Source of the DNA: a virus
Strand: one strand, 5' to 3'
IMG/VR virus record: IMGVR_UViG_3300035703_000083
Location: 1 to 64,000 of that record
Length of the DNA stretch: 64,000 nucleotides
In this document: positions 1-64,000 of the stretch, piece after piece
Numbering within the stretch: the first letter of the stretch is position 1
Layout of the letters: the number at the start of each line of letters is the position of its first letter
Position numbers and translations under genes: made by a program
Notes under the pieces: model-generated
Databases searched by the model: none
Seen by the model: only the letters and a program-made list of their open reading frames with translations
What the model was told of the DNA's origin: nothing

Positions 1-337
1 CGGGTACTCTTCTTTTGGCAGCTACACCGGCAACGGCAGCTCGACTGACGGTCCCTTTGTGTACACCGGGTTTAGGCCAGCGTTTGTGATGATGAAGATG
101 AGTAGTTCAACTAGCCATTGGTGGATGAATGACAACAAGCGTACTGGGGCGTATAACGTTGCAGATGGCCTGCTGTTCCCTAATCTTTCAAGCGCAGAAA
201 GCACTTTTGCAACGATGGACTTTTTGAGTAATGGATTTAAATTGCGAGCCGCATCATCTGACATCAACACTTCCTCCGCCACCTACATCTACGCCGCCTT
301 TGCCGAATCGCCCTTCAACTACGCCCGCGCCCGCTGA
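1..337 (+). CDS. tail fibre protein, C-terminal part (5' end outside window)
   Basis: Reading frame 2 is open from the first base to TGA at 335-337, giving about 111 residues with no start inside the window. The text is Gly/Ser/Thr rich, with FVYTGFRPAFVMMK, a Trp pair followed by NDNKR, and a final TYIYAAFAESPFNYARAR. This pattern is common at the C-terminus of phage tail fibre or appendage proteins, where it forms a beta-rich receptor-binding end. The gene beginning at 63263 at the other end of the window is probably its N-terminal half, if the map is circular. The fibre assignment rests on pattern recognition and context. Confidence 0.7.
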   Translation, partial: GYSSFGSYTGNGSSTDGPFVYTGFRPAFVMMKMSSSTSHWWMNDNKRTGAYNVADGLLFPNLSSAESTFATMDFLSNGFKLRAASSDINTSSATYIYAAFAESPFNYARAR

Positions 338-355
338 CCCCACTAGAGAACACGG

Positions 356-1210
356 TTAAAGCGTCGGCATTTCGTATTCTTGCGTAGTATTGCAATAGTG
401 CTTCCAGATCACCTCGGCGCTGTTGCCTGCCCATTTTGCCACTTGAGCCACGGGAATACCTGCCTCTATCCATCGACTGATAGCAGTGTGACGTAAGTCG
501 TAAGGTCGGTAGCGATGGGAAGTCAGGCCAGCATTGTGAAGCTCCTTGGCGCGATCATAGAAAAAACTTTGGAAGGCGTATCTGTTGTAAGGGAAAACAT
601 ATTCATCACCTTGCGGCATCTCGGCCAAGATTTCTTTGCAACGACCGTTTAAGGGCACTGTTCTCTTTTTGTTTGTTTTTGTTGAATTCTTCAGTCCATG
701 GGTGAGAGTGTAATTGCAATGAACAAGCAGTTTTTCATCTTTTACATCTTCCCATTTCACCGCTCTCACTTCTCCAGTGCGCATTGCGGTTTGCAGCATA
801 AATTCCGAATACAAATCCCACCTTTTTTCATGGCAAGTTCTTTTGGCGCCTAGAGCTATCAACAATAGACTGATTTCATCTCTAGGGATGACAATAATTT
901 CCTCGTCAGACTGAGGAGGCTTCGGCATGCGAAAAGTAATAATTGGATTTTTACTGATGTAAGCAATGTCTTCACTGCTTGCCCATCGATATAGACTTTT
1001 GACATACATCGCAACTCGCCTGGCCGACTTGACTGGGGTTTGAGCTAGCACCCACGCCATCACCTGCCTGCCTTGTTCTAGGTCGGTGATCGGGCATCGT
1101 TTCATCCACTTGTCTACTTGCCTGTAATCGGCCACTAGGCTTGTGGGGCATAATGTCACCGAACGCTCGGCCTTGAAATCGTCCCAAGCCTGCTGCAGCG
1201 TTTTGCTCAT
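356..1210 (-). CDS. int: tyrosine-type site-specific integrase
   Basis: A 284-residue tyrosine recombinase that would integrate the phage into the host chromosome. An N-terminal SAM-like DNA-binding half (about 1-105) precedes the catalytic domain. The first catalytic Arg is in MRTGEVRAVKWEDV, the second box is YDLRHTAISRW, and the nucleophile is the Tyr of WKHY near residue 271. The usual HxxR His is Tyr and the usual GH of LGHSS is GN; I believe such changes also occur in related integrases, so this is not evidence of inactivity. It faces away from the gene at 1276 across a 65-base region containing an inverted repeat. It is the main evidence for a temperate lifestyle. Confidence 0.93.
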   Translation of the reverse strand: MSKTLQQAWDDFKAERSVTLCPTSLVADYRQVDKWMKRCPITDLEQGRQVMAWVLAQTPVKSARRVAMYVKSLYRWASSEDIAYISKNPIITFRMPKPPQSDEEIIVIPRDEISLLLIALGAKRTCHEKRWDLYSEFMLQTAMRTGEVRAVKWEDVKDEKLLVHCNYTLTHGLKNSTKTNKKRTVPLNGRCKEILAEMPQGDEYVFPYNRYAFQSFFYDRAKELHNAGLTSHRYRPYDLRHTAISRWIEAGIPVAQVAKWAGNSAEVIWKHYCNTTQEYEMPTL

Positions 1211-1275
1211 GGTTTTCGAGGGGGGATATTGATTAGACTACATCTAATGCTGCCCTTAGTCTAGGTTTAGTACAA
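1211..1275. promoter_or_regulatory. divergent intergenic region with inverted repeat and operator-like site
   Basis: This short gap separates the integrase (minus) from the plus-strand gene at 1276, so it must hold start signals for both. It contains the inverted repeat AGACTA...TAGTCT. At 1271-1280 is TACAAATGTT, close to the palindrome TACATTTGTA found twice at 27648-27677; this copy overlaps the start codon at 1276. Which protein binds here is unknown. The XRE-type regulator at 45223-45525 is the obvious candidate. Confidence 0.4.
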
Positions 1276-1791
1276 ATGTTCCTTCTCAACGGCAAACCAC
1301 TGAGTCCCGACGTAGCCTTTGTTGACATTAACGAAATACAAAGACCCGCAAACTGGCTCCGACTGGCCACTCCCGACGAGCGGGCAGCGGCAGGAGTGAC
1401 GGAAGCACCAGACCCTCGACCCTACGATCAACGTTTTGCGTGGGGCTATTCCGCAGACGGCACCCTCCTCTGGAAGGATCACGATCAGCTTGTAGAGCAG
1501 TGGTCCGAACAAACCCGCCAAACAGCCAATTCCCTTCTTCAGCCATCGGACTGGCAAGTCATTCGCGAGGCGGATAACGGAAAGGAGATGGATGCAGAGC
1601 TGAAGCAATTGCGCCAAGACATTCGCTTGGCCGCTGGCGCGAAGGTCGCTGCCATCAACGCGACCATGACCACGCAAGAGCTGGCTTCATATGTGACCAG
1701 CAGCGAATATTCGTCCTGGCCTCCGCAGGCGGAGCCAGCAGGCGATGATACAGTAGTGTTCGATTCTGGCGCCGTCAGTGGCGTCTTCTAA
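1276..1791 (+). CDS. tail-fibre-associated protein (DUF4376-like)
   Basis: A 171-residue protein. The middle and C-terminal part, LLQPSDWQVIREADNG then DAELKQLRQDIRLAAGAK, resembles proteins encoded next to phage tail fibres that carry a WxVxR.E..G motif and a basic helix (DUF4376/tail assembly type). The N-terminal RFAWGYSADGTLLWK segment looks beta-rich. It lies just past the integrase, next to the presumed fibre end, which fits a fibre accessory or chaperone. Exact function is inferred from position and weak similarity. Confidence 0.65.
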   Translation: MFLLNGKPLSPDVAFVDINEIQRPANWLRLATPDERAAAGVTEAPDPRPYDQRFAWGYSADGTLLWKDHDQLVEQWSEQTRQTANSLLQPSDWQVIREADNGKEMDAELKQLRQDIRLAAGAKVAAINATMTTQELASYVTSSEYSSWPPQAEPAGDDTVVFDSGAVSGVF

Positions 1792-1793
1792 GA

Positions 1794-1880
1794 ATGACCA
1801 CCATTTCCCTTGCAGCTCTTGCCGTCTTTTTACTGATGGGCTATAGTTTGCTTTCCATGGCGAGCGACGATGGCCGTTAA
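1794..1880 (+). CDS. single-pass small membrane peptide, 28 aa
   Basis: Starts two bases after the preceding stop and encodes MTTISLAALAVFLLMGYSLL followed by a short polar tail ending in DDGR. One hydrophobic helix fills residues 3-20. Its end overlaps the next gene (start 1870) by 11 bases in another frame, as in tightly packed phage operons. No function can be assigned; small inner-membrane peptides of this kind are frequent in cyanophages. Confidence 0.5.
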   Translation: MTTISLAALAVFLLMGYSLLSMASDDGR

Positions 1881-2007
1881 AAGCAAGCAAGGCGCTGCTA
1901 GCAGTAAGCGCATCATTGTTTCCAAGCCCAAAAAAACTAGGCAAGGAGATGGCCAACATAGCAAGGCCAGCCACGGACGAAAAAAAAGTCGAGGCCAAGG
2001 CCGTTGA
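1870..2007 (+). CDS. small, very basic KKTRQG-type protein, 45 aa
   Basis: Encodes MAVKSKQGAASSKRIIVSKP followed by KKTRQGDGQHSK and a Lys/Arg-rich end GQGR. The KKTRQG...GQGR pattern matches a short basic protein I recall from many cyanophage genomes, whose role is not known to me. The charge suggests binding to nucleic acid or an acidic partner. It overlaps the 28-residue membrane peptide upstream and is followed by a rho-independent terminator at 2023-2050. Confidence 0.65.
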   Translation: MAVKSKQGAASSKRIIVSKPKKTRQGDGQHSKASHGRKKSRGQGR

Positions 2008-2022
2008 CGATGGTGCAATGGG

Positions 2023-2050
2023 GAGGTAGTCTACGGACTGCCTCTTTTTT
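2023..2050 (+). terminator. rho-independent terminator
   Basis: GAGGTAGTC pairs with GACTGCCTC (one U-G pair), followed by six T. It ends the unit holding 1276-2007. Confidence 0.75.
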
Positions 2051-2055
2051 GTACC

Positions 2056-2307
2056 ATGGCTGCCTTCGTCAATTCCATCACTTTTTCCCATCGTTTTTCT
2101 GACGATCACACAACTAGTGACACCTGCTCTTATCAAGAAATCAATCATGTGTATAGCAACGATAATGCTATTTCCATGGCTCGGGCATATTATCAATTCA
2201 TGATGGCTTGCGGCTACGCTCCGCAGAGTGTCATTGATGGTATGGTTTGCATTGCTTCCGAATACGAACAAGCATACTGCTACGATAAGGAAAAGAGCCG
2301 TGAGTGA
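2056..2307 (+). CDS. hypothetical protein, 83 aa
   Basis: Starts just after the terminator at 2050. The product is polar, with aromatic and Cys residues (CSYQEINHVYSNDN, AYYQFMMACGYAPQS). Its last bases overlap the GTG start of the next gene in GTGA, indicating translational coupling to the large structural gene at 2304. I do not recognise a family. Confidence 0.65.
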   Translation: MAAFVNSITFSHRFSDDHTTSDTCSYQEINHVYSNDNAISMARAYYQFMMACGYAPQSVIDGMVCIASEYEQAYCYDKEKSRE

Positions 2308-3542
2308 TCTTGGGACAAGTTATTCGCAACAACGAACAGTTTGAAACACATATAGAAGCAGATCATCGCGGGCAAATCCTGGCCAAAGGGCCAGACAGTG
2401 GCTCTCTGGATGCTTTCGGCAGGGCTCGTTTTAGCGAGCCCTTCACTCTCTTTGATTCAGCATTGCGCTATACGAAACGCACCGATCTATGGGACGAAGC
2501 GCTTGTTGGTAGTGGAACCACGCTTTATTTGCCCAATGAAAGCTCATTGGAGCTGAAAACTACTACGGCATCAGGCGATACGGTGCTGCGTCGTTCGCGC
2601 AGAAGCCTTCCCTATCAGCCCGGTAAAAGCTTGATGATCCTTGCAAGCTTTGTTGGCAATCAACCCGCTTCCGGCTTGGTGCAGGAAGTGGGCTTTTTTA
2701 ATGATGACAATGGAGTGATGGTGAGGGCCAGCGGACAAACCATCGAATTTGTCGTCAGAAGCAAGGCTACTGGCGCTGTCGTTGACAATGTTGTTCCTCA
2801 ATCATCTTGGAACATTGATACTTTTGCCGAGCTTGATTTTGCGAAAGCCAATATTTTCATTACCGATCTGGAGTGGTTAGGAGTAGGAAGGGTAAGATGT
2901 GGGTTTGTTGTGAACGGCGAAATTCGCTATTGCCATGAATTTAACCATGCAAATTATATCGATAGTGTTTATATGACCACAGCAACATTGCCTGTCTCTT
3001 ATCGCATCCATAATTCTTCCTCCATCGCTTCTCCTGCAGTTCTCACGCAGATTTGCACAAGCGTCGTCAGCGAAGGCGGTTATCAGCCGACAGGGCCAAT
3101 ATACGTTGCTGGCAGAGGAGCTGGTAATTTTGCATCAATCACTTCAGAAACTCTAGTGGCTGCCATTCGCATGGCCAGTGGTCGTACCGACAATGTAATC
3201 ATTCCATCGCAAATTGATGCCAGCATTGGCGGAAATCCAGGTTCCAACGTAGTAGCACAGTGGCGCTTGCGCTTGAATCCTACGATTAGTGGCTCTTGGG
3301 CAGAGGCAAGCAATGGCAGGGGAAACGTACAGGTGATGAGTAGTGGCACTTTCTCTGGAGGAACAGTGATTGGTGCTGGCTTGGTTGCCTCTAGGAGCAG
3401 CATTGAGTTTGATCCTGAAAGCGGTCTTGCGTTGGCCCTTGGTCGCACTATTGCTGGGGATAGCGATGTGATTGCCTTGACCATTGAATGCAGTAACAGC
3501 GAACAGGCTACTGGCTTGCTGGGCTGGCGAGAAGTGGTCTAA
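2304..3542 (+). CDS. phage structural protein (SGSLDAFGRARFSEPFTLFD family)
   Basis: A 412-residue beta-rich protein starting at GTG 2304, overlapping the previous stop by four bases. The N-terminal SGSLDAFGRARFSEPFTLFD, central YQPGKSLMILASF, and DNVVPQSSWNID with LEWLGVGRVRCGFVVNG match a virion protein type recurrent in cyanophages and other marine phages. Such proteins are usually annotated as structural or tail-associated. The C-terminal 120 residues carry less familiar sequence and may be a host-specific domain. It sits beside other tail accessory genes. Confidence 0.75.
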   Translation: MILGQVIRNNEQFETHIEADHRGQILAKGPDSGSLDAFGRARFSEPFTLFDSALRYTKRTDLWDEALVGSGTTLYLPNESSLELKTTTASGDTVLRRSRRSLPYQPGKSLMILASFVGNQPASGLVQEVGFFNDDNGVMVRASGQTIEFVVRSKATGAVVDNVVPQSSWNIDTFAELDFAKANIFITDLEWLGVGRVRCGFVVNGEIRYCHEFNHANYIDSVYMTTATLPVSYRIHNSSSIASPAVLTQICTSVVSEGGYQPTGPIYVAGRGAGNFASITSETLVAAIRMASGRTDNVIIPSQIDASIGGNPGSNVVAQWRLRLNPTISGSWAEASNGRGNVQVMSSGTFSGGTVIGAGLVASRSSIEFDPESGLALALGRTIAGDSDVIALTIECSNSEQATGLLGWREVV

Positions 3543-3566
3543 ACTGGTCTTTGCTTTTGCTGAGCC

Positions 3567-3767
3567 ATGAACGTTCCTGATGAAATCTTCAGGCAGTATC
3601 AAGTGGAGGCCATTGCGGATGCGCTGCAAGAGCTAATAGCCAATGAAGACTCAGCCTTAAAGGCAAAGCAAGGTCTTGTCACTGCCGTTAATTATTGGTA
3701 CGATTATCACTACCAAGAGATTGAGAAATGGACGGCACTGAAAAGACTACTGGAGCGCCCTCTGTAG
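3567..3767 (+). CDS. hypothetical protein, 66 aa
   Basis: Encodes MNVPDEIFRQYQVEAIADAL and a helical, aromatic C-terminus (YWYDYHYQEIEKW). It overlaps the next gene (start 3728) by 40 bases in another frame. Similar short helical proteins accompany structural genes in cyanophages, but I cannot name a function. Confidence 0.6.
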   Translation: MNVPDEIFRQYQVEAIADALQELIANEDSALKAKQGLVTAVNYWYDYHYQEIEKWTALKRLLERPL

Positions 3768-4108
3768 AGCAATGGTTGAACAGTGCAGAAATGAAAGCTT
3801 TCCGCGAAGCATGGCAGGCTTCTGAAATGAAAGAGCAAGCTCAGGACCAAGCCTGGTGGGATAGCCTCAATGGAGAAGAAAGGGCAAGGGCTTTACGGCA
3901 AGTGGCAAAGCTAATGCACAAGGCCGAAATCAAAGACAAGGGCTCGTATCGCTATGCCATGTACGACATCTTCGGCGCTGACTATTGCGACGGCATGGCT
4001 CACTACATGGAGCTGCACAATGTCATTTATCGTGGCCTAGAAGCGGAACGACGGGCTTACAGGATGGATGATGAGGATGCACTAGATGATGATACAAGTG
4101 GCCAGTGA
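3728..4108 (+). CDS. hypothetical acidic protein, 126 aa
   Basis: An acidic, helix-rich protein with several Trp and Tyr residues, an AKLMHKAEIKDKGSYRYAMYD stretch and a C-terminal DDEDALDDDTSGQ tail. It overlaps the preceding gene by 40 bases and ends the plus-strand block that starts at 1276. The facing minus-strand gene ends at 4180, and the gap between them is AT-rich. Family not recognised. Confidence 0.6.
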   Translation: MDGTEKTTGAPSVEQWLNSAEMKAFREAWQASEMKEQAQDQAWWDSLNGEERARALRQVAKLMHKAEIKDKGSYRYAMYDIFGADYCDGMAHYMELHNVIYRGLEAERRAYRMDDEDALDDDTSGQ

Positions 4109-4179
4109 GGGCCATTCCAGCCGAAAGCAAGGCGAGGCCCAGTACCACTTCCATTGAATTGTCCTAGTCTTTAATTATT

Positions 4180-4581
4180 TTACTCGGGCAATTGCCAGGT
4201 GATACGAAGTTCGCCTCCCAATGCTTTGATGTCATCGCTTGCGTCAGGCGGAGCTTCGTGAATGATCATCACTGATGGCACTACTGCGTCAGGTAATGGC
4301 GTGATGGTAGCTTGAGGAAAGAGGGCTTTTGCTTTTTCCGCGAGCTTATTTGCCTTGCTTTCCTTTTCTTCTTTGTCCCATTCCTCCACCAGTGCAGCCG
4401 TTTGTTTGTCCACGGCCTTAAGGGTGACACTCACCTTCCAAGCTTCCCAGTCGAGCCTGCAATGAGCTAGAAGAAGCTTTAGCCATGGAGACGAGGAGAG
4501 GCTGGGGCGATGCTGAATGAGCCACATGACGACCTCGTAGAACAGCGCATTGACAAGCGTTTGCAGAGGAAGGCCGTTCAT
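4180..4581 (-). CDS. hypothetical protein, 133 aa
   Basis: An N-terminal hydrophobic helix (LVNALFYEVVMWLIQ) is followed by a Lys/Glu-rich helical region around residues 70-95 and a C-terminal beta segment (GGELRITWQLPE). It is the last gene of the minus-strand lysis-region run and may be carried by the same transcript as the peptidase at 5020. No family recognised. Confidence 0.6.
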   Translation of the reverse strand: MNGLPLQTLVNALFYEVVMWLIQHRPSLSSSPWLKLLLAHCRLDWEAWKVSVTLKAVDKQTAALVEEWDKEEKESKANKLAEKAKALFPQATITPLPDAVVPSVMIIHEAPPDASDDIKALGGELRITWQLPE

Positions 4582-4588
4582 AGTGTAG

Positions 4589-5011
4589 TTAAGTGGAAAT
4601 TTTCATAAATCTGCCATCTTTGCCATGCTTGCGTTGAGGCTTGATATAGCAATTTTCTCGCGGCGTCAACCATTGCAAGTTGCACGCTCTATTGTCTTTC
4701 TTGTCTCCATTGATGTGATCCACGACCCAATTCGAGGCTGGGCGCGGTCCTAAAAAATGCTCCGCTACCAATACATGTACGCGCACTCCTCTTCGATAAG
4801 CCCCCAGATGCACATGCAAATATGGATCGCCGCAAGGCTTTACAATTTCGCCACCATACCATCTAGTCATATTGACGCCGCTCGGATGACGTTGAGTAAC
4901 TAAACGTTTCAGGCTACGAATTCTGCCCAAGCTGCTTACTTCATACTTGCCTTCGAGCTCCTTAATGGGCCTCCACTCTTCGTTTTCGTTTTGGTCATTG
5001 TTTAGCGTCAT
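4589..5011 (-). CDS. HNH homing endonuclease with NUMOD4 domain
   Basis: A 140-residue protein. The N-terminal EEWRPIKELEGKYEVSSLGR is a NUMOD4 module. The HNH core follows with VHVLVAEHFLGP, VVDHINGDKKDNRACNLQWL and the trailing NC of HNH_3 enzymes. Such free-standing endonucleases cut DNA at specific sites and spread themselves between phages. No intron boundary was seen. The ATG at 5011 is chosen because the NUMOD4 domain begins shortly after it. It sits between the peptidase gene and 4180, apparently inserted in the lysis region. Confidence 0.9.
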   Translation of the reverse strand: MTLNNDQNENEEWRPIKELEGKYEVSSLGRIRSLKRLVTQRHPSGVNMTRWYGGEIVKPCGDPYLHVHLGAYRRGVRVHVLVAEHFLGPRPASNWVVDHINGDKKDNRACNLQWLTPRENCYIKPQRKHGKDGRFMKIST

Positions 5012-5019
5012 GTTTTTCC

Positions 5020-5694
5020 CTAGGGTCGGACAATCATACCCCAACCATCATTGCCTTTTACTTCCCATCGAGGCAACCAGTATTGAGTTGGAAAAACTAT
5101 TGAGCGACCATTGGCGGTCTTATGACCTCCATTGATTAAATCTGGCGCGCCCATGGGATCATGATGGACTGTGTTGCGGTTTAATGTGCCAACCACGACA
5201 GACCAATGTCCGCCCCCTGAAGGTTTTGTATAATTCGAATGGTGCAACCATCCAGTTGCGACTGGTCTTCCGGCGTTAATCTCTGCAAACAGATCGGACA
5301 ATTTCAGGTTTTGACGAAATTCTGCCTTTAATCCAAGACTTTTTAGCGCCGCCACTTGTGCGCTTGCATTGGTCGTGTCTCCAAACTTGGCGCGAATTTT
5401 ATTGTACTCGTCATCGCTCTTTACCTTTCCATAGAACGCTGCAATCATCGCGCAGGAGCTGCTGAAGCATTCTCTGTCGCCTTGCCTAGAAGCATTGTCG
5501 CGCTGGCTGAAATAAGGCACTTGCAATGGATTGGAAAGCAAAGGCTTGGGCGCTGGCCCGGCTCTATACATTTCAGCAAACTCAGAGAGTTGCTCGTTCG
5601 TTAGCTGTTCTTCAAGCCAGTTCCACGCGGCCAGTTGATGACTCTCCCCATCGAAAAATTTAGCTGCATTGATCAGACGAATGGGACGGCTCAT
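5020..5694 (-). CDS. C39-like cysteine peptidase, candidate endolysin
   Basis: A 224-residue protein. The peptidase core starts with LQVPYFSQRDNAS (oxyanion Gln), has the likely nucleophile Cys in DRECFSSSCAMIAAFYG, and a His in GGGHWSVVVG followed by VHHDPMG. This is the papain-like Peptidase_C39_2 layout. In phages such enzymes are often annotated as lysins acting on peptidoglycan peptides. No signal peptide is seen, so release would need a holin; a small membrane protein is encoded just upstream at 5762-5905. The endolysin role is inferred from fold and neighbours. Confidence 0.75.
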   Translation of the reverse strand: MSRPIRLINAAKFFDGESHQLAAWNWLEEQLTNEQLSEFAEMYRAGPAPKPLLSNPLQVPYFSQRDNASRQGDRECFSSSCAMIAAFYGKVKSDDEYNKIRAKFGDTTNASAQVAALKSLGLKAEFRQNLKLSDLFAEINAGRPVATGWLHHSNYTKPSGGGHWSVVVGTLNRNTVHHDPMGAPDLINGGHKTANGRSIVFPTQYWLPRWEVKGNDGWGMIVRP

Positions 5695-5761
5695 GGCTAA
5701 AGATGCAGAAAAGTGGCGCCCACGCTTGGTGCGAGAGCGCTCAAGAAGGATGACGCCAGTC

Positions 5762-5905
5762 TCACTTGGCGCTAGGGAACAGGCGCTTGAGAATAGTCAG
5801 CAGCAGTTGGATGGTGCTATTGCTTTTCAGCGAAGAACGAGCAACAATTTCATCGGCAGCACCAACGACAATGGCACCAATGACGAACCATTCGGCGGCT
5901 CCCAT
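5762..5905 (-). CDS. small holin-like membrane protein, 47 aa
   Basis: Encodes MGAAEWFVIGAIVVGAADEI followed by VARSSLKSNS, a second hydrophobic stretch TIQLLLTIL and a basic end KRLFPSAK. A first membrane helix spans residues 5-20 and a possible second 30-40. I recall very similar short proteins (DEIVARSSLKSNSTIQL) in other cyanophage genomes. Its place directly upstream of the peptidase at 5020 suggests a holin, but this is inferred. Confidence 0.7.
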   Translation of the reverse strand: MGAAEWFVIGAIVVGAADEIVARSSLKSNSTIQLLLTILKRLFPSAK

Positions 5906-5932
5906 GGCAATTAAAGCAAACTTTCTTAAAGC

Positions 5933-6178
5933 CTAGCGTCTAATTTCGAGAGAGCGCACACGCTCCTCCAGCCCTTTCATGCTTTCAGTGAGCACGTCAA
6001 GTTTCTCGGTGATGCTTTCTATCTGCGCAGTGATTTTCACTTGCTGATGGCCAATGCTCATCATCATGCCGCCAGTCGCCAAAAGCATGCCAGCCGTGAT
6101 GCTCACTGCCAAGTGGGCTAATTGTTCTTGCCAGGCGTTCACGGATGGTAGGCATTTTGTCCATTCTAAACATTGCAC
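5933..6178 (-). CDS. membrane protein with coiled coil, possible second lysis protein
   Basis: Open from GTG 6178 (81 aa); a second GTG at 6142 would give 69 aa starting VNAWQEQ. A hydrophobic helix (AVSITAGMLLATGGMMMSIG) is followed by a heptad-patterned coiled coil ITEKLDVLTESMKGLEERVR. This helix-plus-coiled-coil build is seen in small phage lysis proteins (holin accessory or XhlA-like). It is upstream of the holin-like gene, so a lysis role is plausible but unproven. Confidence 0.6.
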   Translation of the reverse strand: MQCLEWTKCLPSVNAWQEQLAHLAVSITAGMLLATGGMMMSIGHQQVKITAQIESITEKLDVLTESMKGLEERVRSLEIRR

Positions 6179-6227
6179 AGTGTCAACTATTCCGTCTTAA
6201 GCTAAAGACAAGACAATTCGTTTCGCC

Positions 6228-6713
6228 ATGGGGAAAGGAAATGAGGCTGACTTTCTTCTGTATTCCCTTTCTGAATTACGCCCTGGAGAAGCTAAGCGTC
6301 GTTTCCGAAAAAGTATTTTCGAGGACTACTCGCTTCGAGGGCCATTTGGCCATTGCGCTTGTGCCTATTGCGGCAAGTGGACCGAGAAATTAACGATTGA
6401 TCACATTGTTCCCAAGAGCAAAGGAGGGCCACACTTTGCAAAATGGAACAGTGCTCCATCGTGCCTTGAATGTAACGCTGACAAAGGAAGCTTGCCAGTG
6501 TTTGAATGGTGGCGACCCAAAGAATTCTGGACCGCGCAGCGAGAGGAAACTTTACTGAGCTGGGTACATGCCCATAGTTTCGTTAGCGCCCACACTGATA
6601 TTGGCAACTGGGAGCAATGGATGCAAGAAACGCAAAGGATTGTGCCGGTGCATGAAGACAAAAGAAAGGCGGCTCACTGGCCGCCTTTGTCGCAATTGCG
6701 TTTTGCTAGCTAA
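6228..6713 (+). CDS. HNH endonuclease
   Basis: A 161-residue protein with a classical HNH domain at about residues 43-90: CAYCGKW (zinc pair 1), LTIDHIVPKSKGG (catalytic DH), then CLECNADKG (zinc pair 2). The N-terminus and Trp-rich C-terminus are unfamiliar. It is the only plus-strand gene here and overlaps the minus gene at 6706 by eight bases. It could be a mobile free-standing endonuclease or a DNA-processing HNH. TerL does have its own nuclease motifs, so a packaging role is not required. Confidence 0.88.
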   Translation: MGKGNEADFLLYSLSELRPGEAKRRFRKSIFEDYSLRGPFGHCACAYCGKWTEKLTIDHIVPKSKGGPHFAKWNSAPSCLECNADKGSLPVFEWWRPKEFWTAQREETLLSWVHAHSFVSAHTDIGNWEQWMQETQRIVPVHEDKRKAAHWPPLSQLRFAS

Positions 6714-7095
6714 CTGGATCGAAGATGATCTCTGGAGGCCCTTGCCTGACGCCAGGCATAGGACAAAAACCATCAGGGCAGCCACTGACCATGTAGTCAT
6801 CAGGATCGTAATCAGCAAGCCTATCTGCCACTTCTTTGCTTTCTTTTTGGATGGCTGCTTTATGCATGGCCTCTTCTAGTTCCTTAATGCCAATCAAGCG
6901 GTCAAGATACCAGCGAGCTTTTTTTAGATCTTCGGCGCCCTTTTTCTTGTCGTAGCGCCAAACATATTTTTGCACATTTCCCTTTAGGAAGCCTTTGAAT
7001 TCTTCAGTGGTCATTGAAGCTTCAATGGCTTCAATGCATTCAATGCCGCCAAAAGAATCGGCGTAGTGAGAGGGATGATTGACAGGATCGTGCAT
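6706..7095 (-). CDS. DUF3310 (SaV-like) protein
   Basis: A 129-residue protein starting MHDPVNHPSHY with GGIECIEAIE, FKGFLKGNVQKYVWRYDKK and EDLKKARWYLDRLI. These match the DUF3310 family, common beside nucleotide-metabolism genes in phages and sometimes annotated as nucleotide kinase-like, with no firm biochemical role known to me. The C-terminal CPDGFCPMPG carries two Cys. It is three bases downstream of thyX in the same operon, which supports a nucleotide-pool role. Confidence 0.85.
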   Translation of the reverse strand: MHDPVNHPSHYADSFGGIECIEAIEASMTTEEFKGFLKGNVQKYVWRYDKKKGAEDLKKARWYLDRLIGIKELEEAMHKAAIQKESKEVADRLADYDPDDYMVSGCPDGFCPMPGVRQGPPEIIFDPVS

Positions 7096-7098
7096 GAC

Positions 7099-7815
7099 TC
7101 AGAATTGGTAGTTGTTGGCCTCAAAAGCCGCAAAAGCTTCTGGAGCAATGGGATAAGCAAGCTCTAGCAATGCCTCGGCATAAGCAGTGATTTCCGCTTG
7201 TGCGCCGTGGCCAATACGCAAGCTTATGAAATGCAGCAAGGCCTGGAGTGAGCAAGTCCAAGTGAAAGAAGAATAGAGGGCGGCAGGAAGTACGGCACGA
7301 GCCTGCTCCTTGCTTACTCCCATTGCCACAAGCTCTTCGTAAGCTGCCTTGGAGGTCTTGAGAGCCTCTCTATAGAAGATGACGGCCCGAGACTGCTCAC
7401 TAGTGGGCAGCGGCTCTCCAGAGGCTTGTCTGTTGCTTTCGGCTTGCCTTAGGAACTCCCTAGGCATATAGAACTGGGCATCTTCCGCTGAGCAATAACG
7501 AAAGCTCTTTTCGTTCCAGCCCAATTGATCATCAACGAAAGTGGATGCCACTGTGTGCTTCCACCATTGACGAGCAATAAACAATGGCGCCTTTACATGC
7601 CATTTAAACACAACGCCTCGAAAAGGGGAAGTGTGATGCTCGCGGGCGAGATAGTTGAGAAGTTTTTCATCCTTTTCTTCCCATTGCTCTTTTCTGTTGT
7701 CAAAGCTTTGACGAGCATCATTTACCACGGACAGACTATTGCCCATGGAGTCGAGCAGCATGACAAGGCTTTTGCCATCGTCGAGCGGGTCAATGGATGG
7801 AAAATCAGTCTTCAC
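7099..7815 (-). CDS. thyX: flavin-dependent thymidylate synthase ThyX
   Basis: Converts dUMP to dTMP using folate and FAD. The product has 238 aa from GTG 7815, chosen because GGAG lies seven bases upstream and the start overlaps the previous stop by 11 bases; a longer frame to 7881 lacks this. The family motif RHRxxSxNxxSxR appears in an extended form: RQWWKHT, then about ten residues, then WNEKSFRY. FTWTCSLQALLHFISLR matches the C-terminal substrate-binding helix. It sits with DUF3310 and a Dcd-like gene, and complements the RNR genes at 31954-34209. Confidence 0.92.
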   Translation of the reverse strand: MKTDFPSIDPLDDGKSLVMLLDSMGNSLSVVNDARQSFDNRKEQWEEKDEKLLNYLAREHHTSPFRGVVFKWHVKAPLFIARQWWKHTVASTFVDDQLGWNEKSFRYCSAEDAQFYMPREFLRQAESNRQASGEPLPTSEQSRAVIFYREALKTSKAAYEELVAMGVSKEQARAVLPAALYSSFTWTCSLQALLHFISLRIGHGAQAEITAYAEALLELAYPIAPEAFAAFEANNYQF

Positions 7816-8062
7816 TTTCTTTATTCTCCAGCATTTCTCGCTGCACTTCCGCGAGCACGGCATGAAAGTTGTGACGCGCATCCATCATTGATGCAGCCAT
7901 AAAGTAGGAGCGGCTGCTCACCCAGTCGCACCATTTAACCGCCTTGTCCCCGTCTTCAGGCCATTCTTCAGGAGCATAAATCTGCATCAAGGCGACCATG
8001 CTATTCATGGCATAGTTGTCAAGCAAGTTGACAGGAGAAGGTTCGAGAGAAGGATCAGTCAT
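7805..8062 (-). CDS. hypothetical protein, 85 aa
   Basis: ATG 8062 lies in the sequence ATGACTGA that also ends the upstream gene (stop at 8055), so the two are translationally coupled. The product starts MTDPSLEPSPVNLLDNYAMN and contains EEWPEDGDKAVKWCDWV. It overlaps thyX by 11 bases. It is probably a small cytoplasmic accessory of the operon; family not recognised. Confidence 0.65.
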   Translation of the reverse strand: MTDPSLEPSPVNLLDNYAMNSMVALMQIYAPEEWPEDGDKAVKWCDWVSSRSYFMAASMMDARHNFHAVLAEVQREMLENKESED

Positions 8063-8273
8063 CGGAAGAGGGAGAGGGAGCAATCATGAGGCGGAAGGTA
8101 TAGGCAACAAGCCACCACTGCCAAAAGCCAAGCGTGAAGCCCGGAAAGAACATGGCAGCACATATGCTCAACACCCAGGCTCGCAAGCATCCAACCAAGA
8201 AGACGCTGAGCGCCAGGCCGGTAAATTTGCCAAGCTTTTCGGCTGGGCTCAAGGAAAAATCAGGGCTGGTCAT
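8055..8273 (-). CDS. small membrane protein, 72 aa
   Basis: Two hydrophobic segments, LTGLALSVFLVGCLRAW-like (about residues 17-33) and SICAAMFFPGFTLGFWQWWLVAY-like (about 36-60), indicate a two-pass inner-membrane protein. Both ends overlap neighbours by ATGA-type junctions (8270-8273 and 8055-8062). Function unknown. Confidence 0.65.
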   Translation of the reverse strand: MTSPDFSLSPAEKLGKFTGLALSVFLVGCLRAWVLSICAAMFFPGFTLGFWQWWLVAYTFRLMIAPSPSSDD

Positions 8274-8644
8274 CGAGGAATGAGAGCGATGGGGCGGATG
8301 CGTTGAATTGCCACTGTACTAGAGACGAGAGTATTTTCCCTGTCCCAGGCGACCATTGCTGCTTTTCTTCCATTGTTTTTAACGATGCCTTGGAAGCTCC
8401 CAAAGATGCCTGTTGGCACCATACCAGCCCCTGTGAGGGACACCAATACCACGCGCTCGCCAATGGTCCAGACATAGTTCCTGGGCAACTGAGGCAGTTT
8501 ATGCCTTTTGCTCAATGGACGCAAGGGGATAGGGCAGTCCGAACCATTGTTTCTAGCTTTTTCGCCATCGCTCACTGCCTTTACAAAGCTTTGCCTGCCA
8601 TCACGCTGCTTTAGCCTAAAGACAACAAAGGAGGGCGATTGCAT
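8270..8644 (-). CDS. hypothetical protein, 124 aa
   Basis: A basic protein with YVWTIGERVVLVSLTGAGM and GSFQGIVKNNGRKAAMVAWD, which suggests a small beta-barrel (SH3/KOW-like) fold, ending AIQRIRPIALIPR. It overlaps the next gene by four bases. At its 5' end it overlaps the plus-strand gene at 8643 by two bases, so the two are divergently transcribed. No firm family. Confidence 0.65.
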   Translation of the reverse strand: MQSPSFVVFRLKQRDGRQSFVKAVSDGEKARNNGSDCPIPLRPLSKRHKLPQLPRNYVWTIGERVVLVSLTGAGMVPTGIFGSFQGIVKNNGRKAAMVAWDRENTLVSSTVAIQRIRPIALIPR

Positions 8645-9005
8645 GACGGCTTTTAGTATTCCAGTGGAAATGGTTTACAATGGCCAAATAGTGCGTGCCA
8701 TCATGGGTCCGTTCGAACATTCAGCAGAACGCGAGTTCTCCATGATGGTGAACAAGCGAGCCATTGACGAATGCTCGAGCCTGGACCAATTGAAGCCAGT
8801 GGCGAAAAACCTTCTAGAAGGCTGGTCCACGATGAATACAGCCTTGCAGAGCATGATGCTTGAAAACATTCAGCTTCGTCAGGCTTTGGCCAAGAAGGAG
8901 CTAGATCTGCAGGCGGCTGACGAGCTTATGAACGAGGCTGCTCAGATTGTGCAGCGATGTGAGCAGCGATCAAAGCGAGCCAAGCAGAGTCTTTGGCCAT
9001 GGTAG
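8643..9005 (+). CDS. hypothetical helical protein, 120 aa
   Basis: ATG 8643 is preceded by the strong ribosome site GGAGGG, which decides against an upstream in-frame ATG at 8508. The first half is globular (SIPVEMVYNGQIVRAIMGPF); the second half is a long amphipathic helix rich in Gln, Glu and Ala, likely coiled coil. It overlaps the 3' end of the minus-strand nuclease gene at 8926 by 80 bases, an unusual antisense overlap of two coding regions. Confidence 0.7.
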   Translation: MTAFSIPVEMVYNGQIVRAIMGPFEHSAEREFSMMVNKRAIDECSSLDQLKPVAKNLLEGWSTMNTALQSMMLENIQLRQALAKKELDLQAADELMNEAAQIVQRCEQRSKRAKQSLWPW

Positions 9006-9306
9006 AAGTCAGAAGGAAGATCGTCCACCCGCTCGTATACGCAAGATTATATTTTTTGCAATCTCGCTCATAGCCGCTGCCAGTGACGTGGCGGCCACGA
9101 TTGTAAACACCACCTTGTATTTCGACGCCAGTGCGAGAGAGGGGGTGAGCAAAGTCAAGGCGATACCGTTTTGAGCGTTTACTTTTGGAATAGCGCTCTT
9201 GGTAGTCTTTCTCCCACGCACTGATGTCAGAAAATTCTCGTTCAAGAATCAACTGAGGATAATGCGCTTGCCAAAGGCTGAGAAATTGATCTTCAAGAGC
9301 GCTCAA
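8926..9306 (-). CDS. Vsr/DUF559-like nuclease
   Basis: A 126-residue protein with RYRLDFAHPLSRTGVEIQGG, then GRHVTGSGYERDCKKYNLAY and GWTIFLLTS. Asp in LDFA, Glu and Gln in VEIQGG, and the later Lys pair form a PD-(D/E)XK-type active site. The overall pattern is that of short phage endonucleases related to Vsr/DUF559. In a replication and recombination operon it may resolve branched DNA or nick host DNA. It ends inside the opposite-strand gene at 8643-9005. Confidence 0.75.
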   Translation of the reverse strand: MSALEDQFLSLWQAHYPQLILEREFSDISAWEKDYQERYSKSKRSKRYRLDFAHPLSRTGVEIQGGVYNRGRHVTGSGYERDCKKYNLAYTSGWTIFLLTSTMAKDSAWLALIAAHIAAQSEQPRS

Positions 9307-9309
9307 GGC

Positions 9310-9903
9310 CTACACGGCAGCTAGATGCACCCTAGCTCCTTGGTTCTGGTAGTGGCCTGAATAAGCCTCCGCCACGTTGCCGCTGAGCTGGTAAAGCATC
9401 ACTTGCACAATTCCTTCGTTCGCGTAGATGCGAGCAGGGAATGCCGTGGGGTTGGCAATGTGCATGGTGAGATGACCTGCCCAGCCAGGCTCGATGGGCG
9501 TCACGTTGATGATGATGCCGCAACGAGCGTAGGTGCTTTTGCCGTCGCACAAGCCCATGATGGATGGAGGCATGGAAATGAGCTCAAGGCTCACTCCAAG
9601 GCCGTAACTATGGGGAGGCAGAATAAACCAGCTTCCTTCCGGCCCGTGATTCAGACAGGCTTCGTAGCCTGAAACTGCCATCATCTTGGGGTCGAGCGTT
9701 GGCTTGTTTTTCTCTTTATATTCTTTCCCATCGAAAATTCGGAAAGAATCGGGCGATAAGCGAATGTCATAGCCTGCCTGGGAAAGGCCATACGAGATGG
9801 CCTTTGCTCCAGAATCAAGCGACCGCCGCTTTTCGCCCACGAAAGGAAGGAAGATGTCCAGTTCGGCGAGCCGTTGGATTTCCTTGTCGTGGAGCAATGC
9901 CAT
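9310..9903 (-). CDS. dcd: dCTP deaminase family protein with altered catalytic position
   Basis: A 197-residue protein. Family motifs are clear: ISYGLSQAGYDIRLSP near the start, DGKSTYARCGIIINVTPIEP in the middle, and FPARIYANEGIVQVMLY. Normal Dcd turns dCTP into dUTP (or dUMP), feeding ThyX. In the usual segment TLEISN the Glu that activates water is invariant; here the segment reads TMHIAN, so that Glu is His. The protein may have lost deaminase activity, or act as a dUTPase-like or nucleotide-binding protein. ATG 9903 follows the previous stop by two bases. Confidence 0.85.
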   Translation of the reverse strand: MALLHDKEIQRLAELDIFLPFVGEKRRSLDSGAKAISYGLSQAGYDIRLSPDSFRIFDGKEYKEKNKPTLDPKMMAVSGYEACLNHGPEGSWFILPPHSYGLGVSLELISMPPSIMGLCDGKSTYARCGIIINVTPIEPGWAGHLTMHIANPTAFPARIYANEGIVQVMLYQLSGNVAEAYSGHYQNQGARVHLAAV

Positions 9904-9905
9904 GA

Positions 9906-10157
9906 TCAGAAGAGATCGTCGGAACCGGCGGCTTCGTTCATCCAAACGGAAGCGTAGCCCTTGGCGCCGTCCTTCTGCCCTTTGACTTTCACTGAGCCAG
10001 TGAAGCCGGGGGCGCGATCGGAAGTCTTGCGCTCGTTCGGCCAGACTGCCATGTCGAGACTGTAGTTGCCGCGCTCGTTAGGGCCCGCTTCCTTGAGGGC
10101 CTTGAGCACATCGACGGTCAGGTCAATGGCGGCAGTGATGGGAGGCTTTCCAGCCAT
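9906..10157 (-). CDS. small acidic-tailed protein, 83 aa
   Basis: Preceded by AAGGAG seven bases from ATG, one of the best ribosome sites in the window, so it is probably abundant. The product starts MAGKPPITAAIDLTVDVLKA and ends EAAGSDDLF, an acidic tail with a terminal Phe like that of single-stranded DNA-binding proteins. Being next to the exonuclease and annealing genes makes a DNA-binding accessory role attractive, but it is too short for a normal SSB fold and no family is recognised. Confidence 0.75.
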   Translation of the reverse strand: MAGKPPITAAIDLTVDVLKALKEAGPNERGNYSLDMAVWPNERKTSDRAPGFTGSVKVKGQKDGAKGYASVWMNEAAGSDDLF

Positions 10158-10209
10158 GGTGTTTCTCCTTGGGGAGTGATGGTTGACGCCCTTCGAGGGC
10201 TTGCCAATC

Positions 10210-10974
10210 TTACCCCCTATCCATGGTCAGCGCAAAGGCGCAGCTCCCTGGGTAGTGGTCCTTGAAATATCTCTTAACAGTGTCTGCCGTGATGCGTTGC
10301 TGAGCCACCAGCTCAAAGCCATCAAGGTGAACTAGTTGCAGCGACGGCTCGCTTTCTTCGTTTTCAGGGTCGTAGCAGGCAATCACGCACCAGGCTTCGT
10401 CAATGGGCTGCTGGTACATTTGTTCTACTGCCATGGAATAAGCGCCCAGTTGCCGCTTGTAATCCGCCAGTTGGTAATCAGGCTTTTCTTTATATGAAGT
10501 TTTCCAATCAACCAAGGCGATGGCGCCACCAGTCATTTGCGCCACCATGTCGAGCGTGCCTGAGTAGCCAATGCCAAGGCCGGTGTCGTACCAAGCCACT
10601 GCACTCTCTACTAATAGCGGCTCTTGGATGCCCTCCAAGAACGGCTCCACTGCTTCAAAATATGGACGCCAGTCTGGGGCTTTTTCAAGGTGGTGCTCAA
10701 TGTCCTCTTCCCCGAAATAGTCCTCCAGTACGCCGTGCATCCAAGTGCCACGATTGGCAGCAAGGCGAGTGCGGCGATTTGCTTCTTCCGCCCCTACGCG
10801 CTTACGCCAGTTAATAAGAGCCATCACCTTGGCCACTGGAGCCATGGCAGAAAGAAAAGTCGTCACCGAGGGCAGGACGATACCTTCTGGCACGTTCGGA
10901 AAGCCCTCGTTTATATAGTGCCTTTTTCCATTGAGACTGATGCGTCTCGGCTCAAAGCGTTCAAAAGAGGGCAT
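10210..10974 (-). CDS. PD-(D/E)XK exonuclease (RecB/Cas4-like)
   Basis: A 254-residue nuclease. The N-terminal half has PSVTTFLSAMAP and NRGTWMHGVLEDYF (the G..MHG..E motif). The catalytic core is SGTLDMVAQ followed by IALVDWKTSYKEKP, that is D...DxK, with QLGAYSMAVEQ as the family's trailing QxxxY. Such RecB-family single-subunit exonucleases resect DNA for recombination. Together with the DUF1071 annealing protein at 11500 it forms a probable exonuclease-annealase recombination pair. The start at 10974 leaves 40 bases from the preceding small gene; ATG 10986 is possible. Confidence 0.85.
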   Translation of the reverse strand: MPSFERFEPRRISLNGKRHYINEGFPNVPEGIVLPSVTTFLSAMAPVAKVMALINWRKRVGAEEANRRTRLAANRGTWMHGVLEDYFGEEDIEHHLEKAPDWRPYFEAVEPFLEGIQEPLLVESAVAWYDTGLGIGYSGTLDMVAQMTGGAIALVDWKTSYKEKPDYQLADYKRQLGAYSMAVEQMYQQPIDEAWCVIACYDPENEESEPSLQLVHLDGFELVAQQRITADTVKRYFKDHYPGSCAFALTMDRG

Positions 10975-11014
10975 GGTGGCTTGCAAGGCTCAATCCAGAC
11001 AAGCCACTGTACCG

Positions 11015-11146
11015 TCATCGACTGGGAATGCAATAGCTGCCAGAGCTGTAATAGCCCAGTGGGCAAGAGCCCTTCTTGATAATGGGCTCCTTGCAAGCTA
11101 TCGCGGCAAGGGGAAGGAAGCAAAGAGCGATGAGAATGATTTTCAT
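11015..11146 (-). CDS. tiny secreted or lipoprotein-like Cys protein, 43 aa
   Basis: ATG 11146 overlaps the stop of the zinc-ribbon gene in ATGA. The product starts MKIILIALCFLPLAAIACKE, a short signal peptide with a lipobox-like AIAC, followed by KKGSCPLGYYSSGSYCIPSR. The CPxGYYxSGxYC pattern recurs in tiny cyanobacterial and cyanophage proteins as I remember them. It would be exported to the periplasm, perhaps lipid-anchored at Cys18. Its presence in a recombination operon is odd; function unknown. Confidence 0.65.
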   Translation of the reverse strand: MKIILIALCFLPLAAIACKEPIIKKGSCPLGYYSSGSYCIPSR

Positions 11147-11427
11147 GATGCAGAAGAAGCGGAGGACGGAGGGCGTGTTTTGCGGGCGGAAAGATCGACC
11201 TTAGGGAAGTCCATAATCGCGCCAGTGCCACGGTCCCAGGTGATGCCGCAATCAGGGCATTGGTAGGCAAAGCCGCGATCTTCTTGCCATGAAGACAGGA
11301 GAATCACGCGACTGAACCATTTAGACCCGCCAAACAAATGGCGGCTTTCTTCTGGAATCGGCTGATCGTGCCAGAGACTGCCGCATTCAGGACAGTGTTT
11401 GAGCTCATCAAAGCGCATAATGTTCAT
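11143..11427 (-). CDS. zinc-ribbon protein, 94 aa
   Basis: Starting at ATG 11427, the product begins MNIMRFDELKHCPECG and later has YQCPDCGITWDRG; the two CPxCG knuckles make a likely zinc ribbon. The middle is Trp/Phe rich and the tail is basic and Ser-rich (RKTRPPSSASSAS). It may bind DNA or a protein partner. It lies between the annealing protein and a tiny secreted protein, with ATGA overlap to the latter. Confidence 0.75.
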   Translation of the reverse strand: MNIMRFDELKHCPECGSLWHDQPIPEESRHLFGGSKWFSRVILLSSWQEDRGFAYQCPDCGITWDRGTGAIMDFPKVDLSARKTRPPSSASSAS

Positions 11428-11499
11428 CGAGAGGGTTTCCGTCTTCGTCGCAGGCAATCAGGCCCGCAAAGCTTCTTGCAAGCCTGGCCGCTGCTCTAT

Positions 11500-12432
11500 C
11501 TACTTTTTTCCTTCCACATATGCCTTCGCCCATTCAATGGCAGCATTGGCCCCTTCAAGGCAGGCGGCACGCAGGCAATCAATTTCTTTTGCCATTGCCA
11601 CCTTCGTAATCTTGATACCTTCTTCCTTGGTCCACGAAGTGACCATGGTGCTGATGACATTGGCAAACATTTCAGCATCTTGAATGTCTTCTCCCTTGGC
11701 CAGGCCAAGAGCCTGCAGGGCAGTTTTGCCCAGCATCAGACTGGTGCGTTCGTCAGCCTTTCCGAGAGGGTTGGCTTTGCAGAATGCCAGCAATGCTTCC
11801 TTTCCATTGAAGCTTTCCTCAGAAGTGCCACCAGCAGCCTCCTCGGGGGAAGGTGCAGCCGTCTTGGCCGCAGGGGCAGGCTTTGGGGCTTCCTGCTGCA
11901 GAGGGAGCGATGGAGCATCATCTGCCTTGGGGATGTCTTCGCCTGCGTAAAGCTTCAGGCCAAGGCCCGTGAAAGTGGCAATACACTTAACGCTTGCCCG
12001 TTGGATGTTGTCGCTCACTTGACGAGCGTCCAAGTCCTTCACTGCATTGTGCTTGTTGTCCATCACGGGGAATACCAGCGCAGGAGTGCGCCTGATACCG
12101 TCTGTCAAATAAGGACGCAGCAGCCAGCAGCCTTCTTTTCCAAACACTGGCCAGCCAGCTTCCCGCTCCTCAAAAGAAACGAACACGCCAGGAAATTGTT
12201 CGTTCAGATAGCGAAAGGCAAATGGCCACGACAAATAGGAGAGTCCTTTGTAGTTCTTCTCCACATGATCGCCAATAGGAAGCTCGTAGGCTTTCTTGAA
12301 GGCTTCGGGGGTGATTTCAAGCGGGCTGAATATACCAAGATGACGCTCGGTCATCATTGTTTCAGCGGCAGGATTGAGAGGGTTCATGGTAGCAAAATCG
12401 GCAGGGTCGTAAGTAATGAGAGAATGGTTCAT
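11500..12432 (-). CDS. DUF1071 single-strand annealing protein
   Basis: A 310-residue protein. The N-terminal ~170 residues match DUF1071 (KGLSYLSWPFAFRYLNEQ, YLTDGIRRTPALVFPVMDN, SDNIQRASVKCIATFTGLGLKLYAGED). I associate this family with Rad52/Sak-like annealing proteins of phages. An Ala/Pro/Glu linker (about 175-205) leads to a C-terminal helical domain (EALLAFCKANPLGKADERTS to the end), possibly a partner-binding region. It would anneal single strands made by the exonuclease at 10210. Start overlaps the upstream stop by four bases. Confidence 0.82.
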   Translation of the reverse strand: MNHSLITYDPADFATMNPLNPAAETMMTERHLGIFSPLEITPEAFKKAYELPIGDHVEKNYKGLSYLSWPFAFRYLNEQFPGVFVSFEEREAGWPVFGKEGCWLLRPYLTDGIRRTPALVFPVMDNKHNAVKDLDARQVSDNIQRASVKCIATFTGLGLKLYAGEDIPKADDAPSLPLQQEAPKPAPAAKTAAPSPEEAAGGTSEESFNGKEALLAFCKANPLGKADERTSLMLGKTALQALGLAKGEDIQDAEMFANVISTMVTSWTKEEGIKITKVAMAKEIDCLRAACLEGANAAIEWAKAYVEGKK

Positions 12433-12692
12433 GAAGCGATGGAGGAATCAAGCTTGTAGTGATTGTCGTAGAAGATGACAAGCTTCTTAGGCTTTTCGCC
12501 TTCATGAGTGATCAGGCTTTGGCCGGGTAGCGGCCAATCGTCAACCACCCTGATGTCGCTAATACCTTCAGTGGAGCTCTCTTCATAGCCTTCGTCAATC
12601 GCCGTTTCCTCAAAACAGAGAAGGATGGGCAGTTCAGCGCCGTATTCGGTTTCGGCTTTGTCAAGAGCAGCACGCAGTTCAGAAAGTTTCAT
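12429..12692 (-). CDS. small acidic protein, paralogue of 12689-12937
   Basis: Encodes MKLSELRAALDKAETEYGAE with LPILLCFEETAIDEG and, later, KKLVIFYDNHY. The same build occurs in the next gene upstream (MKISELISLLQQAQ...FGDMPVG... LVLFYNDR), so the two are tandem duplicates. The pattern MK.SEL...L..A...fGd.Pv is common in phage small proteins of unknown role. ATGA overlaps join it to both neighbours. Confidence 0.7.
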   Translation of the reverse strand: MKLSELRAALDKAETEYGAELPILLCFEETAIDEGYEESSTEGISDIRVVDDWPLPGQSLITHEGEKPKKLVIFYDNHYKLDSSIAS

Positions 12693-12937
12693 CGGTCGTT
12701 GTAGAAGAGGACAAGGAACATGCTCGGCTCAACGTTAGATTCGTCAAGCAAATCAACGCCTGGCAAGCGATCAGCAGAAGAGCAAAAATAGGAAGTCATC
12801 ACACGCAGTGACACGTCCATTAAGTCTTCTGGCTTGGCCAGCTCGTAACAGTACTCAGCAGAATACGCTCCCACTGGCATGTCGCCAAATTTAGTCTGCG
12901 CTTGCTGCAGCAGAGAGATCAGTTCAGAAATCTTCAT
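12689..12937 (-). CDS. small acidic protein, paralogue of 12429-12692
   Basis: ATG 12937 is chosen because MKISEL aligns with the start of its paralogue and overlaps the upstream gene's end; a longer frame reaching 13225 runs antisense to no supported signal and has a shadow-like composition. Its 82 residues include KFGDMPVGAYSAEYCYEL. Function unknown; see the paralogue. Confidence 0.7.
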   Translation of the reverse strand: MKISELISLLQQAQTKFGDMPVGAYSAEYCYELAKPEDLMDVSLRVMTSYFCSSADRLPGVDLLDESNVEPSMFLVLFYNDR

Positions 12938-13157
12938 CAGAGGAAGGCAGTGTGGCGGTGTGGTCGATGATGTCAGGCCAAATGGCATCGCTGATAATAG
13001 ATGCCTCGTAGAAGCTGTAAGAGCGCAAAATACGTTCCACAGTTTCTGAGCGGCTAAGCCTGGCCTCGCCTGCGATGGCAGACAGATGGGCATAGGCTTG
13101 GTCTGACAGGGTGAAGTGGCGGCGTTGCTTGCCACCTTCGTAGTGGCTTTTGGGCAT
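12924..13157 (-). CDS. ribbon-helix-helix-like DNA-binding protein, 77 aa
   Basis: The segment RRHFTLSDQAYAHLSAIAGE followed by ARLSRSETVERILRSY has the strand-helix-helix pattern of CopG/MetJ-type regulators, with basic residues before the strand. A short acidic tail (LPSSDEDF) follows. As the first gene of the minus-strand recombination operon (13157 to 6706) and divergent from the primase-helicase gene, it could autoregulate this junction. This is inferred from fold and position. Confidence 0.7.
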   Translation of the reverse strand: MPKSHYEGGKQRRHFTLSDQAYAHLSAIAGEARLSRSETVERILRSYSFYEASIISDAIWPDIIDHTATLPSSDEDF

Positions 13158-13295
13158 GGCTTTCTCAAGGGCTCCCTGAGTTTAGGCACACAATGCGGCT
13201 TGGCAAGCTCTTGGGCCATCAGCATTTCTTATGGAAGCCAGTGGTTGCAACGCTTGCACCGAGGTGGCATGATGGCTTGATTCCTACCATGCTGC
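13158..13295. promoter_or_regulatory. divergent early-gene promoter region
   Basis: The only gap between the minus-strand recombination operon (starting 13157) and the plus-strand primase-helicase gene (13296). Both transcripts should begin here. No clear -35/-10 pair matching the sigma70 consensus stands out to me by eye. Confidence 0.35.
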
Positions 13296-15278
13296 ATGGC
13301 ATTCTCCATTCTTGACCACCTTGAGCAGCTTGCTCCTAGCAACGAGCCAGGCAAGTTTGTCTGCCCTGCTTGCGGCGGCAATGACTTCACGGTGAACAAG
13401 GCCAATGGCGGCTACAACTGCTGGCACGACCCAAGCGCCGCCCATAGGGCTGACATCCGCAATGCCTTGGCTCCATTAGTGCGATGGGAGAAGCCAGCGA
13501 GAGAGTCCGGCCTGCACCATTTTGATTACTACAACAGGCAAGGTCTAAAGATTGTTGAAGTGCATCGAGACGATTCGTCGGGCTCGAAGCGGATGTGGCA
13601 AGATTTCCCTACCATTACCTCCGACGCCACCAACCACAAAGCCCAGCTCCAGGAGGTGAAGGCTGGGATTTTGCCGTACAAATATACGGAAGCCCTAGAG
13701 GAAAGCAAGAAAACCGGCCTTCCTATTGTCATCGTCGAAGGTGAGCTCACCTGCCAGGCGGTGTGGGCCGCAGGACTGCCTTCTGCGACCTTTCTGGGCG
13801 GCTCCAAGCAATACCGCACTAACGGTGACTACAGCCAGCTCTTTAAGGGGCAGAAGATCGTCCTAGCGCCCGACAGGGACGAGCAGGGCGTTGCTTTCAT
13901 GGCAGAAATTGCCAATGACAACCCTGGCGCTTCGTGGCTGTATGCAGATCCGCGCTCCTGGGAATGGGACAATCTTCCGTCTGGCAACGGCTACGACCTC
14001 GCTGACTACATTGAAGACGGCGCCACAAAAGACGAATTGCTTGCTTCCATTGTCACCAAAAGCCGCCACAAAAACCAAGACGGCAAGCCTTCGTACGAAG
14101 AAATTATTGCCACGGTAGAAAACTTCGTTGGCCTCTATGCCAATGACGCTCGCATTGCTTACGAAACTAGCAACTGGTTGGAGCAGCGAGCAGTAAAAAT
14201 GAGCCAGCAAAATATAGACAAAATCGTTGAAGAAGCTCGCATGAGAGTGCATGGTAGAGAAGATATTGAAAGCATTGATGCTCTCACCATTGCAAGCTCT
14301 GACAAGGCCAGGGAATGGCTGATTGCAGGGATTATTCCCCTGGGCAGCGTTACTTTGTTGGCTGCATCAGGGGGCGTGGGCAAGAGCACTGTTGCGTACA
14401 ATTGGGCATTGAATATAGGCTTGGGCACTCCATGGAGCGGAAGACGATGCATGAAAGGGAAAACGCTCATCTGCCAGAGTGACGAGCCCTTGCTCGATAC
14501 GGCAGAGAAACTATCAGTGATTGGCTATCAAGACGCTGGCCTAGCTCCTGGTACTGTTGAATTCTGGGAGACTTGGCGCTTTGCTCACATGCAACAGCTT
14601 GAGCACTACATCAGGAAAGAGCGTCCCATTTTCGTGGTGATTGACAGCCTCACCGCCTGTCTTGCTGGCATGAACGTGGACATGGTCAAGAGTAATGCTG
14701 GCGATGTGATATATGGCTTGCGCGATTTGGCTAACACTTATCGCTGTTCGATTCTTATGCTCCACCATTTGAACAAAAGCGGGGGGCTTCGCGACTCCAC
14801 AAGCTTTGTAGACAACGTGAGCGAAGTGGTCAAGCTCACCCGCCCTGAGAATAATTTTGACAGTAGCCAGTTCATGCTCGAATGGTTAAAGAGCAGGAGC
14901 GGTCTGACCGGCAAGCACATGCTCCGTCGTGACGCTCTAAATTATGGCTGGGAATACGCTGGGCCTGTTGGTGGAAGCCTGGAAGAGCTTGATCGCGTGG
15001 TGAATGCCATTAACATGCGCAAGAACGAACGCTTCACCAAGCAACAGGCAGCGGTACTGGCAGGAGCTTTTGACATTGCTGGCACAAGCAAGATGCTGGA
15101 AGTTGCAAGGCGCCAAGGATTGATCACTAGCAGCTTTGAAGATGGTCTTAATGGGGAGAAGCAGCGCCTTTACCATTCCTGGGAATATCAAGAGCCTGAT
15201 CTTGATTTCACAACCAATGACTCCCCCATTGCTCCCGCGAAAGAGAGTGATAACTCTCTCGACGATGAGTTCTTTTAG
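13296..15278 (+). CDS. primase-helicase (zinc finger, TOPRIM, RepA/AAA_25)
   Basis: A 660-residue replication protein. Residues 20-45 form a zinc-binding primase finger (CPACGG...CWH). A TOPRIM domain follows with VIVEGELTCQAVW near 147 and VLAPDRDEQG near 190. From about 335 there is a RecA-like helicase of the RepA/AAA_25 kind: Walker A ASGGVGKST near 357, ICQSDEP, Walker B-like FVVIDSLTACL, and LMLHHLNKSGGLRDS. The acidic tail ends DDEFF. It would prime and unwind DNA at the phage origin. No DNA polymerase gene was found, so it probably recruits the host's. Confidence 0.88.
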   Translation: MAFSILDHLEQLAPSNEPGKFVCPACGGNDFTVNKANGGYNCWHDPSAAHRADIRNALAPLVRWEKPARESGLHHFDYYNRQGLKIVEVHRDDSSGSKRMWQDFPTITSDATNHKAQLQEVKAGILPYKYTEALEESKKTGLPIVIVEGELTCQAVWAAGLPSATFLGGSKQYRTNGDYSQLFKGQKIVLAPDRDEQGVAFMAEIANDNPGASWLYADPRSWEWDNLPSGNGYDLADYIEDGATKDELLASIVTKSRHKNQDGKPSYEEIIATVENFVGLYANDARIAYETSNWLEQRAVKMSQQNIDKIVEEARMRVHGREDIESIDALTIASSDKAREWLIAGIIPLGSVTLLAASGGVGKSTVAYNWALNIGLGTPWSGRRCMKGKTLICQSDEPLLDTAEKLSVIGYQDAGLAPGTVEFWETWRFAHMQQLEHYIRKERPIFVVIDSLTACLAGMNVDMVKSNAGDVIYGLRDLANTYRCSILMLHHLNKSGGLRDSTSFVDNVSEVVKLTRPENNFDSSQFMLEWLKSRSGLTGKHMLRRDALNYGWEYAGPVGGSLEELDRVVNAINMRKNERFTKQQAAVLAGAFDIAGTSKMLEVARRQGLITSSFEDGLNGEKQRLYHSWEYQEPDLDFTTNDSPIAPAKESDNSLDDEFF

Positions 15279-15326
15279 GGCAATTATGGGATGGCTATAA
15301 TTATGGCTAGTTCATAATTGGCAATA

Positions 15327-15524
15327 ATGAAGATCATCTGGGCTGACCACGATCCCTCGTGGGGCATTTCTTCTAGCAAAGCCTCCGAGGGGATTCTCGA
15401 AAACGAAGAGACCAATGCAGAGATGGAACTGGCTCGTGAATTTTCTACAAAAGAAACTATTGAAGAAGAGGAAGAAGTCGAGCAAGAAAAAAGCCCCGAG
15501 AAAGGGGCTAAAGGATTCGGCTGA
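15327..15524 (+). CDS. small acidic protein, 65 aa
   Basis: Begins MKIIWADHDPSWGI (ATG 15327; a TTG nine bases earlier is possible) and continues into a Glu-rich stretch ETIEEEEEVEQEKSPEKG. The final codons contain the hairpin AGCCCC-gagaaa-GGGGCT, so coding and possible termination signals overlap. It closes the primase-helicase unit. Function unknown; the acidity recalls DNA-mimic or chaperone-like tails but nothing more can be said. Confidence 0.6.
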   Translation: MKIIWADHDPSWGISSSKASEGILENEETNAEMELAREFSTKETIEEEEEVEQEKSPEKGAKGFG

Positions 15525-15537
15525 TTTTTAATTGCTT

Positions 15538-15592
15538 ATGGGTAGCAATACCCCGCGTGAGCTCATGGGTAGCAATACCCCGTGTGACTAAA
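15538..15592 (+). repeat. two tandem 27-base repeats, each a GCAA-capped hairpin
   Basis: The unit begins ATGGGTAGCAATACCCCG and recurs at 15565. Each copy folds as GGGTA-GCA-ATACCC/GGGTAgcaaTACCC-like stems. The pair also reads as a 17-codon frame (MGSNTPREL then MGSNTPCD, stop). It may be a protein- or RNA-binding site, or simply a duplicated hairpin. Confidence 0.6.
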
Positions 15593-15635
15593 GAGAGCCT
15601 GATATAGGCAGAAAACCAGAAATAGTGCAGATAGC

Positions 15636-15667
15636 ACCATTTTGGTGATGTCAACAAAATGGTTTTT
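15636..15667 (+). terminator. rho-independent terminator
   Basis: ACCATTTTG and CAAAATGGT form a perfect 9-base-pair stem around a 10-base loop, followed by five T. It ends the primase-helicase transcript and faces the minus-strand operon ending at 15683. Confidence 0.85.
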
Positions 15668-15682
15668 CATAAGATGCTCCGG

Positions 15683-16009
15683 CTACGAGGGGACAGAGAT
15701 TACTTCGACTCGGCGGACCTCCAGGGTGTACTGGCCGTCTTGCGAATACTGAGCAAAATAGTGCCTGCCTTCATTTACTGCTTGCGACAAGGTTGGAGCA
15801 GTTCCACCAGCCTCCGTGCAGTATTCATCGTTCAACACGGTGAATTCGTAATAAATCTCCGGCTCGGGCTCGGCCAAAGCGGTTTCGGCACGGCGCACCA
15901 GCTCATCAAGCTGAGGCAGGGTGGCGCCGTTGTCTTCGATGTACCAGTCGTGCTGACGGCGCAAAGCTTCCGTCAACTCAACGCACAGGGCGCGAAAGTT
16001 GGTACTCAC
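15683..16009 (-). CDS. hypothetical protein, 108 aa
   Basis: The N-terminal helix MSTNFRALCVELTEALRR and the pattern LVRRAETALAEPEPE are typical of a small protein family that I recall repeated in Synechococcus phage annotations. The C-terminal half (YYEFTVLNDEYCTEAGG) looks beta-rich. It is the last gene of a three-gene run joined by ATGA overlaps. Function unknown. Confidence 0.65.
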   Translation of the reverse strand: MSTNFRALCVELTEALRRQHDWYIEDNGATLPQLDELVRRAETALAEPEPEIYYEFTVLNDEYCTEAGGTAPTLSQAVNEGRHYFAQYSQDGQYTLEVRRVEVISVPS

Positions 16010-16266
16010 GAGACACCCTCCAGCTCATCAGCAATAGCAAGCAATTTGTTTTTAACGCCCAAGAGCGCCCAGTGCTCCTCAGGTGTTCCAGCGTCAATGG
16101 GCACTGGCACCACCTGATCCGCAGCAGCGCGAAGGGCGGCGGCAACTACTTCTCTTGAGCAGAACCAAATCTCTTCGCGGGAGAAATGACCAGCTTCCCA
16201 ATCAAACTTTTCAATAGCAGTTATCACCGCTTGCGTGGCGGAGCTCGGTGGGGTGGGGTTAGTCAT
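16006..16266 (-). CDS. hypothetical protein, 86 aa
   Basis: Starts MTNPTPPSSATQAVITAIEK (ATG 16266, overlapping the upstream stop by eight bases) and has FSREEIWFCSREVVAAALRAAADQV, a helical pattern shared by several cyanobacterial phage small proteins. The C-terminus reads LGVKNKLLAIADELEG. No function known to me. Confidence 0.65.
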   Translation of the reverse strand: MTNPTPPSSATQAVITAIEKFDWEAGHFSREEIWFCSREVVAAALRAAADQVVPVPIDAGTPEEHWALLGVKNKLLAIADELEGVS

Positions 16267-16801
16267 CGAGTTGCTCCAGTGCTTCACGAATGAACTCAAG
16301 CTCACGCATCTGGTCCGAGAAAAACTCACCGCTCTCCTCAAATCGTTTTACGCTGGCAAGCGCCAATTCCTTCAGGCTCAGCAACTTGGGGCGGCGTTCA
16401 GCTCGAAGATCTTCCGGATCAATCGCACCAATCTCGTTGTCTAACCACTCACAGCACGCCTCCAGCTCCTGGTCGGCGCCCTTTTGCCAAGCCTGGTTGA
16501 TTTGTTCAGTGTCCAGCTTGAGCTGATGGTCGGCGCCCCAGCGGGCGGCTTGAGCGGCAATCCACAGCTCGCGGGTTGCGCCTGCATCACGGGCCGTGGG
16601 TGCCTGGTTGCGCCACTGCTGCACCAGCTCCGGCGGTGGGGTGATCGGACAAACAGTGCTAGCTGATGATTCAGGCATGGATAATGCAACACGAGCGCGT
16701 GCAACAGCTTCTGCCCATGCTTTGTGGTGGCCCAAGGTAGGCTCAGTAAAAGATGCTGCTGCATCTACAAAAGCCTGAAGCTCAATTCGATAATCAGTCA
16801 T
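16259..16801 (-). CDS. hypothetical protein, 180 aa
   Basis: Begins MTDYRIELQAFVDAAAS at ATG 16801. It contains the segment PPPELVQQWRNQAP and ELEACCEWLDNEIG, a pattern I associate with a widespread cyanobacterial and cyanophage hypothetical family. The three genes 16801-15683 share Ala/Glu-rich short-helix composition and look related by module exchange. Function unknown. Confidence 0.65.
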   Translation of the reverse strand: MTDYRIELQAFVDAAASFTEPTLGHHKAWAEAVARARVALSMPESSASTVCPITPPPELVQQWRNQAPTARDAGATRELWIAAQAARWGADHQLKLDTEQINQAWQKGADQELEACCEWLDNEIGAIDPEDLRAERRPKLLSLKELALASVKRFEESGEFFSDQMRELEFIREALEQLDD

Positions 16802-16830
16802 TGTAGTTAGTTGTTGTTTGGTCAAGGTGA

Positions 16831-16992
16831 TTAACCCTTTCCACTAGGAGGTTCGGTTTCGGTAGCAATGCGATCCTTGAAATCGTAATATCGGCCTCTC
16901 CATACAAAACCGCAAGGGGCGACTGGAGGGGTCGTTGTTCTGTCACCAGGATTACAGCTCCATTGTTTTGACGCTGTGTTGTCTTCAGTCAT
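16831..16992 (-). CDS. hypothetical protein, 53 aa
   Basis: An open frame from ATG 16992 (MTEDNTASKQWSCNPGDRTT) with VAPCGFVWRGRYYDFKDR and a Pro/Ser/Lys end. Two Cys and the aromatic WRGRYYDF resemble the tiny YRG-type cyanobacterial proteins. It lies in line with neighbouring minus genes. Coding status is inferred from codon content and spacing only. Confidence 0.5.
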   Translation of the reverse strand: MTEDNTASKQWSCNPGDRTTTPPVAPCGFVWRGRYYDFKDRIATETEPPSGKG

Positions 16993-17004
16993 TAGTCGCT
17001 TTCA

Positions 17005-17076
17005 CTAAACAGTGGTAATGATGTAGGTGATGCAGACAAAGAGGGCAACAATAACTAAGGCGTCCCACGGTCCCAT
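17005..17076 (-). CDS. tiny membrane peptide, 23 aa
   Basis: ATG 17076 has GGAGGG nine bases upstream and overlaps the upstream stop in TAATG. The product MGPWDALVIVALFVCITYII with TTV is a single membrane helix. The strong ribosome site argues that it is translated despite its size. Confidence 0.55.
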   Translation of the reverse strand: MGPWDALVIVALFVCITYIITTV

Positions 17077-17210
17077 TATTTTCCCTCCTTCCACTTGGCG
17101 GCATCACGCTCGGCTTGGCAGCTCTTGTCCTTGCCATAAAGCCATGCAGCAGTGCTTTGGCCGGTCTTAGGGCCATTGCGGGGGAGCTTGATCAAACGAG
17201 GTTCAGGCAT
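17076..17210 (-). CDS. hypothetical basic protein, 44 aa
   Basis: From ATG 17210, begins MPEPRLIKLPRNGPKTGQST and ends ERDAAKWKEGK, with a central AAWLYGKDKSCQ. It is the first gene of the minus run 17210-15683. Its promoter would lie in the region shared with the structured stretch 17332-17626. Function unknown. Confidence 0.55.
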   Translation of the reverse strand: MPEPRLIKLPRNGPKTGQSTAAWLYGKDKSCQAERDAAKWKEGK

Positions 17211-17331
17211 GGTTGTTTGAGAGGCTCGCTCATTGTACACCCAGGTCAACCCATTTCTTGGAAATATGCCGGTTAAGAAAGTGGCACACAAGGCTCTTGA
17301 TTTTTGCGATTTCCCCCTTTACCCTCCTCCA

Positions 17332-17626
17332 GTAAGGGCGAGACGTTCGCGAGCCTTACGCGCCTGGGGCACCGGTCAGTAGTTGCCCAGCGGCGCTTCT
17401 GACAAGAGGAGACTATGGAGAGGAAATTAGTTGGTTTCTCGATAAATGCCGTTTATTGAGAATTCCGATAGGCTTCCTTCGCTAGAGCGCCATCGAGCGG
17501 GAGGCCCCAAGGCCGTCGTTCTAAAGGCGCTCTTAACTATCCTTCCATTGACTTTCTTTAGAAATTGATTATTGTGGGAAGGCCGCACGCGCAAGCGAGC
17601 CCAAAGCGAGCTTTGTTCAAGCGGCC
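17332..17626 (+). ncRNA. candidate structured non-coding RNA 1 (about 295 nt)
   Basis: This gene-free stretch contains successive helices. GTAAGG/CCTTAC pair at 17332-17359. GCGCC/GGCGC enclose GGGCA/TGCCC at 17360-17396. The 11-pair stem 17436-17446/17452-17462 (TTCTCGATAAA with TTTATTGAGAA) holds one G-U pair. AGAGCGCC/GGCGCTCT at 17484-17491/17526-17533 enclose a GGCC-ccaa-GGCC hairpin. GGCCGC/GCGGCC pair at 17581-17626. The wobble pairs hold only in the plus-strand RNA. It ends about 20 bases before the gene at 17648, so it could be a long leader or an independent RNA. No match to RNase P, tmRNA or a known intron core was seen. Confidence 0.55.
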
Positions 17627-17647
17627 TGTTCTTCCTTCTATTGATCA

Positions 17648-17887
17648 ATGCCTAAAGCTCCTTTAGCTCCTGACAGGCTTCCTCAGCTCGACCACAACGG
17701 CACTTGTATCGAAGTGTATCAACACCATGGCTACTCCATGCCAGACAGAGGAGCACCGCCTGCTAGTCGCATTCTTTATGCTGCTCGTGATGAAAACAAT
17801 GAGCGCCACTGGCGCGGAAGTCTTCACGAAATTGAAGCTTTGATTGATCGTGGTTTCAAAGTTGTTGCAAGCGGAGGAAGCTGGTGA
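17648..17887 (+). CDS. hypothetical protein, 79 aa
   Basis: Encodes MPKAPLAPDRLPQLDHNGTC, with IEVYQHHGYSMPDRG and a C-terminal helix HEIEALIDRGFKVV. It is the first gene after candidate RNA 1 and starts the plus-strand run to 20848. The stop overlaps the next start. Family not recognised. Confidence 0.65.
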   Translation: MPKAPLAPDRLPQLDHNGTCIEVYQHHGYSMPDRGAPPASRILYAARDENNERHWRGSLHEIEALIDRGFKVVASGGSW

Positions 17888-18204
17888 TGAATAATCAAGA
17901 GCTGATCGAACTACTGAAAGAGCTAGAAGACATTAAAGCAAAACAAAAAGCTTTGTCTGAAAAAGAAGCTCAATGCAGGGAAGATATATTCTCCCTTATG
18001 CAAGAGCAGGGGCTTGAAAAAGAAGAAACTGACTATGGCAGCATTCGTCTTCAACGCCGCTATGACAAGGACTATGGAGAGGCAATTAAAATGCTAGAGC
18101 GCCAGCTAAAAGAAGCTAAAAAACTAGCAGAAGACATGGGCGATTATGAAATAGTTGGCCATAAAGACACCTTGGTGTACATTCCTCCTAAAGAGCTCTT
18201 TTAA
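17884..18204 (+). CDS. coiled-coil protein, 106 aa
   Basis: Begins with two Met codons, the first overlapping the previous stop. Residues 5-55 are a heptad-like helix (ELIELLKELEDIKAKQKALS, EKEAQCREDIFSLMQEQ), followed by a short beta segment and another helix. The shape recalls phage Gam- or Gp157-like helical proteins, but sequence evidence is weak. Confidence 0.65.
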   Translation: MMNNQELIELLKELEDIKAKQKALSEKEAQCREDIFSLMQEQGLEKEETDYGSIRLQRRYDKDYGEAIKMLERQLKEAKKLAEDMGDYEIVGHKDTLVYIPPKELF

Positions 18205-18206
18205 CT

Positions 18207-18362
18207 ATGACTCTTTCCAGGGAAGAAATTAGTGCGCTAATTGATCAAAAGATTAAAGAACATGAATGGCGCATTGGTTTAATTAGTGGATTGGCAGGCA
18301 TCTTTCTGCTCCCATTACTTCTCTATCTCATTGTTCTTTGTTTGTTAAGAGTGATGCTATGA
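18207..18362 (+). CDS. small membrane protein, 51 aa
   Basis: A polar helical N-terminus (MTLSREEISALIDQKIKEHE) is followed by a long hydrophobic stretch from about residue 24 to 48 (GLAGIFLLPLLLYLIVLCLL). It is a single-pass membrane protein with a cytoplasmic coiled segment, a build like some phage holins or hemolysin-XhlA proteins. It overlaps the next gene by ATGA. Confidence 0.55.
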   Translation: MTLSREEISALIDQKIKEHEWRIGLISGLAGIFLLPLLLYLIVLCLLRVML

Positions 18363-18535
18363 GCGCTCCCTTTATTCCTTCTCCATTGCTTTCAAGAGAC
18401 GAATGGCAAGAATTGAATGTCCTGCGAGAAGCTATTAGCGACAGTCCTTCGACAGTCGTGCCAGAGAAGCAGGAGCGCTTTGCAGCGCTCTTTGCTCGTA
18501 GCCTTCTAGGTAAAGGTAATCAGCCTTTACAATAA
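18359..18535 (+). CDS. hypothetical protein, 58 aa
   Basis: ATG 18359 overlaps the preceding stop. The product starts MSAPFIPSPLLSRDEWQELN and is helical with basic and acidic residues balanced. No family recognised. Confidence 0.55.
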   Translation: MSAPFIPSPLLSRDEWQELNVLREAISDSPSTVVPEKQERFAALFARSLLGKGNQPLQ

Positions 18536-18552
18536 TCTTCTTTCCATTGACC

Positions 18553-19302
18553 ATGGCCTCTCCAGAAATCGACTTTCCCGACAAGGAACAACAATTGAAA
18601 TATGGCGTGAAAGTGCTGCTCGATGCAGGCATGACGCCTCAGCAAATTGACAACATTCGGGAACGCTTTGGTAGAGGCTCTGGCAAGATTCCCTACACAA
18701 AAGAGTCAGTAGGACTAAGGCGATATATGGTGCAAGAGTTACTGGCAGCAAGCTTGAGCAATAGGCAGATCGCGGAAGTGCTAAAGCTAAGTAAAGAAAC
18801 TGTTGATGCAGATCGCCACCACAACCGCAATCTATGGACCGCTGAAATTCTCAAGAGTCAAGACACTTGGCGGGCACGGCTCATCAAAGAGCAAGGAGAG
18901 CTTAAAGACAAAGCCTTAGAAAGCTTTGAGAATAGCAAGCGCAAGAAGGTCACCACTTACAAAGAAGGGCCTGACGGCCCCGGTGAAACCATTGTGCGCA
19001 TGGAAGAAAGTGCTGGCGAAAGCGGCTTCCTTGGCATTGCTCGTGGCTGTTTGGAGCAGCAAGCGAAGCTCATTGGCTTGTTCGACGTGAAGCCGCAAGT
19101 GGAGGAAAAGAGCGGCTACAAAGCTTTCCTTGACAACTTAAGTAAAGAAGTGAAGAAGATAAAGGAAGCTGAAAGCAATAGTGAAATTAGGGCCACTGCC
19201 ATTGACGCTGAAGCCCATTTCGACGAACAAGGGGAGCCCACTGGCCCAAGCAAGCCTTTGCTGTCCGCGAATAGCGAACAAAACGATGGAGAAGAGAATT
19301 AA
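18553..19302 (+). CDS. helix-turn-helix protein, possible terminase small subunit
   Basis: A 249-residue protein from ATG 18553. Residues about 57-90 form a helix-turn-helix (LLAASLSNRQIAEVLKLSKE then TVDADRHHNRNLW), followed by a long helical Lys/Glu region and an acidic, disordered C-terminus. N-terminal HTH plus central helices is the layout of many small terminase subunits that recognise packaging sites. The large subunit lies 17 kb away on the other strand (36735-38114), so the role is tentative; a transcription factor is the alternative. Confidence 0.6.
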   Translation: MASPEIDFPDKEQQLKYGVKVLLDAGMTPQQIDNIRERFGRGSGKIPYTKESVGLRRYMVQELLAASLSNRQIAEVLKLSKETVDADRHHNRNLWTAEILKSQDTWRARLIKEQGELKDKALESFENSKRKKVTTYKEGPDGPGETIVRMEESAGESGFLGIARGCLEQQAKLIGLFDVKPQVEEKSGYKAFLDNLSKEVKKIKEAESNSEIRATAIDAEAHFDEQGEPTGPSKPLLSANSEQNDGEEN

Positions 19303-19365
19303 GCATTTCTTAGCTTGACATGGTTCCCTTTCCATCGCTACGCTTAGAACGCCTTACGCTTCATC

Positions 19366-19839
19366 ATGGATTTTTCTTTTGATTCCGTTAATAGATTCCT
19401 ACAAGAAGTGAGCGGAGCGAAGGCCGACAGGCGAGAAGCCGTCAACAAAGGCATGGCTCCGTTGCTTGACGACCCCTCCACTTTCATCATGGCGCCAGAC
19501 GCTGCCAATCTTCTTGACGGCGCTCTTGAGAAATATGGGGACGAAGCCCTTAAGCAGACTGCCATTGTCGCCCTAGGCAAGTGGGTGGTGTGCCATGAGG
19601 AATGGCTAGAGCAGCACATCATGAACGAAAGCGCCCCGGAGGCTGCTCTCACTGCTGCTGATATGACCAAAATCGCTCAAGCCATTCGACTCATCGAAGA
19701 CGTGGGAAGCTTTGGCGGCGACGAAGACTATCGCAAAGCCGTGAAAAAGCAAATCAACCAAGCAGTGCTTGAAAAGCTAGAAGAGGAAGGACGCAGCCCT
19801 GAAGATGTCTTTAGTCCTTATGACGATCCATTGTTTTGA
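19366..19839 (+). CDS. hypothetical protein, 157 aa
   Basis: Starts MDFSFDSVNRFLQEVSGAKA. It is mainly helical and acidic, with MAPDAANLLDGALEKYGDEALK and a C-terminal EEGRSPEDVFSPYDDP. It follows the possible small terminase gene by 63 bases, which include TTGACA at about 19313 but no convincing -10 at the right distance. Family not recognised. Confidence 0.65.
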   Translation: MDFSFDSVNRFLQEVSGAKADRREAVNKGMAPLLDDPSTFIMAPDAANLLDGALEKYGDEALKQTAIVALGKWVVCHEEWLEQHIMNESAPEAALTAADMTKIAQAIRLIEDVGSFGGDEDYRKAVKKQINQAVLEKLEEEGRSPEDVFSPYDDPLF

Positions 19840-19841
19840 TC

Positions 19842-20177
19842 ATGACTCGTCTCCCTCCCATGGTCACTGTTTGCATTCCGCCAGTCTTGCGGAAGGAAGC
19901 AGAGGAGCTGGCAGCAGAAAGCCCACCAGTTCATCCTGCTTGGCTGAAAGTGGCCCAACGCGGCAGGCATTACTCTCTGCGCACTTCTTCCATTGAGGAC
20001 CTTGAAGAGCTTGCCGACTGGGCCTATAGCTGGCTTGTGGAGCCTGCAGTGCCTCTGGACAAGGTGAAGAGACAGGCCTTCCAAAACGTCATTGCCAGGG
20101 CCGGTAAGTGGGTGCATTTGCGGCCCATTGGCCCGTGCCACTATTTAGCCACTGGCTGGAAAGACAAGGGCCTATAA
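19842..20177 (+). CDS. hypothetical protein, 111 aa
   Basis: ATG 19842 is preferred over an in-frame TTG at 19836. The product contains VLRKEAEELAAESPPVHPAW, HYSLRTSSIEDLEELADWAY and RPIGPCHYLATGWK. The segment SxxDLEELADWA resembles a small helical module seen in cyanobacterial hypothetical proteins. Function unknown. Confidence 0.65.
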   Translation: MTRLPPMVTVCIPPVLRKEAEELAAESPPVHPAWLKVAQRGRHYSLRTSSIEDLEELADWAYSWLVEPAVPLDKVKRQAFQNVIARAGKWVHLRPIGPCHYLATGWKDKGL

Positions 20178-20227
20178 GGAGCGCTAATCGACTCTGCCCT
20201 TGACCCTGCCCCACTCTGCCCTTCACA

Positions 20228-20599
20228 ATGAGCAAGTTCCCTCGAACTCTCTGCACCATGCCTGCTCACATCAAGACTGAGCCTTCCGGCGAAACCAGCG
20301 CCTTCACTGCTGATGGCACCTTGGTCATGAACTATGGCCGCCCTCATGTGGCATGGGGTTTTGCCGTCACTGACCTTGAAGACTGGCTCACCACGCTCGA
20401 AGAGACCATGCCCGCCATGCCCGCTTGCCATCGTTACATTCTCGAGAAGCTTTATTTTTCCCTCAAGGCAGCGCACAATCGCCACAAGCGAGAGCATGAC
20501 GATGTCATTAGCGATGCGCCGTCCGAAGACGACCTCATGAGCTACTTGACTTCCTATTCGGCAGCAATGACTTGGGAGACAATGGAGGGAAAGAAATGA
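20228..20599 (+). CDS. hypothetical protein, 123 aa
   Basis: Begins MSKFPRTLCTMPAHIKTEPS, with a beta-like N-terminal half and a helical C-terminus (HRYILEKLYFSLKAAHNRHK). It overlaps the next gene by ATGA. Family not recognised. Confidence 0.6.
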   Translation: MSKFPRTLCTMPAHIKTEPSGETSAFTADGTLVMNYGRPHVAWGFAVTDLEDWLTTLEETMPAMPACHRYILEKLYFSLKAAHNRHKREHDDVISDAPSEDDLMSYLTSYSAAMTWETMEGKK

Positions 20600-20772
20600 T
20601 TTCGCTGCCATCTACTTTACCTTGGGTGGTACGCATTTCCGGGGAAGGACAAACGCATTCTGTGATTCTCATGGCTTCCACAAGAGAGCAAGCGTATTTA
20701 GCGGCCCGTGAACTTTACCCTTACTCTGTTGTTACCATTGTTGGAATGGCTCCTGAATGGAACAATGCATGA
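20596..20772 (+). CDS. hypothetical protein, 58 aa
   Basis: ATG 20596 overlaps the upstream stop. MISLPSTLPWVVRISGEGQT and the later STREQAYLAARELYPYSVV suggest a small alpha-beta domain of the kind that repeats in phage host-adaptation proteins. Function unknown. Confidence 0.6.
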   Translation: MISLPSTLPWVVRISGEGQTHSVILMASTREQAYLAARELYPYSVVTIVGMAPEWNNA

Positions 20773-20848
20773 CATCTTGCAACTAGCTCTCGTATACTGG
20801 CTGGTCTGCATAGTAGTCATTGGTCTGGCTGCTTTAATTCTTCCTTAG
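20765..20848 (+). CDS. tiny membrane peptide, 27 aa
   Basis: ATG 20765 overlaps the previous gene by eight bases. The product MHDILQLALVYWLVCIVVIG then LAALILP is almost entirely one membrane helix. The stop lies in the first arm of the terminator at 20847, so it closes this operon. Confidence 0.5.
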   Translation: MHDILQLALVYWLVCIVVIGLAALILP

Positions 20849-20969
20849 CTCCTTCGGGAGCTTTTTTGTTGGCCCATGAGCGATCACCAGGAATGGGCTC
20901 GGTGCCATAGGGAAAGGTGTTGTAATCCTCTTCGTTACGAGGATCGTAAGGTTCAGGCCGTTGCCCCAT
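20817..20969 (-). CDS. hypothetical protein, 50 aa
   Basis: From ATG 20969 the product begins MGQRPEPYDPRNEEDYNTFP and continues YGTEPIPGDRSWANKK, a polar, Pro- and Tyr-rich sequence that does not look like a random antisense frame. Its 3' end overlaps the plus-strand peptide at 20765-20848 and the terminator. Codon composition supports coding; function unknown. Confidence 0.5.
   Translation of the reverse strand: MGQRPEPYDPRNEEDYNTFPYGTEPIPGDRSWANKKAPEGAKEELKQPDQ
20847..20867 (+). terminator. rho-independent terminator with TTCG loop
   Basis: AGCTCC-ttcg-GGAGCT followed by a run of T. It ends the plus-strand operon that starts after candidate RNA 1. Confidence 0.85.
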
Positions 20970-21011
20970 GATCGGCTGGCATAGTATTGCGCGAGTCTAA
21001 CTAGCGGCATA

Positions 21012-21041
21012 TAAACAAAAAAGAAAGGGCCTTGCGGCCCT
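21012..21041 (-). terminator. rho-independent terminator (minus direction)
   Basis: AGGGCC-ttgc-GGCCCT; read on the minus strand the stem is followed by a T-rich tail. It supports a short minus-strand transcript coming from 21231. Confidence 0.65.
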
Positions 21042-21075
21042 CTCTCTTTGTTCAAGCTTCCGATGCCACTGGCTC

Positions 21076-21231
21076 CTAGGAGCAAGCTCGACCAGGGAAC
21101 ACTTTCCTCGCTAGTCCCATGCAATGACTAGGAACAATCCTCGCGGAAGGTTCAAAGTGTTCAGTGGCGTCCACCCTCACGGCGTCAACGACGGGCCTTT
21201 CGGCCAGGACCAACTTGAGCAAGCAAATCAT
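21076..21231 (-). CDS. possible small protein, 51 aa
   Basis: A frame from ATG 21231 reads MICLLKLVLAERPVVDAVRV, then DATEHFEPSARIVP, and ends 35 bases before a minus-strand terminator. The terminator is the best argument for a gene. No family is recognised and a plus-strand frame (21124-21423) overlaps it, so the call is weak. Confidence 0.35.
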   Translation of the reverse strand: MICLLKLVLAERPVVDAVRVDATEHFEPSARIVPSHCMGLARKVFPGRACS

Positions 21232-21331
21232 AGCACCATAACCGCCCCTGGCAGCAAGCCCGCAAAATGTGATACCTTGAACTTTGGCAGGGGAGACCCG
21301 CCATGCCTCGCTCACTACTTTTTCTCTTCTG

Positions 21332-21694
21332 ATGCTTTTTCGTTTTCTTCTTTCCGCTTCCATCGTTGCTGGCGCCTTGGCGCCTGCTGCAGTGGAGGCG
21401 AGGGTTCGTTGTGGCATTGCTAGCCACTATGGCCAAGGTGATGGCTTTGCGGGCCAGCTCATGGCCAATGGCCAGCCAATGCGACCAAGTGCCATGATTA
21501 CTGCCCATCCATCGCTCCCTATGGGCACCCGCATTCGCGTGGTGAACCAAGCCACCAGCAGGAGCATCGTCGTGCGAGTGGCGGATAGAGGCCCTTGGTA
21601 TGGTGATAGAGTGCTGGACTTGAGCCATGGCGCTTTTGCTCGCATTGCTCATCCTGGTAGCGGGCTTGCAAAGGTGTGCTATCAGGTGGTGTAG
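21332..21694 (+). CDS. secreted RlpA-like double-psi beta-barrel protein
   Basis: A 120-residue protein from ATG 21332, chosen because it starts a clean signal peptide (MLFRFLLSASIVAGALAPAA, cleavage near VEA). The mature part is a single RlpA domain: ASHYGQGDGFAGQLMANGQ, TAHPSLPMGTRIRVVN and VVRVADRGPWYGDRVLDLSH, keeping the conserved His and Asp of the family. Bacterial RlpA cleaves naked glycan strands of peptidoglycan. A phage copy with its own terminator could aid lysis, remodel the wall in lysogens, or hinder superinfection. It lies well away from the lysis region at 5 kb. Confidence 0.85.
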   Translation: MLFRFLLSASIVAGALAPAAVEARVRCGIASHYGQGDGFAGQLMANGQPMRPSAMITAHPSLPMGTRIRVVNQATSRSIVVRVADRGPWYGDRVLDLSHGAFARIAHPGSGLAKVCYQVV

Positions 21695-21732
21695 GCACCT
21701 CGTGGTCTAAACGGAAACAATGGAAAGAAGCT

Positions 21733-21758
21733 GGGCGCCTCACAAGGGGCGCCTTTTT
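21733..21758 (+). terminator. rho-independent terminator
   Basis: GGCGCC pairs with GGCGCC across an eight-base loop, followed by five T. It isolates the RlpA-like gene from the sugar-modifying genes. Confidence 0.85.
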
Positions 21759-21794
21759 ATTAGTCTTCTACACTGAGATCATTGATCATTGCCC

Positions 21795-22424
21795 ATGTCT
21801 TCTGCCGTTTCCATTCCATCGTTCAATCTTGGAAGCTACATCGTGCCAGAAGATGCCCATGGCGGCAAGTGCATTGACATTGGCGCCAATGTTGGAAGCT
21901 TTATATCGACACACGCAGACAAGTTTAAGAAGCTGCATTTTTATGAGCCATACCCGCCCTGTTACGAGCGCTCTATAGAACAGGCTAGTCATTGCAAGGC
22001 TTTCGTTCTCGGCTTCAACGAGGCAGTGTCAGACCTGGATCGCCCAGAAGTAGCGCTGGTGGCCCATGCCAATCACGATGCAGGCAGCAATGCTCTGCAG
22101 AACGCAGCCATCAACGACCATTGGAGTGCTGAGCGGATTGCTACGTGCCCTTCAGTGAGCCTTGAAACTGCCCTAGCTCGCATTGGTGGTTATGTTGATT
22201 TTCTGAAATGTGACGCAGAAACAAGTGAATATGACATTTTTATGGGCAAGAATTTGATGCCAATTAAATATATTGCAATGGAACTGCATTGGCAAATGGG
22301 CAGAGAGCGATGGGAAGAATTATTAACTTGGCTATTGATGCACCATGAACTCCACGGTTCACTGCCGATATATAAAAAAGAACAGAATTGCGAGCTTTTC
22401 TTTTCTCGACTTCCCCTGTCGTGA
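21795..22424 (+). CDS. FkbM-family methyltransferase
   Basis: A 209-residue SAM-dependent methyltransferase. Motif I is KCIDIGANVGSFISTHA, motif II includes LHFYEPYPPCYE, and VDFLKCDAETSEYDIFMG with IKYIAMELHW matches the FkbM C-terminal half. Such enzymes O-methylate sugars or lipids. It is immediately upstream of a GT-D-like glycosyltransferase with stop and start overlapping in TGATG, so the pair probably modifies a cell-surface glycan or virion sugar. An in-frame TTG at 21789 is an alternative start. Confidence 0.85.
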   Translation: MSSAVSIPSFNLGSYIVPEDAHGGKCIDIGANVGSFISTHADKFKKLHFYEPYPPCYERSIEQASHCKAFVLGFNEAVSDLDRPEVALVAHANHDAGSNALQNAAINDHWSAERIATCPSVSLETALARIGGYVDFLKCDAETSEYDIFMGKNLMPIKYIAMELHWQMGRERWEELLTWLLMHHELHGSLPIYKKEQNCELFFSRLPLS

Positions 22425-23134
22425 TGCTTTCTTTTTCCGAGGCCATTGAGCATTTTCATGGCAAACTCAAGCGTGGTGACAATTTCGCTCTGGGCAAATT
22501 TGCTGATGGTGAATGGGGCGCCATTAGAGGCGCTCGTTTTGCCCCGGCCAATGGGGAATGGCAAGCCAATGGAGACGATCCTGCTTTTGAGACGGCCCGC
22601 CAGGAGCTTATTGCAGCCTTGCGCTATCAACACCCCGACTACTACACGGCCATTTGCCCTTGTTACACCGACGCCATTGCTTTTTCAGGACAACCAGCAA
22701 AGCAAATCACCTATGCCAACATTTTCGTCAATGCCAACTATCCCTATTACAAAGAACATTTCATCAAAGTATATCAAAAGCGCAAGGTCTGGCTTGTCAC
22801 GCATAAAAACACACAGTTAAACAATTTGCCTTTTCCCATTGAACGCTTTTTCCCCATTGATTACAATGCATGGGTGGTAAATAGAACGCTGCCTGAAGAA
22901 ATTCTTGATGAAAAACCAGAGGGTAAATTATTCCTTTTTGCGGCAGGTTCTTTTGCAAACATTCTCGTGCATAAACTATGGGAAAAGAACAAAGATAATT
23001 GCTATTTAGATGTTGGCTCCACTCTTAATCCGTGGACGCAAATAGAAAGATTAAAACGTGACTATTATATGGGCGACACGGTATATGCCTCGCTCTCGTG
23101 CCCTTGTGACGGCCATTGCCCTGCCATGCCCTAG
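22424..23134 (+). CDS. GT-D fold glycosyltransferase-like protein
   Basis: A 236-residue protein starting MLSFSEAIEHFHGKLKRGDN. FALGKFADGEWGAIRG is the (F)xR/K(F/Y)GDGE-like signature of GT-D (DUF1792) enzymes. The C-terminal LFLFAAGSFANILVHKLWE and YLDVGSTLNPW match the glycine-rich loop and DVGS motif of that fold. It is coupled to the FkbM methyltransferase gene, so both likely act on the same glycan. The sequence ends in Cys-rich CPCDGHCPAMP, an odd extension. Confidence 0.75.
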   Translation: MLSFSEAIEHFHGKLKRGDNFALGKFADGEWGAIRGARFAPANGEWQANGDDPAFETARQELIAALRYQHPDYYTAICPCYTDAIAFSGQPAKQITYANIFVNANYPYYKEHFIKVYQKRKVWLVTHKNTQLNNLPFPIERFFPIDYNAWVVNRTLPEEILDEKPEGKLFLFAAGSFANILVHKLWEKNKDNCYLDVGSTLNPWTQIERLKRDYYMGDTVYASLSCPCDGHCPAMP

Positions 23135-23225
23135 CCAGCTTTGTAACGCATTGTGAACAAAGCCTTGCGGGGACTGGCTGGCTCGTTATCGTGCGCATGA
23201 GCTTCACCCTCTCCTTCCTTTCGTC

Positions 23226-23405
23226 ATGCAATCATTGCCCTTCGCCACCCTGGCCGCGATGCTCTGCACCTTAGCCTGGGCCTTCGTCACGCAGCCACTG
23301 CCGCCTGACAATCCCATTGCGCTGAAGATCTGCATGCAGCACCACCCCGAACGGTACTGCCGCCTCACGCATGCGCCCAGCACCATCATTGATAAGCAAC
23401 GCTAA
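23226..23405 (+). CDS. small exported Cys protein, 59 aa (paralogue of 28234-28377)
   Basis: The N-terminus MQSLPFATLAAMLCTLAWAF is a signal or anchor helix; the rest contains ICMQHHPERYCRLTHAPS. The C...YCRxxH pattern recurs in the product of 28234-28377 (CLARQSVDYCRVAH), so the two are likely distant paralogues. A disulfide between the two Cys in the periplasm is plausible. Function unknown. Confidence 0.6.
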   Translation: MQSLPFATLAAMLCTLAWAFVTQPLPPDNPIALKICMQHHPERYCRLTHAPSTIIDKQR

Positions 23406-23485
23406 TGGCTCAAGGGCTTGCCAAGCGGCCCATTTTCGACCATCATTGTCATTACAGGGCGAGAGCCCCCCTTCCTCTTCTTCCC

Positions 23486-23764
23486 ATGGACAAAACCAGT
23501 CTCGTTAAACAGTTCATCTTTAATGCTGGGGCGTCCATCGTCTCAGTGCAGTTCGTCAAGGCAAATGGCGAGCCTCGTTCCCTGCAATTCAACCCCCGCG
23601 ACACCCAAGAGATTAAAGGGACGGGCCACGCCTTGAAGGCTGCCAGCGTCGTTCGTTGCCGTGATTTCGCTATTGCTCGCAAGGAAGGGCAAGGAGCTTG
23701 GCGCTCGTTTGATTGTGAGCGCGTGACCAGCATCAAGGCCAATGGAAAGGAGCTGAGCTTCTGA
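23486..23764 (+). CDS. DUF2693-like SH3-barrel protein, 92 aa
   Basis: ATG 23486 gives MDKTSLVKQFIFNAGASIVS, then VQFVKANGEPRSLQFNPRD and RDFAIARKEGQGAWRSFDCE. The small beta-barrel pattern with a central Lys/Arg-rich turn resembles DUF2693, common among small phage proteins. It starts the array of tiny genes; an upstream hairpin-rich leader precedes it. Confidence 0.65.
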   Translation: MDKTSLVKQFIFNAGASIVSVQFVKANGEPRSLQFNPRDTQEIKGTGHALKAASVVRCRDFAIARKEGQGAWRSFDCERVTSIKANGKELSF

Positions 23765-23766
23765 CC

Positions 23767-23946
23767 ATGGCAGTCCTCGATCGCACGCCAGCATTCAGCC
23801 TTTGGAGCCGTGCCGAAGGCCGCTGGCATCATCTCGATACCAGCCCTAACGAAGCAGAGCTGCGTCTAAAGGCCGAAAGCCTTCGCAGGATCTTCACCCA
23901 CAGACAGTTCGTAGTTCTTCACGGCACCACGATGCCAGGAGATTAA
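23767..23946 (+). CDS. hypothetical protein, 59 aa
   Basis: Begins two bases after the previous stop. MAVLDRTPAFSLWSRAEGRW and the helical NEAELRLKAESLRRIF make a plausible small domain. No family recognised. Confidence 0.6.
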   Translation: MAVLDRTPAFSLWSRAEGRWHHLDTSPNEAELRLKAESLRRIFTHRQFVVLHGTTMPGD

Positions 23947-23970
23947 CAATGGGGCAGAGCAGGAGAGACT

Positions 23971-24060
23971 ATGACCTCCGTAAATGCGCTCCCTGAACAC
24001 GCTTGCCACTGCTCGGACCAAGTGGTGGACGAGAATCATTCCCATGGGTTCTCAATCTAG
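23971..24060 (+). CDS. doubtful tiny frame, 29 aa
   Basis: ATG 23971 opens MTSVNALPEHACHCSDQVVD ending in HSHGFSI; a Cys/His-rich mini-protein is possible, and the preceding GCAGGAGAGA could serve as a ribosome site. It is short and unsupported by similarity. Confidence 0.3.
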   Translation: MTSVNALPEHACHCSDQVVDENHSHGFSI

Positions 24061-24196
24061 CCTCTGTTCTGGAATGGGTGTCGTCGAACAATGCAGGTGG
24101 AACCAGCGCTGCGGAGCGTGTCATTGGCCTGCATCAAGCGCACCGCTCGTAAGTCCCCAGCCCTTTTGTAACGATATATAACGCTTATGGCTCAAG

Positions 24197-24221
24197 GGCT
24201 TGTGCTGCGGCACAGGCCTTT
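24197..24221 (+). terminator. hairpin terminator a of the small-gene array
   Basis: GGCTTGTGC pairs with GCACAGGCC (one U-G) across TGCG, followed by TTTG. Confidence 0.65.
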
Positions 24222-24269
24222 GTATTGTTCCTTTGTTCGGAGGCGAGAGCTTCCACCATCCTTGGAACC

Positions 24270-24650
24270 ATGGCCATCATTAACCACACCGTTGACCAGC
24301 TCACTGGCCCCGACTATTGGACTCAATTCGAGGGGCTCAACATCATCAGGATCACCGTTACCGTGCCCGACTGGCATGAGGCTTGGCCAATCAAGGTGCG
24401 CAATGGTGCCGAGAACCCTCGCGAGCTTGAGCTGATTGGCCTGCTGCATGTTTGCAAGACTTGGTATCTCAATGGACGGGTGGCGGATCAGTGGACTATT
24501 TCCACGCTGAACGGCCCGGTGCATGTGCCTGCTGGCACCCGCATCGTGAGCGAAGAACTGCCTGAGAAGTGGGAAGCCAACGCCCGCCAATCTGACCCTG
24601 GCAAGAAAGAGTGGTTCGCCTATTCCAACGGGCGCACGAGCTTTTGTTAA
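24270..24650 (+). CDS. hypothetical protein, 126 aa
   Basis: Starts MAIINHTVDQLTGPDYWTQF after a leader with hairpin and TATTGTT element. It is beta-rich in the middle (NIIRITVTVPDWHEAW) and ends with a basic aromatic tail. Codon use matches its neighbours. Family not recognised. Confidence 0.65.
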   Translation: MAIINHTVDQLTGPDYWTQFEGLNIIRITVTVPDWHEAWPIKVRNGAENPRELELIGLLHVCKTWYLNGRVADQWTISTLNGPVHVPAGTRIVSEELPEKWEANARQSDPGKKEWFAYSNGRTSFC

Positions 24651-24662
24651 GCCTTGTTACAA

Positions 24663-24689
24663 GGGGCCAGAGATGGCCCCTCTCTTTTC
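24663..24689 (+). terminator. hairpin terminator b of the small-gene array
   Basis: GGGGCC-agagat-GGCCCC followed by TCTCTTTTCT; placed 13 bases after the stop of 24270-24650. Confidence 0.75.
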
Positions 24690-24716
24690 TATTGTTCCTT
24701 TGTTCGCCACAGAGCC

Positions 24717-24956
24717 ATGCACCGCACCATTGAAGGACATCGCGAAAGCTCCTACCTCGCCAAGCTTGAAGCCGATCGCCAAGCCCAGCATTCTGGCTAT
24801 GGCATCCGCAAATATCACTGTGCCGATGGCACCATCAAGTGGGAAGCCTACGGATGGGAACGCCTCACTGAACTGACCACGCACACCACTTCCTACGGCA
24901 TCTTTGATCACAAGTGGGAAGCAGAACAGTATTTCAACTCCATCATCAACGGCTGA
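24717..24956 (+). CDS. hypothetical protein, 79 aa
   Basis: Encodes MHRTIEGHRESSYLAKLEAD with GYGIRKYHCADGTIKWEAYG and a helical end with YGIFDHKWEAEQYFNS. The beta-hairpin pattern around GTIKWEAYG suggests a small folded domain. It is preceded by the TATTGTTCCTTTGTTC element. Function unknown. Confidence 0.65.
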   Translation: MHRTIEGHRESSYLAKLEADRQAQHSGYGIRKYHCADGTIKWEAYGWERLTELTTHTTSYGIFDHKWEAEQYFNSIING

Positions 24957-24958
24957 TC

Positions 24959-25255
24959 ATGACACACTCCTATGCTTCTCACGATGAACTGATGGCTGTC
25001 GTGGCCTCTCAGGCTTGGGCCAATGCCACCATCCTTACGGGCAAGCTTTACGATCAAGCATTCACGCAGCGTCGCAACGGAGGCTCATCTTCTGGAGGCT
25101 TCGCTTCTGGGGAGTGCAATGGCAAAACAGTGAGCTGCACCATTGTGCCTCGCTGTATGGGCAGTGGCCGCTGGAGCAGCACCACCGTTTGGAAGGTCAA
25201 TGGCAAACGAGTGAAGCAATCAATGCTCATCCAGGAGCTTTGTAAAGAAGTGTGA
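24959..25255 (+). CDS. hypothetical protein, 98 aa
   Basis: Starts two bases after the previous stop (MTHSYASHDELMAVVASQAW). A Gly/Ser-rich turn NGGSSSGGFASGECNG is followed by beta strands with paired Cys (CTIVPRCMGSGRW). A disulfide-stabilised small domain is possible. Function unknown. Confidence 0.65.
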   Translation: MTHSYASHDELMAVVASQAWANATILTGKLYDQAFTQRRNGGSSSGGFASGECNGKTVSCTIVPRCMGSGRWSSTTVWKVNGKRVKQSMLIQELCKEV

Positions 25256-25261
25256 CAGACC

Positions 25262-25279
25262 AGGGGCTTCGGCCCCTTT
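25262..25279 (+). terminator. hairpin terminator c of the small-gene array
   Basis: AGGGGC-ttcg-GCCCCT followed by TTTGG; seven bases after the stop of 24959-25255. Confidence 0.75.
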
Positions 25280-25326
25280 GGCTATATATTGGCTTTGTTC
25301 AGGCGCGAGCCTCCTTCCTCTTTCCC

Positions 25327-25587
25327 ATGGCGACCATCCCCACCATCCATCTCAACGGCACTGGCTTCACCACGCTGCGTGATGAATACGCTGCCGCCTA
25401 CGATGCCATTGGCAAGGCAGTCGAGGCCCTGGCTAGCACCACCTCGAACGGTAGAGATTTCTATCCACAGGGAACCGATGCGTATTACAAGCATCGCGAC
25501 GAGCGCACAGAAGCATTCACCAAGCTTCGCGAGGCTCATGCTTATGTGGGCGAAGTTCTCATGGGCATTTGCGACCAGCGGCGCTGA
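25327..25587 (+). CDS. hypothetical protein, 86 aa
   Basis: Encodes MATIPTIHLNGTGFTTLRDE, then YAAAYDAIGKAVEALASTTS, and a helical RDERTEAFTKLREAHAYVGE. The build (short strand, then two helices separated by NGRDFYPQG) resembles small cyanophage proteins repeated in many genomes. It stands alone between terminators c and d. Confidence 0.65.
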   Translation: MATIPTIHLNGTGFTTLRDEYAAAYDAIGKAVEALASTTSNGRDFYPQGTDAYYKHRDERTEAFTKLREAHAYVGEVLMGICDQRR

Positions 25588-25611
25588 GCCTTTTGTAAAG
25601 CTTTATTACGG

Positions 25612-25634
25612 GGGGCTGGCAACAGCCCCTTTAT
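25612..25634 (+). terminator. hairpin terminator d of the small-gene array
   Basis: GGGGCT-ggcaac-AGCCCC followed by TTTATG; 24 bases after the stop of 25327-25587. Confidence 0.75.
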
Positions 25635-25682
25635 GCTCTATTGTTAGTCCAACGAGCCGAGAGGCTCTCCTTCCTCAGAACC

Positions 25683-25904
25683 ATGACCTCCTCCTTCCTT
25701 GAAGACCAACTCCTAAGTCTTGTTGCCGCCTTCATGGTCGAAAGCGAGCCTGGAGACGTGCTAGCGCTTCCCGCTGGAGCCATGCTTTGCAAGCGCCAAG
25801 ACGGTCGCCTCATGCTTGGTCGCAATAGCATTTCCTGGACTCTATTCAACGAAACCAGTGATGACATCGTTGCCAAAATCATCCGATGGGGGAAAGAGCT
25901 GTGA
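25683..25904 (+). CDS. hypothetical protein, 73 aa
   Basis: MTSSFLEDQLLSLVAAFMVE is followed by a short beta domain (GDVLALPAGAMLCKRQDGR). A leader with GAGCC-gaga-GGCTC hairpin precedes it. Its stop overlaps the GTG of the next gene. Function unknown. Confidence 0.6.
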   Translation: MTSSFLEDQLLSLVAAFMVESEPGDVLALPAGAMLCKRQDGRLMLGRNSISWTLFNETSDDIVAKIIRWGKEL

Positions 25905-26083
25905 ACACCGTTTTCATCATTGCTATTAGCAAAAAAGGTAAAAGCCGCATTGGTTCCTCTCTCGCTGCTGCCATTGTTGAGCAAGATCACCACGATAAAT
26001 TGTTTGTAGTGATCAATGGTTCTCAATGCAGGTGGATTAAAAAGAACAATGACCCCGATTTCAAAATCATTGGAGACGACTAA
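25901..26083 (+). CDS. hypothetical protein, 60 aa
   Basis: GTG 25901 overlaps the previous stop (GTGA). The product starts VNTVFIIAISKKGKSRIGSS and reads KLFVVINGSQCRWIKK; a small alpha-beta fold is likely. Its stop overlaps the next start in TAATG. Confidence 0.55.
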   Translation: MNTVFIIAISKKGKSRIGSSLAAAIVEQDHHDKLFVVINGSQCRWIKKNNDPDFKIIGDD

Positions 26084-26262
26084 TGAAACGCACTATTTGG
26101 CATCTCATTTCTGAAGATGGTTACGAAGATTATGCTTTGTCCCCCGAAGATCGGGACGCTCTAAAACTCATCTACGAAAAAGCTGGCACTTCTTTCACCA
26201 TTGAAGCTTTTGAAGAAGATGTTGATGACAACGACGACGAACCTCTCTACGAGCCTTTCTGA
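26083..26262 (+). CDS. acidic hypothetical protein, 59 aa
   Basis: MKRTIWHLISEDGYEDYALS is followed by EDRDALKLIYEKAGTSFTIE and a very acidic end (FEEDVDDNDDEP). It overlaps the upstream stop by one base. Unknown function; the acidity is much higher than in its neighbours. Confidence 0.55.
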   Translation: MKRTIWHLISEDGYEDYALSPEDRDALKLIYEKAGTSFTIEAFEEDVDDNDDEPLYEPF

Positions 26263-26266
26263 AACC

Positions 26267-26584
26267 ATGACTAAGCCCCGCTGCACTGTTCGCACGTATC
26301 AAGACAATGGCCCCTATTGGGAGCCCACCGTCATGCAATATTCTGCTGAATCCTTGGCGCGCCTACTGTTTCATATCAGGCTTGCCATGGAAGATGGAGA
26401 GCATGTGATTGCTATATATCATGACGATCGCTGTATTGGCCTCTGGGAGGACGACAGCGAGCCTGAGCCCGATGGTGAAGGCGGCTGGCTTATGCCTCGC
26501 GGCTGCTATGTGCTGAGACGTCCTGGGGGCCCCATGGCAGGCCGTTTCAACGCTCTGGCCAATCAATGCAAGGGGAAGGGCTGA
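26267..26584 (+). CDS. hypothetical protein, 105 aa
   Basis: Begins MTKPRCTVRTYQDNGPYWEP, with LARLLFHIRLAMEDGEHVIA, YHDDRCIGLWEDDS and a C-terminal PRGCYVLRRPGGPMAG. The alternating strands and helix suggest a compact alpha-beta domain. ATGATG overlap with the next gene. Function unknown. Confidence 0.6.
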   Translation: MTKPRCTVRTYQDNGPYWEPTVMQYSAESLARLLFHIRLAMEDGEHVIAIYHDDRCIGLWEDDSEPEPDGEGGWLMPRGCYVLRRPGGPMAGRFNALANQCKGKG

Positions 26585-26754
26585 TGATTCTCATCGACTA
26601 TTTCACTGAGGCTTGCTGCAAAGGCACTGAGCTAGTGGAGGGCTGGTATTGGTATGAAGACGATGGGGAGAAAGTGGGAGGGCCTTTTGAAGATGAAGAA
26701 GATGCCGTGCTTGCTGCTGAAGCTGGTATCACTTGGGCTGATTATGAAAAATAG
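26584..26754 (+). CDS. hypothetical acidic protein, 56 aa
   Basis: MILIDYFTEACCKGTELVEG is followed by WYWYEDDGEKVGGPFEDEED and AAEAGITWADYEK. It resembles the short WYW..DG...GPF segments of small phage proteins that I cannot tie to a function. Coupled to the upstream gene. Confidence 0.55.
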   Translation: MILIDYFTEACCKGTELVEGWYWYEDDGEKVGGPFEDEEDAVLAAEAGITWADYEK

Positions 26755-26829
26755 TTGTTAGCATGGCAAAACGACGCAGGATGCCAGTCCCACGTCGTCT
26801 CTAACCACCACCAAAAGAGAGGTTTGGCC

Positions 26830-27504
26830 ATGGCTGAAAGCAATCATAGCAGCGTGCCGGAAGGGTTCAAGGAGATTCCTGGCTGCGACGGTAAGTATTT
26901 CATCGGTAAAGATGGACGAGTTTGGAGTTGTTTGAGCAATCAAATCCTGACCCAGCATCTTGATGCGCCTAAAAAATACCTTCAATCGCTTTTAATGCTT
27001 CCAGGAAGAAAGAAGGGCACGCCTCGGTATATTCATAAGTTGGTTGCATTGACTTGGATTGGCCCCGCCCCTGGACCAACTGGAACCAAGCGTCACGAAT
27101 ACTGCGTTAACCATAAAGATGGAAACAAGCGAAATAATCACGCAGATAATTTAGAGTGGGTGACTAATTCCGAGAATCTCAGTCACGCTTGGCGCACTGG
27201 CTTGCGTGATGATTTTATCGGAGAAAATGCACCGCATTCAATCTTTACTAGCGAGGAAGTTCGCTCTATTCGTCTGCGCATTATCAATGGTGAAAAAATA
27301 AAAACTATTGCAGATGATTTCAACGTGGGGATTGGAGTTATAAAGAATATTCAAAAATTTTATTCATGGAAGCGTCAAGACTGGGATTTAATTGACGACA
27401 TGATGAAAATTTGCAAATCAAAGTGGATAGCGGAAACGAAAAGATGTGTTGAAAGTGGACAATTTTATAGTTACTCTGATATCAATAGATACAGTCAAGC
27501 GTGA
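26830..27504 (+). CDS. NUMOD4-HNH homing endonuclease with C-terminal HTH
   Basis: A 224-residue protein from ATG 26830 (GAGAGG eight bases upstream). An N-terminal NUMOD4 segment (GFKEIPGCDGKYFIGKDGR) leads to an HNH core with YCVNHKDGNKRNNHADNLEW and SENLSHAW. After GENAPHSIFTSEEVRSIR comes a helix-turn-helix, IKTIADDFNVGIGVIKNIQ, for target recognition. It is a mobile site-specific endonuclease. It sits at the boundary between the small-gene array and the repeat-rich region 27505-28010. Confidence 0.92.
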   Translation: MAESNHSSVPEGFKEIPGCDGKYFIGKDGRVWSCLSNQILTQHLDAPKKYLQSLLMLPGRKKGTPRYIHKLVALTWIGPAPGPTGTKRHEYCVNHKDGNKRNNHADNLEWVTNSENLSHAWRTGLRDDFIGENAPHSIFTSEEVRSIRLRIINGEKIKTIADDFNVGIGVIKNIQKFYSWKRQDWDLIDDMMKICKSKWIAETKRCVESGQFYSYSDINRYSQA

Positions 27505-28010
27505 GGGCACGGCTGTTGTTGTATAGGGAAAGGCTGTTGCCGTATTTAGGGATTGGCTGTTGTTATACCTAGGAACTGGCTGTTGCCGTATAAGACCCGG
27601 CTCGCTCGGTATTGCTATTGCAAGCCGTTCTCAATTAGCCTGAGTAGTACATTTGTATTAATGGTGGTACATTTGTACTACTGTTACATTTCTTCACACT
27701 TTGTAACATTTTGTAACATTTTGTAACATTAGCATTTCTTATGGTTCCCGCCCGATCGATCAGCATCGCTTATATGATCAGCCATCCTGATCGTTCCCGG
27801 CAGTCCCATTAGCATCGCTTATATGATCAGCCATCCTGATCGTTCCCGGTGGCTTGATCAGCATTGCTTATATGATCAGCTATCCTGATCCCTCGGATTG
27901 TCGATCGGCAAAACGTAGATTCTGAGCCTATGCCTCGATGCGCATAAGATTGTCGGATTGTCGATCGGAGAACGGGAAAATCTATGGGCGACGGATTGTG
28001 ACGAAATGTA
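27505..28010. repeat. repeat and palindrome cluster, candidate replication origin
   Basis: No gene fits this AT-rich stretch. It holds four GGCTGTTG-type repeats starting at 27511, 27532, 27555 and 27578. A 9-base inverted repeat AGTAGTACA/TGTACTACT spans 27643-27682. Three exact tandem TTGTAACATT units lie at 27701-27730. Two identical 39-base units (27762-27800, 27811-27849) plus a diverged third (27860-27891) each carry GATCAG/CTGATC arms. CGGATTGTCGATCGG occurs twice (27894, 27954). Iterons, tandem short repeats and AT-rich DNA are the usual components of a replication origin. Confidence 0.65.
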
Positions 28011-28233
28011 ACGCTAGCCCTGGCGATCGTTTGATTTGCGCTAGTGGGCGTCATCTTTTGCTACGGGGGGGATTGGTGCACGTATCATCGTTGGCGCCGA
28101 TTGTCAACGCAACGATGGGGGAGGATGGTCAGTTTGCAAACCGTCCACCATTCCCTAGCGTTGACAGCGGCCGGCGACTATTGTCCGTTCAGCGGTCGAG
28201 GGATCGTCCGCTTGCCTCTCAAAACCTCCGATC
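28011..28233. other. non-coding continuation of the origin region
   Basis: GC-rich, with GATC-containing words and no supported frame. A frame open from 27938 into the gp88-like gene lacks coding character here. It joins the repeat cluster to the small gene at 28234. Confidence 0.4.
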
Positions 28234-28377
28234 ATGCGACTCTCTCCATTCCCGGTTCTGTTTGCCGCCCTTGCCGTTGGCATCGTTTGGGCCCATAACG
28301 ACGCCCAAGCACGCTACGGGCGCTGTCTGGCACGCCAAAGTGTGGACTATTGCCGTGTGGCACATTGGGGCCGCTGA
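28234..28377 (+). CDS. small exported Cys protein, 47 aa (paralogue of 23226-23405)
   Basis: MRLSPFPVLFAALAVGIVWA is a signal or anchor helix; the remainder reads YGRCLARQSVDYCRVAHWGR. The C..(8)..YCRxxH end matches the protein from 23226 (CMQHHPERYCRLTH). Two copies of the same exported mini-protein in one phage suggest a useful envelope function, not known to me. Confidence 0.6.
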   Translation: MRLSPFPVLFAALAVGIVWAHNDAQARYGRCLARQSVDYCRVAHWGR

Positions 28378-28426
28378 TCGCCTCTCTCCATCCTCTCTTT
28401 ATCCTCTCTCTATCCTCTTTTTAATC

Positions 28427-29419
28427 ATGCAAGCCGCCATCACCGCCAATCCCGAAACCCTCGCATCATGTAGCTACATCCCAGGGCGTCATGATTTCAA
28501 CCCTAAGCCTTGCTACGTTAGCGCCGGTCCCATTAACAAGCGCGCCAAACTACCTGCCGAACTTAAAGCGCTTCAAGCCGCGTTAAAAGTAGACTTCAAA
28601 ACTATATTGTCGACCAATCCTAAAACTGAAAAGAGCGCAGTCCAAACCTACATCTTACATTTGGCGCCTGCCGATACTTCAGGCGTTAACATTTGCCCCG
28701 GCGCCGGCAATTGTCGTAAGATTTGCCTACATTTTGCAGGCAATCCCGTCTATATGACCGCGAAGCAAGCGGCCAGAATTCGCCGCACCCTAGCCTATTC
28801 TGCAAACCCTCAGTGCTTCATGCTTGTATTGATCTGCGCGATCCTAGACAAAATCAACAAACACGCTAGCGAACCCTTAGCGTTCAGACTGAACGGCACT
28901 TCTGACGTAGCGTGGGAGAATGTAGATTTTACCATTACGCCTGAGTTTGCTACATTCTGCCGCATAAAGTTCGGCGCGATTCTCCCTATTGGCAAGCGTA
29001 ACATTTTTGAGGTGTTTAACTTTATGCGAGACAATACGGGAGAAAATGTTACATTCTATGATTACACTAAAATCAGACGCAATTGGGCAGAATGTAAGCG
29101 CTTAGGCTATCACCTTACCTTCAGCTTCGATGGATGGAATAATGCCACCAATCTTAAACTGGCTTCTGACGCCATGGCCAATAATGTTAATTTGGCCGCT
29201 GCATTTAGCATCAAGAAAGGCCAGCCCTTAGCCTTTGATGACAATTCAGCCGATAAAATGAAGCGCTGGCTAGGTGCAGTGCCGCTGATCACTGACGGTG
29301 ACCTGACGGACTACAGACCCGCTGATCCTAATGGCGGCGTGATCGTAGGCTTAAGGTTTAAGCTCCCTCATGGCATCGCCTACAGTGCCGTAGAGAGAGA
29401 GGCCTTCTGCATCGCGTGA
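28427..29419 (+). CDS. gp88-like protein with Cx5Cx3C motif
   Basis: A 330-residue protein from ATG 28427. Near residue 90 is NICPGAGNCRKICLHFAGNP, giving Cys-x5-Cys-x3-Cys, a possible Fe-S or zinc site. Later come FRLNGTSDVAWENVDF, ENVTFYDYTKIR and AADF-like substrate segments. This matches, in my recollection, the mycobacteriophage gp88-type family of phage proteins of unknown function. The gene lies beside the repeat cluster and upstream of candidate RNA 2, and palindromes AATGTTACATT occur inside it (29045) and after it (29550). Codon choice differs from neighbours (more AT-rich). Confidence 0.75.
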   Translation: MQAAITANPETLASCSYIPGRHDFNPKPCYVSAGPINKRAKLPAELKALQAALKVDFKTILSTNPKTEKSAVQTYILHLAPADTSGVNICPGAGNCRKICLHFAGNPVYMTAKQAARIRRTLAYSANPQCFMLVLICAILDKINKHASEPLAFRLNGTSDVAWENVDFTITPEFATFCRIKFGAILPIGKRNIFEVFNFMRDNTGENVTFYDYTKIRRNWAECKRLGYHLTFSFDGWNNATNLKLASDAMANNVNLAAAFSIKKGQPLAFDDNSADKMKRWLGAVPLITDGDLTDYRPADPNGGVIVGLRFKLPHGIAYSAVEREAFCIA

Positions 29420-29468
29420 GAGGCGCCTAGGATCGCCTAGAAAGGGCGGCAGGCTGCAGCCATGATAA

Positions 29469-29499
29469 ATCCCCTAGGCGAGAGTCTGGGGGATCTTTT
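29469..29499 (+). terminator. rho-independent terminator after the gp88-like gene
   Basis: ATCCCC pairs with GGGGAT over a 14-base loop, followed by CTTTTA. It separates the gene from the downstream RNA candidate. Confidence 0.75.
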
Positions 29500-29750
29500 A
29501 TGGCGTGGGGGGATAATTCCGACATTTGAGGTCGGGATTTAGCATTGCAAATGTTACATTGTGCTAAACGGTAGCGTACGCTACAGAATTATGGGCGGAT
29601 CGGTGGTAGATTGGCCGCAGCGCAGTAACGCGGCAAAATAAAACGTGGTGGTGCGGGGTATCCCAAAATTGATGGCGGCTATTTTTCAAACGACTTTTTT
29701 GCCCCCAGTATTTATACCTACGCTCCTTCTATTTTGCGCTGTTAAAAGCT
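29500..29750. promoter_or_regulatory. regulatory stretch upstream of candidate RNA 2
   Basis: No gene. It contains the hairpin CCGAC-atttga-GTCGG near 29519, AATGTTACATT at 29550-29560, the perfect 14-base palindrome GTAGCGTACGCTAC at 29571-29584, and a TTTATACC element near 29710 that could be a -10 for the RNA. Operator and promoter functions are inferred. Confidence 0.45.
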
Positions 29751-30230
29751 AGTGCGCACTGCGCGAACGATCTAGTCTTCAATGGAAGGGAGTGAGCGCA
29801 CTAAGATTGTTCGTGCCAAGGAAAGGCTTACGAGAAGAAGCCGCCCGAAGCGGCGTAGGTTAGTGCCTTTCCCGTAGATTTTTCTTAGCAGTTCCGTTAT
29901 GGAATGCTTTATTGCTTAATTTTCATTCTTCCTTTTGCGGCTGCGCACACTTTCAGCGGCTCGAGGCTATTTACGAGCGTTTAAGCAGAAGAAGAAAGTC
30001 GTTTAGAGATGGTTGTTAGGAAGGAGCCCTATGGAAGGAACGCCTTGGGGGCTCTTGCTCGTACGGGCTCCTGGCGAAGGTTTCTTTTGAAACTGTTTCG
30101 AGAGGGGCTGGAGGAAGGTCGCTTGAAACAATCGCCTTAGGGGCTTCCTGCGCGAGGCGACCTTCCTTTGCGAGGCTTGACAACCATCGTTCCTACTGGT
30201 AATGGCAGGTAACGATTTCAGCCGAAGCTG
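29751..30230 (+). ncRNA. candidate large ornate non-coding RNA 2 (about 480 nt)
   Basis: Helices by position: 29761-29773/29804-29816 (13 pairs, two G-U) enclosing hairpins 29777-29788 and 29791-29802; 29820-29827/29865-29872 enclosing 29840-29854; 29887-29908; 29913-29919/29981-29987 enclosing 29940-29957 and 29959-29978; 30008-30016/30180-30188 enclosing 30023-30029/30065-30071, 30080-30093 and the 10-pair helix 30113-30122/30157-30166; 30188-30214; and CAGC-cgaa-GCTG at 30219-30230. G-U pairs fit the plus strand only. No frame is supported. Size, multi-junction form and phage location recall GOLLD or ROOL RNAs, but identity is unproven. Confidence 0.65.
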
Positions 30231-30256
30231 CGCCTATACCTATCATATATCGAACT

Positions 30257-30994
30257 GTGGATCAGAGTGTGCTATGGTTTGGGAGTGTTCATGGAAAAAG
30301 GACTATGGGAAGGGATTGCTTGCTAGTGCTGGCCTGGGCTGACAGCCCAAACAAAGTGAGGCTTGTGCCTTGCCAAAATCAGCAAGAAGCCATTCATCTC
30401 ATCAAAGGCATGGTGCTATGCAGCCCTAAAGACTTGCAAGTGACAGCCTTTGGCTTTATTGATGACGCCCATCGCTTTAAAAGCCAATGGCCTTCTCTCG
30501 CCAAGGGAGAATGGTTTGATTTTTCTCCTGCCATGAAAGTGCTGCTTCTAGAGAGTCTCGACAATCAGCGCGACACCCTCCAGGCCGCCATGTCTTCCTC
30601 CATTGACAATTATTTGCGATGGCCTGAATGGAACATTTCCCGCGCCGAGCGCCGTCGTCTCAACATTGAGGCAGGGCGCCTACCAAATTTTGTGCAAGAT
30701 GCCACTGACTACGTGTTATGGGCCGTTGCTGCTGTCAATGCCCAACGCAGCTATTGCTGCTCTCGTGACATTATTCGCCATCCTGCAAATGATGGACTTT
30801 ACAATTCAAGCACCATCTACAATGTCCTTGCCGAAAGCAAGAAAAAGGGCCTTGTCAAAGAGGACATTATCGCCACTTCCAAGGTGTTTTCGCTCACCAA
30901 TGCAGGCGCAAAGTTCTTGAAAGAAACAGAAGAGGCTTCACAAGCACCTCGTCCACGCAAAAGCGCTAGAAGCATGTATGGTGGCCTCCTATGA
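30257..30994 (+). CDS. winged-helix-like protein, 245 aa
   Basis: GTG 30257 gives VDQSVLWFGSVHGKRTMGRD. The N-terminal ~110 residues are an unfamiliar alpha-beta domain. Residues about 175-225 (SRDIIRHPANDGLYNSSTIY then NVLAESKKKGLVKEDI and KVFSLTNAGAKFLKE) form a winged helix with the wing at SKVFSLT. It may be a DNA-binding regulator. It is the first gene after candidate RNA 2, and TTGACA at 30175 with TAATGG 17 bases later could be its promoter. Confidence 0.65.
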   Translation: MDQSVLWFGSVHGKRTMGRDCLLVLAWADSPNKVRLVPCQNQQEAIHLIKGMVLCSPKDLQVTAFGFIDDAHRFKSQWPSLAKGEWFDFSPAMKVLLLESLDNQRDTLQAAMSSSIDNYLRWPEWNISRAERRRLNIEAGRLPNFVQDATDYVLWAVAAVNAQRSYCCSRDIIRHPANDGLYNSSTIYNVLAESKKKGLVKEDIIATSKVFSLTNAGAKFLKETEEASQAPRPRKSARSMYGGLL

Positions 30995-31230
30995 GCTATC
31001 ACGATCCTTACGAAGACCTAGCGGAAGTGAGGGCTGTATGGCGCATCCACACGCCCAGTAGGCGCTACAAGAACAAAGTGCTAGCAGCGTTTGAAAAGCT
31101 CATGCAACTGCCCAAGACCAGCCATTACAAAACCAGCTTCCCGAAGTACGATGGCTATCAGTTCGACCTCCTTTCTTTTTCCATTGACCATGGTGAAGAA
31201 AGCTTGTCTTCTTCCTACCCAGATTGGTGA
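30991..31230 (+). CDS. hypothetical protein, 79 aa
   Basis: ATG 30991 overlaps the upstream stop. MSYHDPYEDLAEVRAVWRIH, RYKNKVLAAFEKLMQLPK and KYDGYQFDLLSFSID are clear, but no family is recognised. Its stop overlaps the next start (TGATG). Confidence 0.6.
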   Translation: MSYHDPYEDLAEVRAVWRIHTPSRRYKNKVLAAFEKLMQLPKTSHYKTSFPKYDGYQFDLLSFSIDHGEESLSSSYPDW

Positions 31231-31628
31231 TGGCTGATTCTCTCAAGGAGCTTTGTCGCCTCGCCACTAAATACGCTCTGTGCCCTGAAATGGCTGAGCC
31301 TTCCTTGGCTGAACTCAAGAAGCGCTTTGCTGGTTTTGACTGGTGCAAAGACAAGGCCACTGCTGCTGCTTTTGGTTACTACGCAGCCATGGAAGAGTTC
31401 AATGGCAAGAAAACCATCACTAAAAGCATCCATGAGCAATGCACGTTAGTAGTGGACGATGCGCTGGCGGAAAAAATTGACGCTCTAGAAGCCACGGATA
31501 GGATGCTCACGCTTGTCTGTCGCTGGTTGCGTGAAGAAATGTCCCAAGAAGAATGGAGCCTATTTGATGGCTTGTTTGAACCATTCCTGATTAATGAAGA
31601 TTTTATTGAGAAATACATAGAAGAGTAG
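31230..31628 (+). CDS. hypothetical protein, 132 aa
   Basis: ATG 31230 is chosen over TTG and GTG codons just before it because it shares bases with the preceding TGA. The product is helical and acidic (MADSLKELCRLATKYALCPE, FDWCKDKATAAAFGYYAAME, WLREEMSQEEWSLFDGLFE). Function unknown. Confidence 0.65.
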   Translation: MADSLKELCRLATKYALCPEMAEPSLAELKKRFAGFDWCKDKATAAAFGYYAAMEEFNGKKTITKSIHEQCTLVVDDALAEKIDALEATDRMLTLVCRWLREEMSQEEWSLFDGLFEPFLINEDFIEKYIEE

Positions 31629-31688
31629 CAATTATTACTCTTCCCCATTGATCTTTTTATTAGGCTTAAGCATTAAGCTGAATTTGCC

Positions 31689-31877
31689 ATGTGGGATGAT
31701 TTACCAATGCCCTTCATGGTGGGGGCTATTAAGATTTGGCCAGTTCACTCACGGGCTGAGTTTAGCCATTTTTTAGCCTTTGAAGGCAAGTCTTTTTACT
31801 TTCGCACCAAGAACGCAGCCATCCTCTTTGCTAAAGACCGTCAGTGCATGGATGATCCCGAGAATCTTTGTGATTGA
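31689..31877 (+). CDS. hypothetical protein, 62 aa
   Basis: MWDDLPMPFMVGAIKIWPVH is followed by SRAEFSHFLAFEGKSFYFRT and a Cys-containing acidic end. The order of strands suggests a small beta domain. A terminator follows at 31926. Confidence 0.55.
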   Translation: MWDDLPMPFMVGAIKIWPVHSRAEFSHFLAFEGKSFYFRTKNAAILFAKDRQCMDDPENLCD

Positions 31878-31925
31878 AGCTTGGCTTCCAAGGCTTTTGC
31901 GCTAGTCTTGCTTTTGTCATCGCTG

Positions 31926-31948
31926 AGGGGCCTGGAGCCCCTTTTGTT
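31926..31948 (+). terminator. rho-independent terminator before nrdA
   Basis: AGGGGC-ctgga-GCCCCT followed by TTTTGTTG. The nrdA start is only a few bases further, so nrdA must have a promoter inside or upstream of the terminator, or depends on read-through. Confidence 0.75.
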
Positions 31949-31953
31949 GTCTC

Positions 31954-33393
31954 ATGAAGCTTAAAGAAAGCGCAAAGTGCGAAAAGATTGCTCGAACTGG
32001 ACGAGTGGAGAATTGGTTGAACGACCCAGAGGGGCGCCTTGCCGTGAGCTGCACAGTGTTTGTCGTAGAGGATTCAATGGAAGGGTCTGATGGCATTGAG
32101 CAATCATGGCGCTTTGTATCCCACGGACTACGGAATGGCGCAGGCGTGGCAGTGCATTTGTCAAATTTGCGCGCCAAGGGAGAAGAAAATGGTAAAGGCC
32201 TTGTGGCCAGTGGCCCCCTCAGTTTTGGCAAAATCTATTCCACTCTGAACGAAATTCTTCGTCGCGGAGGCAAGTACAAAAATGGCGCTGTTGTTTTGCA
32301 TCTTGATTATGACCATCCCGATGCCATTGATTTAATTAAAGCTCCGCGCTCAGAGTTTCCATGGGCAAAGCGCTGTATTGACGTGGACGAGCACTTTATT
32401 GACAAATCATCGCCTGAATTTATCAAAGCATTGTGTCAGGGCATTTCTAGCGGGGATGTTTGGCTCAATAAGATCCGCTATAACGAAAGAGGGGAACGAC
32501 TTCGTGGAAATGTCTGCCTCGAAATTTATCTTCCTCATCGTGGCACTTGCCTTCTACAGCATGTCAATCTCGGTGCTTGTGGCATCAATGAAGTAGAACA
32601 AGCTTTCATGGATGGCATGTATCAGCTTTGTAAGCTGCATCCTTCTACGGGCGTGGGTGACACTGGCGAATACCTTTCTCCTTCCATCGACAAGCAGGTG
32701 GGGCTTGGCATTCTGGGCCTAGCTAATTTTCTCTCCATTCACGAAATCTCCTACGAAGACTTTGGCAAAGCGCTAGAGGCCTATCTCGATGAAGATCCCC
32801 ATCCTTGGTGCCATCATTGGGCGGATCAGCGTGCTGGTCAGGCGGTGGCCGCCCTTCAACGGGGCTTACTGAGCGCTGCAGACATTGCTAGGGAGCATGG
32901 CATGGAACGTGCCTTTACCATTGCTCCCACCGCATCGTGCTCCTACAGGTATTTGGACTCTAGGGGCTTCACCACTGCCCCCGAAATTGCCCCTCCCATT
33001 GATCGAATTGTCGATCGAGATAGTGAGACAATGGGCGTGGAAAGGTTTGAATATGGGCCAGTGGAAATTGCCGAGCAAGTGGGCTGGGAAGCATTTAAGA
33101 AAGTGGCTGATGGCATTGTTGAGCTGATGCAACGCACTGGCCTCTTCCATGGCTATTCCATGAATTGGTGGTCTGATATGACTGTTTGCGACGAAGCCTT
33201 CTTGCGGGAATGGCTGGCTAGTCCGCAGTCGTCTATTTACTATGCGCTGCAAGTGCAATCAGGCACACAAGCTAAGGACGATGTTGGAGTAGACTTGGGA
33301 GAGAGTCTGACCAGCTTTTTCGGGCTGGAAGATGAGAGCGAGAGTGTTTCTTGCTCGGTCGATGCCGGGTTCTGCGCGGCTTGCGCAGAGTGA
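31954..33393 (+). CDS. nrdA: ribonucleotide reductase large subunit, compact class I type
   Basis: Reduces ribonucleotides to deoxyribonucleotides. At 479 aa it is far shorter than E. coli NrdA (about 760) and lacks the N-terminal ATP cone, so it should lack that activity site. Catalytic parts are present: Cys in VSCTVFVVED (near 31), NVCLEI near 185 (Asn-Cys-Glu), Cys in TCLLQHVNLGAC, the Tyr pair in SIYYALQVQSG, and a C-terminal CSVDAGFCAACAE redox tail. Small cyanophage enzymes of this kind were once called class II; the following nrdB gene shows it is class I. Terminators flank it on both sides. Confidence 0.9.
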   Translation: MKLKESAKCEKIARTGRVENWLNDPEGRLAVSCTVFVVEDSMEGSDGIEQSWRFVSHGLRNGAGVAVHLSNLRAKGEENGKGLVASGPLSFGKIYSTLNEILRRGGKYKNGAVVLHLDYDHPDAIDLIKAPRSEFPWAKRCIDVDEHFIDKSSPEFIKALCQGISSGDVWLNKIRYNERGERLRGNVCLEIYLPHRGTCLLQHVNLGACGINEVEQAFMDGMYQLCKLHPSTGVGDTGEYLSPSIDKQVGLGILGLANFLSIHEISYEDFGKALEAYLDEDPHPWCHHWADQRAGQAVAALQRGLLSAADIAREHGMERAFTIAPTASCSYRYLDSRGFTTAPEIAPPIDRIVDRDSETMGVERFEYGPVEIAEQVGWEAFKKVADGIVELMQRTGLFHGYSMNWWSDMTVCDEAFLREWLASPQSSIYYALQVQSGTQAKDDVGVDLGESLTSFFGLEDESESVSCSVDAGFCAACAE

Positions 33394-33420
33394 GTGTCCT
33401 TCAGTTCTTTATTGCTCACG

Positions 33421-33446
33421 GGGCCGAGGTTTCGGCCCTTTGTTTT
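33421..33446 (+). terminator. rho-independent terminator between nrdA and nrdB
   Basis: GGGCCGA pairs with TCGGCCC, followed by TTTGTTTTCT. Placed 28 bases after the nrdA stop; it could reduce nrdB transcription relative to nrdA. Confidence 0.75.
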
Positions 33447-33477
33447 CTGTCCTTTCTTTTTGTTGCTTTGATTAAAG

Positions 33478-34209
33478 ATGGCCGTTCTTGATTATTTTTC
33501 CGCTGTTGCTCGCAAACGCCCCTGGCAGGCAGTGCCTGTGACCAAGGGAGAGTTCTTTCCTGGTTCCGAAGAGACCATTTTCCGCGCTCTTGCTATTCGC
33601 CATCTTGAGCTGCCCGTAAAAGACATGCTGCTGGAGGGCCTTGAGCGAGAGCTTCCTGATAGCCCTGGCTTGACTGAAAGCATCTATAGCAACATTAAAG
33701 ATGAAGAACGGCATGATGAAGCTTTGAATTACGTGGCGGCTGCTCATGGTATTGACGAACATGCAGAAAAAGAAGCTTTACGCATTCGCCAAGCTTGGTA
33801 CGACCACCCTGCCCACCCCATGGCCAAAGTGGCAGTGCTAGAGCGGAGCTTGTTCTTTACCATCCTCCCTTTCTTTCGCTTTAATGGCGACAAAGGGCTT
33901 CGCACTGTTGCGACGGACATTTCTCGCGATGAAATCTGTCATGCCTTCTGCCACACGAAGATTTGCGAGGAAGCTGGAGAAAAGTATGGCGACAGCTTGA
34001 ACAAACTTCGGAAGATGACGGCGCTGTGGATTTACGACAAGCTTGGTTCTTCGGACAATAAGTATCTTGACAAGGACTTTTGGCTGCGTCAAAGTGACAG
34101 TTTGTTCTACAGCGGCAAAGCTCCTGAGCTAAATGAAACTCGTGCTAGCACGGTGCCAGCGTTCTTTGAAACGAATGCGCTGAACCTGCCTGCCTACGGG
34201 CGCGCCTGA
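33478..34209 (+). CDS. nrdB: ribonucleotide reductase small subunit, no Tyr at the radical position
   Basis: A 243-residue ferritin-like protein providing the radical for NrdA. Ligand motifs: a first acidic residue around VTKGEFFPGSEE, helix 2 NIKDEERHDEALNY (ExxH), LERSLFF, and DEICHAFCH (ExxH). Aligning ExxH with E. coli Glu115-His118, the residue four after His (Tyr122 in E. coli) is Leu. The cofactor may therefore be a dimetal centre without a tyrosyl radical. It is much shorter than bacterial NrdB (about 375) but typical of phage versions. Confidence 0.88.
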   Translation: MAVLDYFSAVARKRPWQAVPVTKGEFFPGSEETIFRALAIRHLELPVKDMLLEGLERELPDSPGLTESIYSNIKDEERHDEALNYVAAAHGIDEHAEKEALRIRQAWYDHPAHPMAKVAVLERSLFFTILPFFRFNGDKGLRTVATDISRDEICHAFCHTKICEEAGEKYGDSLNKLRKMTALWIYDKLGSSDNKYLDKDFWLRQSDSLFYSGKAPELNETRASTVPAFFETNALNLPAYGRA

Positions 34210-34298
34210 CGCTACAGTGGCAAGTGATAGAGGCCAAGCCCCTGTTAGCGCTGCTTGCGGCTCTTCACGCTTGGTCCATCTCTTGCTATGCTGATGCG
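34210..34298. other. spacer between nrdB and candidate RNA 3
   Basis: No supported frame. GCGCTGCTTGCGGC-type repeats and a CTTGC pair suggest further RNA structure upstream of 34299, but no clear closing helix was found. Confidence 0.3.
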
Positions 34299-34631
34299 AC
34301 GGTCTAAGCCTGGCACTTGTCAGGGGAGGACCGTTCTCCCCCTCCATGGCTCTGTCTATGGAGAGCAACCAGTTCTGAGGTCCGACGTTGGTTCGGGGTG
34401 CCTTTCCTGGATTGCGTTCCCGCTCTGCATGGGCCGGAAATTTCCAGCCGTAGCATCGGGCTAAGTCCTGTGTTTACAGGCCAGGGGAATGGCCACCTCT
34501 GCCAGTATGGTTCCACTGACATGGACCCTCGGGCCCCTCTGAAACGGACCAAACACCCCCTAAGCCTCTCAACGATGCTCAAACATGGGGGTCACTGGGA
34601 AGCTGAGACAGCGCTAGGCCACAGAGCCTAG
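34299..34631 (+). ncRNA. candidate structured non-coding RNA 3 (about 330 nt)
   Basis: Between nrdB and the phosphoesterase gene. ACGGTC/GACCGT (34299-34304/34329-34334) enclose CCTG/CAGG. CTCCAT/ATGGAG pair at 34342-34363. AACCA/TGGTT pair at 34367-34393, with loop bases GGTCCG (34379-34384) able to pair with CGGACC (34545-34550), a pseudoknot-type contact. GGGGTG/CACCTC (34395-34400/34494-34499, one G-U) enclose CCTGG/CCAGG and CCTGT/ACAGG. ACCCCC/GGGGGT pair at 34555-34592 and CTAGGC/GCCTAG at 34614-34631. No coding frame is supported and no known RNA class was recognised. Confidence 0.6.
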
Positions 34632-34756
34632 AAGAGCAAGGTGCAACTCCTCGCCTTCCCCATTGTTTTTCCTTATGGGGCCTTGCAAGGTGCTTGCTCG
34701 GGCTTAAACTACTGACGCCTCCCGCTGCCGAAAGCATAACCATCAGGTCAGAGCCC
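34632..34756. promoter_or_regulatory. leader of the phosphoesterase gene
   Basis: Holds the hairpin CCCCAT/ATGGGG (about 34658-34680) around a T-rich loop. No frame of its own. It may be the 3' end of candidate RNA 3 or a promoter region. Confidence 0.35.
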
Positions 34757-35329
34757 ATGTCAGCTTTTGTTATTGGAGACACTCACTGGGGACACAGCAA
34801 AAGCTTGTCCTTCGTCCAGCCCGATGGCTCCCTCTTGCGTCCTTTCTCTTCTTGCGAAGAAATGGACGAGATAATGGTGGAACGGTGGAACTCAGTAGTA
34901 CATCAAAAAGACACTGTGTATCATTTAGGCGACGTGGCCATTCCTCGCAGTGGACTAAAGAACGTAGCCAAGTGCAATGGGAGGAAAATCCTCATTCGCG
35001 GCAACCACGATACCTTCAAGCTCAAGGACTACGCCGAGCATTTTGAAGACATTCGCGGGGCCATGTTTCATCATGCGGGCAATGCACTGCCAGGCGGCCT
35101 TATCTTCACGCATATCCCCGTACATCCCGATAATCTGCGCGGCCACTATCTTGGTAACGTTCACGGACATCTTCATTGTCATTTAGTGGTGAAGGATGGC
35201 CAAGTGGATGCAAGGTATTTTAATGCGTGCGTGGAAAGAAATAATTTTACTCCTGTACCATTAGAAGTAGTCATCGAGCATTTTCGTTCTAATGGACGAG
35301 CGCAAGCGAACGTTCAACACTCCCATTAG
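34757..35329 (+). CDS. calcineurin-like metallophosphoesterase
   Basis: A 190-residue enzyme with the full metal-binding set: GDTHWGH near the N-terminus, YHLGDVAIP, LIRGNHDTF, FTHIPVHPDN and GNVHGHLHCH. These bind two metal ions and hydrolyse phosphoester bonds. Phage versions are often annotated as phosphatases or nucleases acting on small phosphate compounds; the substrate is not readable from sequence. It follows RNA 3 and overlaps the next gene by 38 bases. Confidence 0.85.
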   Translation: MSAFVIGDTHWGHSKSLSFVQPDGSLLRPFSSCEEMDEIMVERWNSVVHQKDTVYHLGDVAIPRSGLKNVAKCNGRKILIRGNHDTFKLKDYAEHFEDIRGAMFHHAGNALPGGLIFTHIPVHPDNLRGHYLGNVHGHLHCHLVVKDGQVDARYFNACVERNNFTPVPLEVVIEHFRSNGRAQANVQHSH

Positions 35330-35489
35330 AGCGCCGTGGAATCCCGTGATTCACCAATTGCTAAAAGCAGTTGACGAGCACACTCGCCTGTATTTTCTCC
35401 ATCGTGACCCTTGGCACCTACAGAAAGCAGCTCAACTAAGGCAATATCTGCACGAGCTTAAAAGCTACATTCACAAGCAAGAGGGATGA
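35292..35489 (+). CDS. hypothetical basic protein, 65 aa
   Basis: MDERKRTFNTPIRAPWNPVI then HQLLKAVDEHTRLYFLHRDP, ending in a helical LHELKSYIHKQEG. It overlaps the phosphoesterase gene by 38 bases in another frame, probably sharing its transcript. Family not recognised. Confidence 0.55.
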   Translation: MDERKRTFNTPIRAPWNPVIHQLLKAVDEHTRLYFLHRDPWHLQKAAQLRQYLHELKSYIHKQEG

Positions 35490-35520
35490 CTTTATTTTGT
35501 TTTAACAATAAGTGTATCCT

Positions 35521-35541
35521 GCAGGCTACATTTGCCTTTTT
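35521..35541 (+). terminator. weak terminator
   Basis: AGGC-tacattt-GCCT followed by seven T. The stem is only four pairs, but the T run is long; it would end the nrd/phosphoesterase region. Confidence 0.5.
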
Positions 35542-35579
35542 TTGAAGCCATAGCATGAAACAAAGAGCATTTTGTATCA

Positions 35580-35735
35580 ATGACTACTCTTGTGTATCGT
35601 GGCGTTCCTTATGTGATGGAGCAAGAGCATGCGTCTTTTTCGGCCTGGTGGGCCTTCGTGCATCGTGCTTCGTTATGGCTTTGCTATCGGGGTAAGAAAT
35701 ACCGCCCCTGCCAAAACGACAAGAGCGGCTGGTAG
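35580..35735 (+). CDS. DUF4278-type YRGVPY protein, 51 aa
   Basis: MTTLVYRGVPYVMEQEHASF with a second YRG motif, LCYRGKKYRPCQN. The YRGxxY repeat is the signature of DUF4278, a very small protein family known mainly from cyanobacteria and their phages. Its occurrence supports a cyanobacterial host. Function unknown. It is transcribed toward the minus-strand gene ending at 35748. Confidence 0.75.
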   Translation: MTTLVYRGVPYVMEQEHASFSAWWAFVHRASLWLCYRGKKYRPCQNDKSGW

Positions 35736-35747
35736 CTAATGATGCCT

Positions 35748-35864
35748 TCAGGCAACACAAGGGCGATAGCCGTTGATTGAAGCCAACTGGGCCTCTTGAA
35801 GACGAGCAGCTTTCTCAAGCTGGCGCTTCACGAGCAGCAGGACGTTCATCGACTGTTCCTCCAT
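35748..35864 (-). CDS. tiny helical protein, 38 aa
   Basis: MEEQSMNVLLLVKRQLEKAA then RLQEAQLASINGYRPCVA. ATG 35864 gives 38 aa; an internal ATG at 35849 has GGAGG at good distance and would give 33 aa. The AARLQEAQLASI helix with a YRP tail resembles tiny YRG-related cyanophage proteins. It is the last gene of the minus run that includes TerL. Confidence 0.55.
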   Translation of the reverse strand: MEEQSMNVLLLVKRQLEKAARLQEAQLASINGYRPCVA

Positions 35865-35936
35865 GGTCCCCATCCCCCGTTCCGTGGACGGCTTGCATGC
35901 GCCTCTTTCGAGGTGAACGTCTCTTCAGTGTATCAA

Positions 35937-36053
35937 AGCCTCTGGCAGGAATCGAACCTGCAAAACCATGAGAGGCAAGAGAAGCAAGGTTTCGTCGCAA
36001 TAGACGATCAACTGGTGCGGCCAGCGCCTTGCTTTGCTTGTGTCCAGAGCGCT
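35937..36053 (-). other. tRNA-like element or attP candidate (117 nt)
   Basis: On the minus strand the 3' part reads GCAGGTTCGATTCCTGC (35945-35961), an ideal T-arm, followed by CAGAGGCT as an acceptor 3' strand. Upstream, AGCGCTCTGG (36044-36053) can pair with CCAGAGGCT with one bulge, and hairpins TCGTC/GACGA, CTGG/CCAG and AAACC/GGTTT lie between. A normal 73-nt cloverleaf is not seen. Phages often carry the 3' half of a host tRNA as attP, so this is the best attachment-site candidate, though it lies far from the integrase. Confidence 0.45.
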
Positions 36054-36175
36054 TCAACTCGCCCAGAACGCTTGTGGCCTGCTAAAAAAAACCACGGAAT
36101 CCACGTATGAAGCCAGCATTGACGAGGATACTGGCTGCCGTTGCGCAACGGGCTCCTGCAGGAAGCCTGAAAAGC

Positions 36176-36304
36176 TTAGCAGACTTCCGTCCAGTACACG
36201 GCAGCCCCTTCCAGGAATAGGCGCCGATTGACGTGGCGGGCTTCATGAAACGGCACTTCCCACATCTCCCGCTTTCCATTGCGAGAAAAGAGCAAACGTA
36301 CCAT
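36176..36304 (-). CDS. hypothetical protein, 42 aa
   Basis: MVRLLFSRNGKREMWEVPFH then EARHVNRRLFLEGAAVYWTE VC reads as a small basic protein with strand-like spacing. It is two bases beyond the stop of the preceding gene. No family recognised. Confidence 0.55.
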   Translation of the reverse strand: MVRLLFSRNGKREMWEVPFHEARHVNRRLFLEGAAVYWTEVC

Positions 36305-36306
36305 GG

Positions 36307-36483
36307 CTAGTCAAGAGCTACAGCAGTTAGTTCCTTGTATTCTTCCTCCCATTGTTCAAAAGCAGCTTTCGCAAGCCTTGCTTCTTCGCTGCTGGGGCCA
36401 TATAGCCTGCCTGCCTCTTCGATGGCGCTAGAGGCCTCCAGGGCGTTCTCCCACGCCTCTTCTGCAGCACGCGACAGGGCCAT
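36307..36483 (-). CDS. small acidic helical protein, 58 aa
   Basis: MALSRAAEEAWENALEASSA then IEEAGRLYGPSSEEARLAKA and AFEQWEEEYKEL. Nearly all helix; coiled coil or helical hairpin. It follows 36509-36685 in the TerL operon. Function unknown. Confidence 0.6.
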   Translation of the reverse strand: MALSRAAEEAWENALEASSAIEEAGRLYGPSSEEARLAKAAFEQWEEEYKELTAVALD

Positions 36484-36508
36484 GGAGATGGAGCATGGTT
36501 CTATTAGT

Positions 36509-36685
36509 CTATCCTTGTAAATTTTTCATTGCCTTTAGCACTTTTTCTGCTTCGCGAAGCTTGGGAAGCAAAGTGGGCTTATAAGCATGTTCAGCCGCAA
36601 GAAGCTGCAGCGCCGTTTGCCTGTCAGCTTCAAGAAGGGCGAGAATAAAAGCCAGTTCCTTGCTGGAAAGTTCAATACCAATCAT
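36509..36685 (-). CDS. small helical protein, 58 aa
   Basis: MIGIELSSKELAFILALLEA then DRQTALQLLAAEHAYKPTLL and a basic end KVLKAMKNLQG. It begins 50 bases after the TerL stop and is probably co-transcribed with it. Function unknown. Confidence 0.6.
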   Translation of the reverse strand: MIGIELSSKELAFILALLEADRQTALQLLAAEHAYKPTLLPKLREAEKVLKAMKNLQG

Positions 36686-36734
36686 TTTTCACAATCGCTG
36701 AAAATAGTGCAATTGGTGAAAATTCTAAAGGCAA

Positions 36735-38114
36735 TCACCTCGTAAGACTTCGTATCCAGTCGATATTGTCATCCTTGGAGGCGTCAAGTACTGCCGCCGC
36801 AAGCGCAAAGCAATAGTCATCCACGCCGGAATCCTTGCCGCCAGTCACTGCCCATTGACCACTTGCTCGATACAGTACACTGAGGTTTTTAAGCTGCCAA
36901 ATAAGTTTCTTGTGTGGGTATAGTTCAATCAGCCCAGCATTGAAAAGTTCACGCAGCTTGCTGAAAGCTTTCATTTTCGTGCTAACGGACCACGAAAGTT
37001 CGGTGACAGGGAAATCCTTGGACAGGTCTTGGATGATGGCAGAACTGTTGAACTGGTCAAGTGTGATGCTCTGAAATTCGTAAAGACGATGATGCTCTTT
37101 AATCCATTCTTCTACTTTTGCAATGCTTACTTCCTTCTTGCCGCCAATTTCAAAATCAGCCTCGAAAGTATGCAGCTTGTCCACCACTAGGCGTTCGCCT
37201 TCGTAATGAATGATGCAGGCAATGTATTCATCTCGACCCACGCCACCACGGGCGGGGTCAAGAGAAAGAAAATAGGTGCCAGCAAGTTCACGCTTGGGCG
37301 GCAGCACTGATCTGTCCTTGTTCACTGCCACGTCCACCACTTCAGGAGCCAGCAGCACAGAATTACTGCGCCTGAACTCAGCTCCAAATTCAACAGCGAA
37401 AGTCTCTTCGTCTTTCTTCCTTGCATTTTCAAGAAAATCGCATCCCCATGGAAGAGAGGGATTGATTTCCCATGTGGGCACCTGCAGGGCCTGCATAGTG
37501 GGAAAATCTCCACTCCTTGCCTGCTGAAAGTGTTCAAAAAACAAACCGCTTGTCAAGTAAGGAGAGGAAAGTTCAATAATCTTTCCATATCTTCCAAACT
37601 GCGCAATAGACGGGGAAAGTGCAGTGTACATGGCCTCCGCTCCTCTATTCGCGTCACCTTCGATAGAAAACGCAAGTTCGTCTTGAAGGATTGCTACAAC
37701 TGCCTTGCCTCGAGATGCGCGTGCGGATGCGGGGATTGCTTGAAAAACGCAGTTGTTAGATATTTCCAGCTCAAGGCTTGTTTCCCTTACCAACTCTTTT
37801 TCAAATGGGCTGTTGATGATTAACTGCCTAATATTGTCCAACGCAATCTTGGATTGGCCGAGATCATTTGCGACAGTAATGATGTACCACTTCTCCCCTT
37901 TCCTCACTCTTTTGGTGAAATACTCGTCTTGCATGAAGCACATGTAAGTCGCGGCGACGGCGGCCATGAAGGTTTTGCCACTTCTTCTTCCCATCGCCCA
38001 AATTGCATGGCGAATATCCTTCTCGAACAAATTGTCGAGAATTTTTTGCTGTCTAGGCCAAAGCTCCACACCAAGAGCATGCTTGGCAAATTCCGAGCAA
38101 CGAAGTTGAGTCAT
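36735..38114 (-). CDS. terL: terminase large subunit
   Basis: A 459-residue packaging motor. Adenine-binding region LWPRQQKILDNLFEK, Walker A GRRSGKT near residue 45, Walker B with catalytic Glu VAILQDELAF, and coupling motif ELSSPYLTSG form the ATPase. The C-terminal nuclease has SLDPARGGVGRDEY, TLDQFNSS and GGKDSGVDDYCF acidic clusters. It pumps DNA into the prohead and cuts it. It is unusual in lying on the minus strand, opposite to the portal and the whole virion operon that starts at 38723. Confidence 0.93.
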   Translation of the reverse strand: MTQLRCSEFAKHALGVELWPRQQKILDNLFEKDIRHAIWAMGRRSGKTFMAAVAATYMCFMQDEYFTKRVRKGEKWYIITVANDLGQSKIALDNIRQLIINSPFEKELVRETSLELEISNNCVFQAIPASARASRGKAVVAILQDELAFSIEGDANRGAEAMYTALSPSIAQFGRYGKIIELSSPYLTSGLFFEHFQQARSGDFPTMQALQVPTWEINPSLPWGCDFLENARKKDEETFAVEFGAEFRRSNSVLLAPEVVDVAVNKDRSVLPPKRELAGTYFLSLDPARGGVGRDEYIACIIHYEGERLVVDKLHTFEADFEIGGKKEVSIAKVEEWIKEHHRLYEFQSITLDQFNSSAIIQDLSKDFPVTELSWSVSTKMKAFSKLRELFNAGLIELYPHKKLIWQLKNLSVLYRASGQWAVTGGKDSGVDDYCFALAAAVLDASKDDNIDWIRSLTR

Positions 38115-38167
38115 CGCAAATGTTCAATAATTTTTCCTGTCCAGCCCTTGTGGTGCTTCCTTATTTT

Positions 38168-38656
38168 TCACTTGTTAATGCTTTCCATCGGATAAAGAAA
38201 ATCTTGGGGCACAAAATACGCTGGACGGCCCCTAGCGGGATCCTTCCAAAAACGGTCCTGCATGGCATCTTTTCCGTAACACCATCCGTGGATAAGCGTT
38301 TGCTGGTTTTCAATAGTTACCAGTACAAATTTTTTATCTGGATCGGATTGGCGCTGCACAATCAAATCGTAGCTTCTTTTCGATCTGGTTTTCACGTCGA
38401 TTCCAGGCAGATCATCTGAGCTCCGCTTGGCCTCGCTTTCTTGATAAAGCAAATGCTTGAGTCCCAGGAAGGAACCCACAGCCATTTCGCCCGCTGCGCC
38501 AAGCAAGTGAATTTCCAAGGCTTTGTCGCCACGAGCAGCTCCACGATTGCGCCCGCGAAGCCCTTTGGCTTCATTCACGGACTGCCTCCGCTGTCCTTCC
38601 TCCATCGCTTGCTTTCGTTCCTCTTCGGAGAAGACAAATTCAATGGGAGTGGGCAT
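38168..38656 (-). CDS. PD-(D/E)XK-like phage nuclease candidate
   Basis: A 162-residue protein from ATG 38656. LLGAAGEMAVGSFLGLKHLL, then DDLPGIDVKTRSKRSYDLIV and KKFVLVTIENQQ form the G-E...D...D-x-K pattern of restriction-endonuclease folds, and PAYFVPQDFLYPME ends it. It is upstream of terL in the same direction and divergent from the portal gene. It could trim DNA or process packaging ends. Function inferred from fold-like pattern. Confidence 0.6.
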   Translation of the reverse strand: MPTPIEFVFSEEERKQAMEEGQRRQSVNEAKGLRGRNRGAARGDKALEIHLLGAAGEMAVGSFLGLKHLLYQESEAKRSSDDLPGIDVKTRSKRSYDLIVQRQSDPDKKFVLVTIENQQTLIHGWCYGKDAMQDRFWKDPARGRPAYFVPQDFLYPMESINK

Positions 38657-38722
38657 AATAGAACGCACGTCATAGCCATCTTACCCATCTTCTAGAATAA
38701 AAGCAAGACCATAATGTGAACA
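38657..38722. promoter_or_regulatory. divergent promoter region between terL and portal operons
   Basis: Only 66 bases separate the minus-strand packaging genes from the plus-strand portal gene. TAGAAT near 38693 is a good -10 for the portal direction; no clear -35 was seen. Confidence 0.45.
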
Positions 38723-40798
38723 ATGTCTGAAGACGCGGTGGATTTGGGCCATGCAACTGCTGGTGGCTTGCGGAATGACGGACTTGCTAATGCCCTCACT
38801 GGCATGGGGACGCCTGGCAGGGACAAGAGTCTCTACACCACCGCTCAGCCCATCGTCTTCCTTGCACAGGAAGAGCTTGAAGCTCTCTATGGAGAATGGC
38901 TTCCTCGTCGCATTGTGGACATCTATGCCGAGCAGGCCACACGAAAAGGCTTCAAGGTGCTGTTTGGTGGAGAGGGCGCTGCTGCCGAAGAAGTGGTGGG
39001 CATTGAACAGGTGATTGAAGATTTGTACATCCTTGAAAACTTTATGCTTGCCGCCAAGAATTCTCGCCTTTATGGCGGGGCGGTGATCCTGCTGTACATC
39101 GACGATGGACGGTCCGCAGACCAGCCGGTAGACAAGAGCAAGATTTACGCAGTGGAAGGCATGGAAGTACTGGATCGCTGGCAGATTGCGCCAGTAATCA
39201 ACGAAGAAAATCTATACGATTATTCCAAGGCAACGTACTATCAAATTATCTCTGGCGACCTTATTCGTCAGCCGCAACTTACCTACATCCACAAGGACAG
39301 AATCCTTAGATTCGACGGCGATTGGCTGCCCTATCGCATTCGACAGAGGAACTATGGATGGGGAATGAGCAGCTTGCAAACTGTCTACGAAAGCTTTAAG
39401 CACTACTGGACTGGCCTTAATTCTGCTGCCACGCTTTTGAGCGAATTTGATATTTTTGTTCATAAAATCAAGGGCCTTGCTCAGATGCTTGCAGCAGGAA
39501 AAGAAAGCGATGTGCGGGATCGTTTAGTGCTGAACGATATGAGCAAGAGTGTTTATCGTGGCTATGCAATTGATGCTGAAAAAGAAGAACTTGCTTTTAT
39601 CAGTCGCAATTTTGGTGGCGTTGGTGAAATCCTTGAAAAGATGCGCGTAGATATTATTGGCGCATCGAAGATTCCACACACTGTACTGTTTGGCGAAAGC
39701 CCGAGCGGCCTTGGCTCTACTGGTCGCAGCGAAGAGCGTGACTTCGCCAAGACGCTTGCGGATTACCAGCAATCCACTTTCCATCGTCCTCTTAAGCAAC
39801 TGATGGAACTGATCATGCTCAGTCGCACTGGCCCAACCAATGGGCGCATGCCTGAGTCATGGCGCATTAAATTCAATGACTTGTTTGAACTGAACGAGCG
39901 CGAGAAAGCTGACGTAAGGGCTCGCGTGGCTGCCGTAGATGGTCGCTACATTCAACTTGGCGTACTGAGTCCCAAGGAGGTGGCGGATGCTCGCTATGGC
40001 GGATCGGAGTGGTCCATGGAGCTTACGCTAGATCCATCCGTCGTGCGGGAACTTCCCACTCAAGGAGGGGGTGGCTCCACCCCGCAAGGGGGTCAGTTTA
40101 AGGTGCCTCCTGGTGGACGTGATCCTCTTGATGAGGACAATGGCACGCTTCCGATGGATGGAAGCAGGGAGGTAGAAGACAGTGCTGGACTGTATTTACC
40201 TCGCGACCTCGAAGAAATGCGCGGAGATGTGACTTTCTCGGACGAAGAGCTGCATGGTCGCGCCACTGCTGCAGCGAAAGCCAAGTTCAAGGTGTGGCCC
40301 TCGGCGTACGCAAGCGGCTACGTTGTGCAACAATACAAGCGCATGTACAAAGAGAAGCATGGCTCATTAAGCGGAGCATTTAAGGGCGACGAAGGGGAGG
40401 TGCATGCCGACGATTTAGACAAGTGGTTCAAGGAAAAATGGGTGAGGATTGGCGCCAATGGCGAAATCATGGGGCCATGTGGCGCTCGTGAAGAAAAAGA
40501 AGGTAAGCCCAAGTGCTTACCAGAAGCCAAGGCTCAGGCGATGAGCAAGGAAGAGCGGCAGACAATTGTTGCTCGCAAGCGCAAGGCCGACCCCAATCCC
40601 GAGCGCAAGGGATCAGCGAAAATGGTGAGCAGCAAGGTGGACGCCATTGACCCTATGCAAGTGGAAGGGCTTGTTCTTGGCAATATTGATGAAGAAGCCT
40701 TCATTTCAGAAGCCGATATTGACAAGGCTTTGAGCGAATGGAAAGAGGAAGCTCCTGTCAAGTTCAAGGACATTCTGGAAGCCGAAGATGCTGAATGA
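38723..40798 (+). CDS. portal protein (DUF1073) fused to a DUF5872-like C-terminal domain
   Basis: A 691-residue protein. Residues about 40-430 match DUF1073 portals: EWLPRRIVDIYAEQATRKGF, KNSRLYGGAVILLYIDDG and GESPSGLGSTGRSEERDFAK. It forms the ring through which DNA enters the head. After a Gly-rich linker comes a second part with KVWPSAYASGYVVQQYKRM and KWFKEKWVRIGANGEIMGPC and CLPEAKAQAMSKEERQTIV, which matches the DUF5872 module I recall as small separate proteins in cyanophages. The fusion is the unusual feature. Confidence 0.88.
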   Translation: MSEDAVDLGHATAGGLRNDGLANALTGMGTPGRDKSLYTTAQPIVFLAQEELEALYGEWLPRRIVDIYAEQATRKGFKVLFGGEGAAAEEVVGIEQVIEDLYILENFMLAAKNSRLYGGAVILLYIDDGRSADQPVDKSKIYAVEGMEVLDRWQIAPVINEENLYDYSKATYYQIISGDLIRQPQLTYIHKDRILRFDGDWLPYRIRQRNYGWGMSSLQTVYESFKHYWTGLNSAATLLSEFDIFVHKIKGLAQMLAAGKESDVRDRLVLNDMSKSVYRGYAIDAEKEELAFISRNFGGVGEILEKMRVDIIGASKIPHTVLFGESPSGLGSTGRSEERDFAKTLADYQQSTFHRPLKQLMELIMLSRTGPTNGRMPESWRIKFNDLFELNEREKADVRARVAAVDGRYIQLGVLSPKEVADARYGGSEWSMELTLDPSVVRELPTQGGGGSTPQGGQFKVPPGGRDPLDEDNGTLPMDGSREVEDSAGLYLPRDLEEMRGDVTFSDEELHGRATAAAKAKFKVWPSAYASGYVVQQYKRMYKEKHGSLSGAFKGDEGEVHADDLDKWFKEKWVRIGANGEIMGPCGAREEKEGKPKCLPEAKAQAMSKEERQTIVARKRKADPNPERKGSAKMVSSKVDAIDPMQVEGLVLGNIDEEAFISEADIDKALSEWKEEAPVKFKDILEAEDAE

Positions 40799-41465
40799 TT
40801 TAAGCTCCTTCTCTGATGCCATAGTGTCCACCAGAATGGACGCTGAATGGTCTTACGACCGCAATGCTGGACGCTACCGCGATGAGCGTGGTAAATTTCT
40901 GAGCAAGGCAGCCGTTGAAAAACTTGTCGATGGTCGCATTGGCAAGCTTGAAGGCAAGCTGAAGCAATTCACCCGCATGCTGGCCAATGGCAACATTACG
41001 CTTGATCAGTGGCAAGGCAGTGTCCGCGAGGCAATTAAAGCGGCTCATATTCAAGCAGCGATTATTGGTCATGGGGGGCGAAGTGGCATGGGCAGCGCGG
41101 AATACGGTCGCGTTGGTCAAAGACTTCGCTTGGAATACGATTATCTTCAAAGGTTTGCTGGGGATCTGCTTCGCGGGGCTGTTTCTGCTCCCATGGCTCT
41201 TGGTCGCATTGGCTTATACGCTCAAAGCGTTCGTGGTAGTTACTGGTTGGGAACCGAACTACGAGAGCAAGCCCAAGGCTATTCATTGATGCGTCGCATT
41301 TTGGACGATCAGGCTCAACATTGCAGTGACTGCCTTGCTTTTGCCGCTCGTGGCATTGTGCCGATTGGCAGCGTGCCGCTTCCTGGCCAGCGATGCGCCT
41401 GCGGAGCGAGGTGCAGGTGTTCGGTGCGCTACTTTAGGCAGCAGCCAGCAGTGGTTCCCGTTTGA
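40788..41465 (+). CDS. head morphogenesis protein (minor head, F-like)
   Basis: A 225-residue protein overlapping the portal stop by 11 bases. The helical first two-thirds and a C-terminal zinc-type cluster (DDQAQHCSDCLAFAARGIVP, CACGARCRCSVRYF) match phage Mu F-like/SPP1 gp7-type minor head proteins, which enter the prohead with the portal. Three Cys pairs at the end are typical. Confidence 0.85.
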   Translation: MLNDLSSFSDAIVSTRMDAEWSYDRNAGRYRDERGKFLSKAAVEKLVDGRIGKLEGKLKQFTRMLANGNITLDQWQGSVREAIKAAHIQAAIIGHGGRSGMGSAEYGRVGQRLRLEYDYLQRFAGDLLRGAVSAPMALGRIGLYAQSVRGSYWLGTELREQAQGYSLMRRILDDQAQHCSDCLAFAARGIVPIGSVPLPGQRCACGARCRCSVRYFRQQPAVVPV

Positions 41466-41502
41466 TTTTGCCATTATCATCGAGCAAGTTATTTGCTTTG
41501 AT

Positions 41503-42723
41503 GTGGCAAGGATTCTGTACGCGGGCGATGTGGGAGTAGAGACAGGCTTTGGACGAGTGGCGCAATACCTCATTCCAGCTTTGGCCAAAGAGCATGAAGT
41601 GCATGCTCTCGCGGTCAACCATCACGGCGACCCCTCGCCTATGCAGCAGTATTGCCAGATGTACCCCGCCATGGCTCATGGCACTGATCCGTTTGGCTCC
41701 CATCGCATTGCAGAGCTTGTTCAAACGATCAAGCCCGATCTGGTGTTCATCATCAACGATATTTGGGTGGCAATTTCGCTGTACGACAGAATTGAGCCAC
41801 TGAAAGAAAAGCAAGAGTTTAAGACCTGCGTTTACACCCCCATTGATTCTTACGGCTTGTTCCCGGAACTCTTGCCTGCCGTGAGCAAATGGGACAAGCT
41901 CATTACATACACAGAATTTGCCAAGAAAGAAATTGAATTGATGGGCTACACAAAGCCTGTCGGCGTGGTGGGGCATGGTACTGATTTTTCCACGTTCTTT
42001 CCCATGGACAAGAAAGAATGTCGCAAGGCGCTAGGGGTGCCAGAGGATGTTTTCATTGTCTTCAATGGCAATAGAAACCAGCCTCGCAAGCGCATTGATT
42101 TGACCATCAAGGCTTTTGTTGAATTTGCTCTTGACAAGCCGGATGCTCGGCTTTGGTTGAACATGGGCAAGAAGGATATGGGCTGGGACATCGTGCCACT
42201 GTTTAAGCGAGTGGCTCGTGACATGGGCTATGACAGCACTGGCAAGCTTATTCTTACAAGCCCGCATTTCTCTACGAGCAACTGTTTGCCCGTAGAGCAA
42301 TTGAACCAAGTGTATAACGCTGCTGATGTTGGCATCAACACTTGCTTGGGTGAGGGATGGGGGCTTGTGGCCACTGAGCATGCCGCCACTGGCGTGGCTC
42401 AAGTGGTGCCTGACCATACAAGCCTTAAGGAGATTTTCGATGGAGTGCGGAGGATTTCCATTGAAAGCTGGGAGACCGACAGGAACTACGGCCTAGAGCG
42501 TGGCCAGCCATCACCTGGCGACCTTGCCAACATCCTCGACCACTACTATCACAATCGCGAAGAGCTGCAAATGGCTGGCGAGTGGTGCTACGAGCGCATG
42601 CAGCACGCTCCATTCACTTGGCCATACATTCAAAAGCAAATGCTGGGCCTGATTGATGAAATGCTGGCCGACAAGACAGCTCAAAAGTTCAAAGGCTTTG
42701 GTGTTCCGGCGAGGGTGGACTGA
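41503..42723 (+). CDS. GT4-type glycosyltransferase
   Basis: A 406-residue GT-B enzyme. N-terminal ARILYAGDVGVETGFGRVAQ (Gly-rich loop) and central VFNGNRNQPRKRIDLTIKAF lead to C-terminal GEGWGLVATEHAATGVAQVV, the sugar-nucleotide site of family GT4. The start is taken as GTG 41503, since frames further upstream overlap the head gene; no strong ribosome site is seen. A glycosyltransferase inside the head module suggests virion glycosylation or modification of host surface sugars. Confidence 0.82.
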   Translation: MARILYAGDVGVETGFGRVAQYLIPALAKEHEVHALAVNHHGDPSPMQQYCQMYPAMAHGTDPFGSHRIAELVQTIKPDLVFIINDIWVAISLYDRIEPLKEKQEFKTCVYTPIDSYGLFPELLPAVSKWDKLITYTEFAKKEIELMGYTKPVGVVGHGTDFSTFFPMDKKECRKALGVPEDVFIVFNGNRNQPRKRIDLTIKAFVEFALDKPDARLWLNMGKKDMGWDIVPLFKRVARDMGYDSTGKLILTSPHFSTSNCLPVEQLNQVYNAADVGINTCLGEGWGLVATEHAATGVAQVVPDHTSLKEIFDGVRRISIESWETDRNYGLERGQPSPGDLANILDHYYHNREELQMAGEWCYERMQHAPFTWPYIQKQMLGLIDEMLADKTAQKFKGFGVPARVD

Positions 42724-42724
42724 G

Positions 42725-43450
42725 ATGAGGGTTTCGCAAATCTTTCTAAGCACGCAAGAAAAAGACAAACGCCAAGAATTGTCACTTCCCCTGAAAAGGG
42801 CAATCAACAGCGTGAGAGGTGCTTTTGCTAGTGCCGATTATCAACTGTACGACAATGAAAGCATTGTTGATTTCTTGAAAGATTGCTATGGGAAAGAAGT
42901 GTTAGATGCTTTCTTTTCCCTGCGGTCTTTGGCTTATCGCTGCGACCTGGCAAGATATTGCCTGCTTTACGAGCTAGGTGGTTGGTATTTTGATTGCGGT
43001 CTCACTTGCCACACTGAAGTGGAGCTTTCTGAGCGCGTGGAGTTGATTGCTTTTCGCAGCATGCAGCGCTTTGCCATGAATAGCTGGGCCTGCGACAATG
43101 GTATTATTTTTGCGAAGCCTAAGCATCAAGCATTAGACATTGCTATCAACAAAGTGCTTGCTAATGTCGCAAGCAAATACTATGGTATCACTCCACTGTG
43201 CCCCACTGGTCCATCGCTATGGGGAGAAAGCCTTGCGGCGTGTAGTCACAATGTGCGAACGAGTATGGTCTTTGGTGACTGTATGGAACTTACGCCTGCT
43301 CACTCCCGCACCAATAAAAGTTTCGTGCTGCCCGATGGCACTATTTTCGCAGCTTGCAAGCCCACAGAAGGCGGCGACCTAAAGAAAATGGGTGCCACCG
43401 ATACGAATAATTACAACGAACTATGGCACAGACGTATTGTTTATGAGTGA
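42725..43450 (+). CDS. GT32-type glycosyltransferase (DXD)
   Basis: A 241-residue protein from ATG 42725, two bases after the previous stop. FSLRSLAYRCDLARYCLLYE then LGGWYFDCGLTCHTEVE matches Gly_transf_sug (GT32), although the usual DxD is DCG here. The C-terminal HRRIVYE overlaps the end of the opposite-strand gene at 43441. It probably works with the GT4 enzyme on the same glycan. The DxD change may affect metal binding. Confidence 0.8.
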   Translation: MRVSQIFLSTQEKDKRQELSLPLKRAINSVRGAFASADYQLYDNESIVDFLKDCYGKEVLDAFFSLRSLAYRCDLARYCLLYELGGWYFDCGLTCHTEVELSERVELIAFRSMQRFAMNSWACDNGIIFAKPKHQALDIAINKVLANVASKYYGITPLCPTGPSLWGESLAACSHNVRTSMVFGDCMELTPAHSRTNKSFVLPDGTIFAACKPTEGGDLKKMGATDTNNYNELWHRRIVYE

Positions 43451-44211
43451 GGCTTCACTTCCTTGCAAGTAATCCATCCGCCTTGCAAGGCATTGTTGAC
43501 CACTTGATCACGCTGAGAGAAGAAGGTGAAATGAGGAAGCCAAGTGTTGTTAGACGTAGCCACTTTGTCGGTGCCTAGCTCAATGGCATAGAGAGAGCCC
43601 CACAGGTCTTTGTCGTCCGATGGATGAGGAGGACAGAATGTCTGCACGCCTCCATATTTTTGAGCACAATAAGAGAAATGAATGTCTTCTCCATTGTCCC
43701 AAGAGAAAGGCTTTTCTTGCCAAAAAAAAGAGAGGCACGAGCGCTCAAAGAACCAAGCGTGCCCCACTAGATCCACTCTTTGAGTTTCTATGTTTTGCGA
43801 CGGCCAGCCGTGACGAGAATGATCTTCGTAAATGGCGCTATTCAGCAGTACTCCTGCCGAGCCAAGGATAGGCGAAGCATTACCCTGTTCCTCAATGGCG
43901 CGAGACGAAGCCAAGCAATTTTCAAACCACTTCTTACCCGGAATGGTGTCGTCATCAAAGATGGCAACGTACTGCGTGTCCGCTAACAAGCCAGCAGCAA
44001 AGCGACCAAAGAATTTCCAATTGTGGTTGCAGTCAAAAACTCTATCTACGTCAATGTAATCAAGCAGTAGTTCTTCGTTGTCCTGGTGGTAATTTACCCA
44101 CACCCAAATCTCTTTAGGGGGGACGGTTTGATTGCGAAGAGCTTCTACTTGCCTTGCTAAGTTTTGCGGGCGACGGTAAAGCGTGAGGATGGCAGTAATG
44201 TCTCCGGCCAT
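43441..44211 (-). CDS. GT2-type (GT-A) glycosyltransferase
   Basis: A 256-residue protein on the minus strand. ITAILTLYRRPQNLARQVEA and YVAIFDDDTIPGKKWFENCL give the GT-A fold with a DDD metal motif, and SWDNGEDIHFSYCAQKYGG contains the catalytic ED of family 2. It converges on the GT32 gene with a 10-base overlap. As the only minus gene of the trio it may be expressed at a different time, for instance in the lysogen. Confidence 0.85.
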   Translation of the reverse strand: MAGDITAILTLYRRPQNLARQVEALRNQTVPPKEIWVWVNYHQDNEELLLDYIDVDRVFDCNHNWKFFGRFAAGLLADTQYVAIFDDDTIPGKKWFENCLASSRAIEEQGNASPILGSAGVLLNSAIYEDHSRHGWPSQNIETQRVDLVGHAWFFERSCLSFFWQEKPFSWDNGEDIHFSYCAQKYGGVQTFCPPHPSDDKDLWGSLYAIELGTDKVATSNNTWLPHFTFFSQRDQVVNNALQGGWITCKEVKPHS

Positions 44212-44274
44212 GGTGCATCAGCAAGACCATGAAAGTCTACTGGACTGTGTAGAGTAGGGAAAAATACTTTGGTC

Positions 44275-44610
44275 ATGAAGAAGCCCACCACTAAAAAAGC
44301 AAAGCAGGCAAAAATTGCTCGCGTGATGAAAGAATTCAAGGAGGGTACGCTGAAGAGCAGCAGTGGGGAGCCGATCACCAATTATCGCCAAGCCGTTGCG
44401 GTGGCCCTCTCCGAAGCCGGAATGACAATGAAGAAGAAGGACGCCAGCGAGGAATACATGCGGGCCTTTATTCGTCAGGTGTTACAAGAAGAGGAGTCGA
44501 TGGAGGAAGAAAAAGAAATGGAAGAAGAGGAGGCGATGGACGAAAGTGCTGGCGAGAAGCGCTGCAAAGCCTATTTGTCCGCTGTGCGCAAAAACAGAAA
44601 AAAGAGCTGA
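44275..44610 (+). CDS. DUF6496-like basic-acidic protein, 111 aa
   Basis: MKKPTTKKAKQAKIARVMKE then FKEGTLKSSSGEPITNYRQA VAVALSEAG match DUF6496, a short motif common in cyanophage structural regions. The second half is Glu/Met-rich (VLQEEESMEEEKEMEEE) and ends in a basic CKAYLSAVRKNRKKS. It may be a capsid-internal or DNA-associated protein. Confidence 0.7.
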   Translation: MKKPTTKKAKQAKIARVMKEFKEGTLKSSSGEPITNYRQAVAVALSEAGMTMKKKDASEEYMRAFIRQVLQEEESMEEEKEMEEEEAMDESAGEKRCKAYLSAVRKNRKKS

Positions 44611-44637
44611 GGGGAGACGCCGAATCGTTTTCCCCTC
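44609..44637 (+). promoter_or_regulatory. hairpin before a TTG start
   Basis: GAGGGGA pairs with TCCCCTC over a 15-base loop and ends three bases before TTG 44640. It includes the only ribosome-site-like GGGGA, so it could hide the start, or be a terminator-like stem. Confidence 0.45.
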
Positions 44638-44639
44638 CA

Positions 44640-44957
44640 TTGTCTGTTCGAGCCGCAGCGCGTCGTGGTCTTGAGCTCCGCAAGAAGTATGGCAAAGGTG
44701 GCTTGACCACGCAAGAAGCTGGCAAACAGGGCATTGGCAGTGGTGTGGCCAGGGCTACGAGCTTGGCCAATGGAGAAAGCGTTAGCTACGAAACGATCAA
44801 GCGCATGGCGGCCTTCTTCTCAAGGCACAAGAAGAATTTCTCCGGCGGAGAAGATGACGCAGGTTTTATTTCGGGCATGCTTTGGGGCGGGAAGGCTGGA
44901 GAGTCGTGGGCTCGCCGCATCATTAAAATGGTGGAAAGCCGCAAAGCAGACCAGTGA
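44640..44957 (+). CDS. small basic structural-type protein, 105 aa
   Basis: From TTG 44640 the product reads LSVRAAARRGLELRKKYGKG then GLTTQEAGKQGIGSGVARAT, with GGEDDAGFISGMLWGGKAGE near the end. The VR.AARRGL.LR.KYG...GG start matches a frequent cyanophage protein family of virion regions. The TTG is taken because no ATG or GTG precedes the conserved N-terminus after the upstream stop. Confidence 0.68.
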   Translation: MSVRAAARRGLELRKKYGKGGLTTQEAGKQGIGSGVARATSLANGESVSYETIKRMAAFFSRHKKNFSGGEDDAGFISGMLWGGKAGESWARRIIKMVESRKADQ

Positions 44958-45262
44958 GCGAGTATGTCCGCGTGATTGAGGAAGAAGAAGACGGCATTGG
45001 CATCTTGAAAGCCTTGTGCATTCTTTCAGCACACGAGCACCGAGAAACTTCAAACTGGCGCTTGGTTGAAGAGCAGCATTTCAAGAATGGCCGCCTCGAT
45101 GAAACTCATATTTTTGTCGTCAACAGCTACGACAAGCCGCATGAGCACTTTGATCCAGTGAAAATGCTGGTCTTCGAAGCAGAGGCAATTGCCAAATCGT
45201 ATGTCATGAGCGGCATCGAAAGTCAACTTGAAGATCTAGAAGACGAAGACGACGAAGACTGA
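44954..45262 (+). CDS. hypothetical protein, 102 aa
   Basis: GTG 44954 overlaps the upstream stop. Starts VSEYVRVIEEEEDGIGILKA and ends in a very acidic EDLEDEDDED tail. The last 40 bases lie opposite the 3' end of the XRE regulator gene, whose own tail becomes Ser-rich as a consequence. Function unknown. Confidence 0.65.
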   Translation: MSEYVRVIEEEEDGIGILKALCILSAHEHRETSNWRLVEEQHFKNGRLDETHIFVVNSYDKPHEHFDPVKMLVFEAEAIAKSYVMSGIESQLEDLEDEDDED

Positions 45263-45525
45263 TCCACATAGACAAAGTAATTCGGCATGCCCATTAAGTA
45301 CAGAATGGACATGTTGTAAAGGCCGCTGAGCGTTCTGATTTGGGCGCAGTCAGGGGCTATTTTTGCCATCTCCATGCGGCAGTAGGTGCTCTGGCTGATA
45401 TTCAACTCCTTCGCTACGTCCCATTGATTCAATCCTGAGTTTTGGCGTGCCTCTTTTATGCGCAAGGCAATTTCTTGCCGCGCTTGCTTAGGGCTGCGAG
45501 CCTCAACGAAGAATGCGTTTTTCAC
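45223..45525 (-). CDS. XRE-family helix-turn-helix regulator
   Basis: A 100-residue protein. ALRIKEARQNSGLNQWDVAK and ELNISQSTYCRMEMAKIAPD form the Cro/CI-type HTH, followed by LSGLYNMSILYLMGMPN. The last ~15 residues (QSSSSSSSRSSS) are poly-Ser, the antisense of an acidic tail. It is the only repressor-like gene recognised and is embedded, on the opposite strand, within the virion operon, just upstream of the protease gene. It may control the lytic/lysogenic switch or locally dampen structural transcription. Confidence 0.85.
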   Translation of the reverse strand: MKNAFFVEARSPKQARQEIALRIKEARQNSGLNQWDVAKELNISQSTYCRMEMAKIAPDCAQIRTLSGLYNMSILYLMGMPNYFVYVDQSSSSSSSRSSS

Positions 45526-45587
45526 AATTTAATTCAGCTTTGCATAACAGTACAAATCAGCATAGCATATTTCGTTATTTTTAATAT
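45526..45587. promoter_or_regulatory. divergent region between XRE gene and protease gene
   Basis: AT-rich gap of 62 bases. TACAAATCAG at 45551 partly resembles the TACAAATGTA sites at 1271 and 27648-27677. The minus promoter of the regulator and a plus promoter for the capsid genes should lie here. Confidence 0.4.
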
Positions 45588-46784
45588 ATGGATTCACGCC
45601 CATGCTTTCGCTACGACGTTTCCACCATCAGTGATTATCAGATCACGGATGAGGGTTACTTGAGGGTTCGTGCTCGCATCGCGAGGACGGGCATCCAGTC
45701 GTATACGGATGCAAGTGGTGGTATCCGCTTGGAATACCGCCCCGAAACCGAAGTGGCTTCACAAGAAGCCCTTGACAGCTTCAGGGAAAAGTGTGTGACC
45801 AAAGAGCATCCTCCTGTGTTGCTTGATGCGTCCAACACGAAAGACTACGCAGTGGGCTTTACCAGTGCTGATGTTGCGTATTCCGATGGCTTCGTTGAAT
45901 CCACTTTGACCGTCACCGACAAGGAGACGATCGATGAAATCATGCGGGGTAATATCCGCGAGGTTTCATGTGGGTACAAAGTCGACTATGTGGACCAGCC
46001 AGGCATTACGCCTGACGGTCAACATTACGACGGTTTCCAGAAGAATATTCGCGGAAATCATGTGGCCATTGTCAAGAGAGCAAGAGGGGGAGCAAATGTT
46101 CGCCTGATGCTCGACTCAGCGGATGCCGCTGTGACCGAACTGATCACTTCTACAAAAGGAGAAACTATGTCGGCAAACATTGTGTTTGACGGCGTTTCTT
46201 TTGAGGCCGATCCTGCCCTTGCAGCCGCTATTTCGGCTGAGCGTGAAGACGCGAAGGCAAGCTACGCCGATATGAAACGCAAGTACGACGAAATGATGTC
46301 CGAAGCTTCCAAAATGAAGGAAGAAATGGACGCCATGGAGAAAGAAATGAAGGGCAAGTGCGACGCCGCCGAGGGTCGTGCTGACGCTCTGGAGCAAGAA
46401 CTGGAAGCCGCTAAGGTCGACCTGGAAGCTGCTCAGCAAGTGAATGTTGATTCACTTGTCGAAGAGCGCATTGCTCTGATTGACAAGGCTCGCACTTCTC
46501 TTGATAGCGAGTTTGATTTTGCTGGCAAGAGCGCCCGTGAAATCATGGAAGCCTCGATCAAAGCTGTTCGTGGCGACGCTGATCTGTCGGAGAAGTCCGA
46601 CGATTACGTGCAAGCAATGTTCGACACTCTGGCTGAAGTTGCTCCGCGCAACGATTCGGCTGCGACTGACGAGCTGCGCAAAGCCGTGGCATCTATTGCC
46701 ACTCCCGTGTCTGCTCCTTCGTCTTATATGGACAAGCTGCAGAACGCTTGGAAAACTCCCCTCTCCGTTACCAAGGAGCGCTGA
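45588..46784 (+). CDS. DUF2213 prohead protease with nested scaffold
   Basis: A 398-residue protein. The first ~190 residues match DUF2213 (DYQITDEGYLRVRARIARTG, VTKEHPPVLLDASNTK, GYKVDYVDQPGITPDG, GNHVAIVKRARGG). The second half is a long coiled coil (EREDAKASYADMKRKYDEMM, MDAMEKEMKGKCDAAEGRAD) that fits an internal scaffold. At 46167, in frame, an ATG has AAAAGGAG seven bases upstream, so a 205-residue scaffold is probably also made alone, as Nu3 within C in lambda. It would guide capsid assembly and then be removed. Confidence 0.82.
   Translation: MDSRPCFRYDVSTISDYQITDEGYLRVRARIARTGIQSYTDASGGIRLEYRPETEVASQEALDSFREKCVTKEHPPVLLDASNTKDYAVGFTSADVAYSDGFVESTLTVTDKETIDEIMRGNIREVSCGYKVDYVDQPGITPDGQHYDGFQKNIRGNHVAIVKRARGGANVRLMLDSADAAVTELITSTKGETMSANIVFDGVSFEADPALAAAISAEREDAKASYADMKRKYDEMMSEASKMKEEMDAMEKEMKGKCDAAEGRADALEQELEAAKVDLEAAQQVNVDSLVEERIALIDKARTSLDSEFDFAGKSAREIMEASIKAVRGDADLSEKSDDYVQAMFDTLAEVAPRNDSAATDELRKAVASIATPVSAPSSYMDKLQNAWKTPLSVTKER
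46167..46784 (+). CDS. predicted internal scaffold start, 205 aa
   Basis: In frame with the DUF2213 gene. AAAAGGAG (46154-46161) and ATG 46167 begin MSANIVFDGVSFEADPALAA and continue through the coiled-coil scaffold half. A separate scaffold product is inferred from the strong ribosome site and from the domain break at this point. Confidence 0.65.
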   Translation: MSANIVFDGVSFEADPALAAAISAEREDAKASYADMKRKYDEMMSEASKMKEEMDAMEKEMKGKCDAAEGRADALEQELEAAKVDLEAAQQVNVDSLVEERIALIDKARTSLDSEFDFAGKSAREIMEASIKAVRGDADLSEKSDDYVQAMFDTLAEVAPRNDSAATDELRKAVASIATPVSAPSSYMDKLQNAWKTPLSVTKER

Positions 46785-46786
46785 TT

Positions 46787-47344
46787 ATGGCCACTTTTTC
46801 TGGGGTGAGCACTGGAACGGCTGGCGGTGTGCAGCAGAGCTATTCGCTTGCACTCACTGCTCTGCTTGAAGGTCAGCTCTCCGATATTCGCGACAATACC
46901 ATTGGCACCTATGTCAATGAGACTGGCGCTGGCATTGCATTCGGCGATGTCGTCACTTATGCATCGGGCGGCACTGTCGCCAACTCCGCCAAGACCATTG
47001 CTGGCACTGGCGAAACCGTCGTTGGTATCAACATCCTCACCTATGTGGATGAAGCTTCCGATGACGCTAATGGTCGCCCTGCTGTTAAGGCTGGCCAGGC
47101 CATGAACGTTGCTAACGAAGGTGCAGTTGCCGTGTATGTGCATGGTTCTGTCACCCCCGCAACGGCTGTGCGTGTTATTCACACCGCCACTGGCGTTCAA
47201 TATGCTGGTCAGTTCCGCGCTGCTTCCCTGAGCGGCAAGACTGCAGTGCTCTCGAACGCTCGCTACCTCACTTCCGTCACCGGCTCCGGCCTGGCGATTG
47301 TTGAGCTGAACGGTCCTTCGTTCACCCTCACCGCTGATTCTTGA
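46787..47344 (+). CDS. capsid decoration-type protein, 185 aa
   Basis: ATG 46787, two bases after the previous stop. MATFSGVSTGTAGGVQQSYS, GAGIAFGDVVTYASGG and AGQAMNVANEGAVAVYVHG give a beta-rich profile like DUF2190 or other head-decoration proteins placed between scaffold and capsid genes. No tail-type signature. Role inferred from position. Confidence 0.7.
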   Translation: MATFSGVSTGTAGGVQQSYSLALTALLEGQLSDIRDNTIGTYVNETGAGIAFGDVVTYASGGTVANSAKTIAGTGETVVGINILTYVDEASDDANGRPAVKAGQAMNVANEGAVAVYVHGSVTPATAVRVIHTATGVQYAGQFRAASLSGKTAVLSNARYLTSVTGSGLAIVELNGPSFTLTADS

Positions 47345-47358
47345 TAGGAGGCCCTCAA

Positions 47359-48273
47359 ATGTCTGATTTCCGTATGGATGAAGCTGGGCTCTTTCTTGAG
47401 CGTCAGCTTGAGTACATCCGCCCTCAAGTGTTTGAAGTCGAATATGCCGACATCAAATACCCCACCCTTCTGCCTGTAACCAGCGAAGCTGGTCCTGGCG
47501 CTCAAACCTTCACCTATCGCATCATGGATGCGACTGGCGAATTCAAGCTCATCGCTGACGCTGCTGACGATCTGCCTCGTGCCGACATCAGCCAGATCGA
47601 GAAGAGCATCAGCATTCGCTCGTTTGGTGGTTCCTTCGGTTACACCGTTCAGGAACTGCGTGCCGCTCAAATGGCCAATATCGCTCTGGAGCAGCGTCGC
47701 GCTGCTGCCGTGCGTCGTGCCTACGAGGAGAAGGTGGAGAACGTCGCCATGTTTGGCGAAAGCTCTGTCGGCCTGGCTGGCTTCTTCAACAACGCTACTG
47801 TTGACGTGGTCGCTGCCAACACTTGGTTCACTGGCACCACTGCCACTGGTACCACTGCTCAAGACATGCTGGATCTGCTGAACTATGGCGTGACTGCCAT
47901 TATCAACGGCTCCCAGATGAAAGAGCAGCCCGACACCATCCTGATGGCTTGGGAAGACTACAACGTCATCTCCACTCGTCGCAATTCCGATTCTTCGGAC
48001 GTGACCGTGCTGGAGTACTTCCTGCGCACTAACCCCTTCATCCGCAACGTTGAGCCCATCAACCAGCTCGATGCCACTAATGGCAAACTGAGCAAGAACC
48101 GCATGGTGTTCTACAAGCGCGATCCCCAGAAAGTGCAACTGCACATTCCGCAGCCGCTTGAGCTGTTCCCGCCCCAACAGCGTGGTCTGGAATTCATCGT
48201 TCCCGCTCATGCCCGCGTGGGTGGTGTGGCTCTCTACTATCCCAAGAGCGTCCTGTACCTGCAGGCTCCCTGA
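47359..48273 (+). CDS. major capsid protein (DUF2184)
   Basis: A 304-residue protein from ATG 47359. SDFRMDEAGLFLERQLEYIR, IKYPTLLPVTSEAGPGAQTF, ISQIEKSISIRSFGGSFGYT and PLELFPPQQRGLEFIVPAHA match the DUF2184 major capsid family, with an HK97-like fold. It has a good ribosome site (AGGAGG 12 bases upstream) and codon use richer in GC than its neighbours, as expected for the most abundant virion protein. Confidence 0.88.
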   Translation: MSDFRMDEAGLFLERQLEYIRPQVFEVEYADIKYPTLLPVTSEAGPGAQTFTYRIMDATGEFKLIADAADDLPRADISQIEKSISIRSFGGSFGYTVQELRAAQMANIALEQRRAAAVRRAYEEKVENVAMFGESSVGLAGFFNNATVDVVAANTWFTGTTATGTTAQDMLDLLNYGVTAIINGSQMKEQPDTILMAWEDYNVISTRRNSDSSDVTVLEYFLRTNPFIRNVEPINQLDATNGKLSKNRMVFYKRDPQKVQLHIPQPLELFPPQQRGLEFIVPAHARVGGVALYYPKSVLYLQAP

Positions 48274-48324
48274 GGATAGTTAAGTGATGGGCGTTAAGCT
48301 AGTGAACAGTTCTTTTGAACACAA

Positions 48325-48711
48325 ATGTTGATTGCTTATCGCCCTGACCTTGAAAATCCGCCGCGTGAAGGAGGATTTGGCATTATTACTGAAGCTGGTT
48401 TGATTCAGCTCAGTCCTGGGGTGAATACTGATGTTCCTGAAACTAAGTGGGATATTGCCCGCAAACATGGCACAGTCAAACGCCTTATGGCAATTGGCGC
48501 CATCGAAGAGGTGAAGGAACAGGCCACCATTCAGGAAGTCCCTGACAGCATCGACACTCTCATTCAGCTTCCATTGAATGAAGCCTATCGTCTGCTTGAA
48601 ATCATGCACGACGAAGACCAACTCAAGCAATGGAAAGGAAAGGAGGGAAGAGTGCGCATCAGGAATGCCATTAACAAGCGTCTAGAAAACATCAAAGCTG
48701 GGAACGTCTGA
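48325..48711 (+). CDS. head-associated hypothetical protein, 128 aa
   Basis: MLIAYRPDLENPPREGGFGI then ITEAGLIQLSPGVNTDVPET and a helical C-terminus ending INKRLENIKAGNV. Placed between capsid and connector genes in a conserved siphovirus order. It may be a head completion protein. No firm family. Confidence 0.65.
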   Translation: MLIAYRPDLENPPREGGFGIITEAGLIQLSPGVNTDVPETKWDIARKHGTVKRLMAIGAIEEVKEQATIQEVPDSIDTLIQLPLNEAYRLLEIMHDEDQLKQWKGKEGRVRIRNAINKRLENIKAGNV

Positions 48712-48713
48712 TT

Positions 48714-49028
48714 ATGGCCGTCACCTACGCAAGTTTTCTGGATCGTTTCCCTGAATTTACCCCCCATCCATCGGGAATTGTAAACGGGGCCCTCAATGAA
48801 GCCGCAGCGGATGCCACGAGCGATGTTTTCGGAGATCAAACTGATCGCGCCGTAAAGCATCTTGCAGCTCACATTATTGCCATTCAGCTTGCGCAAATGG
48901 GCGTCCAAATCGGCGCCACCGAAGGCAAGGTGTATGGCCAAGGGCTCGAAGCCACGCAATATGGCCAAGAGTTCAAGCGCATGCTCGATACCGTCGCTGG
49001 ACCTTCTTCCATTGGTTTCGTCGTATGA
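48714..49028 (+). CDS. head-tail connector (DUF4054)
   Basis: MAVTYASFLDRFPEFTPHPS with the helical AAHIIAIQLAQMGVQIGATE and GQEFKRMLDTVAGPSSIGF match DUF4054 adaptors, ring-forming proteins below the portal. It overlaps the next gene by ATGA-type coupling. Confidence 0.85.
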   Translation: MAVTYASFLDRFPEFTPHPSGIVNGALNEAAADATSDVFGDQTDRAVKHLAAHIIAIQLAQMGVQIGATEGKVYGQGLEATQYGQEFKRMLDTVAGPSSIGFVV

Positions 49029-49414
49029 TCAACGGCCTTTCGCCACTTGCAAATGCCACTTTGGTTTGGCAGGTGGCGTCTGGCTATGTTCAAGACGCAA
49101 CCACTGGTAATTATGTTGCAACCGCCACGGGCGTTACTTACTACGCCTCGTTAAAGCAAAAGACCAATCCCCGGTTTGACTATTTGCTTGGCGCCGATGC
49201 GACTGCAGTGTATATGGAGGGACGACTAACTGGCCCTTTAGCACTTTCTGGAGTCACCCCTGGAAGCTCTGCTGCTGCAACGATTAACGGAAGAGAAGGG
49301 CGGTTTGAGCTGCTACCAAATGAGCAAATTGCTGAACATTATTGGCAATTTCTCGGCGCACCAATCAGAGGCATTTTTAGACTGGTTGGCAAAGGAAGCG
49401 TCTTGAACGCTTAA
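49025..49414 (+). CDS. head closure protein candidate
   Basis: A 129-residue beta-rich protein. MINGLSPLANATLVWQVASG then QKTNPRFDYLLGADATAVYM and GREGRFELLPNEQIAEHYWQ. Position between DUF4054 adaptor and tail genes is that of head-closure or stopper proteins. Family match not certain. Confidence 0.65.
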   Translation: MINGLSPLANATLVWQVASGYVQDATTGNYVATATGVTYYASLKQKTNPRFDYLLGADATAVYMEGRLTGPLALSGVTPGSSAAATINGREGRFELLPNEQIAEHYWQFLGAPIRGIFRLVGKGSVLNA

Positions 49415-49440
49415 CTGCTCTTTTCTTACTGAGATTTTCC

Positions 49441-50025
49441 ATGGCAATTTTTTCTCCCCAGGAACTGGTTAAGAGCCAAGACGTTATCCTGCGTGTTGGC
49501 GCCATTCCTTCAAACTCCACTCGTCCAATCATCACGCAAAGCGGCGCGACTTTCGCTGTTAGCGGCGCTCCCACTCTGTATGTCATGCAGGGCGTGACCA
49601 CCGCTTCGGTGGCCTTCAATGACAACAACCAAGAGTTCTACCTGCTTGGCGGTGGTGGTTTTGCTGATAGCGTGATCGTTACGTCTCAAGCCACGGCCTC
49701 GATTACGTCCTACTTCCAGAAGGACGTGGACGGCACCACATTCATTCCCGACAGCTTTGACGAAGCGTTCCAAGTCATCTCTACGGCTCGTTACGACAAG
49801 TTCTACGAAGTGTACGTTGAGATTAACAAGCAACTTGGTGTGAGCGGCACCACTTACTACTACGACCGTGTGGCTTTCTCTGCAGCCGTGATGAATTACA
49901 ACGAGAACTACCCCGCTGACAACTTGGTGGAAGTGACTTTCGACCTAGTTAGCCGTGGCCGAATCGGCATTCACCAGAATGCCACCAGCAGCGGCACTAT
50001 TGTCCCGACTGGCCCCAATAGCTAA
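49441..50025 (+). CDS. major tail protein candidate
   Basis: A 194-residue protein. MAIFSPQELVKSQDVILRVG and GGGGFADSVIVTSQATASIT then YYDRVAFSAAVMNYNENYPA read like a tail tube or related structural protein. It is followed by a strong terminator (50052-50077), so it may be made in excess of the genes after it, as expected for a tube subunit. Two further tube-like genes lie at 61941 and 62363. Confidence 0.65.
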   Translation: MAIFSPQELVKSQDVILRVGAIPSNSTRPIITQSGATFAVSGAPTLYVMQGVTTASVAFNDNNQEFYLLGGGGFADSVIVTSQATASITSYFQKDVDGTTFIPDSFDEAFQVISTARYDKFYEVYVEINKQLGVSGTTYYYDRVAFSAAVMNYNENYPADNLVEVTFDLVSRGRIGIHQNATSSGTIVPTGPNS

Positions 50026-50051
50026 TTTCCTTTCCATTGTTTTCTTTGCTA

Positions 50052-50077
50052 GCCTGCCTATACGGCAGGCTTTTTTA
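50052..50077 (+). terminator. rho-independent terminator
   Basis: GCCTGCC-tatac-GGCAGGC followed by six T. It lies within the tail operon, five bases before GTG 50080, and would lower expression of downstream tail genes. Confidence 0.88.
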
Positions 50078-50079
50078 TT

Positions 50080-50487
50080 GTGAACATTTCTCAATTGCGG
50101 GATGCAATTACAACCTTGCTCTCTGCCAGTCCCAATTTGATCGGGGAGTACGTACTGCCAAGCAATACTCGCGTTCCCGCTGTTTATGTGGTTGGCCAGC
50201 AAGGTGTACCTTCCGAATGGCGAGTCGAGGGGCTGGAGGTGACAATGAGGCAGTTTCCAGACTTGCGTCCCGGCTCACCATTAAGTGGCACGGTTAAGGT
50301 GAATCAGTTGTGGGAAGTGATTTTAGTGCAATACACGCCCAGCTCCAGCACTATGGCGACGGCAATGGACAGGATGGTGCGTAGATTTCCTGATGCCACG
50401 CCACGATATACGCCAGGCGATGACGTGGCTTATGAGCGTTGCCGTTTTGTCTTGCCTGATATGATTTTGCGGCCTTTGGTATCATGA
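50080..50487 (+). CDS. tail terminator candidate, 135 aa
   Basis: GTG 50080 gives VNISQLRDAITTLLSASPNL then VYVVGQQGVPSEWRVEGLEV and QLWEVILVQYTPSSS. Length, beta-alpha pattern and place just before HK97-gp10-like and tail genes fit a tail terminator or completion protein. Start is GTG immediately after the terminator. Function inferred. Confidence 0.65.
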   Translation: MNISQLRDAITTLLSASPNLIGEYVLPSNTRVPAVYVVGQQGVPSEWRVEGLEVTMRQFPDLRPGSPLSGTVKVNQLWEVILVQYTPSSSTMATAMDRMVRRFPDATPRYTPGDDVAYERCRFVLPDMILRPLVS

Positions 50488-50945
50488 GTGCAATTATCAC
50501 TGGCGGGAAAGTTGTCAATGGAGAAAGGCTGGTAGCGAAGCTGGTTCAAGCTTTTGAGGACTGGGCGGAGGAAGATATTACTAATGCGTGGTGGGACGAT
50601 CAATTTCGTGAAATGGGAAAGTGGAACTACGATGGCATCACTCGTCGCAAGAGCGGAGAGACTGTTGGTTCACCTCGTGATATTTACGATCTGGGTGCTC
50701 TTTACGAGAGCGGAGTGAATAGCTACAACTTTGATGCGTCAAAGACCGTCGCAGTAGCTAGCTGGAGATGGGACGCAAGAAATAGCAGTGGCGATTATTA
50801 TGCTCGCTACGTCCATGACGGCCTTGGCACCAATTTGACTGCTAGGCCTTGGACGGACGAACTATTTTATCCGCAAAAATTTAGCGGAAGCGTGCCGGAG
50901 CGGGCATTGCAGAATAGGATTAAGAGCGCGTTGACGATCAAATGA
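50484..50945 (+). CDS. head-tail joining type protein, 153 aa
   Basis: MSAIITGGKVVNGERLVAKL, then EDWAEEDITNAWWDDQFREM, and SGDYYARYVHDGLGTNLTAR. The YARYVHDG motif resembles HK97 gp10-like proteins. It overlaps both neighbours by ATGA-type junctions, inside the connector-to-tail block. Confidence 0.7.
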   Translation: MSAIITGGKVVNGERLVAKLVQAFEDWAEEDITNAWWDDQFREMGKWNYDGITRRKSGETVGSPRDIYDLGALYESGVNSYNFDASKTVAVASWRWDARNSSGDYYARYVHDGLGTNLTARPWTDELFYPQKFSGSVPERALQNRIKSALTIK

Positions 50946-51199
50946 TCATTGACTACCTCCATAGCCCTGACTCCACTGTCCATGCCATTAACAACGAGAT
51001 AGAAGGCATGGCATTGCAAGCGGGCATCCTTTGCCTCATTTCCTGCCGCGAAAGCACCATTAGAATTGCAAACGACAGTCATTCATTCTTGGTGGAAATC
51101 CCTAGGGAGTTCCGCTCAGGCCATGAACGGGTGAAAGTGTTCAACGCTTTGCTTAACATTCTTGATCATGAGCAAATACAGCTTTCTTCTTCAAACTAA
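50942..51199 (+). CDS. hypothetical protein, 85 aa
   Basis: MIIDYLHSPDSTVHAINNEI then EGMALQAGILCLISCREST. It overlaps the previous stop and the next start by 32 bases. It may be a tail assembly factor; no family is recognised. Confidence 0.6.
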   Translation: MIIDYLHSPDSTVHAINNEIEGMALQAGILCLISCRESTIRIANDSHSFLVEIPREFRSGHERVKVFNALLNILDHEQIQLSSSN

Positions 51200-51716
51200 G
51201 GCCGCAGACTACTTTGAGCTAACGCCTGAAATTCGCCTGAAGAAATACAATGGCTGGCTCGTAGCAGAGGCTATTGAGCAAGAAGAAATTAGCAAGCTGC
51301 AAAGCCAGGCAACTATTCGTGCCGTGCAACTGGCCAAGCGCATTGCAACTACCAAAGACATTCCACTGGATGAAGCCTTTGCGCTTCTGCAGGGCGCAGG
51401 CTCCATCACTGAAACGGAATTGCTTTCCGACTTCACAGACGAGACGATGGCCATGATTACGAGTGGCACGTCCGTAGAGGCCACCAACGCTCGTATGGTC
51501 ACTGCCTTTATCCGCTCCAGGGGGCAGGGCATGATTGACGGCGAATGGACCGATCTTGGCGATTGGGAGATTGACGATACCAAAGGACTGCCTCGTGCCG
51601 CCATCGCAAAAGTGGTGGAATTCATTGCTGCCGAGCAAGATGCAGAAGCTAAGGAGGCAGTGGCTGCAGCAAAAAAAGCGAAGAGCAAGCCCCAAAGTGC
51701 GTCACAGAACAGTTAG
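51168..51716 (+). CDS. tail assembly chaperone, short form (G-like)
   Basis: A 182-residue protein from ATG 51168, with helical sequences AVQLAKRIATTKDIPLDEAF and LPRAAIAKVVEFIAAEQDAE. Near the end is the heptamer A-AAA-AAA (51671-51677) in the correct phase for a -1 shift. Without shifting, translation stops at 51716. It lies just before the tape-measure gene, exactly where lambda gpG is found. Confidence 0.8.
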   Translation: MSKYSFLLQTKAADYFELTPEIRLKKYNGWLVAEAIEQEEISKLQSQATIRAVQLAKRIATTKDIPLDEAFALLQGAGSITETELLSDFTDETMAMITSGTSVEATNARMVTAFIRSRGQGMIDGEWTDLGDWEIDDTKGLPRAAIAKVVEFIAAEQDAEAKEAVAAAKKAKSKPQSASQNS

Positions 51717-52144
51717 AAGCTCAAGCGCGAGAATTCCTGAAAGCGCTGACCAATTGGAACGATATTTACTTTCGCTTATCAGCCTCTGATTACAGAGACG
51801 ATAGATGGCATGCACGCAATTTTGGCAAGCAGCCAATTCGTGATGTGAAAGCAGCGTTGAAATATTTGGAAAAGCACGACATAGCAAGGTACAACATTGA
51901 AAGTGTTGCCATTGCCAAGCTTGGCGCGATGGTGGCTGGGATGATGGCGGGCAAAAAGAGTGGCGTCAAGCCTGAGTTTTTCTTGCCTTTTGATCCCAAG
52001 GCCACACAAAAAGAAGAAGGCATAACTGATGCTAGCTTGGCGGTACTTCAGCGTTTGATGCGAACGAGAAGAATGGATGGCAGGGTGATAGCTTTACTTG
52101 CCGACGAAATGAAAACCTTGGCCGGACGAAACAAGGAAGAGTGA
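51168..52144 (+). CDS. tail assembly chaperone, -1 frameshift fusion (GT-like)
   Basis: After AAA AAA at 51672-51677 a -1 slip continues in a frame that is open to 52144: AGC GAA GAG ... and through WNDIYFRLSASDYRDDRWHA to DVKAALKYLEKHD and onwards. The -1 frame has no start of its own before 51845 and reads as normal protein, so the fusion (about 325 aa) is the natural product. This is the classic G/GT arrangement that coats and folds the tape measure. Confidence 0.85.
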
Positions 52145-52182
52145 CTATAGAATTAAGAAACTAGAGACAATGGCGTAAAATC

Positions 52183-55100
52183 GTGGCTCAAGACGCACAA
52201 CTCCTGCTAAAAGTAGGTCTTGATCTCACCGCTTTTCGCAATTCGCTGGCCACCCTTGGCCAGGCGGCAACTGGATATAATTTACCGATCAAAGTAAAGT
52301 TTGACCGAGGGGCAATCAAGCGTGAAATTAGCAACTTACAAAGATCTATTGGCCGTCAAAAATTTAACGTTGAATTAAATATCGTCGGCGGACTAACAAA
52401 GGATCAGTTTGAAAAAATTCAATCAAGGCTCGATACTCTTTCCAAGATTAAGGCGGTAGAAATACCAGTCAGCGTGCGAGCGGCTACTAGTCAAAAAGAA
52501 ATTCAAAAGGTTGTAGCTGATCTGAATCGCTCTATCAAGGGTTCCAAGATTCTGTCCAATACAGGAGGAAAACTACGTGCTCCTGTTAGCATTCGTGCGG
52601 CCATTACCCAGACCGACATTGTTGGCTTCAAGAGAGAAGTAGAGAATAAGCTTTCGGGAATTAAAGTGAAAGTTGGAGTAGAGGCCCAGGCCGGCGCGGT
52701 GGCCGGAGAAAAAACGCAAAGACCTGGTTTCGAGGCTGCACGACGGCAAGTTGCCACCCTTGGAGTTGAACAACTGCGAGCTAGTGCGTTCAAAAGACTA
52801 GGAGAAGAGAGTAGATCGGCTCAGCAGGTAAGCACTTGGCTCGACACCATCGTTACCCAAGGACTTAAAGGACCCGCAAAAACACAACAATTAAACGCTG
52901 TACGGGATTTTCTTGCCAACGCGCTTGCGGAATCCGCCTCGCGAGGCATTGAAGCGCGAATGATGCCATTGCGAGGACAGTCGCGTATATCGGCACCTAG
53001 ATCGGCGTCCAACATCAATACAATATTAGATCCCATTGCAGGGCTAACTAAAAATCCTCGAGCTGCTCGCCGCATGCTTCGCATGCTTCCCGAAGAAAGG
53101 ATTACCACGGATCTCTTAGGGCTGGCAAGTCGTCAGGCAAGCTACTTAGAACAAGTGCCTAGCGCTCGCGGAATGCAGCGCGATACCAAGGGATTCGATC
53201 CTTTATTGAAAGCCATTTCCGAACAATTTACCAGTTACACTAGGTCTCTCAATCCAAGCAATCCTTGGATAGGAAAAATTGGGGATGGGTTGAAAAATAT
53301 TACGCAAGTAGCAAGCGTTGCCGCCGCGCAAAAGGCGCTTCCTCCTATTGGAGGAACAACTAGTCGCATAAATCAAAGCCTTTTCCCCGTGAGTGGCATG
53401 ATGGGACCATCGTCTCAACTGCCTCCTAGAGGGTCGATGACAGTAGAGTCATTCGGGAATATTCGTGCACTTGGGGGCAGGTTCCCATCGGCTCGCATGC
53501 TGGAAGTTGGCGGTCCGCCAGCAATGGCTCAACACATGGGCGGAATGATGGCTGGTTATCAAACCAGAGCGGGAGCAATGGGAGGATACAATCCTGGTGT
53601 ACGATCGAGCGCATTTTTTCCGATGGAGGGAATGCTCGCACCATCGTCTCCACTGGGACGCATAACCGCTCAAAGCAGCATGTTTGGACCAAGTGGCCCA
53701 TTCGGGCCAGGGAACAGACCTCCCGGAGGCTCTTACCCTGGCGGGGGCGGCGGAGGCGGCGGAATGTTTGGGGGCATTCCCAACATTTCGTTGCCTGGTT
53801 CCGGCGCCATCCGAGAACTAGGGCAAGAGTTCGCTTTTGCGACTAAGCAGGTTTTACTGTTTGGTCAGGCATATAAATTACTTGCTTTCATTCAAAATTT
53901 TCCAGCGCAGGTCGGGCAAGCCGTTGGTCAACTGCAAAGCTTTAGAAACACTTTGAATGCAATTTCGCCGAGCGCGGCGGAGGCTGCAAAGTCAAATGCG
54001 TTTATTCTTTCCATTGTCGACAAATACAACGTGCCGCTTCAGTCCGCGAGGGATGGCTTTACAAAGCTTTATGCGTCTATGGCGCCTGCAGGCTTCCGTG
54101 GAGATGAAATTCGCGGCTTGTTTGAAAGTATTTCCATGGGAGCGGCCACATTTGGCATGAGCGCCGACAAGGTGGATCGCGTGATTTATGCGTTTTCGCA
54201 AATGGCCAGCAAGGGTCAGGTGATGAGCGAAGAACTTAAGGGGCAGTTAGGTGATGTGCTGCCAGGTGCCATGGCTCTTTTTGCTCAAGCCGCCGGATTT
54301 GAGGGGCCAGCAGCGATTTCTAAATTTTCGGCAGCCCTTGAAGATGGCGCATTCAAAGGCGAAAACATGGTCAAGCTTCTCAAGAACGTGCAAGTCGTCA
54401 TGGCTCGAGAGTTTGGTCCGGGCGCAGAGGGGGCTGCATTGACATTCCAAGGTGGAATTAATCGCATGCAGAATTCATTGACCCAGCTTTACGAAGCATT
54501 TGAGCCTGTAGCTGTTGGGTTTATGAATGAAGTGGTCAAGCCCCTCACTGATGGTATTCGCGTTGCAGCAGATGGATTCACTGCCTTTTTTCAAGGCGTT
54601 GCGGCCAGGACGCCACAAGGCGCTGCGTTTGCGCAAGAATTGGCGAAGCTAGGGCCATCGCTAGAGGGCATTGGCAGTAACTTGAGAGGGCTGCTGCCAA
54701 CCTTTGAATTATTTGGAAACATTTTGTTGAATGTCGGCAAACTTTTACTAGCAATTGCTGGCAATCCTGTCACAGGTTTTTTATTAAAAGTCTATGCAAA
54801 TGTGTTGCTTGTCAATACAGTTTTTAGCTTGCTTGGCGGGAAAATTCTGGTCGGCTTAATTTCTAGCATCAGCGCTTCTATTGCACGATTTATAGCTCTC
54901 AATGTTCAAGTGGGATTGTTGCAAAAAACGACAGCGGTCGCAAATTCAAACTTGGCGGGCACGCAGGTGCAAATGGCCTTATTAACAAGAAACGCTGCTG
55001 CTGCGGTTGGACCTGTAAGCATGCTTAAAACAGCGCTTATGGGATTGGCGCGTATTGGCTTGATCGCGATTGCAATTCAAGTGGCGATTGATGGCATGGC

Positions 55101-56703
55101 GGAACTAGATCGCCTGAAAAAATCTTTGGATGATATTGCTGGGTTCAGTTCCAAGGAATACAAGAAACAGGTTCAAGGGCTGAGTCGAGAGGAGGTCAAT
55201 AGCCGAATCATTGTTAATCGCCGCGCACAGGCTCAAGCGCAAAAAGAATTAAAGCAATTCACTGGTCCAGTGGGCACGGCAAGAGGGCTCGTTACTGGCA
55301 GAGATGAAGAGTTGCGAGCTCGACTCGTCCAATATCAAATCCAAGAAGCCGTGCTACGTGGCGCTAGAGGCAACAAAACACAAGAGCAACTGACGCAATC
55401 GCGGATAGGCGGTCAAATGACACCAATCACAGGAGGTGGTGATGGTGGAGCCGGAGGCAAAGGCAAAGGCGCTGCCGATAAAGCCGCAAAGGTAGCGGAA
55501 CGAGCCGCTCAGGAGCGTCGCGAACTTGACGCAAGACTTGAGCAACTGCGCGAGCAGTTGAGGATCGAAGGCGAATCCTTGGAAACTCAGCAAGCAATTT
55601 CTGCAGCCCGCGCAGATGGCAACGAAAAATTAGCTGCTTTCCTGCAAACTCAAGAAAAGTTTTATGAAATTGACGAGAAAGCTGCAAAGCTGCAAAGAGA
55701 ATTCGCTGCTGGAAAAATTAAGCAAGCTGAGCTTACTCTCGGTCAGCAACTGTTGGCTATTGAACGGAAGAAAGTGGAAATTACCGAAGAGGAGCGGCTA
55801 AACGCAGTTCTTCGTGAGAGATATGGCATCACGAATGAAGTGATGGATGCAGCTAGAAAAGCCCGCGAAAACGCTTTTGGCCTGAACCTAGGAGGAGCTG
55901 CCGGTTTTAGGACTGATATCAATCTTGATCCGGGTCAAAAATCGACGCTAGATGACATGCGCCAGCGTTTTGACGATCTTATTAAAACTGAAAACCAAGT
56001 AAAGCTTGGAGCTGAAGCTATTGGCAATGCTTTTGGTCAGGCGTTCAAAGATATTGCATCTGGCTCGATGACTGCACAAGAGGCTCTTGCCAGCATGATG
56101 CAGAGCATTGCTAGTCATTTCCTGGAGATGGCCGCACAGATTATTGCTCAGCAGATGACGATGATCATTTTCGGCACCATCATGAAAGCCTTGGGTATTG
56201 GGGGAGGCGGCGGCGGAGGCTTTAGCTCTGCATTTGGAGGCGGTGGGCCACAGTTCAATCCGGGGGCATTCAGCATGCCCCAGCTCGCAGCAGAAGGCGC
56301 TTACTGGCAAGGGGGCTTCAAAGCGTTTGCCGATGGTGGCGTTGTCAACGGTCCTACTCTTGGGCTTGTTGGAGAAGGGGGCGAGTCGGAATACATTATT
56401 CCCGCCAGTAAAATGCAAGGTGCGATGGCTCGTTACAACGCTGGTGCTCGCGGAGCTGCTGTCATCCCAGCAGGAGGAGGTGGCGATGGAGGGGGAATGG
56501 GCGGCGCTTCCCTTGGCTCTCCCCTTACCATTGACCTTCGTTACAGCGTGGAGCGCATCAATAGCGTGGACTACGTTACCGCCGACCAGTTCGAGCGCGG
56601 CATGGCTAGGGCTGCTCAGCAAGGCGCCAAACAAGGCGAACAGCTTACGCTTCGTCGCCTACAGCAATCACGCTCCACCCGTGGCCGCCTTGGGATGAAC
56701 TAA
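52183..56703 (+). CDS. tape measure protein
   Basis: A 1,506-residue protein that sets tail length (at about 0.15 nm per residue, roughly 220-230 nm, an inference from known tails). GTG 52183 is the start. N-terminal helical repeats precede a Gly/Pro-rich linker (residues about 400-530, with GGGGGGG) and a core with hydrophobic segments (VTGFLLKVYANVLLVNTVFS and others). A long Arg/Glu/Gln coiled coil follows (about 1110-1200), then a Gly-rich, Ala/Met-rich C-terminus. It is directly after the chaperone pair and before distal tail genes. Confidence 0.92.
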   Translation: MAQDAQLLLKVGLDLTAFRNSLATLGQAATGYNLPIKVKFDRGAIKREISNLQRSIGRQKFNVELNIVGGLTKDQFEKIQSRLDTLSKIKAVEIPVSVRAATSQKEIQKVVADLNRSIKGSKILSNTGGKLRAPVSIRAAITQTDIVGFKREVENKLSGIKVKVGVEAQAGAVAGEKTQRPGFEAARRQVATLGVEQLRASAFKRLGEESRSAQQVSTWLDTIVTQGLKGPAKTQQLNAVRDFLANALAESASRGIEARMMPLRGQSRISAPRSASNINTILDPIAGLTKNPRAARRMLRMLPEERITTDLLGLASRQASYLEQVPSARGMQRDTKGFDPLLKAISEQFTSYTRSLNPSNPWIGKIGDGLKNITQVASVAAAQKALPPIGGTTSRINQSLFPVSGMMGPSSQLPPRGSMTVESFGNIRALGGRFPSARMLEVGGPPAMAQHMGGMMAGYQTRAGAMGGYNPGVRSSAFFPMEGMLAPSSPLGRITAQSSMFGPSGPFGPGNRPPGGSYPGGGGGGGGMFGGIPNISLPGSGAIRELGQEFAFATKQVLLFGQAYKLLAFIQNFPAQVGQAVGQLQSFRNTLNAISPSAAEAAKSNAFILSIVDKYNVPLQSARDGFTKLYASMAPAGFRGDEIRGLFESISMGAATFGMSADKVDRVIYAFSQMASKGQVMSEELKGQLGDVLPGAMALFAQAAGFEGPAAISKFSAALEDGAFKGENMVKLLKNVQVVMAREFGPGAEGAALTFQGGINRMQNSLTQLYEAFEPVAVGFMNEVVKPLTDGIRVAADGFTAFFQGVAARTPQGAAFAQELAKLGPSLEGIGSNLRGLLPTFELFGNILLNVGKLLLAIAGNPVTGFLLKVYANVLLVNTVFSLLGGKILVGLISSISASIARFIALNVQVGLLQKTTAVANSNLAGTQVQMALLTRNAAAAVGPVSMLKTALMGLARIGLIAIAIQVAIDGMAELDRLKKSLDDIAGFSSKEYKKQVQGLSREEVNSRIIVNRRAQAQAQKELKQFTGPVGTARGLVTGRDEELRARLVQYQIQEAVLRGARGNKTQEQLTQSRIGGQMTPITGGGDGGAGGKGKGAADKAAKVAERAAQERRELDARLEQLREQLRIEGESLETQQAISAARADGNEKLAAFLQTQEKFYEIDEKAAKLQREFAAGKIKQAELTLGQQLLAIERKKVEITEEERLNAVLRERYGITNEVMDAARKARENAFGLNLGGAAGFRTDINLDPGQKSTLDDMRQRFDDLIKTENQVKLGAEAIGNAFGQAFKDIASGSMTAQEALASMMQSIASHFLEMAAQIIAQQMTMIIFGTIMKALGIGGGGGGGFSSAFGGGGPQFNPGAFSMPQLAAEGAYWQGGFKAFADGGVVNGPTLGLVGEGGESEYIIPASKMQGAMARYNAGARGAAVIPAGGGGDGGGMGGASLGSPLTIDLRYSVERINSVDYVTADQFERGMARAAQQGAKQGEQLTLRRLQQSRSTRGRLGMN

Positions 56704-57191
56704 TGGACGCTAGTTTCCGCCCCGACATTGCCGTTGGCCACATGCTGACGCTTAAGCCTCGTACTGCCGATGCATCGCCTTTGTACTTTCAGAATTTTTT
56801 CATCAACCAAGACATGCCCTACCAAGGCAACGTACACGGCTTTTTGCCTTTCGGCTTTAGCGGTGTAACCGTCAATCGCAGCGGCGATAATCAGTCCACG
56901 CAATTAGCGTTGCCAAACAATTCAATCAGCAGGAGTTGGGCTTCGACAATCGTTGAAGGCAACTGGGTGGCACTGGTGGACATGCTGATGCTTAACCCAG
57001 CCGATAACACTGACTATCGATTGCTTTCATCTTATGCCGGACAGATCACCGGCGCTTTGTGGGGCGAAACAGATTTGCGCCTTGAAATTTCTTCGGTCTT
57101 GGATGCCGTTGGCGGAGACGTACCCCGGCGCCGTATTACCGAGGACGTATTTGGTCCGTTGCCCACGACGGCCAATGTGCGACTGTCTTGA
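56703..57191 (+). CDS. distal tail protein candidate
   Basis: A 162-residue protein starting MDASFRPDIAVGHMLTLKPR, with PLYFQNFFINQDMPYQGN and ITEDVFGPLPTTANVRL. The stop of the tape measure overlaps its start (TAATG). Position after the tape measure is that of Dit or lambda L/M-like proteins. Sequence match to a family is not certain. Confidence 0.65.
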   Translation: MDASFRPDIAVGHMLTLKPRTADASPLYFQNFFINQDMPYQGNVHGFLPFGFSGVTVNRSGDNQSTQLALPNNSISRSWASTIVEGNWVALVDMLMLNPADNTDYRLLSSYAGQITGALWGETDLRLEISSVLDAVGGDVPRRRITEDVFGPLPTTANVRLS

Positions 57192-57565
57192 TGTACGACT
57201 TGATCGGAAAGCCTTACCGTCCGGGTTCTGACGGCAGTGACGGCTATTTTGATTGCATTCATCTTGTCTATACGGTGCTGCAACGCTTAGACATTCCTCA
57301 TCCATTGTTTAATCCTGCTTGGTACGATTGCGACTGGCGTGTTGTCCTGAAAGCTTTGCGTGAATGGGGCACTCGAACCTTGGAACCAAGTTATGATGGG
57401 GATGTGGTTTTACTATCACGCAATAAGTTTGTCTTCGGGGTGGTTTGGCAGAGCGGCATCCTCTACATCAACGACCCACTGGAAACAGTGACCTGGAACG
57501 CAATTCCGGCGTTCCAAATTTGCCGCGCTTACAGGCACGCCTCCTGCCTTTCGAGCGGCAACTGA
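57191..57565 (+). CDS. NlpC/P60-like tail tip protein
   Basis: A 124-residue protein. FDCIHLVYTVLQRL is the Cys start of an NlpC/P60 cysteine peptidase (compare lambda K), and the later segments SYDGDVVLLSRNKFVFGVVW fit the same fold with an expected His replaced or distant. It probably cuts peptidoglycan bridges during entry. It overlaps the next gene by 46 bases. Confidence 0.72.
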   Translation: MYDLIGKPYRPGSDGSDGYFDCIHLVYTVLQRLDIPHPLFNPAWYDCDWRVVLKALREWGTRTLEPSYDGDVVLLSRNKFVFGVVWQSGILYINDPLETVTWNAIPAFQICRAYRHASCLSSGN

Positions 57566-60500
57566 TCGCTGAGCTTGGCTGCACAGAAGAAGAATATTTG
57601 GAGTTTAAGCGGCAAGTCGAATGGTTAAGCCGCGAACGCCCAGCGGCTTACGACGGCGTACCGGACGTTAGGAACGAACCAACTGCAATTATTCTGTTTG
57701 TCGTTGGCTTGGTCCTGCAAGCGGCGTCATATTTCCTGACCCCCAAGCCGAGTCAAGCGCCGCAAAGACAGATTACAAATAGAGCCTTAGATGGCATTGC
57801 AGGGCGCGATCGCTTTGCTCCGACATACGGCTTTCAAGTGGCTCAAGAGCTTAGCCGCTACGGTGAAACTATCCCCATCGTTTTCACTCAACAAAAACTT
57901 GTTCAGCTCAACGTCAATGGCGTAGTAGATCGCTACTACGTTGGCGGAATAATGATCAGCCCCAAGCTGGTCTGGTCTCGCATGTATAGCTGGGGAAGCT
58001 ATCAAAGCCTTGAGATGGTCTTTCTTGCTGGTCAGTCCCCGATGGGGCGCGGACCTTATGGCACGGACCAAGAAAAAGCCGAGGACAGAGCAGGCATCTA
58101 TATTGGCCAGCTCCCGCTTGATGCTTTTAACGAGCAAGATTATCGCTGGTATTACCACCAAGGAGCCACTCCAAACCCCGGTCGCAATGACTACTCCACG
58201 CGCCCTGGAAGCATCCGCCCTACAACTAGCAGTCGCCTACTGGGACAGGACAATCGCTACGGAGTTTTCTGGATTGGGGACGAACAAAACCAGAACGCCT
58301 TCAGGGCCCAGAGTTTTGGTGGACTTACAGGCGAGGCCTTCTGCCATGCCTTCTCCCCCAGCAGTCAAGCGCAATTTGGTGCGTACAACGCTCTGCCCAA
58401 TGGAACAGCGTATCGTTTGAATTTTGAAATCATCTCCATTCCAGATGCGCTCAGTGAAAGCAGCAAGAAGTCAGCAGTCGCCAAGCGTTTTCAAATTTCG
58501 GGCAATCCATTCCTCGATGGATCAGGGCGTAACTACGCCAGACAGTTCGGGATTGTTGCATACAACGGCAATGAATATCCAGCGCCCAACCAAAGCAATG
58601 GCACAAAAATCACAGGAGTGGAGGTAGGTGATACGGTTACAATTATATACAACGCAGGGAGAGTACAAGAGCAGCTTTATTACAACACAAATCACCCCAA
58701 TCTTTCCGACCGCATAACATCTCAGCTCACATTTCTCTACCCCAGTGAAGACACTGTAGACAATAAACAAATTATCACCTCCATCCAAACGGAGCACGAA
58801 CAGCAGGATGAGCTGCTAAAGCTTGGTACCAAATGGATGATCGGCAACTGTCTTTTTCAGGTGGAAAGACGCACGCCAGACGATGAAGTGTTCGATAAAA
58901 GTGACACAAGGGAATACAGCGTAATCTTGAAATGCATCGCTGTTTATGGCGACGGAGGGCCGGGCATAATTGGTGTGTGCGACAGAGGGCTTCTTACAAC
59001 GAGCACTAATCTTCCCGAAGGAAACAATGGTCCGCTGTACGACATTGGCCAGGCGTGGTTTCCTATCTGCAAGGCGGAATTTGCGACCATTCAGAATACT
59101 CGCCGTTGCGAAGTAACCGAGATCGGCATTAAGAGTAATGTCTGGTCCCGCTTCAACGGCATATGCAACTTTAATTCAGTTCCCAGTGCTGCAAAACTCA
59201 ACGAGCTTGATTACAAAGATGTCAACTTGACTGCAGGCGTCATACAAGCATATGCAAGACGAGCATCCTTCTTCCATTTGTATGTACGTCCAGCCAATAA
59301 TGCGTACAAACCAGAGGAAGGGTGGGTCAAGCTAAATCCTTTCCCCATCTGCGTTGTAGGTTCGTCGCCTCAAGACCAGTACAATTTTCTCCGCATCGCT
59401 CAACCTTACGAACAGTTTGAATACAGACTGCGGCCTATTACGTCTGGAGAGCTTGTCCAGATTATCGGCAAACTGACCGAAGTAAACATAGATGGCACCG
59501 TTGTCAAAGGACCCTGCATCCGCTTGAAGTCGGATGGAGCGACTAATCCAACGCCTTCCAAAACTTATCGCAACTCCAACATTGTTACGCCTTACGGCAC
59601 GTTCACGCTAGTCACTCGTGGCTTTGTTGACAGCATCGCTGACTTGTCTCAACACTCCGAAATGCTGGGTGATCCGTCGCTCTCAACAAATGAGCAGACG
59701 GCTAACGTACAGGCGACTGGAGTGCGCTTCGTGCGTGCCGTCATGCAGGACACCGGCCTCGACGCAACCATCCGGGAAATCAGCAACGGCATCACTCGTG
59801 CCATCGGCAAGGATCCAGACCCCAGAACCAACGAAGTGCCAAATGTTCCGCACTTTGCCGTACGTGTTGGTTCCGAATATATTTTCAACAATGCCGATTC
59901 CAATAATTTCGACTACAACGATGGAGTGAAAAGAGTATCACTGAGGTTGCGGCTGCGCGTAGAAAACCTCGGACCATTAAGTCCTACAGCCACACGTACT
60001 ATTTTCTGGACCATCGTCAACCCCGATTCCATAGGCGCCAACTTTGGCTTTTTCGGTGTCGGCAATAACTGGCGCGTTGGCGAACAATTTACAATCACCA
60101 GTCAATTACTGCCGCAGCAAGCTGGCATCGCGCCTCGTTTTATCAATTACATTTTTGAGACAACAGGGCCGACCAATGCGGCCAACAAAGCAAGTCTTAC
60201 AACTGGCACTCGCAGCTTCGAGGGAAACACCGGCATCGCGGAAGTATCTCACTACAACAATCTGATCAGCCGCAGTTGCGACAATGGCCCCGAGCACGAA
60301 ATCACCTATGTCAATGAAAACTTAGCCAATGACCCAGTTAGGAATGGCACAGCATCGTACTTGGGCTGCGCCATGGCTGGCATTAAAATCCGCAGCAGCA
60401 TCAACATCAACAGCTTTGAACAACTGCATATCTATCAAAAAACGGGCATCCAAGTAGCGAATTTGCGCGAATTGCCTGATGGCACAATTTCCGAAACCAT

Positions 60501-61539
60501 TGGACCCTCCAGCGTATTTACTGACCTCGCGTACTATCTACTTACCAGTGTTCATACGGGAGCAGGAGAGCTTGTTAGTGCCGATCTAATAGACAAGCAA
60601 CAATTTGCTCGCACAGGCTCCTTCCTGGAAGCCAACAATTTGTATTACGACGACGTAATTGTAGAACCTCAAAATCTACGCGAATTTTTAGCTCGCATTG
60701 CCACGTCGCTACTTTGTAATCTTGTCATGCGTGGCGGCAAGTTTTCTATCGAACCAGCGCTTCCGATTGACACCAACCGCAACTACACCTTTGAAGACGT
60801 AAAGGTGCCGATCAGTGGCATTTTTACCGAAGGAAACATCATTGAAGATTCTTTCCAGCTTGAATACATTCCCGCGCAAGAGCGCCTTCCGATTCGCGCA
60901 GGAGTGCGTTACCGAACAGAGCTTCCCAACAGGTTCCCCCAGGAGCAAACAACCGTTGTCTACTACGCAGACCAGCCCAATGGAGCGCTAGAGGAGTTCA
61001 ATTTTACACATATCACCAGTCGCTATCACGCGGAACTGCTGGCCAAATTCATACTAAGCTCGCGCCGCTACCGCACTCATGTGGCTACGTTCCAGACACT
61101 GCCCTATGGCTTGGCACTAGCCCCCGGAGACTTTATTCGTATTGTCACGGAGTCCGGCCATGTGTCACCTGGAGCGTCCGGCATTATTAAAACTAATGGC
61201 GTCATTGTCACACCGACTGCGCTCACCAACGGCCAGACGTTGACGGTGTATTTCTGGGACAAGAGTGGCAACCAAGTGAACGAAGAGACGATTACGGTTT
61301 CTGAAGTCAATGGCGTATTTTATGCGGACAAATTGTTCGGCTCCATATTTTCCATCAAAAACTCTGTTTCACAGTCGCTGGTTTACATGGTTGACGCCTT
61401 AGATCTGGGGGACGATGGTTTGGTACAAGTTACGGCCAGTTATTTCCCCATTGATGAAAATGGCTATAGCATCATTGCTAACGAGCTAAAGCCTTCTTAT
61501 AATGGTTTCATTACCGTGGCTGATTTGTCTCCAGACTGA
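57520..61539 (+). CDS. large tail tip / central fibre protein (J-like)
   Basis: A 1,339-residue protein. TTG 57520 opens LPRLQARLLPFERQLIAELG; alternatives further upstream overlap the peptidase gene more. N-terminal IILFVVGLVLQAASYFLTPK is a hydrophobic segment typical of J-type tail tip proteins, and RYGETIPIVF with YGRYVGGIM-like text marks the hub fold. The C-terminal half contains AKFILSSRRYRTHVATFQTL and FIRIVTESGHVSPGASGI, the J-like beta domains. It would contact the host receptor together with the fibre at 63263. Confidence 0.85.
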   Translation: MPRLQARLLPFERQLIAELGCTEEEYLEFKRQVEWLSRERPAAYDGVPDVRNEPTAIILFVVGLVLQAASYFLTPKPSQAPQRQITNRALDGIAGRDRFAPTYGFQVAQELSRYGETIPIVFTQQKLVQLNVNGVVDRYYVGGIMISPKLVWSRMYSWGSYQSLEMVFLAGQSPMGRGPYGTDQEKAEDRAGIYIGQLPLDAFNEQDYRWYYHQGATPNPGRNDYSTRPGSIRPTTSSRLLGQDNRYGVFWIGDEQNQNAFRAQSFGGLTGEAFCHAFSPSSQAQFGAYNALPNGTAYRLNFEIISIPDALSESSKKSAVAKRFQISGNPFLDGSGRNYARQFGIVAYNGNEYPAPNQSNGTKITGVEVGDTVTIIYNAGRVQEQLYYNTNHPNLSDRITSQLTFLYPSEDTVDNKQIITSIQTEHEQQDELLKLGTKWMIGNCLFQVERRTPDDEVFDKSDTREYSVILKCIAVYGDGGPGIIGVCDRGLLTTSTNLPEGNNGPLYDIGQAWFPICKAEFATIQNTRRCEVTEIGIKSNVWSRFNGICNFNSVPSAAKLNELDYKDVNLTAGVIQAYARRASFFHLYVRPANNAYKPEEGWVKLNPFPICVVGSSPQDQYNFLRIAQPYEQFEYRLRPITSGELVQIIGKLTEVNIDGTVVKGPCIRLKSDGATNPTPSKTYRNSNIVTPYGTFTLVTRGFVDSIADLSQHSEMLGDPSLSTNEQTANVQATGVRFVRAVMQDTGLDATIREISNGITRAIGKDPDPRTNEVPNVPHFAVRVGSEYIFNNADSNNFDYNDGVKRVSLRLRLRVENLGPLSPTATRTIFWTIVNPDSIGANFGFFGVGNNWRVGEQFTITSQLLPQQAGIAPRFINYIFETTGPTNAANKASLTTGTRSFEGNTGIAEVSHYNNLISRSCDNGPEHEITYVNENLANDPVRNGTASYLGCAMAGIKIRSSININSFEQLHIYQKTGIQVANLRELPDGTISETIGPSSVFTDLAYYLLTSVHTGAGELVSADLIDKQQFARTGSFLEANNLYYDDVIVEPQNLREFLARIATSLLCNLVMRGGKFSIEPALPIDTNRNYTFEDVKVPISGIFTEGNIIEDSFQLEYIPAQERLPIRAGVRYRTELPNRFPQEQTTVVYYADQPNGALEEFNFTHITSRYHAELLAKFILSSRRYRTHVATFQTLPYGLALAPGDFIRIVTESGHVSPGASGIIKTNGVIVTPTALTNGQTLTVYFWDKSGNQVNEETITVSEVNGVFYADKLFGSIFSIKNSVSQSLVYMVDALDLGDDGLVQVTASYFPIDENGYSIIANELKPSYNGFITVADLSPD

Positions 61540-61931
61540 TGGCATTTCCCACGATCAAACCAACGAGTCGAAATTTTAATGCAGGCGATTGGCCTGTTAA
61601 GATTTTTCGCACGCAAGCGGGCACAGAGTCTCGTATTTTGTATGGAAATCAGCGCTCTGGGCAGACGCTAGAGTTATCCTATCAAAATATCACTGACGCC
61701 ACGGCGGAACTATTTTTAGACCATTACAATGAAGTGCGTGGCACTTACGGCACTTTTGGCCTTGGCGATATTGCTGCAGGTCAAGGTGCGCGATCTGGAT
61801 GGAGCGGCAATTACGATGCCCTGGGAGCTGGAGCAAGTGGTGCAAGTTATCGCTACGAAGAGCCACCAAGAGTAGAGGCGGTCAAGCCTGGAATCAGCAA
61901 TGTGTCTATTAAGTTAATCGCGGTGCTTTAG
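61539..61931 (+). CDS. tail protein, 130 aa
   Basis: Starts MAFPTIKPTSRNFNAGDWPV in the ATGATGG overlap with the previous stop. VKIFRTQAGTESRILYGNQR and FLDHYNEVRGTYGTFGLGD resemble small tail-associated proteins repeated in cyanophage genomes. Function unknown. Confidence 0.65.
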   Translation: MAFPTIKPTSRNFNAGDWPVKIFRTQAGTESRILYGNQRSGQTLELSYQNITDATAELFLDHYNEVRGTYGTFGLGDIAAGQGARSGWSGNYDALGAGASGASYRYEEPPRVEAVKPGISNVSIKLIAVL

Positions 61932-61940
61932 ACTTAAGCC

Positions 61941-62363
61941 ATGTCAAAGGTTTACACGGGCAAAGATGGCATTCTCCGCGTCGGAGACGTGGATCAGCTC
62001 AAGGTGACCACTTGGTCGCTACAGGCCGAAGTGGATATGCTTGAAACCACCACACTGGCGGACGACGACCGCAGCTATGTGCCTGGCGTGCGAAGCTTCA
62101 GTGGGAGCGCCACTTTGCTTTACTACCAAGACAGTGCGTCCAGGAATGATGCGGCCACGCTAATTAAAACCGTGGCAACTACCGGCACTCAATCCACCAC
62201 CCCCATCGCCCTCACCCTTCGCCTGCGTGACGGCTCCAGCTTCAAAGACATCAAGCTAAACGCTTTTGTTGGCAGCGCCAGCTATGGAGCGAATGTTGGG
62301 GAAGTTGTGAACGCCCAGATTAGTTTCCGTGGCACTGGTGCGTTGACAACGGTGACGATCTAA
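61941..62363 (+). CDS. tail tube-like protein, 140 aa
   Basis: MSKVYTGKDGILRVGDVDQL then KVTTWSLQAEVDMLETTTLA and DDDRSYVPGVRSFSGSATLL match a cyanophage tail tube type (LETTTL.D..R.Y..G..S.SG). In this genome it stands after the tail tip, not between connectors and chaperone. It may be the true tube, leaving the protein at 49441 for another role. Confidence 0.78.
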   Translation: MSKVYTGKDGILRVGDVDQLKVTTWSLQAEVDMLETTTLADDDRSYVPGVRSFSGSATLLYYQDSASRNDAATLIKTVATTGTQSTTPIALTLRLRDGSSFKDIKLNAFVGSASYGANVGEVVNAQISFRGTGALTTVTI

Positions 62364-63259
62364 TGTCTACCTACCTCGGTGTCTATGGTCGCATCAGTCT
62401 TCGACGTAAAAGCAGCGAGGGCGAAAAATATTCGACGATCAATCCATCGGATGTCAATACGAGCAGGCGCAGGTTCAGTTTTGATTTCGACCGAGGTTTT
62501 CTAATCACTGGCGATCAAATTGAAATCACCAGTACCAATGGGGCCGTGCTGGCTTTTGTGAGCACTTCCGGCTGGGCTAACGGCGTCAAGCAAAGCAGTG
62601 GCAAGTGGTTCGTCAATGTGGACCAACTCGGCGGTGTCAGGCTTTACGAAACTTTCGCAAATGCCCTTCTAGGAGAATTTGCAAATGCCATTCCTCTTTC
62701 CTCCATTGCTTCTAATATTCCCATTCGCGTGGTGATTAACAATACTCAGCAAAGGATCTTGGGTAGCGTCACTAGCTACGAACTCAACACCAACCGCGAA
62801 GCTATTGACACCACGGCATTGTCCGACGAATTTAGAAGTCAATATGCGAGCTTGATGAGCGGCTCTGGGCGCATTAGTTGTCATTGGGACTACGTGGACG
62901 AAGTGGGCGGAGGCGATTACGAAGCAGCTAATTATTTGCTACAACTCATTCTCCGCACGGAAGTGGGCAGCGAATTTGAAGCGGAGCTTGACATTAAAAC
63001 CAAAGACTACAATCCATCGCCTAATGCGGCGTACGAAGGAGATCGCATATATTACAAAATCAACGCCATTATCACAAACGCCGCAATTGCTTTTCAGCCA
63101 ACTACAATAGTAGAAATGACGGCGGATTTTGTTACCACCGATCGAATTCAACTGCTGGCCTCCGTTGACCAAGGAAGTTACTTGTTGCAGGAGGGTGGCA
63201 GTAAAATTGAGCTGGAACAAGATGCAAACTCTTACCTGCTTTTAGAACAAGAGGATTAG
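62363..63259 (+). CDS. tail protein, tube-like paralogue, 298 aa
   Basis: MSTYLGVYGRISLRRKSSEG overlaps the previous stop by one base. Residues about 140-280 (SVTSYELNTNREAIDTTALS, GSGRISCHWDYVDEVGGGDY) repeat the tube-like pattern, with an unusual terminal repeat of Leu-rich short units (GSYLLQEGGSKIELEQDANS then YLLLEQED). It probably builds part of the distal tail. Confidence 0.7.
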   Translation: MSTYLGVYGRISLRRKSSEGEKYSTINPSDVNTSRRRFSFDFDRGFLITGDQIEITSTNGAVLAFVSTSGWANGVKQSSGKWFVNVDQLGGVRLYETFANALLGEFANAIPLSSIASNIPIRVVINNTQQRILGSVTSYELNTNREAIDTTALSDEFRSQYASLMSGSGRISCHWDYVDEVGGGDYEAANYLLQLILRTEVGSEFEAELDIKTKDYNPSPNAAYEGDRIYYKINAIITNAAIAFQPTTIVEMTADFVTTDRIQLLASVDQGSYLLQEGGSKIELEQDANSYLLLEQED

Positions 63260-63262
63260 TCT

Positions 63263-64000
63263 GTGGCCGATCTTAAAATCACTGAGCTACAGGCGCTGGC
63301 GGGCGCCGATGTGGCTGCCGCTGACGAGCTGGCCATTGCGGACATCAGCGGTAGTGAAACCAAGAAGGTCACCGTCACCGACTTGATTGGCTTCGGCTCT
63401 GCTCTCCTGGCGGATGCCACCATCCCTAGCGCCAAGATCAATTTTGCCGCCAACGCGATTGTTGCCGCGAGCTTGGCCAGCGATGCTGTTACTGCGGCCA
63501 AGATCAATGCCGACGCCGTAACCGCCGCCAAACTTGCAGACCAAAGCACCTGCATCGTTGCTGGTAGCAAAGCAGCCCTCGACGCAATCACAGGCGACTT
63601 CGTCGGTCAACTGGGCCTTGCCACCGACAACTTAAAGCTATACGTCTGGCAAAACAGTCTCTGGCAGGCGGCCAAAGCGGCTGGCTCGGTCAACACGATT
63701 GTTGGCGACACTGCTGGCATTGTCAATGTCGAAGCAGCCGCCAGCAACGATACGGTTACGTTGACCGTCAGCATCGACAACACCGGTGCGGCGGGACAGT
63801 TTCTCGCTGGACCGACCGGCGCTGCTGGTGCGGTGTCGTATCGCACGATCGCTGGAGCAGACTTACCGACGGCTACCACTTCTGCCAAGGGCGGCGTTAT
63901 TGTCAACGGCGGCGGTCTGACTATTAGTGGCAGCACCGTTCAAATTGACAATAGCGTCACTCCAGTAACCAACGAACTGCGTAAGGTCAGCTACAACGCG
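63263..64000 (+). CDS. tail fibre protein, N-terminal part (3' end outside window)
   Basis: From GTG 63263 (VADLKITELQALAGADVAAA DE) the frame is open to the window end. It shows Ala/Thr-rich beta-helix repeats (SAKINFAANAIVAASLASDA, AAKINADAVTAAKLADQ) and a GPTGAAGAVSYR stretch. This pattern is usual for collagen-like or beta-helical tail fibres. It is probably joined, on a circular map, to the C-terminal piece at 1-337. Confidence 0.78.
   Translation, partial: MADLKITELQALAGADVAAADELAIADISGSETKKVTVTDLIGFGSALLADATIPSAKINFAANAIVAASLASDAVTAAKINADAVTAAKLADQSTCIVAGSKAALDAITGDFVGQLGLATDNLKLYVWQNSLWQAAKAAGSVNTIVGDTAGIVNVEAAASNDTVTLTVSIDNTGAAGQFLAGPTGAAGAVSYRTIAGADLPTATTSAKGGVIVNGGGLTISGSTVQIDNSVTPVTNELRKVSYNA

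Follow-up and report, generated by a model that had tools for sequence, protein, structure and literature searches.

Does the non-coding stretch that follows a gp88-like gene in an uncultured phage encode a large structured RNA and, if so, of what kind? The question arises from a preliminary description of the window (the 64,000 nucleotides of DNA analyzed here, most of a 66,486-base IMG/VR virus record), which singled out positions 29751-30230 as a multi-helix RNA candidate. The terminase and ribonucleotide reductase of the phage are 57% and 67% identical, respectively, to those of Synechococcus siphovirus S-CBS4 (the nearest isolate). Thus, a picocyanobacterial host is likely. The phage may be temperate, given a tyrosine-type integrase gene at 359-1210 on the minus strand (PHROG 1, E 1.7e-39).

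The gp88-like gene (PF17338) ends at 29419, and an HNH endonuclease gene (PF13392; 26755-27504, plus strand) lies slightly upstream of it. The terminator-like hairpin directly 3' of gp88 (Table 1) suggests that the element is something more than a 3' tail to the gp88 transcript; matching counterparts follow gp88 in the related loci L015, L028 and L003. An NsiR1-like Rfam match at 29447-29500 was below threshold, overlaps this terminator, and was rejected. The true start of the next gene is likely the ATG at 30305, after AAAAAGGAC; an alternative GTG start at 30257 would give a protein of 245 aa and would overlap the element. The operon downstream of the element includes 80-aa and 134-aa ORFs and ribonucleotide reductase alpha and beta (from 31954, beyond the 229-aa ORF), and is involved in nucleotide metabolism.

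There is no plausible gene in the interval, as first proposed: the largest ORFs within 29751-30230 are 43 aa on the plus strand and 55 aa on the minus strand, and none of at least 60 aa was found on either. Alignments to relatives show no conserved reading frame, with indels among close relatives mostly of a single base. The proposal of a 480-nt structured, non-coding element stands, but its size was understated. The element extends from about 29741 to 30265, and there is an additional conserved block upstream. The latter is conserved across both groups of homologues described below, and its GGGGTAYCCC palindrome and ATTTTTCANNNANTTTTT box are unique in the window. It is likely a promoter/operator region; a phage promoter and an additional domain of the RNA are both possible.

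Table 1. Positions of the element's parts and of adjacent features in the window.
Feature	Position	Strand	Description
Intrinsic terminator-like hairpin	29469-29494	+	Directly 3' of gp88-like gene
Upstream block	29588-29720	+	GCAGTAAC..CGGC; GCGGGGTATCCC; ATTTTTCAAACGACTTTTTT; AGTATTTATACC at 29707-29718
5' block	29742-29813	+	ACTGNNCGAACGATCTA..GGAGTGAGNNCACT; in all group A homologues
Helix a, 5' strand	29760-29764	+	TGCGC; 2 covarying pairs
Helix a, 3' strand	29796-29800	+	GCGCA; pairs with 29760-29764
Possible pseudoknot (weak)	29765-29773 / 29804-29812	+	GAACGATCT / AGATTGTTC
Module 1, inverted	29818-29872	+	Stem GGAAAGGC (29820-29827) / GCCTTTCC (29865-29872)
AT-rich linker	29873-29936	+	Length and sequence vary among homologues
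Conserved block	29937-29962	+	GCTGCGCACAC..CAGCG; recognizable in group B
3' domain	30008-30188	+	Closed by P1 (GATGGTTGT / ACAACCATC); contains modules 2 and 3 with a small hairpin between
Module 2	30022-30072	+	Stem AGGAGCCC / GGGCTCCT; apical CGCCTTGGGGGCTCTTGCTCG
Module 3	30112-30167	+	Stem AGGAAGGTCGC / GCGACCTTCCT; apical CGCCTTAGGGGCTTCCTGCGCG
Conserved 3' segment	30225-30265	+	GCTGCGCCTATACCTATCATATATCGAACTGTGGATCA; similar segment closes the group B element
Next gene	30305-30994	+	229 aa; no Pfam or PHROG family

We identified about 30 distinct homologues (group A) by motif-pattern scans of IMG/VR, all in uncultured phages. The element almost always follows the gp88-like gene and usually precedes ribonucleotide reductase; searching with the upstream protein recovered 27 contigs and with the downstream protein one. 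In a second set (group B), a divergent form of the element occupies the corresponding position. The two groups are linked by nhmmer matches in the flanks and the 3' part (upstream block of the window, E 3.8e-17; 3' part of L049, E 3.1e-12) and by an analogue of helix a found by pattern at six loci (ACGCT/AGCGT, ATGCC/GGCAT and ACGCC/GGCGT). The covariance model of the 5' block (R1) did not detect group B. Nucleotide searches of isolate phages and of plasmids gave no convincing match, the 5' block and module patterns had no matches in 84,980 bacterial and archaeal genomes, and S-CBS4 has neither the 5' block nor a module.

Sequence comparison indicates that the element is constrained and non-coding, because it is more conserved than fourfold-degenerate sites in its neighbors and its indels are mostly of single bases. 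It is 87-89% identical to L060, L032, L046 and L047 (481-500 aligned bases), versus 37-45% at fourfold-degenerate sites of gp88 and 62-63% at those of the reductase. For L002 the values are 80% versus 47%. Gaps relative to the closest relatives are nearly all one base long.

The predicted structure exceeds chance. The 480 nt of the plus strand fold at -180.5 kcal/mol (z -2.69), with one of 100 shuffles as good, and the core at 30008-30188 reaches z -5.84 as RNA, with none of 200 shuffles as good. The 9-pair helix closing this core (30008-30016/30180-30188) is exact, helices inside it are also real, and P1 was found only in the window's own clade. Folding energy alone cannot tell which strand or which kind of molecule is the folded one: the z-score of the minus strand is better than that of the plus strand (-3.67, at -152.7 kcal/mol), and the core folds at z -5.11 as single-stranded DNA. 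Nor did the claim that wobble pairs fit only the plus strand prove usable as a test. Over all predicted helices G-U outnumber A-C juxtapositions by 352 to 233 in group A and by 179 to 173 in group B, a count that includes mostly unsupported helices and depends on composition; we used a count restricted to the modules instead (see below). Unpaired plus-strand bases are purine-rich (0.56-0.76), and in all but one of 23 homologues the plus strand gives the more stable fold of the two strands, a difference to which composition contributes.

Covariation among related phages is significant in the 5' block (83.9 bits for the window under R1, a model that includes the window among its own sequences). 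Helix a, in the form TGNNC/GNNCA, is paired in all 23 distinct sequences. Two of its pairs covary (CG, AU and UA at one position, CG, GC and AU at the next), rank first and second among 2850 column pairs, and were each equaled in none of 200 null simulations. For the null, substitutions were re-placed at random along a tree, using our own script modeled on R-scape. The minimum free energy fold instead has AGTGCGC/GCGCACT, which covariation contradicts. The flanks CGAAC and AGTGAG are conserved and may form tandem G-A pairs beside helix a. A pseudoknot of the helix a loop with AGATTGTTC is a weak possibility: 66% of cells are paired, and changes are mostly absent or one-sided. A fold of RNA or single-stranded DNA accounts for the 5-bp arms of helix a, separated by about 31 nt, more readily than duplex DNA does. 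In the 3' domain, unsupervised alignment gave no significant covarying pair; RNAalifold and untargeted covariation have little power there, as stems misalign.

The three hairpin modules share one apical motif, an internal segment of ~30 bases around CGCCTTGGGGGC, and differ in their stems. The inverted copy (module 1) is at the same place in most homologues, and the order inverted, direct, direct is kept in most. All 35 distinct module stems are complementary, with 319 Watson-Crick, three G-U and one A-C among 323 pairs. Six of eight stem positions covary more strongly than in any of 300 simulations, in modules that were chosen for having a stem. Across 759 kb of phage DNA the modules are restricted to the element locus, bar three isolated weak matches (one in the unrelated L057, two in L074); a shuffled control gave two chance matches in 1.92 Mb. 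Loop tips of module 1 (CCCCAAG-like) are nearly complementary to the CTTGGGG tips of modules 2 and 3, with one central mismatch in the window. These tips are nearly invariant and so lend no covariation support to pairing between them, which counts against tip pairing.

In L042 (~12830, minus strand), L049 (~315, plus strand) and L069 (~974, minus strand), one module is nested at a similar position in the loop of another, following TTTGGG or TTGGGGG. L051 and L059 keep the stem of module 3 and have lost its loop. We interpret the swapped stems and the nesting as signs that modules were copied as DNA. Template switching is reported to create and maintain RNA hairpins (PMC8794818), and in our interpretation the lack of wobbles fits correction of hairpins by this process.

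Outside the modules, GCTGCGCACAC (29937-29962) and GCTGCGCC (30225-30232) are direct repeats that change together (both are GCTACGC in L028 and L044), as if the two blocks met one partner. Some relatives have acquired genes within or beside the element. In group B loci, a minus-strand gene like that of phage endonuclease VII (PHROG 3322/1035, E to 2e-37; three inserts were scanned against PHROG) occupies the 5' end of the element; L023 has such a gene there too, and in this locus it splits the 5' block from the rest. A further insert, between two copies of the 5' block in L069 (1435-2297, minus strand), was judged endonuclease-like by eye only. The remainder of the element is left intact by these genes. 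Homing endonucleases commonly settle beside conserved sequence, and thus the insertions provide mild support for the element's importance.

We are confident that this is a structured non-coding element, and there is a good probability that its working form is RNA. Most likely it is a stand-alone structured noncoding RNA, or a processed leader, of the plus strand, with a function proposed from sequence. This reading is favored by selection with a non-coding pattern, helix a covariation, the complementary module stems, the near-confinement of modules to the locus and the folding of the core, by the separation from gp88 provided by the upstream terminator, by endonuclease insertions that spare the remainder of the element, and, allowing for composition, by the purine-rich loops and stability of the plus strand. 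Against it, no consensus sigma-70 promoter was found for the element, its 3' end in the window lacks a clear terminator, and in most relatives it runs into a same-strand operon. The lack of covariation in the unsupervised 3' domain alignment also counts against it, as do three G-U among 323 module stem pairs, which is unusual for RNA evolving by compensatory change. An array of intrinsic terminators does not fit, as no terminator-like site of the plus strand (a hairpin followed by a T-run) was identified within 29751-30230.

The balance leans somewhat toward an RNA that does not work simply as a cis leader, but the data are compatible with a leader as well as with an independent RNA. As a leader, the element would be a long, structured 5' region that influences in cis the nucleotide-metabolism operon following it, for example by alternative pairing of the mutually complementary loops of module 1 and of module 2 or 3. 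The operon is on the same strand and is usually the same one, no clear terminator intervenes before the next start codon in the window, and the inverted orientation of module 1 permits a long-range helix that would compete with the hairpins (29829-29845/30047-30063, with 76% complementarity across 17 nt). However, the gene immediately 3' of the element varies among relatives (the 229-aa ORF, the 80-aa ORF or other inserted ORFs). L066 keeps the gp88-like neighbor, with no reductase found within about 2.4 kb downstream, and no Rfam riboswitch matched within the element. Such a leader is possible but doubtful. Less probable still is an element working at the DNA level (a replication origin, single-stranded DNA hairpin site or recombination site), with hairpins active in single-stranded DNA. 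Modules in both orientations are simpler to understand for DNA; their nesting in each other's loops, near-perfect Watson-Crick stems and the single-stranded DNA folding score are also consistent with it, and a similar ambiguity was noted for the STAXI motif (PMC2864571). Yet GC skew has no clear turn and no origin signal at the locus, a 5-bp helix around a conserved 31-nt loop would make a poor DNA hairpin, and the plus-strand loops are purine-rich. The scarcity of G-U is compatible with RNA as well, given that template switching reportedly can keep RNA stems perfect (PMC8794818). A functionless build-up of mobile hairpin repeats, comparable to the mitochondrial double-hairpin elements, would account for the nesting of modules at similar points in the loops and for the two orientations. 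It is very improbable considering the confinement of modules to essentially one locus, with no exact-pattern matches in the bacterial and archaeal genomes, their conserved order, and strong purifying selection that extends outside the modules.

Under the favored reading, a putative RNA of ~500-560 nt would be transcribed from the plus strand of this S-CBS4-related phage, with its start at some point from the gp88 terminator to 29741, and would act as a scaffold. Its invariant apical loops may be the working surface, either protein-bound or joined loop to loop, and the variable stems would merely hold the loops in position. More tentatively, and rather unlikely as a whole, it could represent one more class of giant, ornate phage RNAs, with a self-copying hairpin module as building unit (copied in either orientation and also within its own loop) and with mutually complementary loop tips joining arms within or between molecules.

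Only a handful of giant structured RNAs have been described from phages, and little is understood of what they do. This putative RNA family, in phages that probably infect picocyanobacteria, is a new system in which to study function: its anchor helix has statistical support, its design is clearly modular, and several dozen variants of it occur in nature. Its swapped and nested modules document a way in which repeated hairpins may build up a large RNA, and the near absence of wobbles from its stems is relevant to the question whether template switching in DNA shapes RNA structure.

GOLLD forms a closed 14-mer nanocage, and ROOL, which has multiple conserved pseudoknots, also self-assembles into a nanocage; our element has one candidate pseudoknot, with little two-sided change. 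The resemblance to both that was first proposed covers size, form and phage origin. In searches with Rfam 15, neither the window nor any of 18 related loci matched GOLLD, ROOL or OLE at the gathering score, and 28500-31500 matched no large-RNA family even at E<=10. Elsewhere in the window these searches identified an abiF RNA (RF03085; 34556-34592, plus strand, 54.5 bits, above the gathering score) and a Glutamine-II riboswitch aptamer (RF01704; 35869-35922, minus strand, 40.9 bits). ROOL is about 650 nt long and phage- or prophage-borne, with many helices, a variable linker and no known protein partner (PMC12286853). The putative RNA is similar in these respects, but has repeated hairpin modules. 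GOLLD, likewise a phage-borne giant structured RNA of unknown function, often exceeds 800 nt, and both it and ROOL often occur by tRNA islands (PMC12286853). The element, a putative RNA, is shorter, and the 64-kb window has no tRNA genes. The STAXI motif consists of repeated pseudoknots near DNA-handling genes (PMC2864571), and shares with the element a repeated structured unit and the RNA or single-stranded DNA ambiguity; the unit itself and the gene neighborhood differ, and the element has no Rfam match. Mobile double-hairpin elements of mitochondrial genomes (PMC4478555, PMC5910586) are also short hairpin units that apparently copy and insert, and on their descriptions they are set apart from our modules, which are held in fixed order at one conserved locus. 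Thus, judged against the open-licence literature (an earlier description elsewhere is possible), the element is, as first suggested, a good candidate for, and probably is, an undescribed structured element, one that may work like GOLLD, ROOL and OLE but is not grouped with them.
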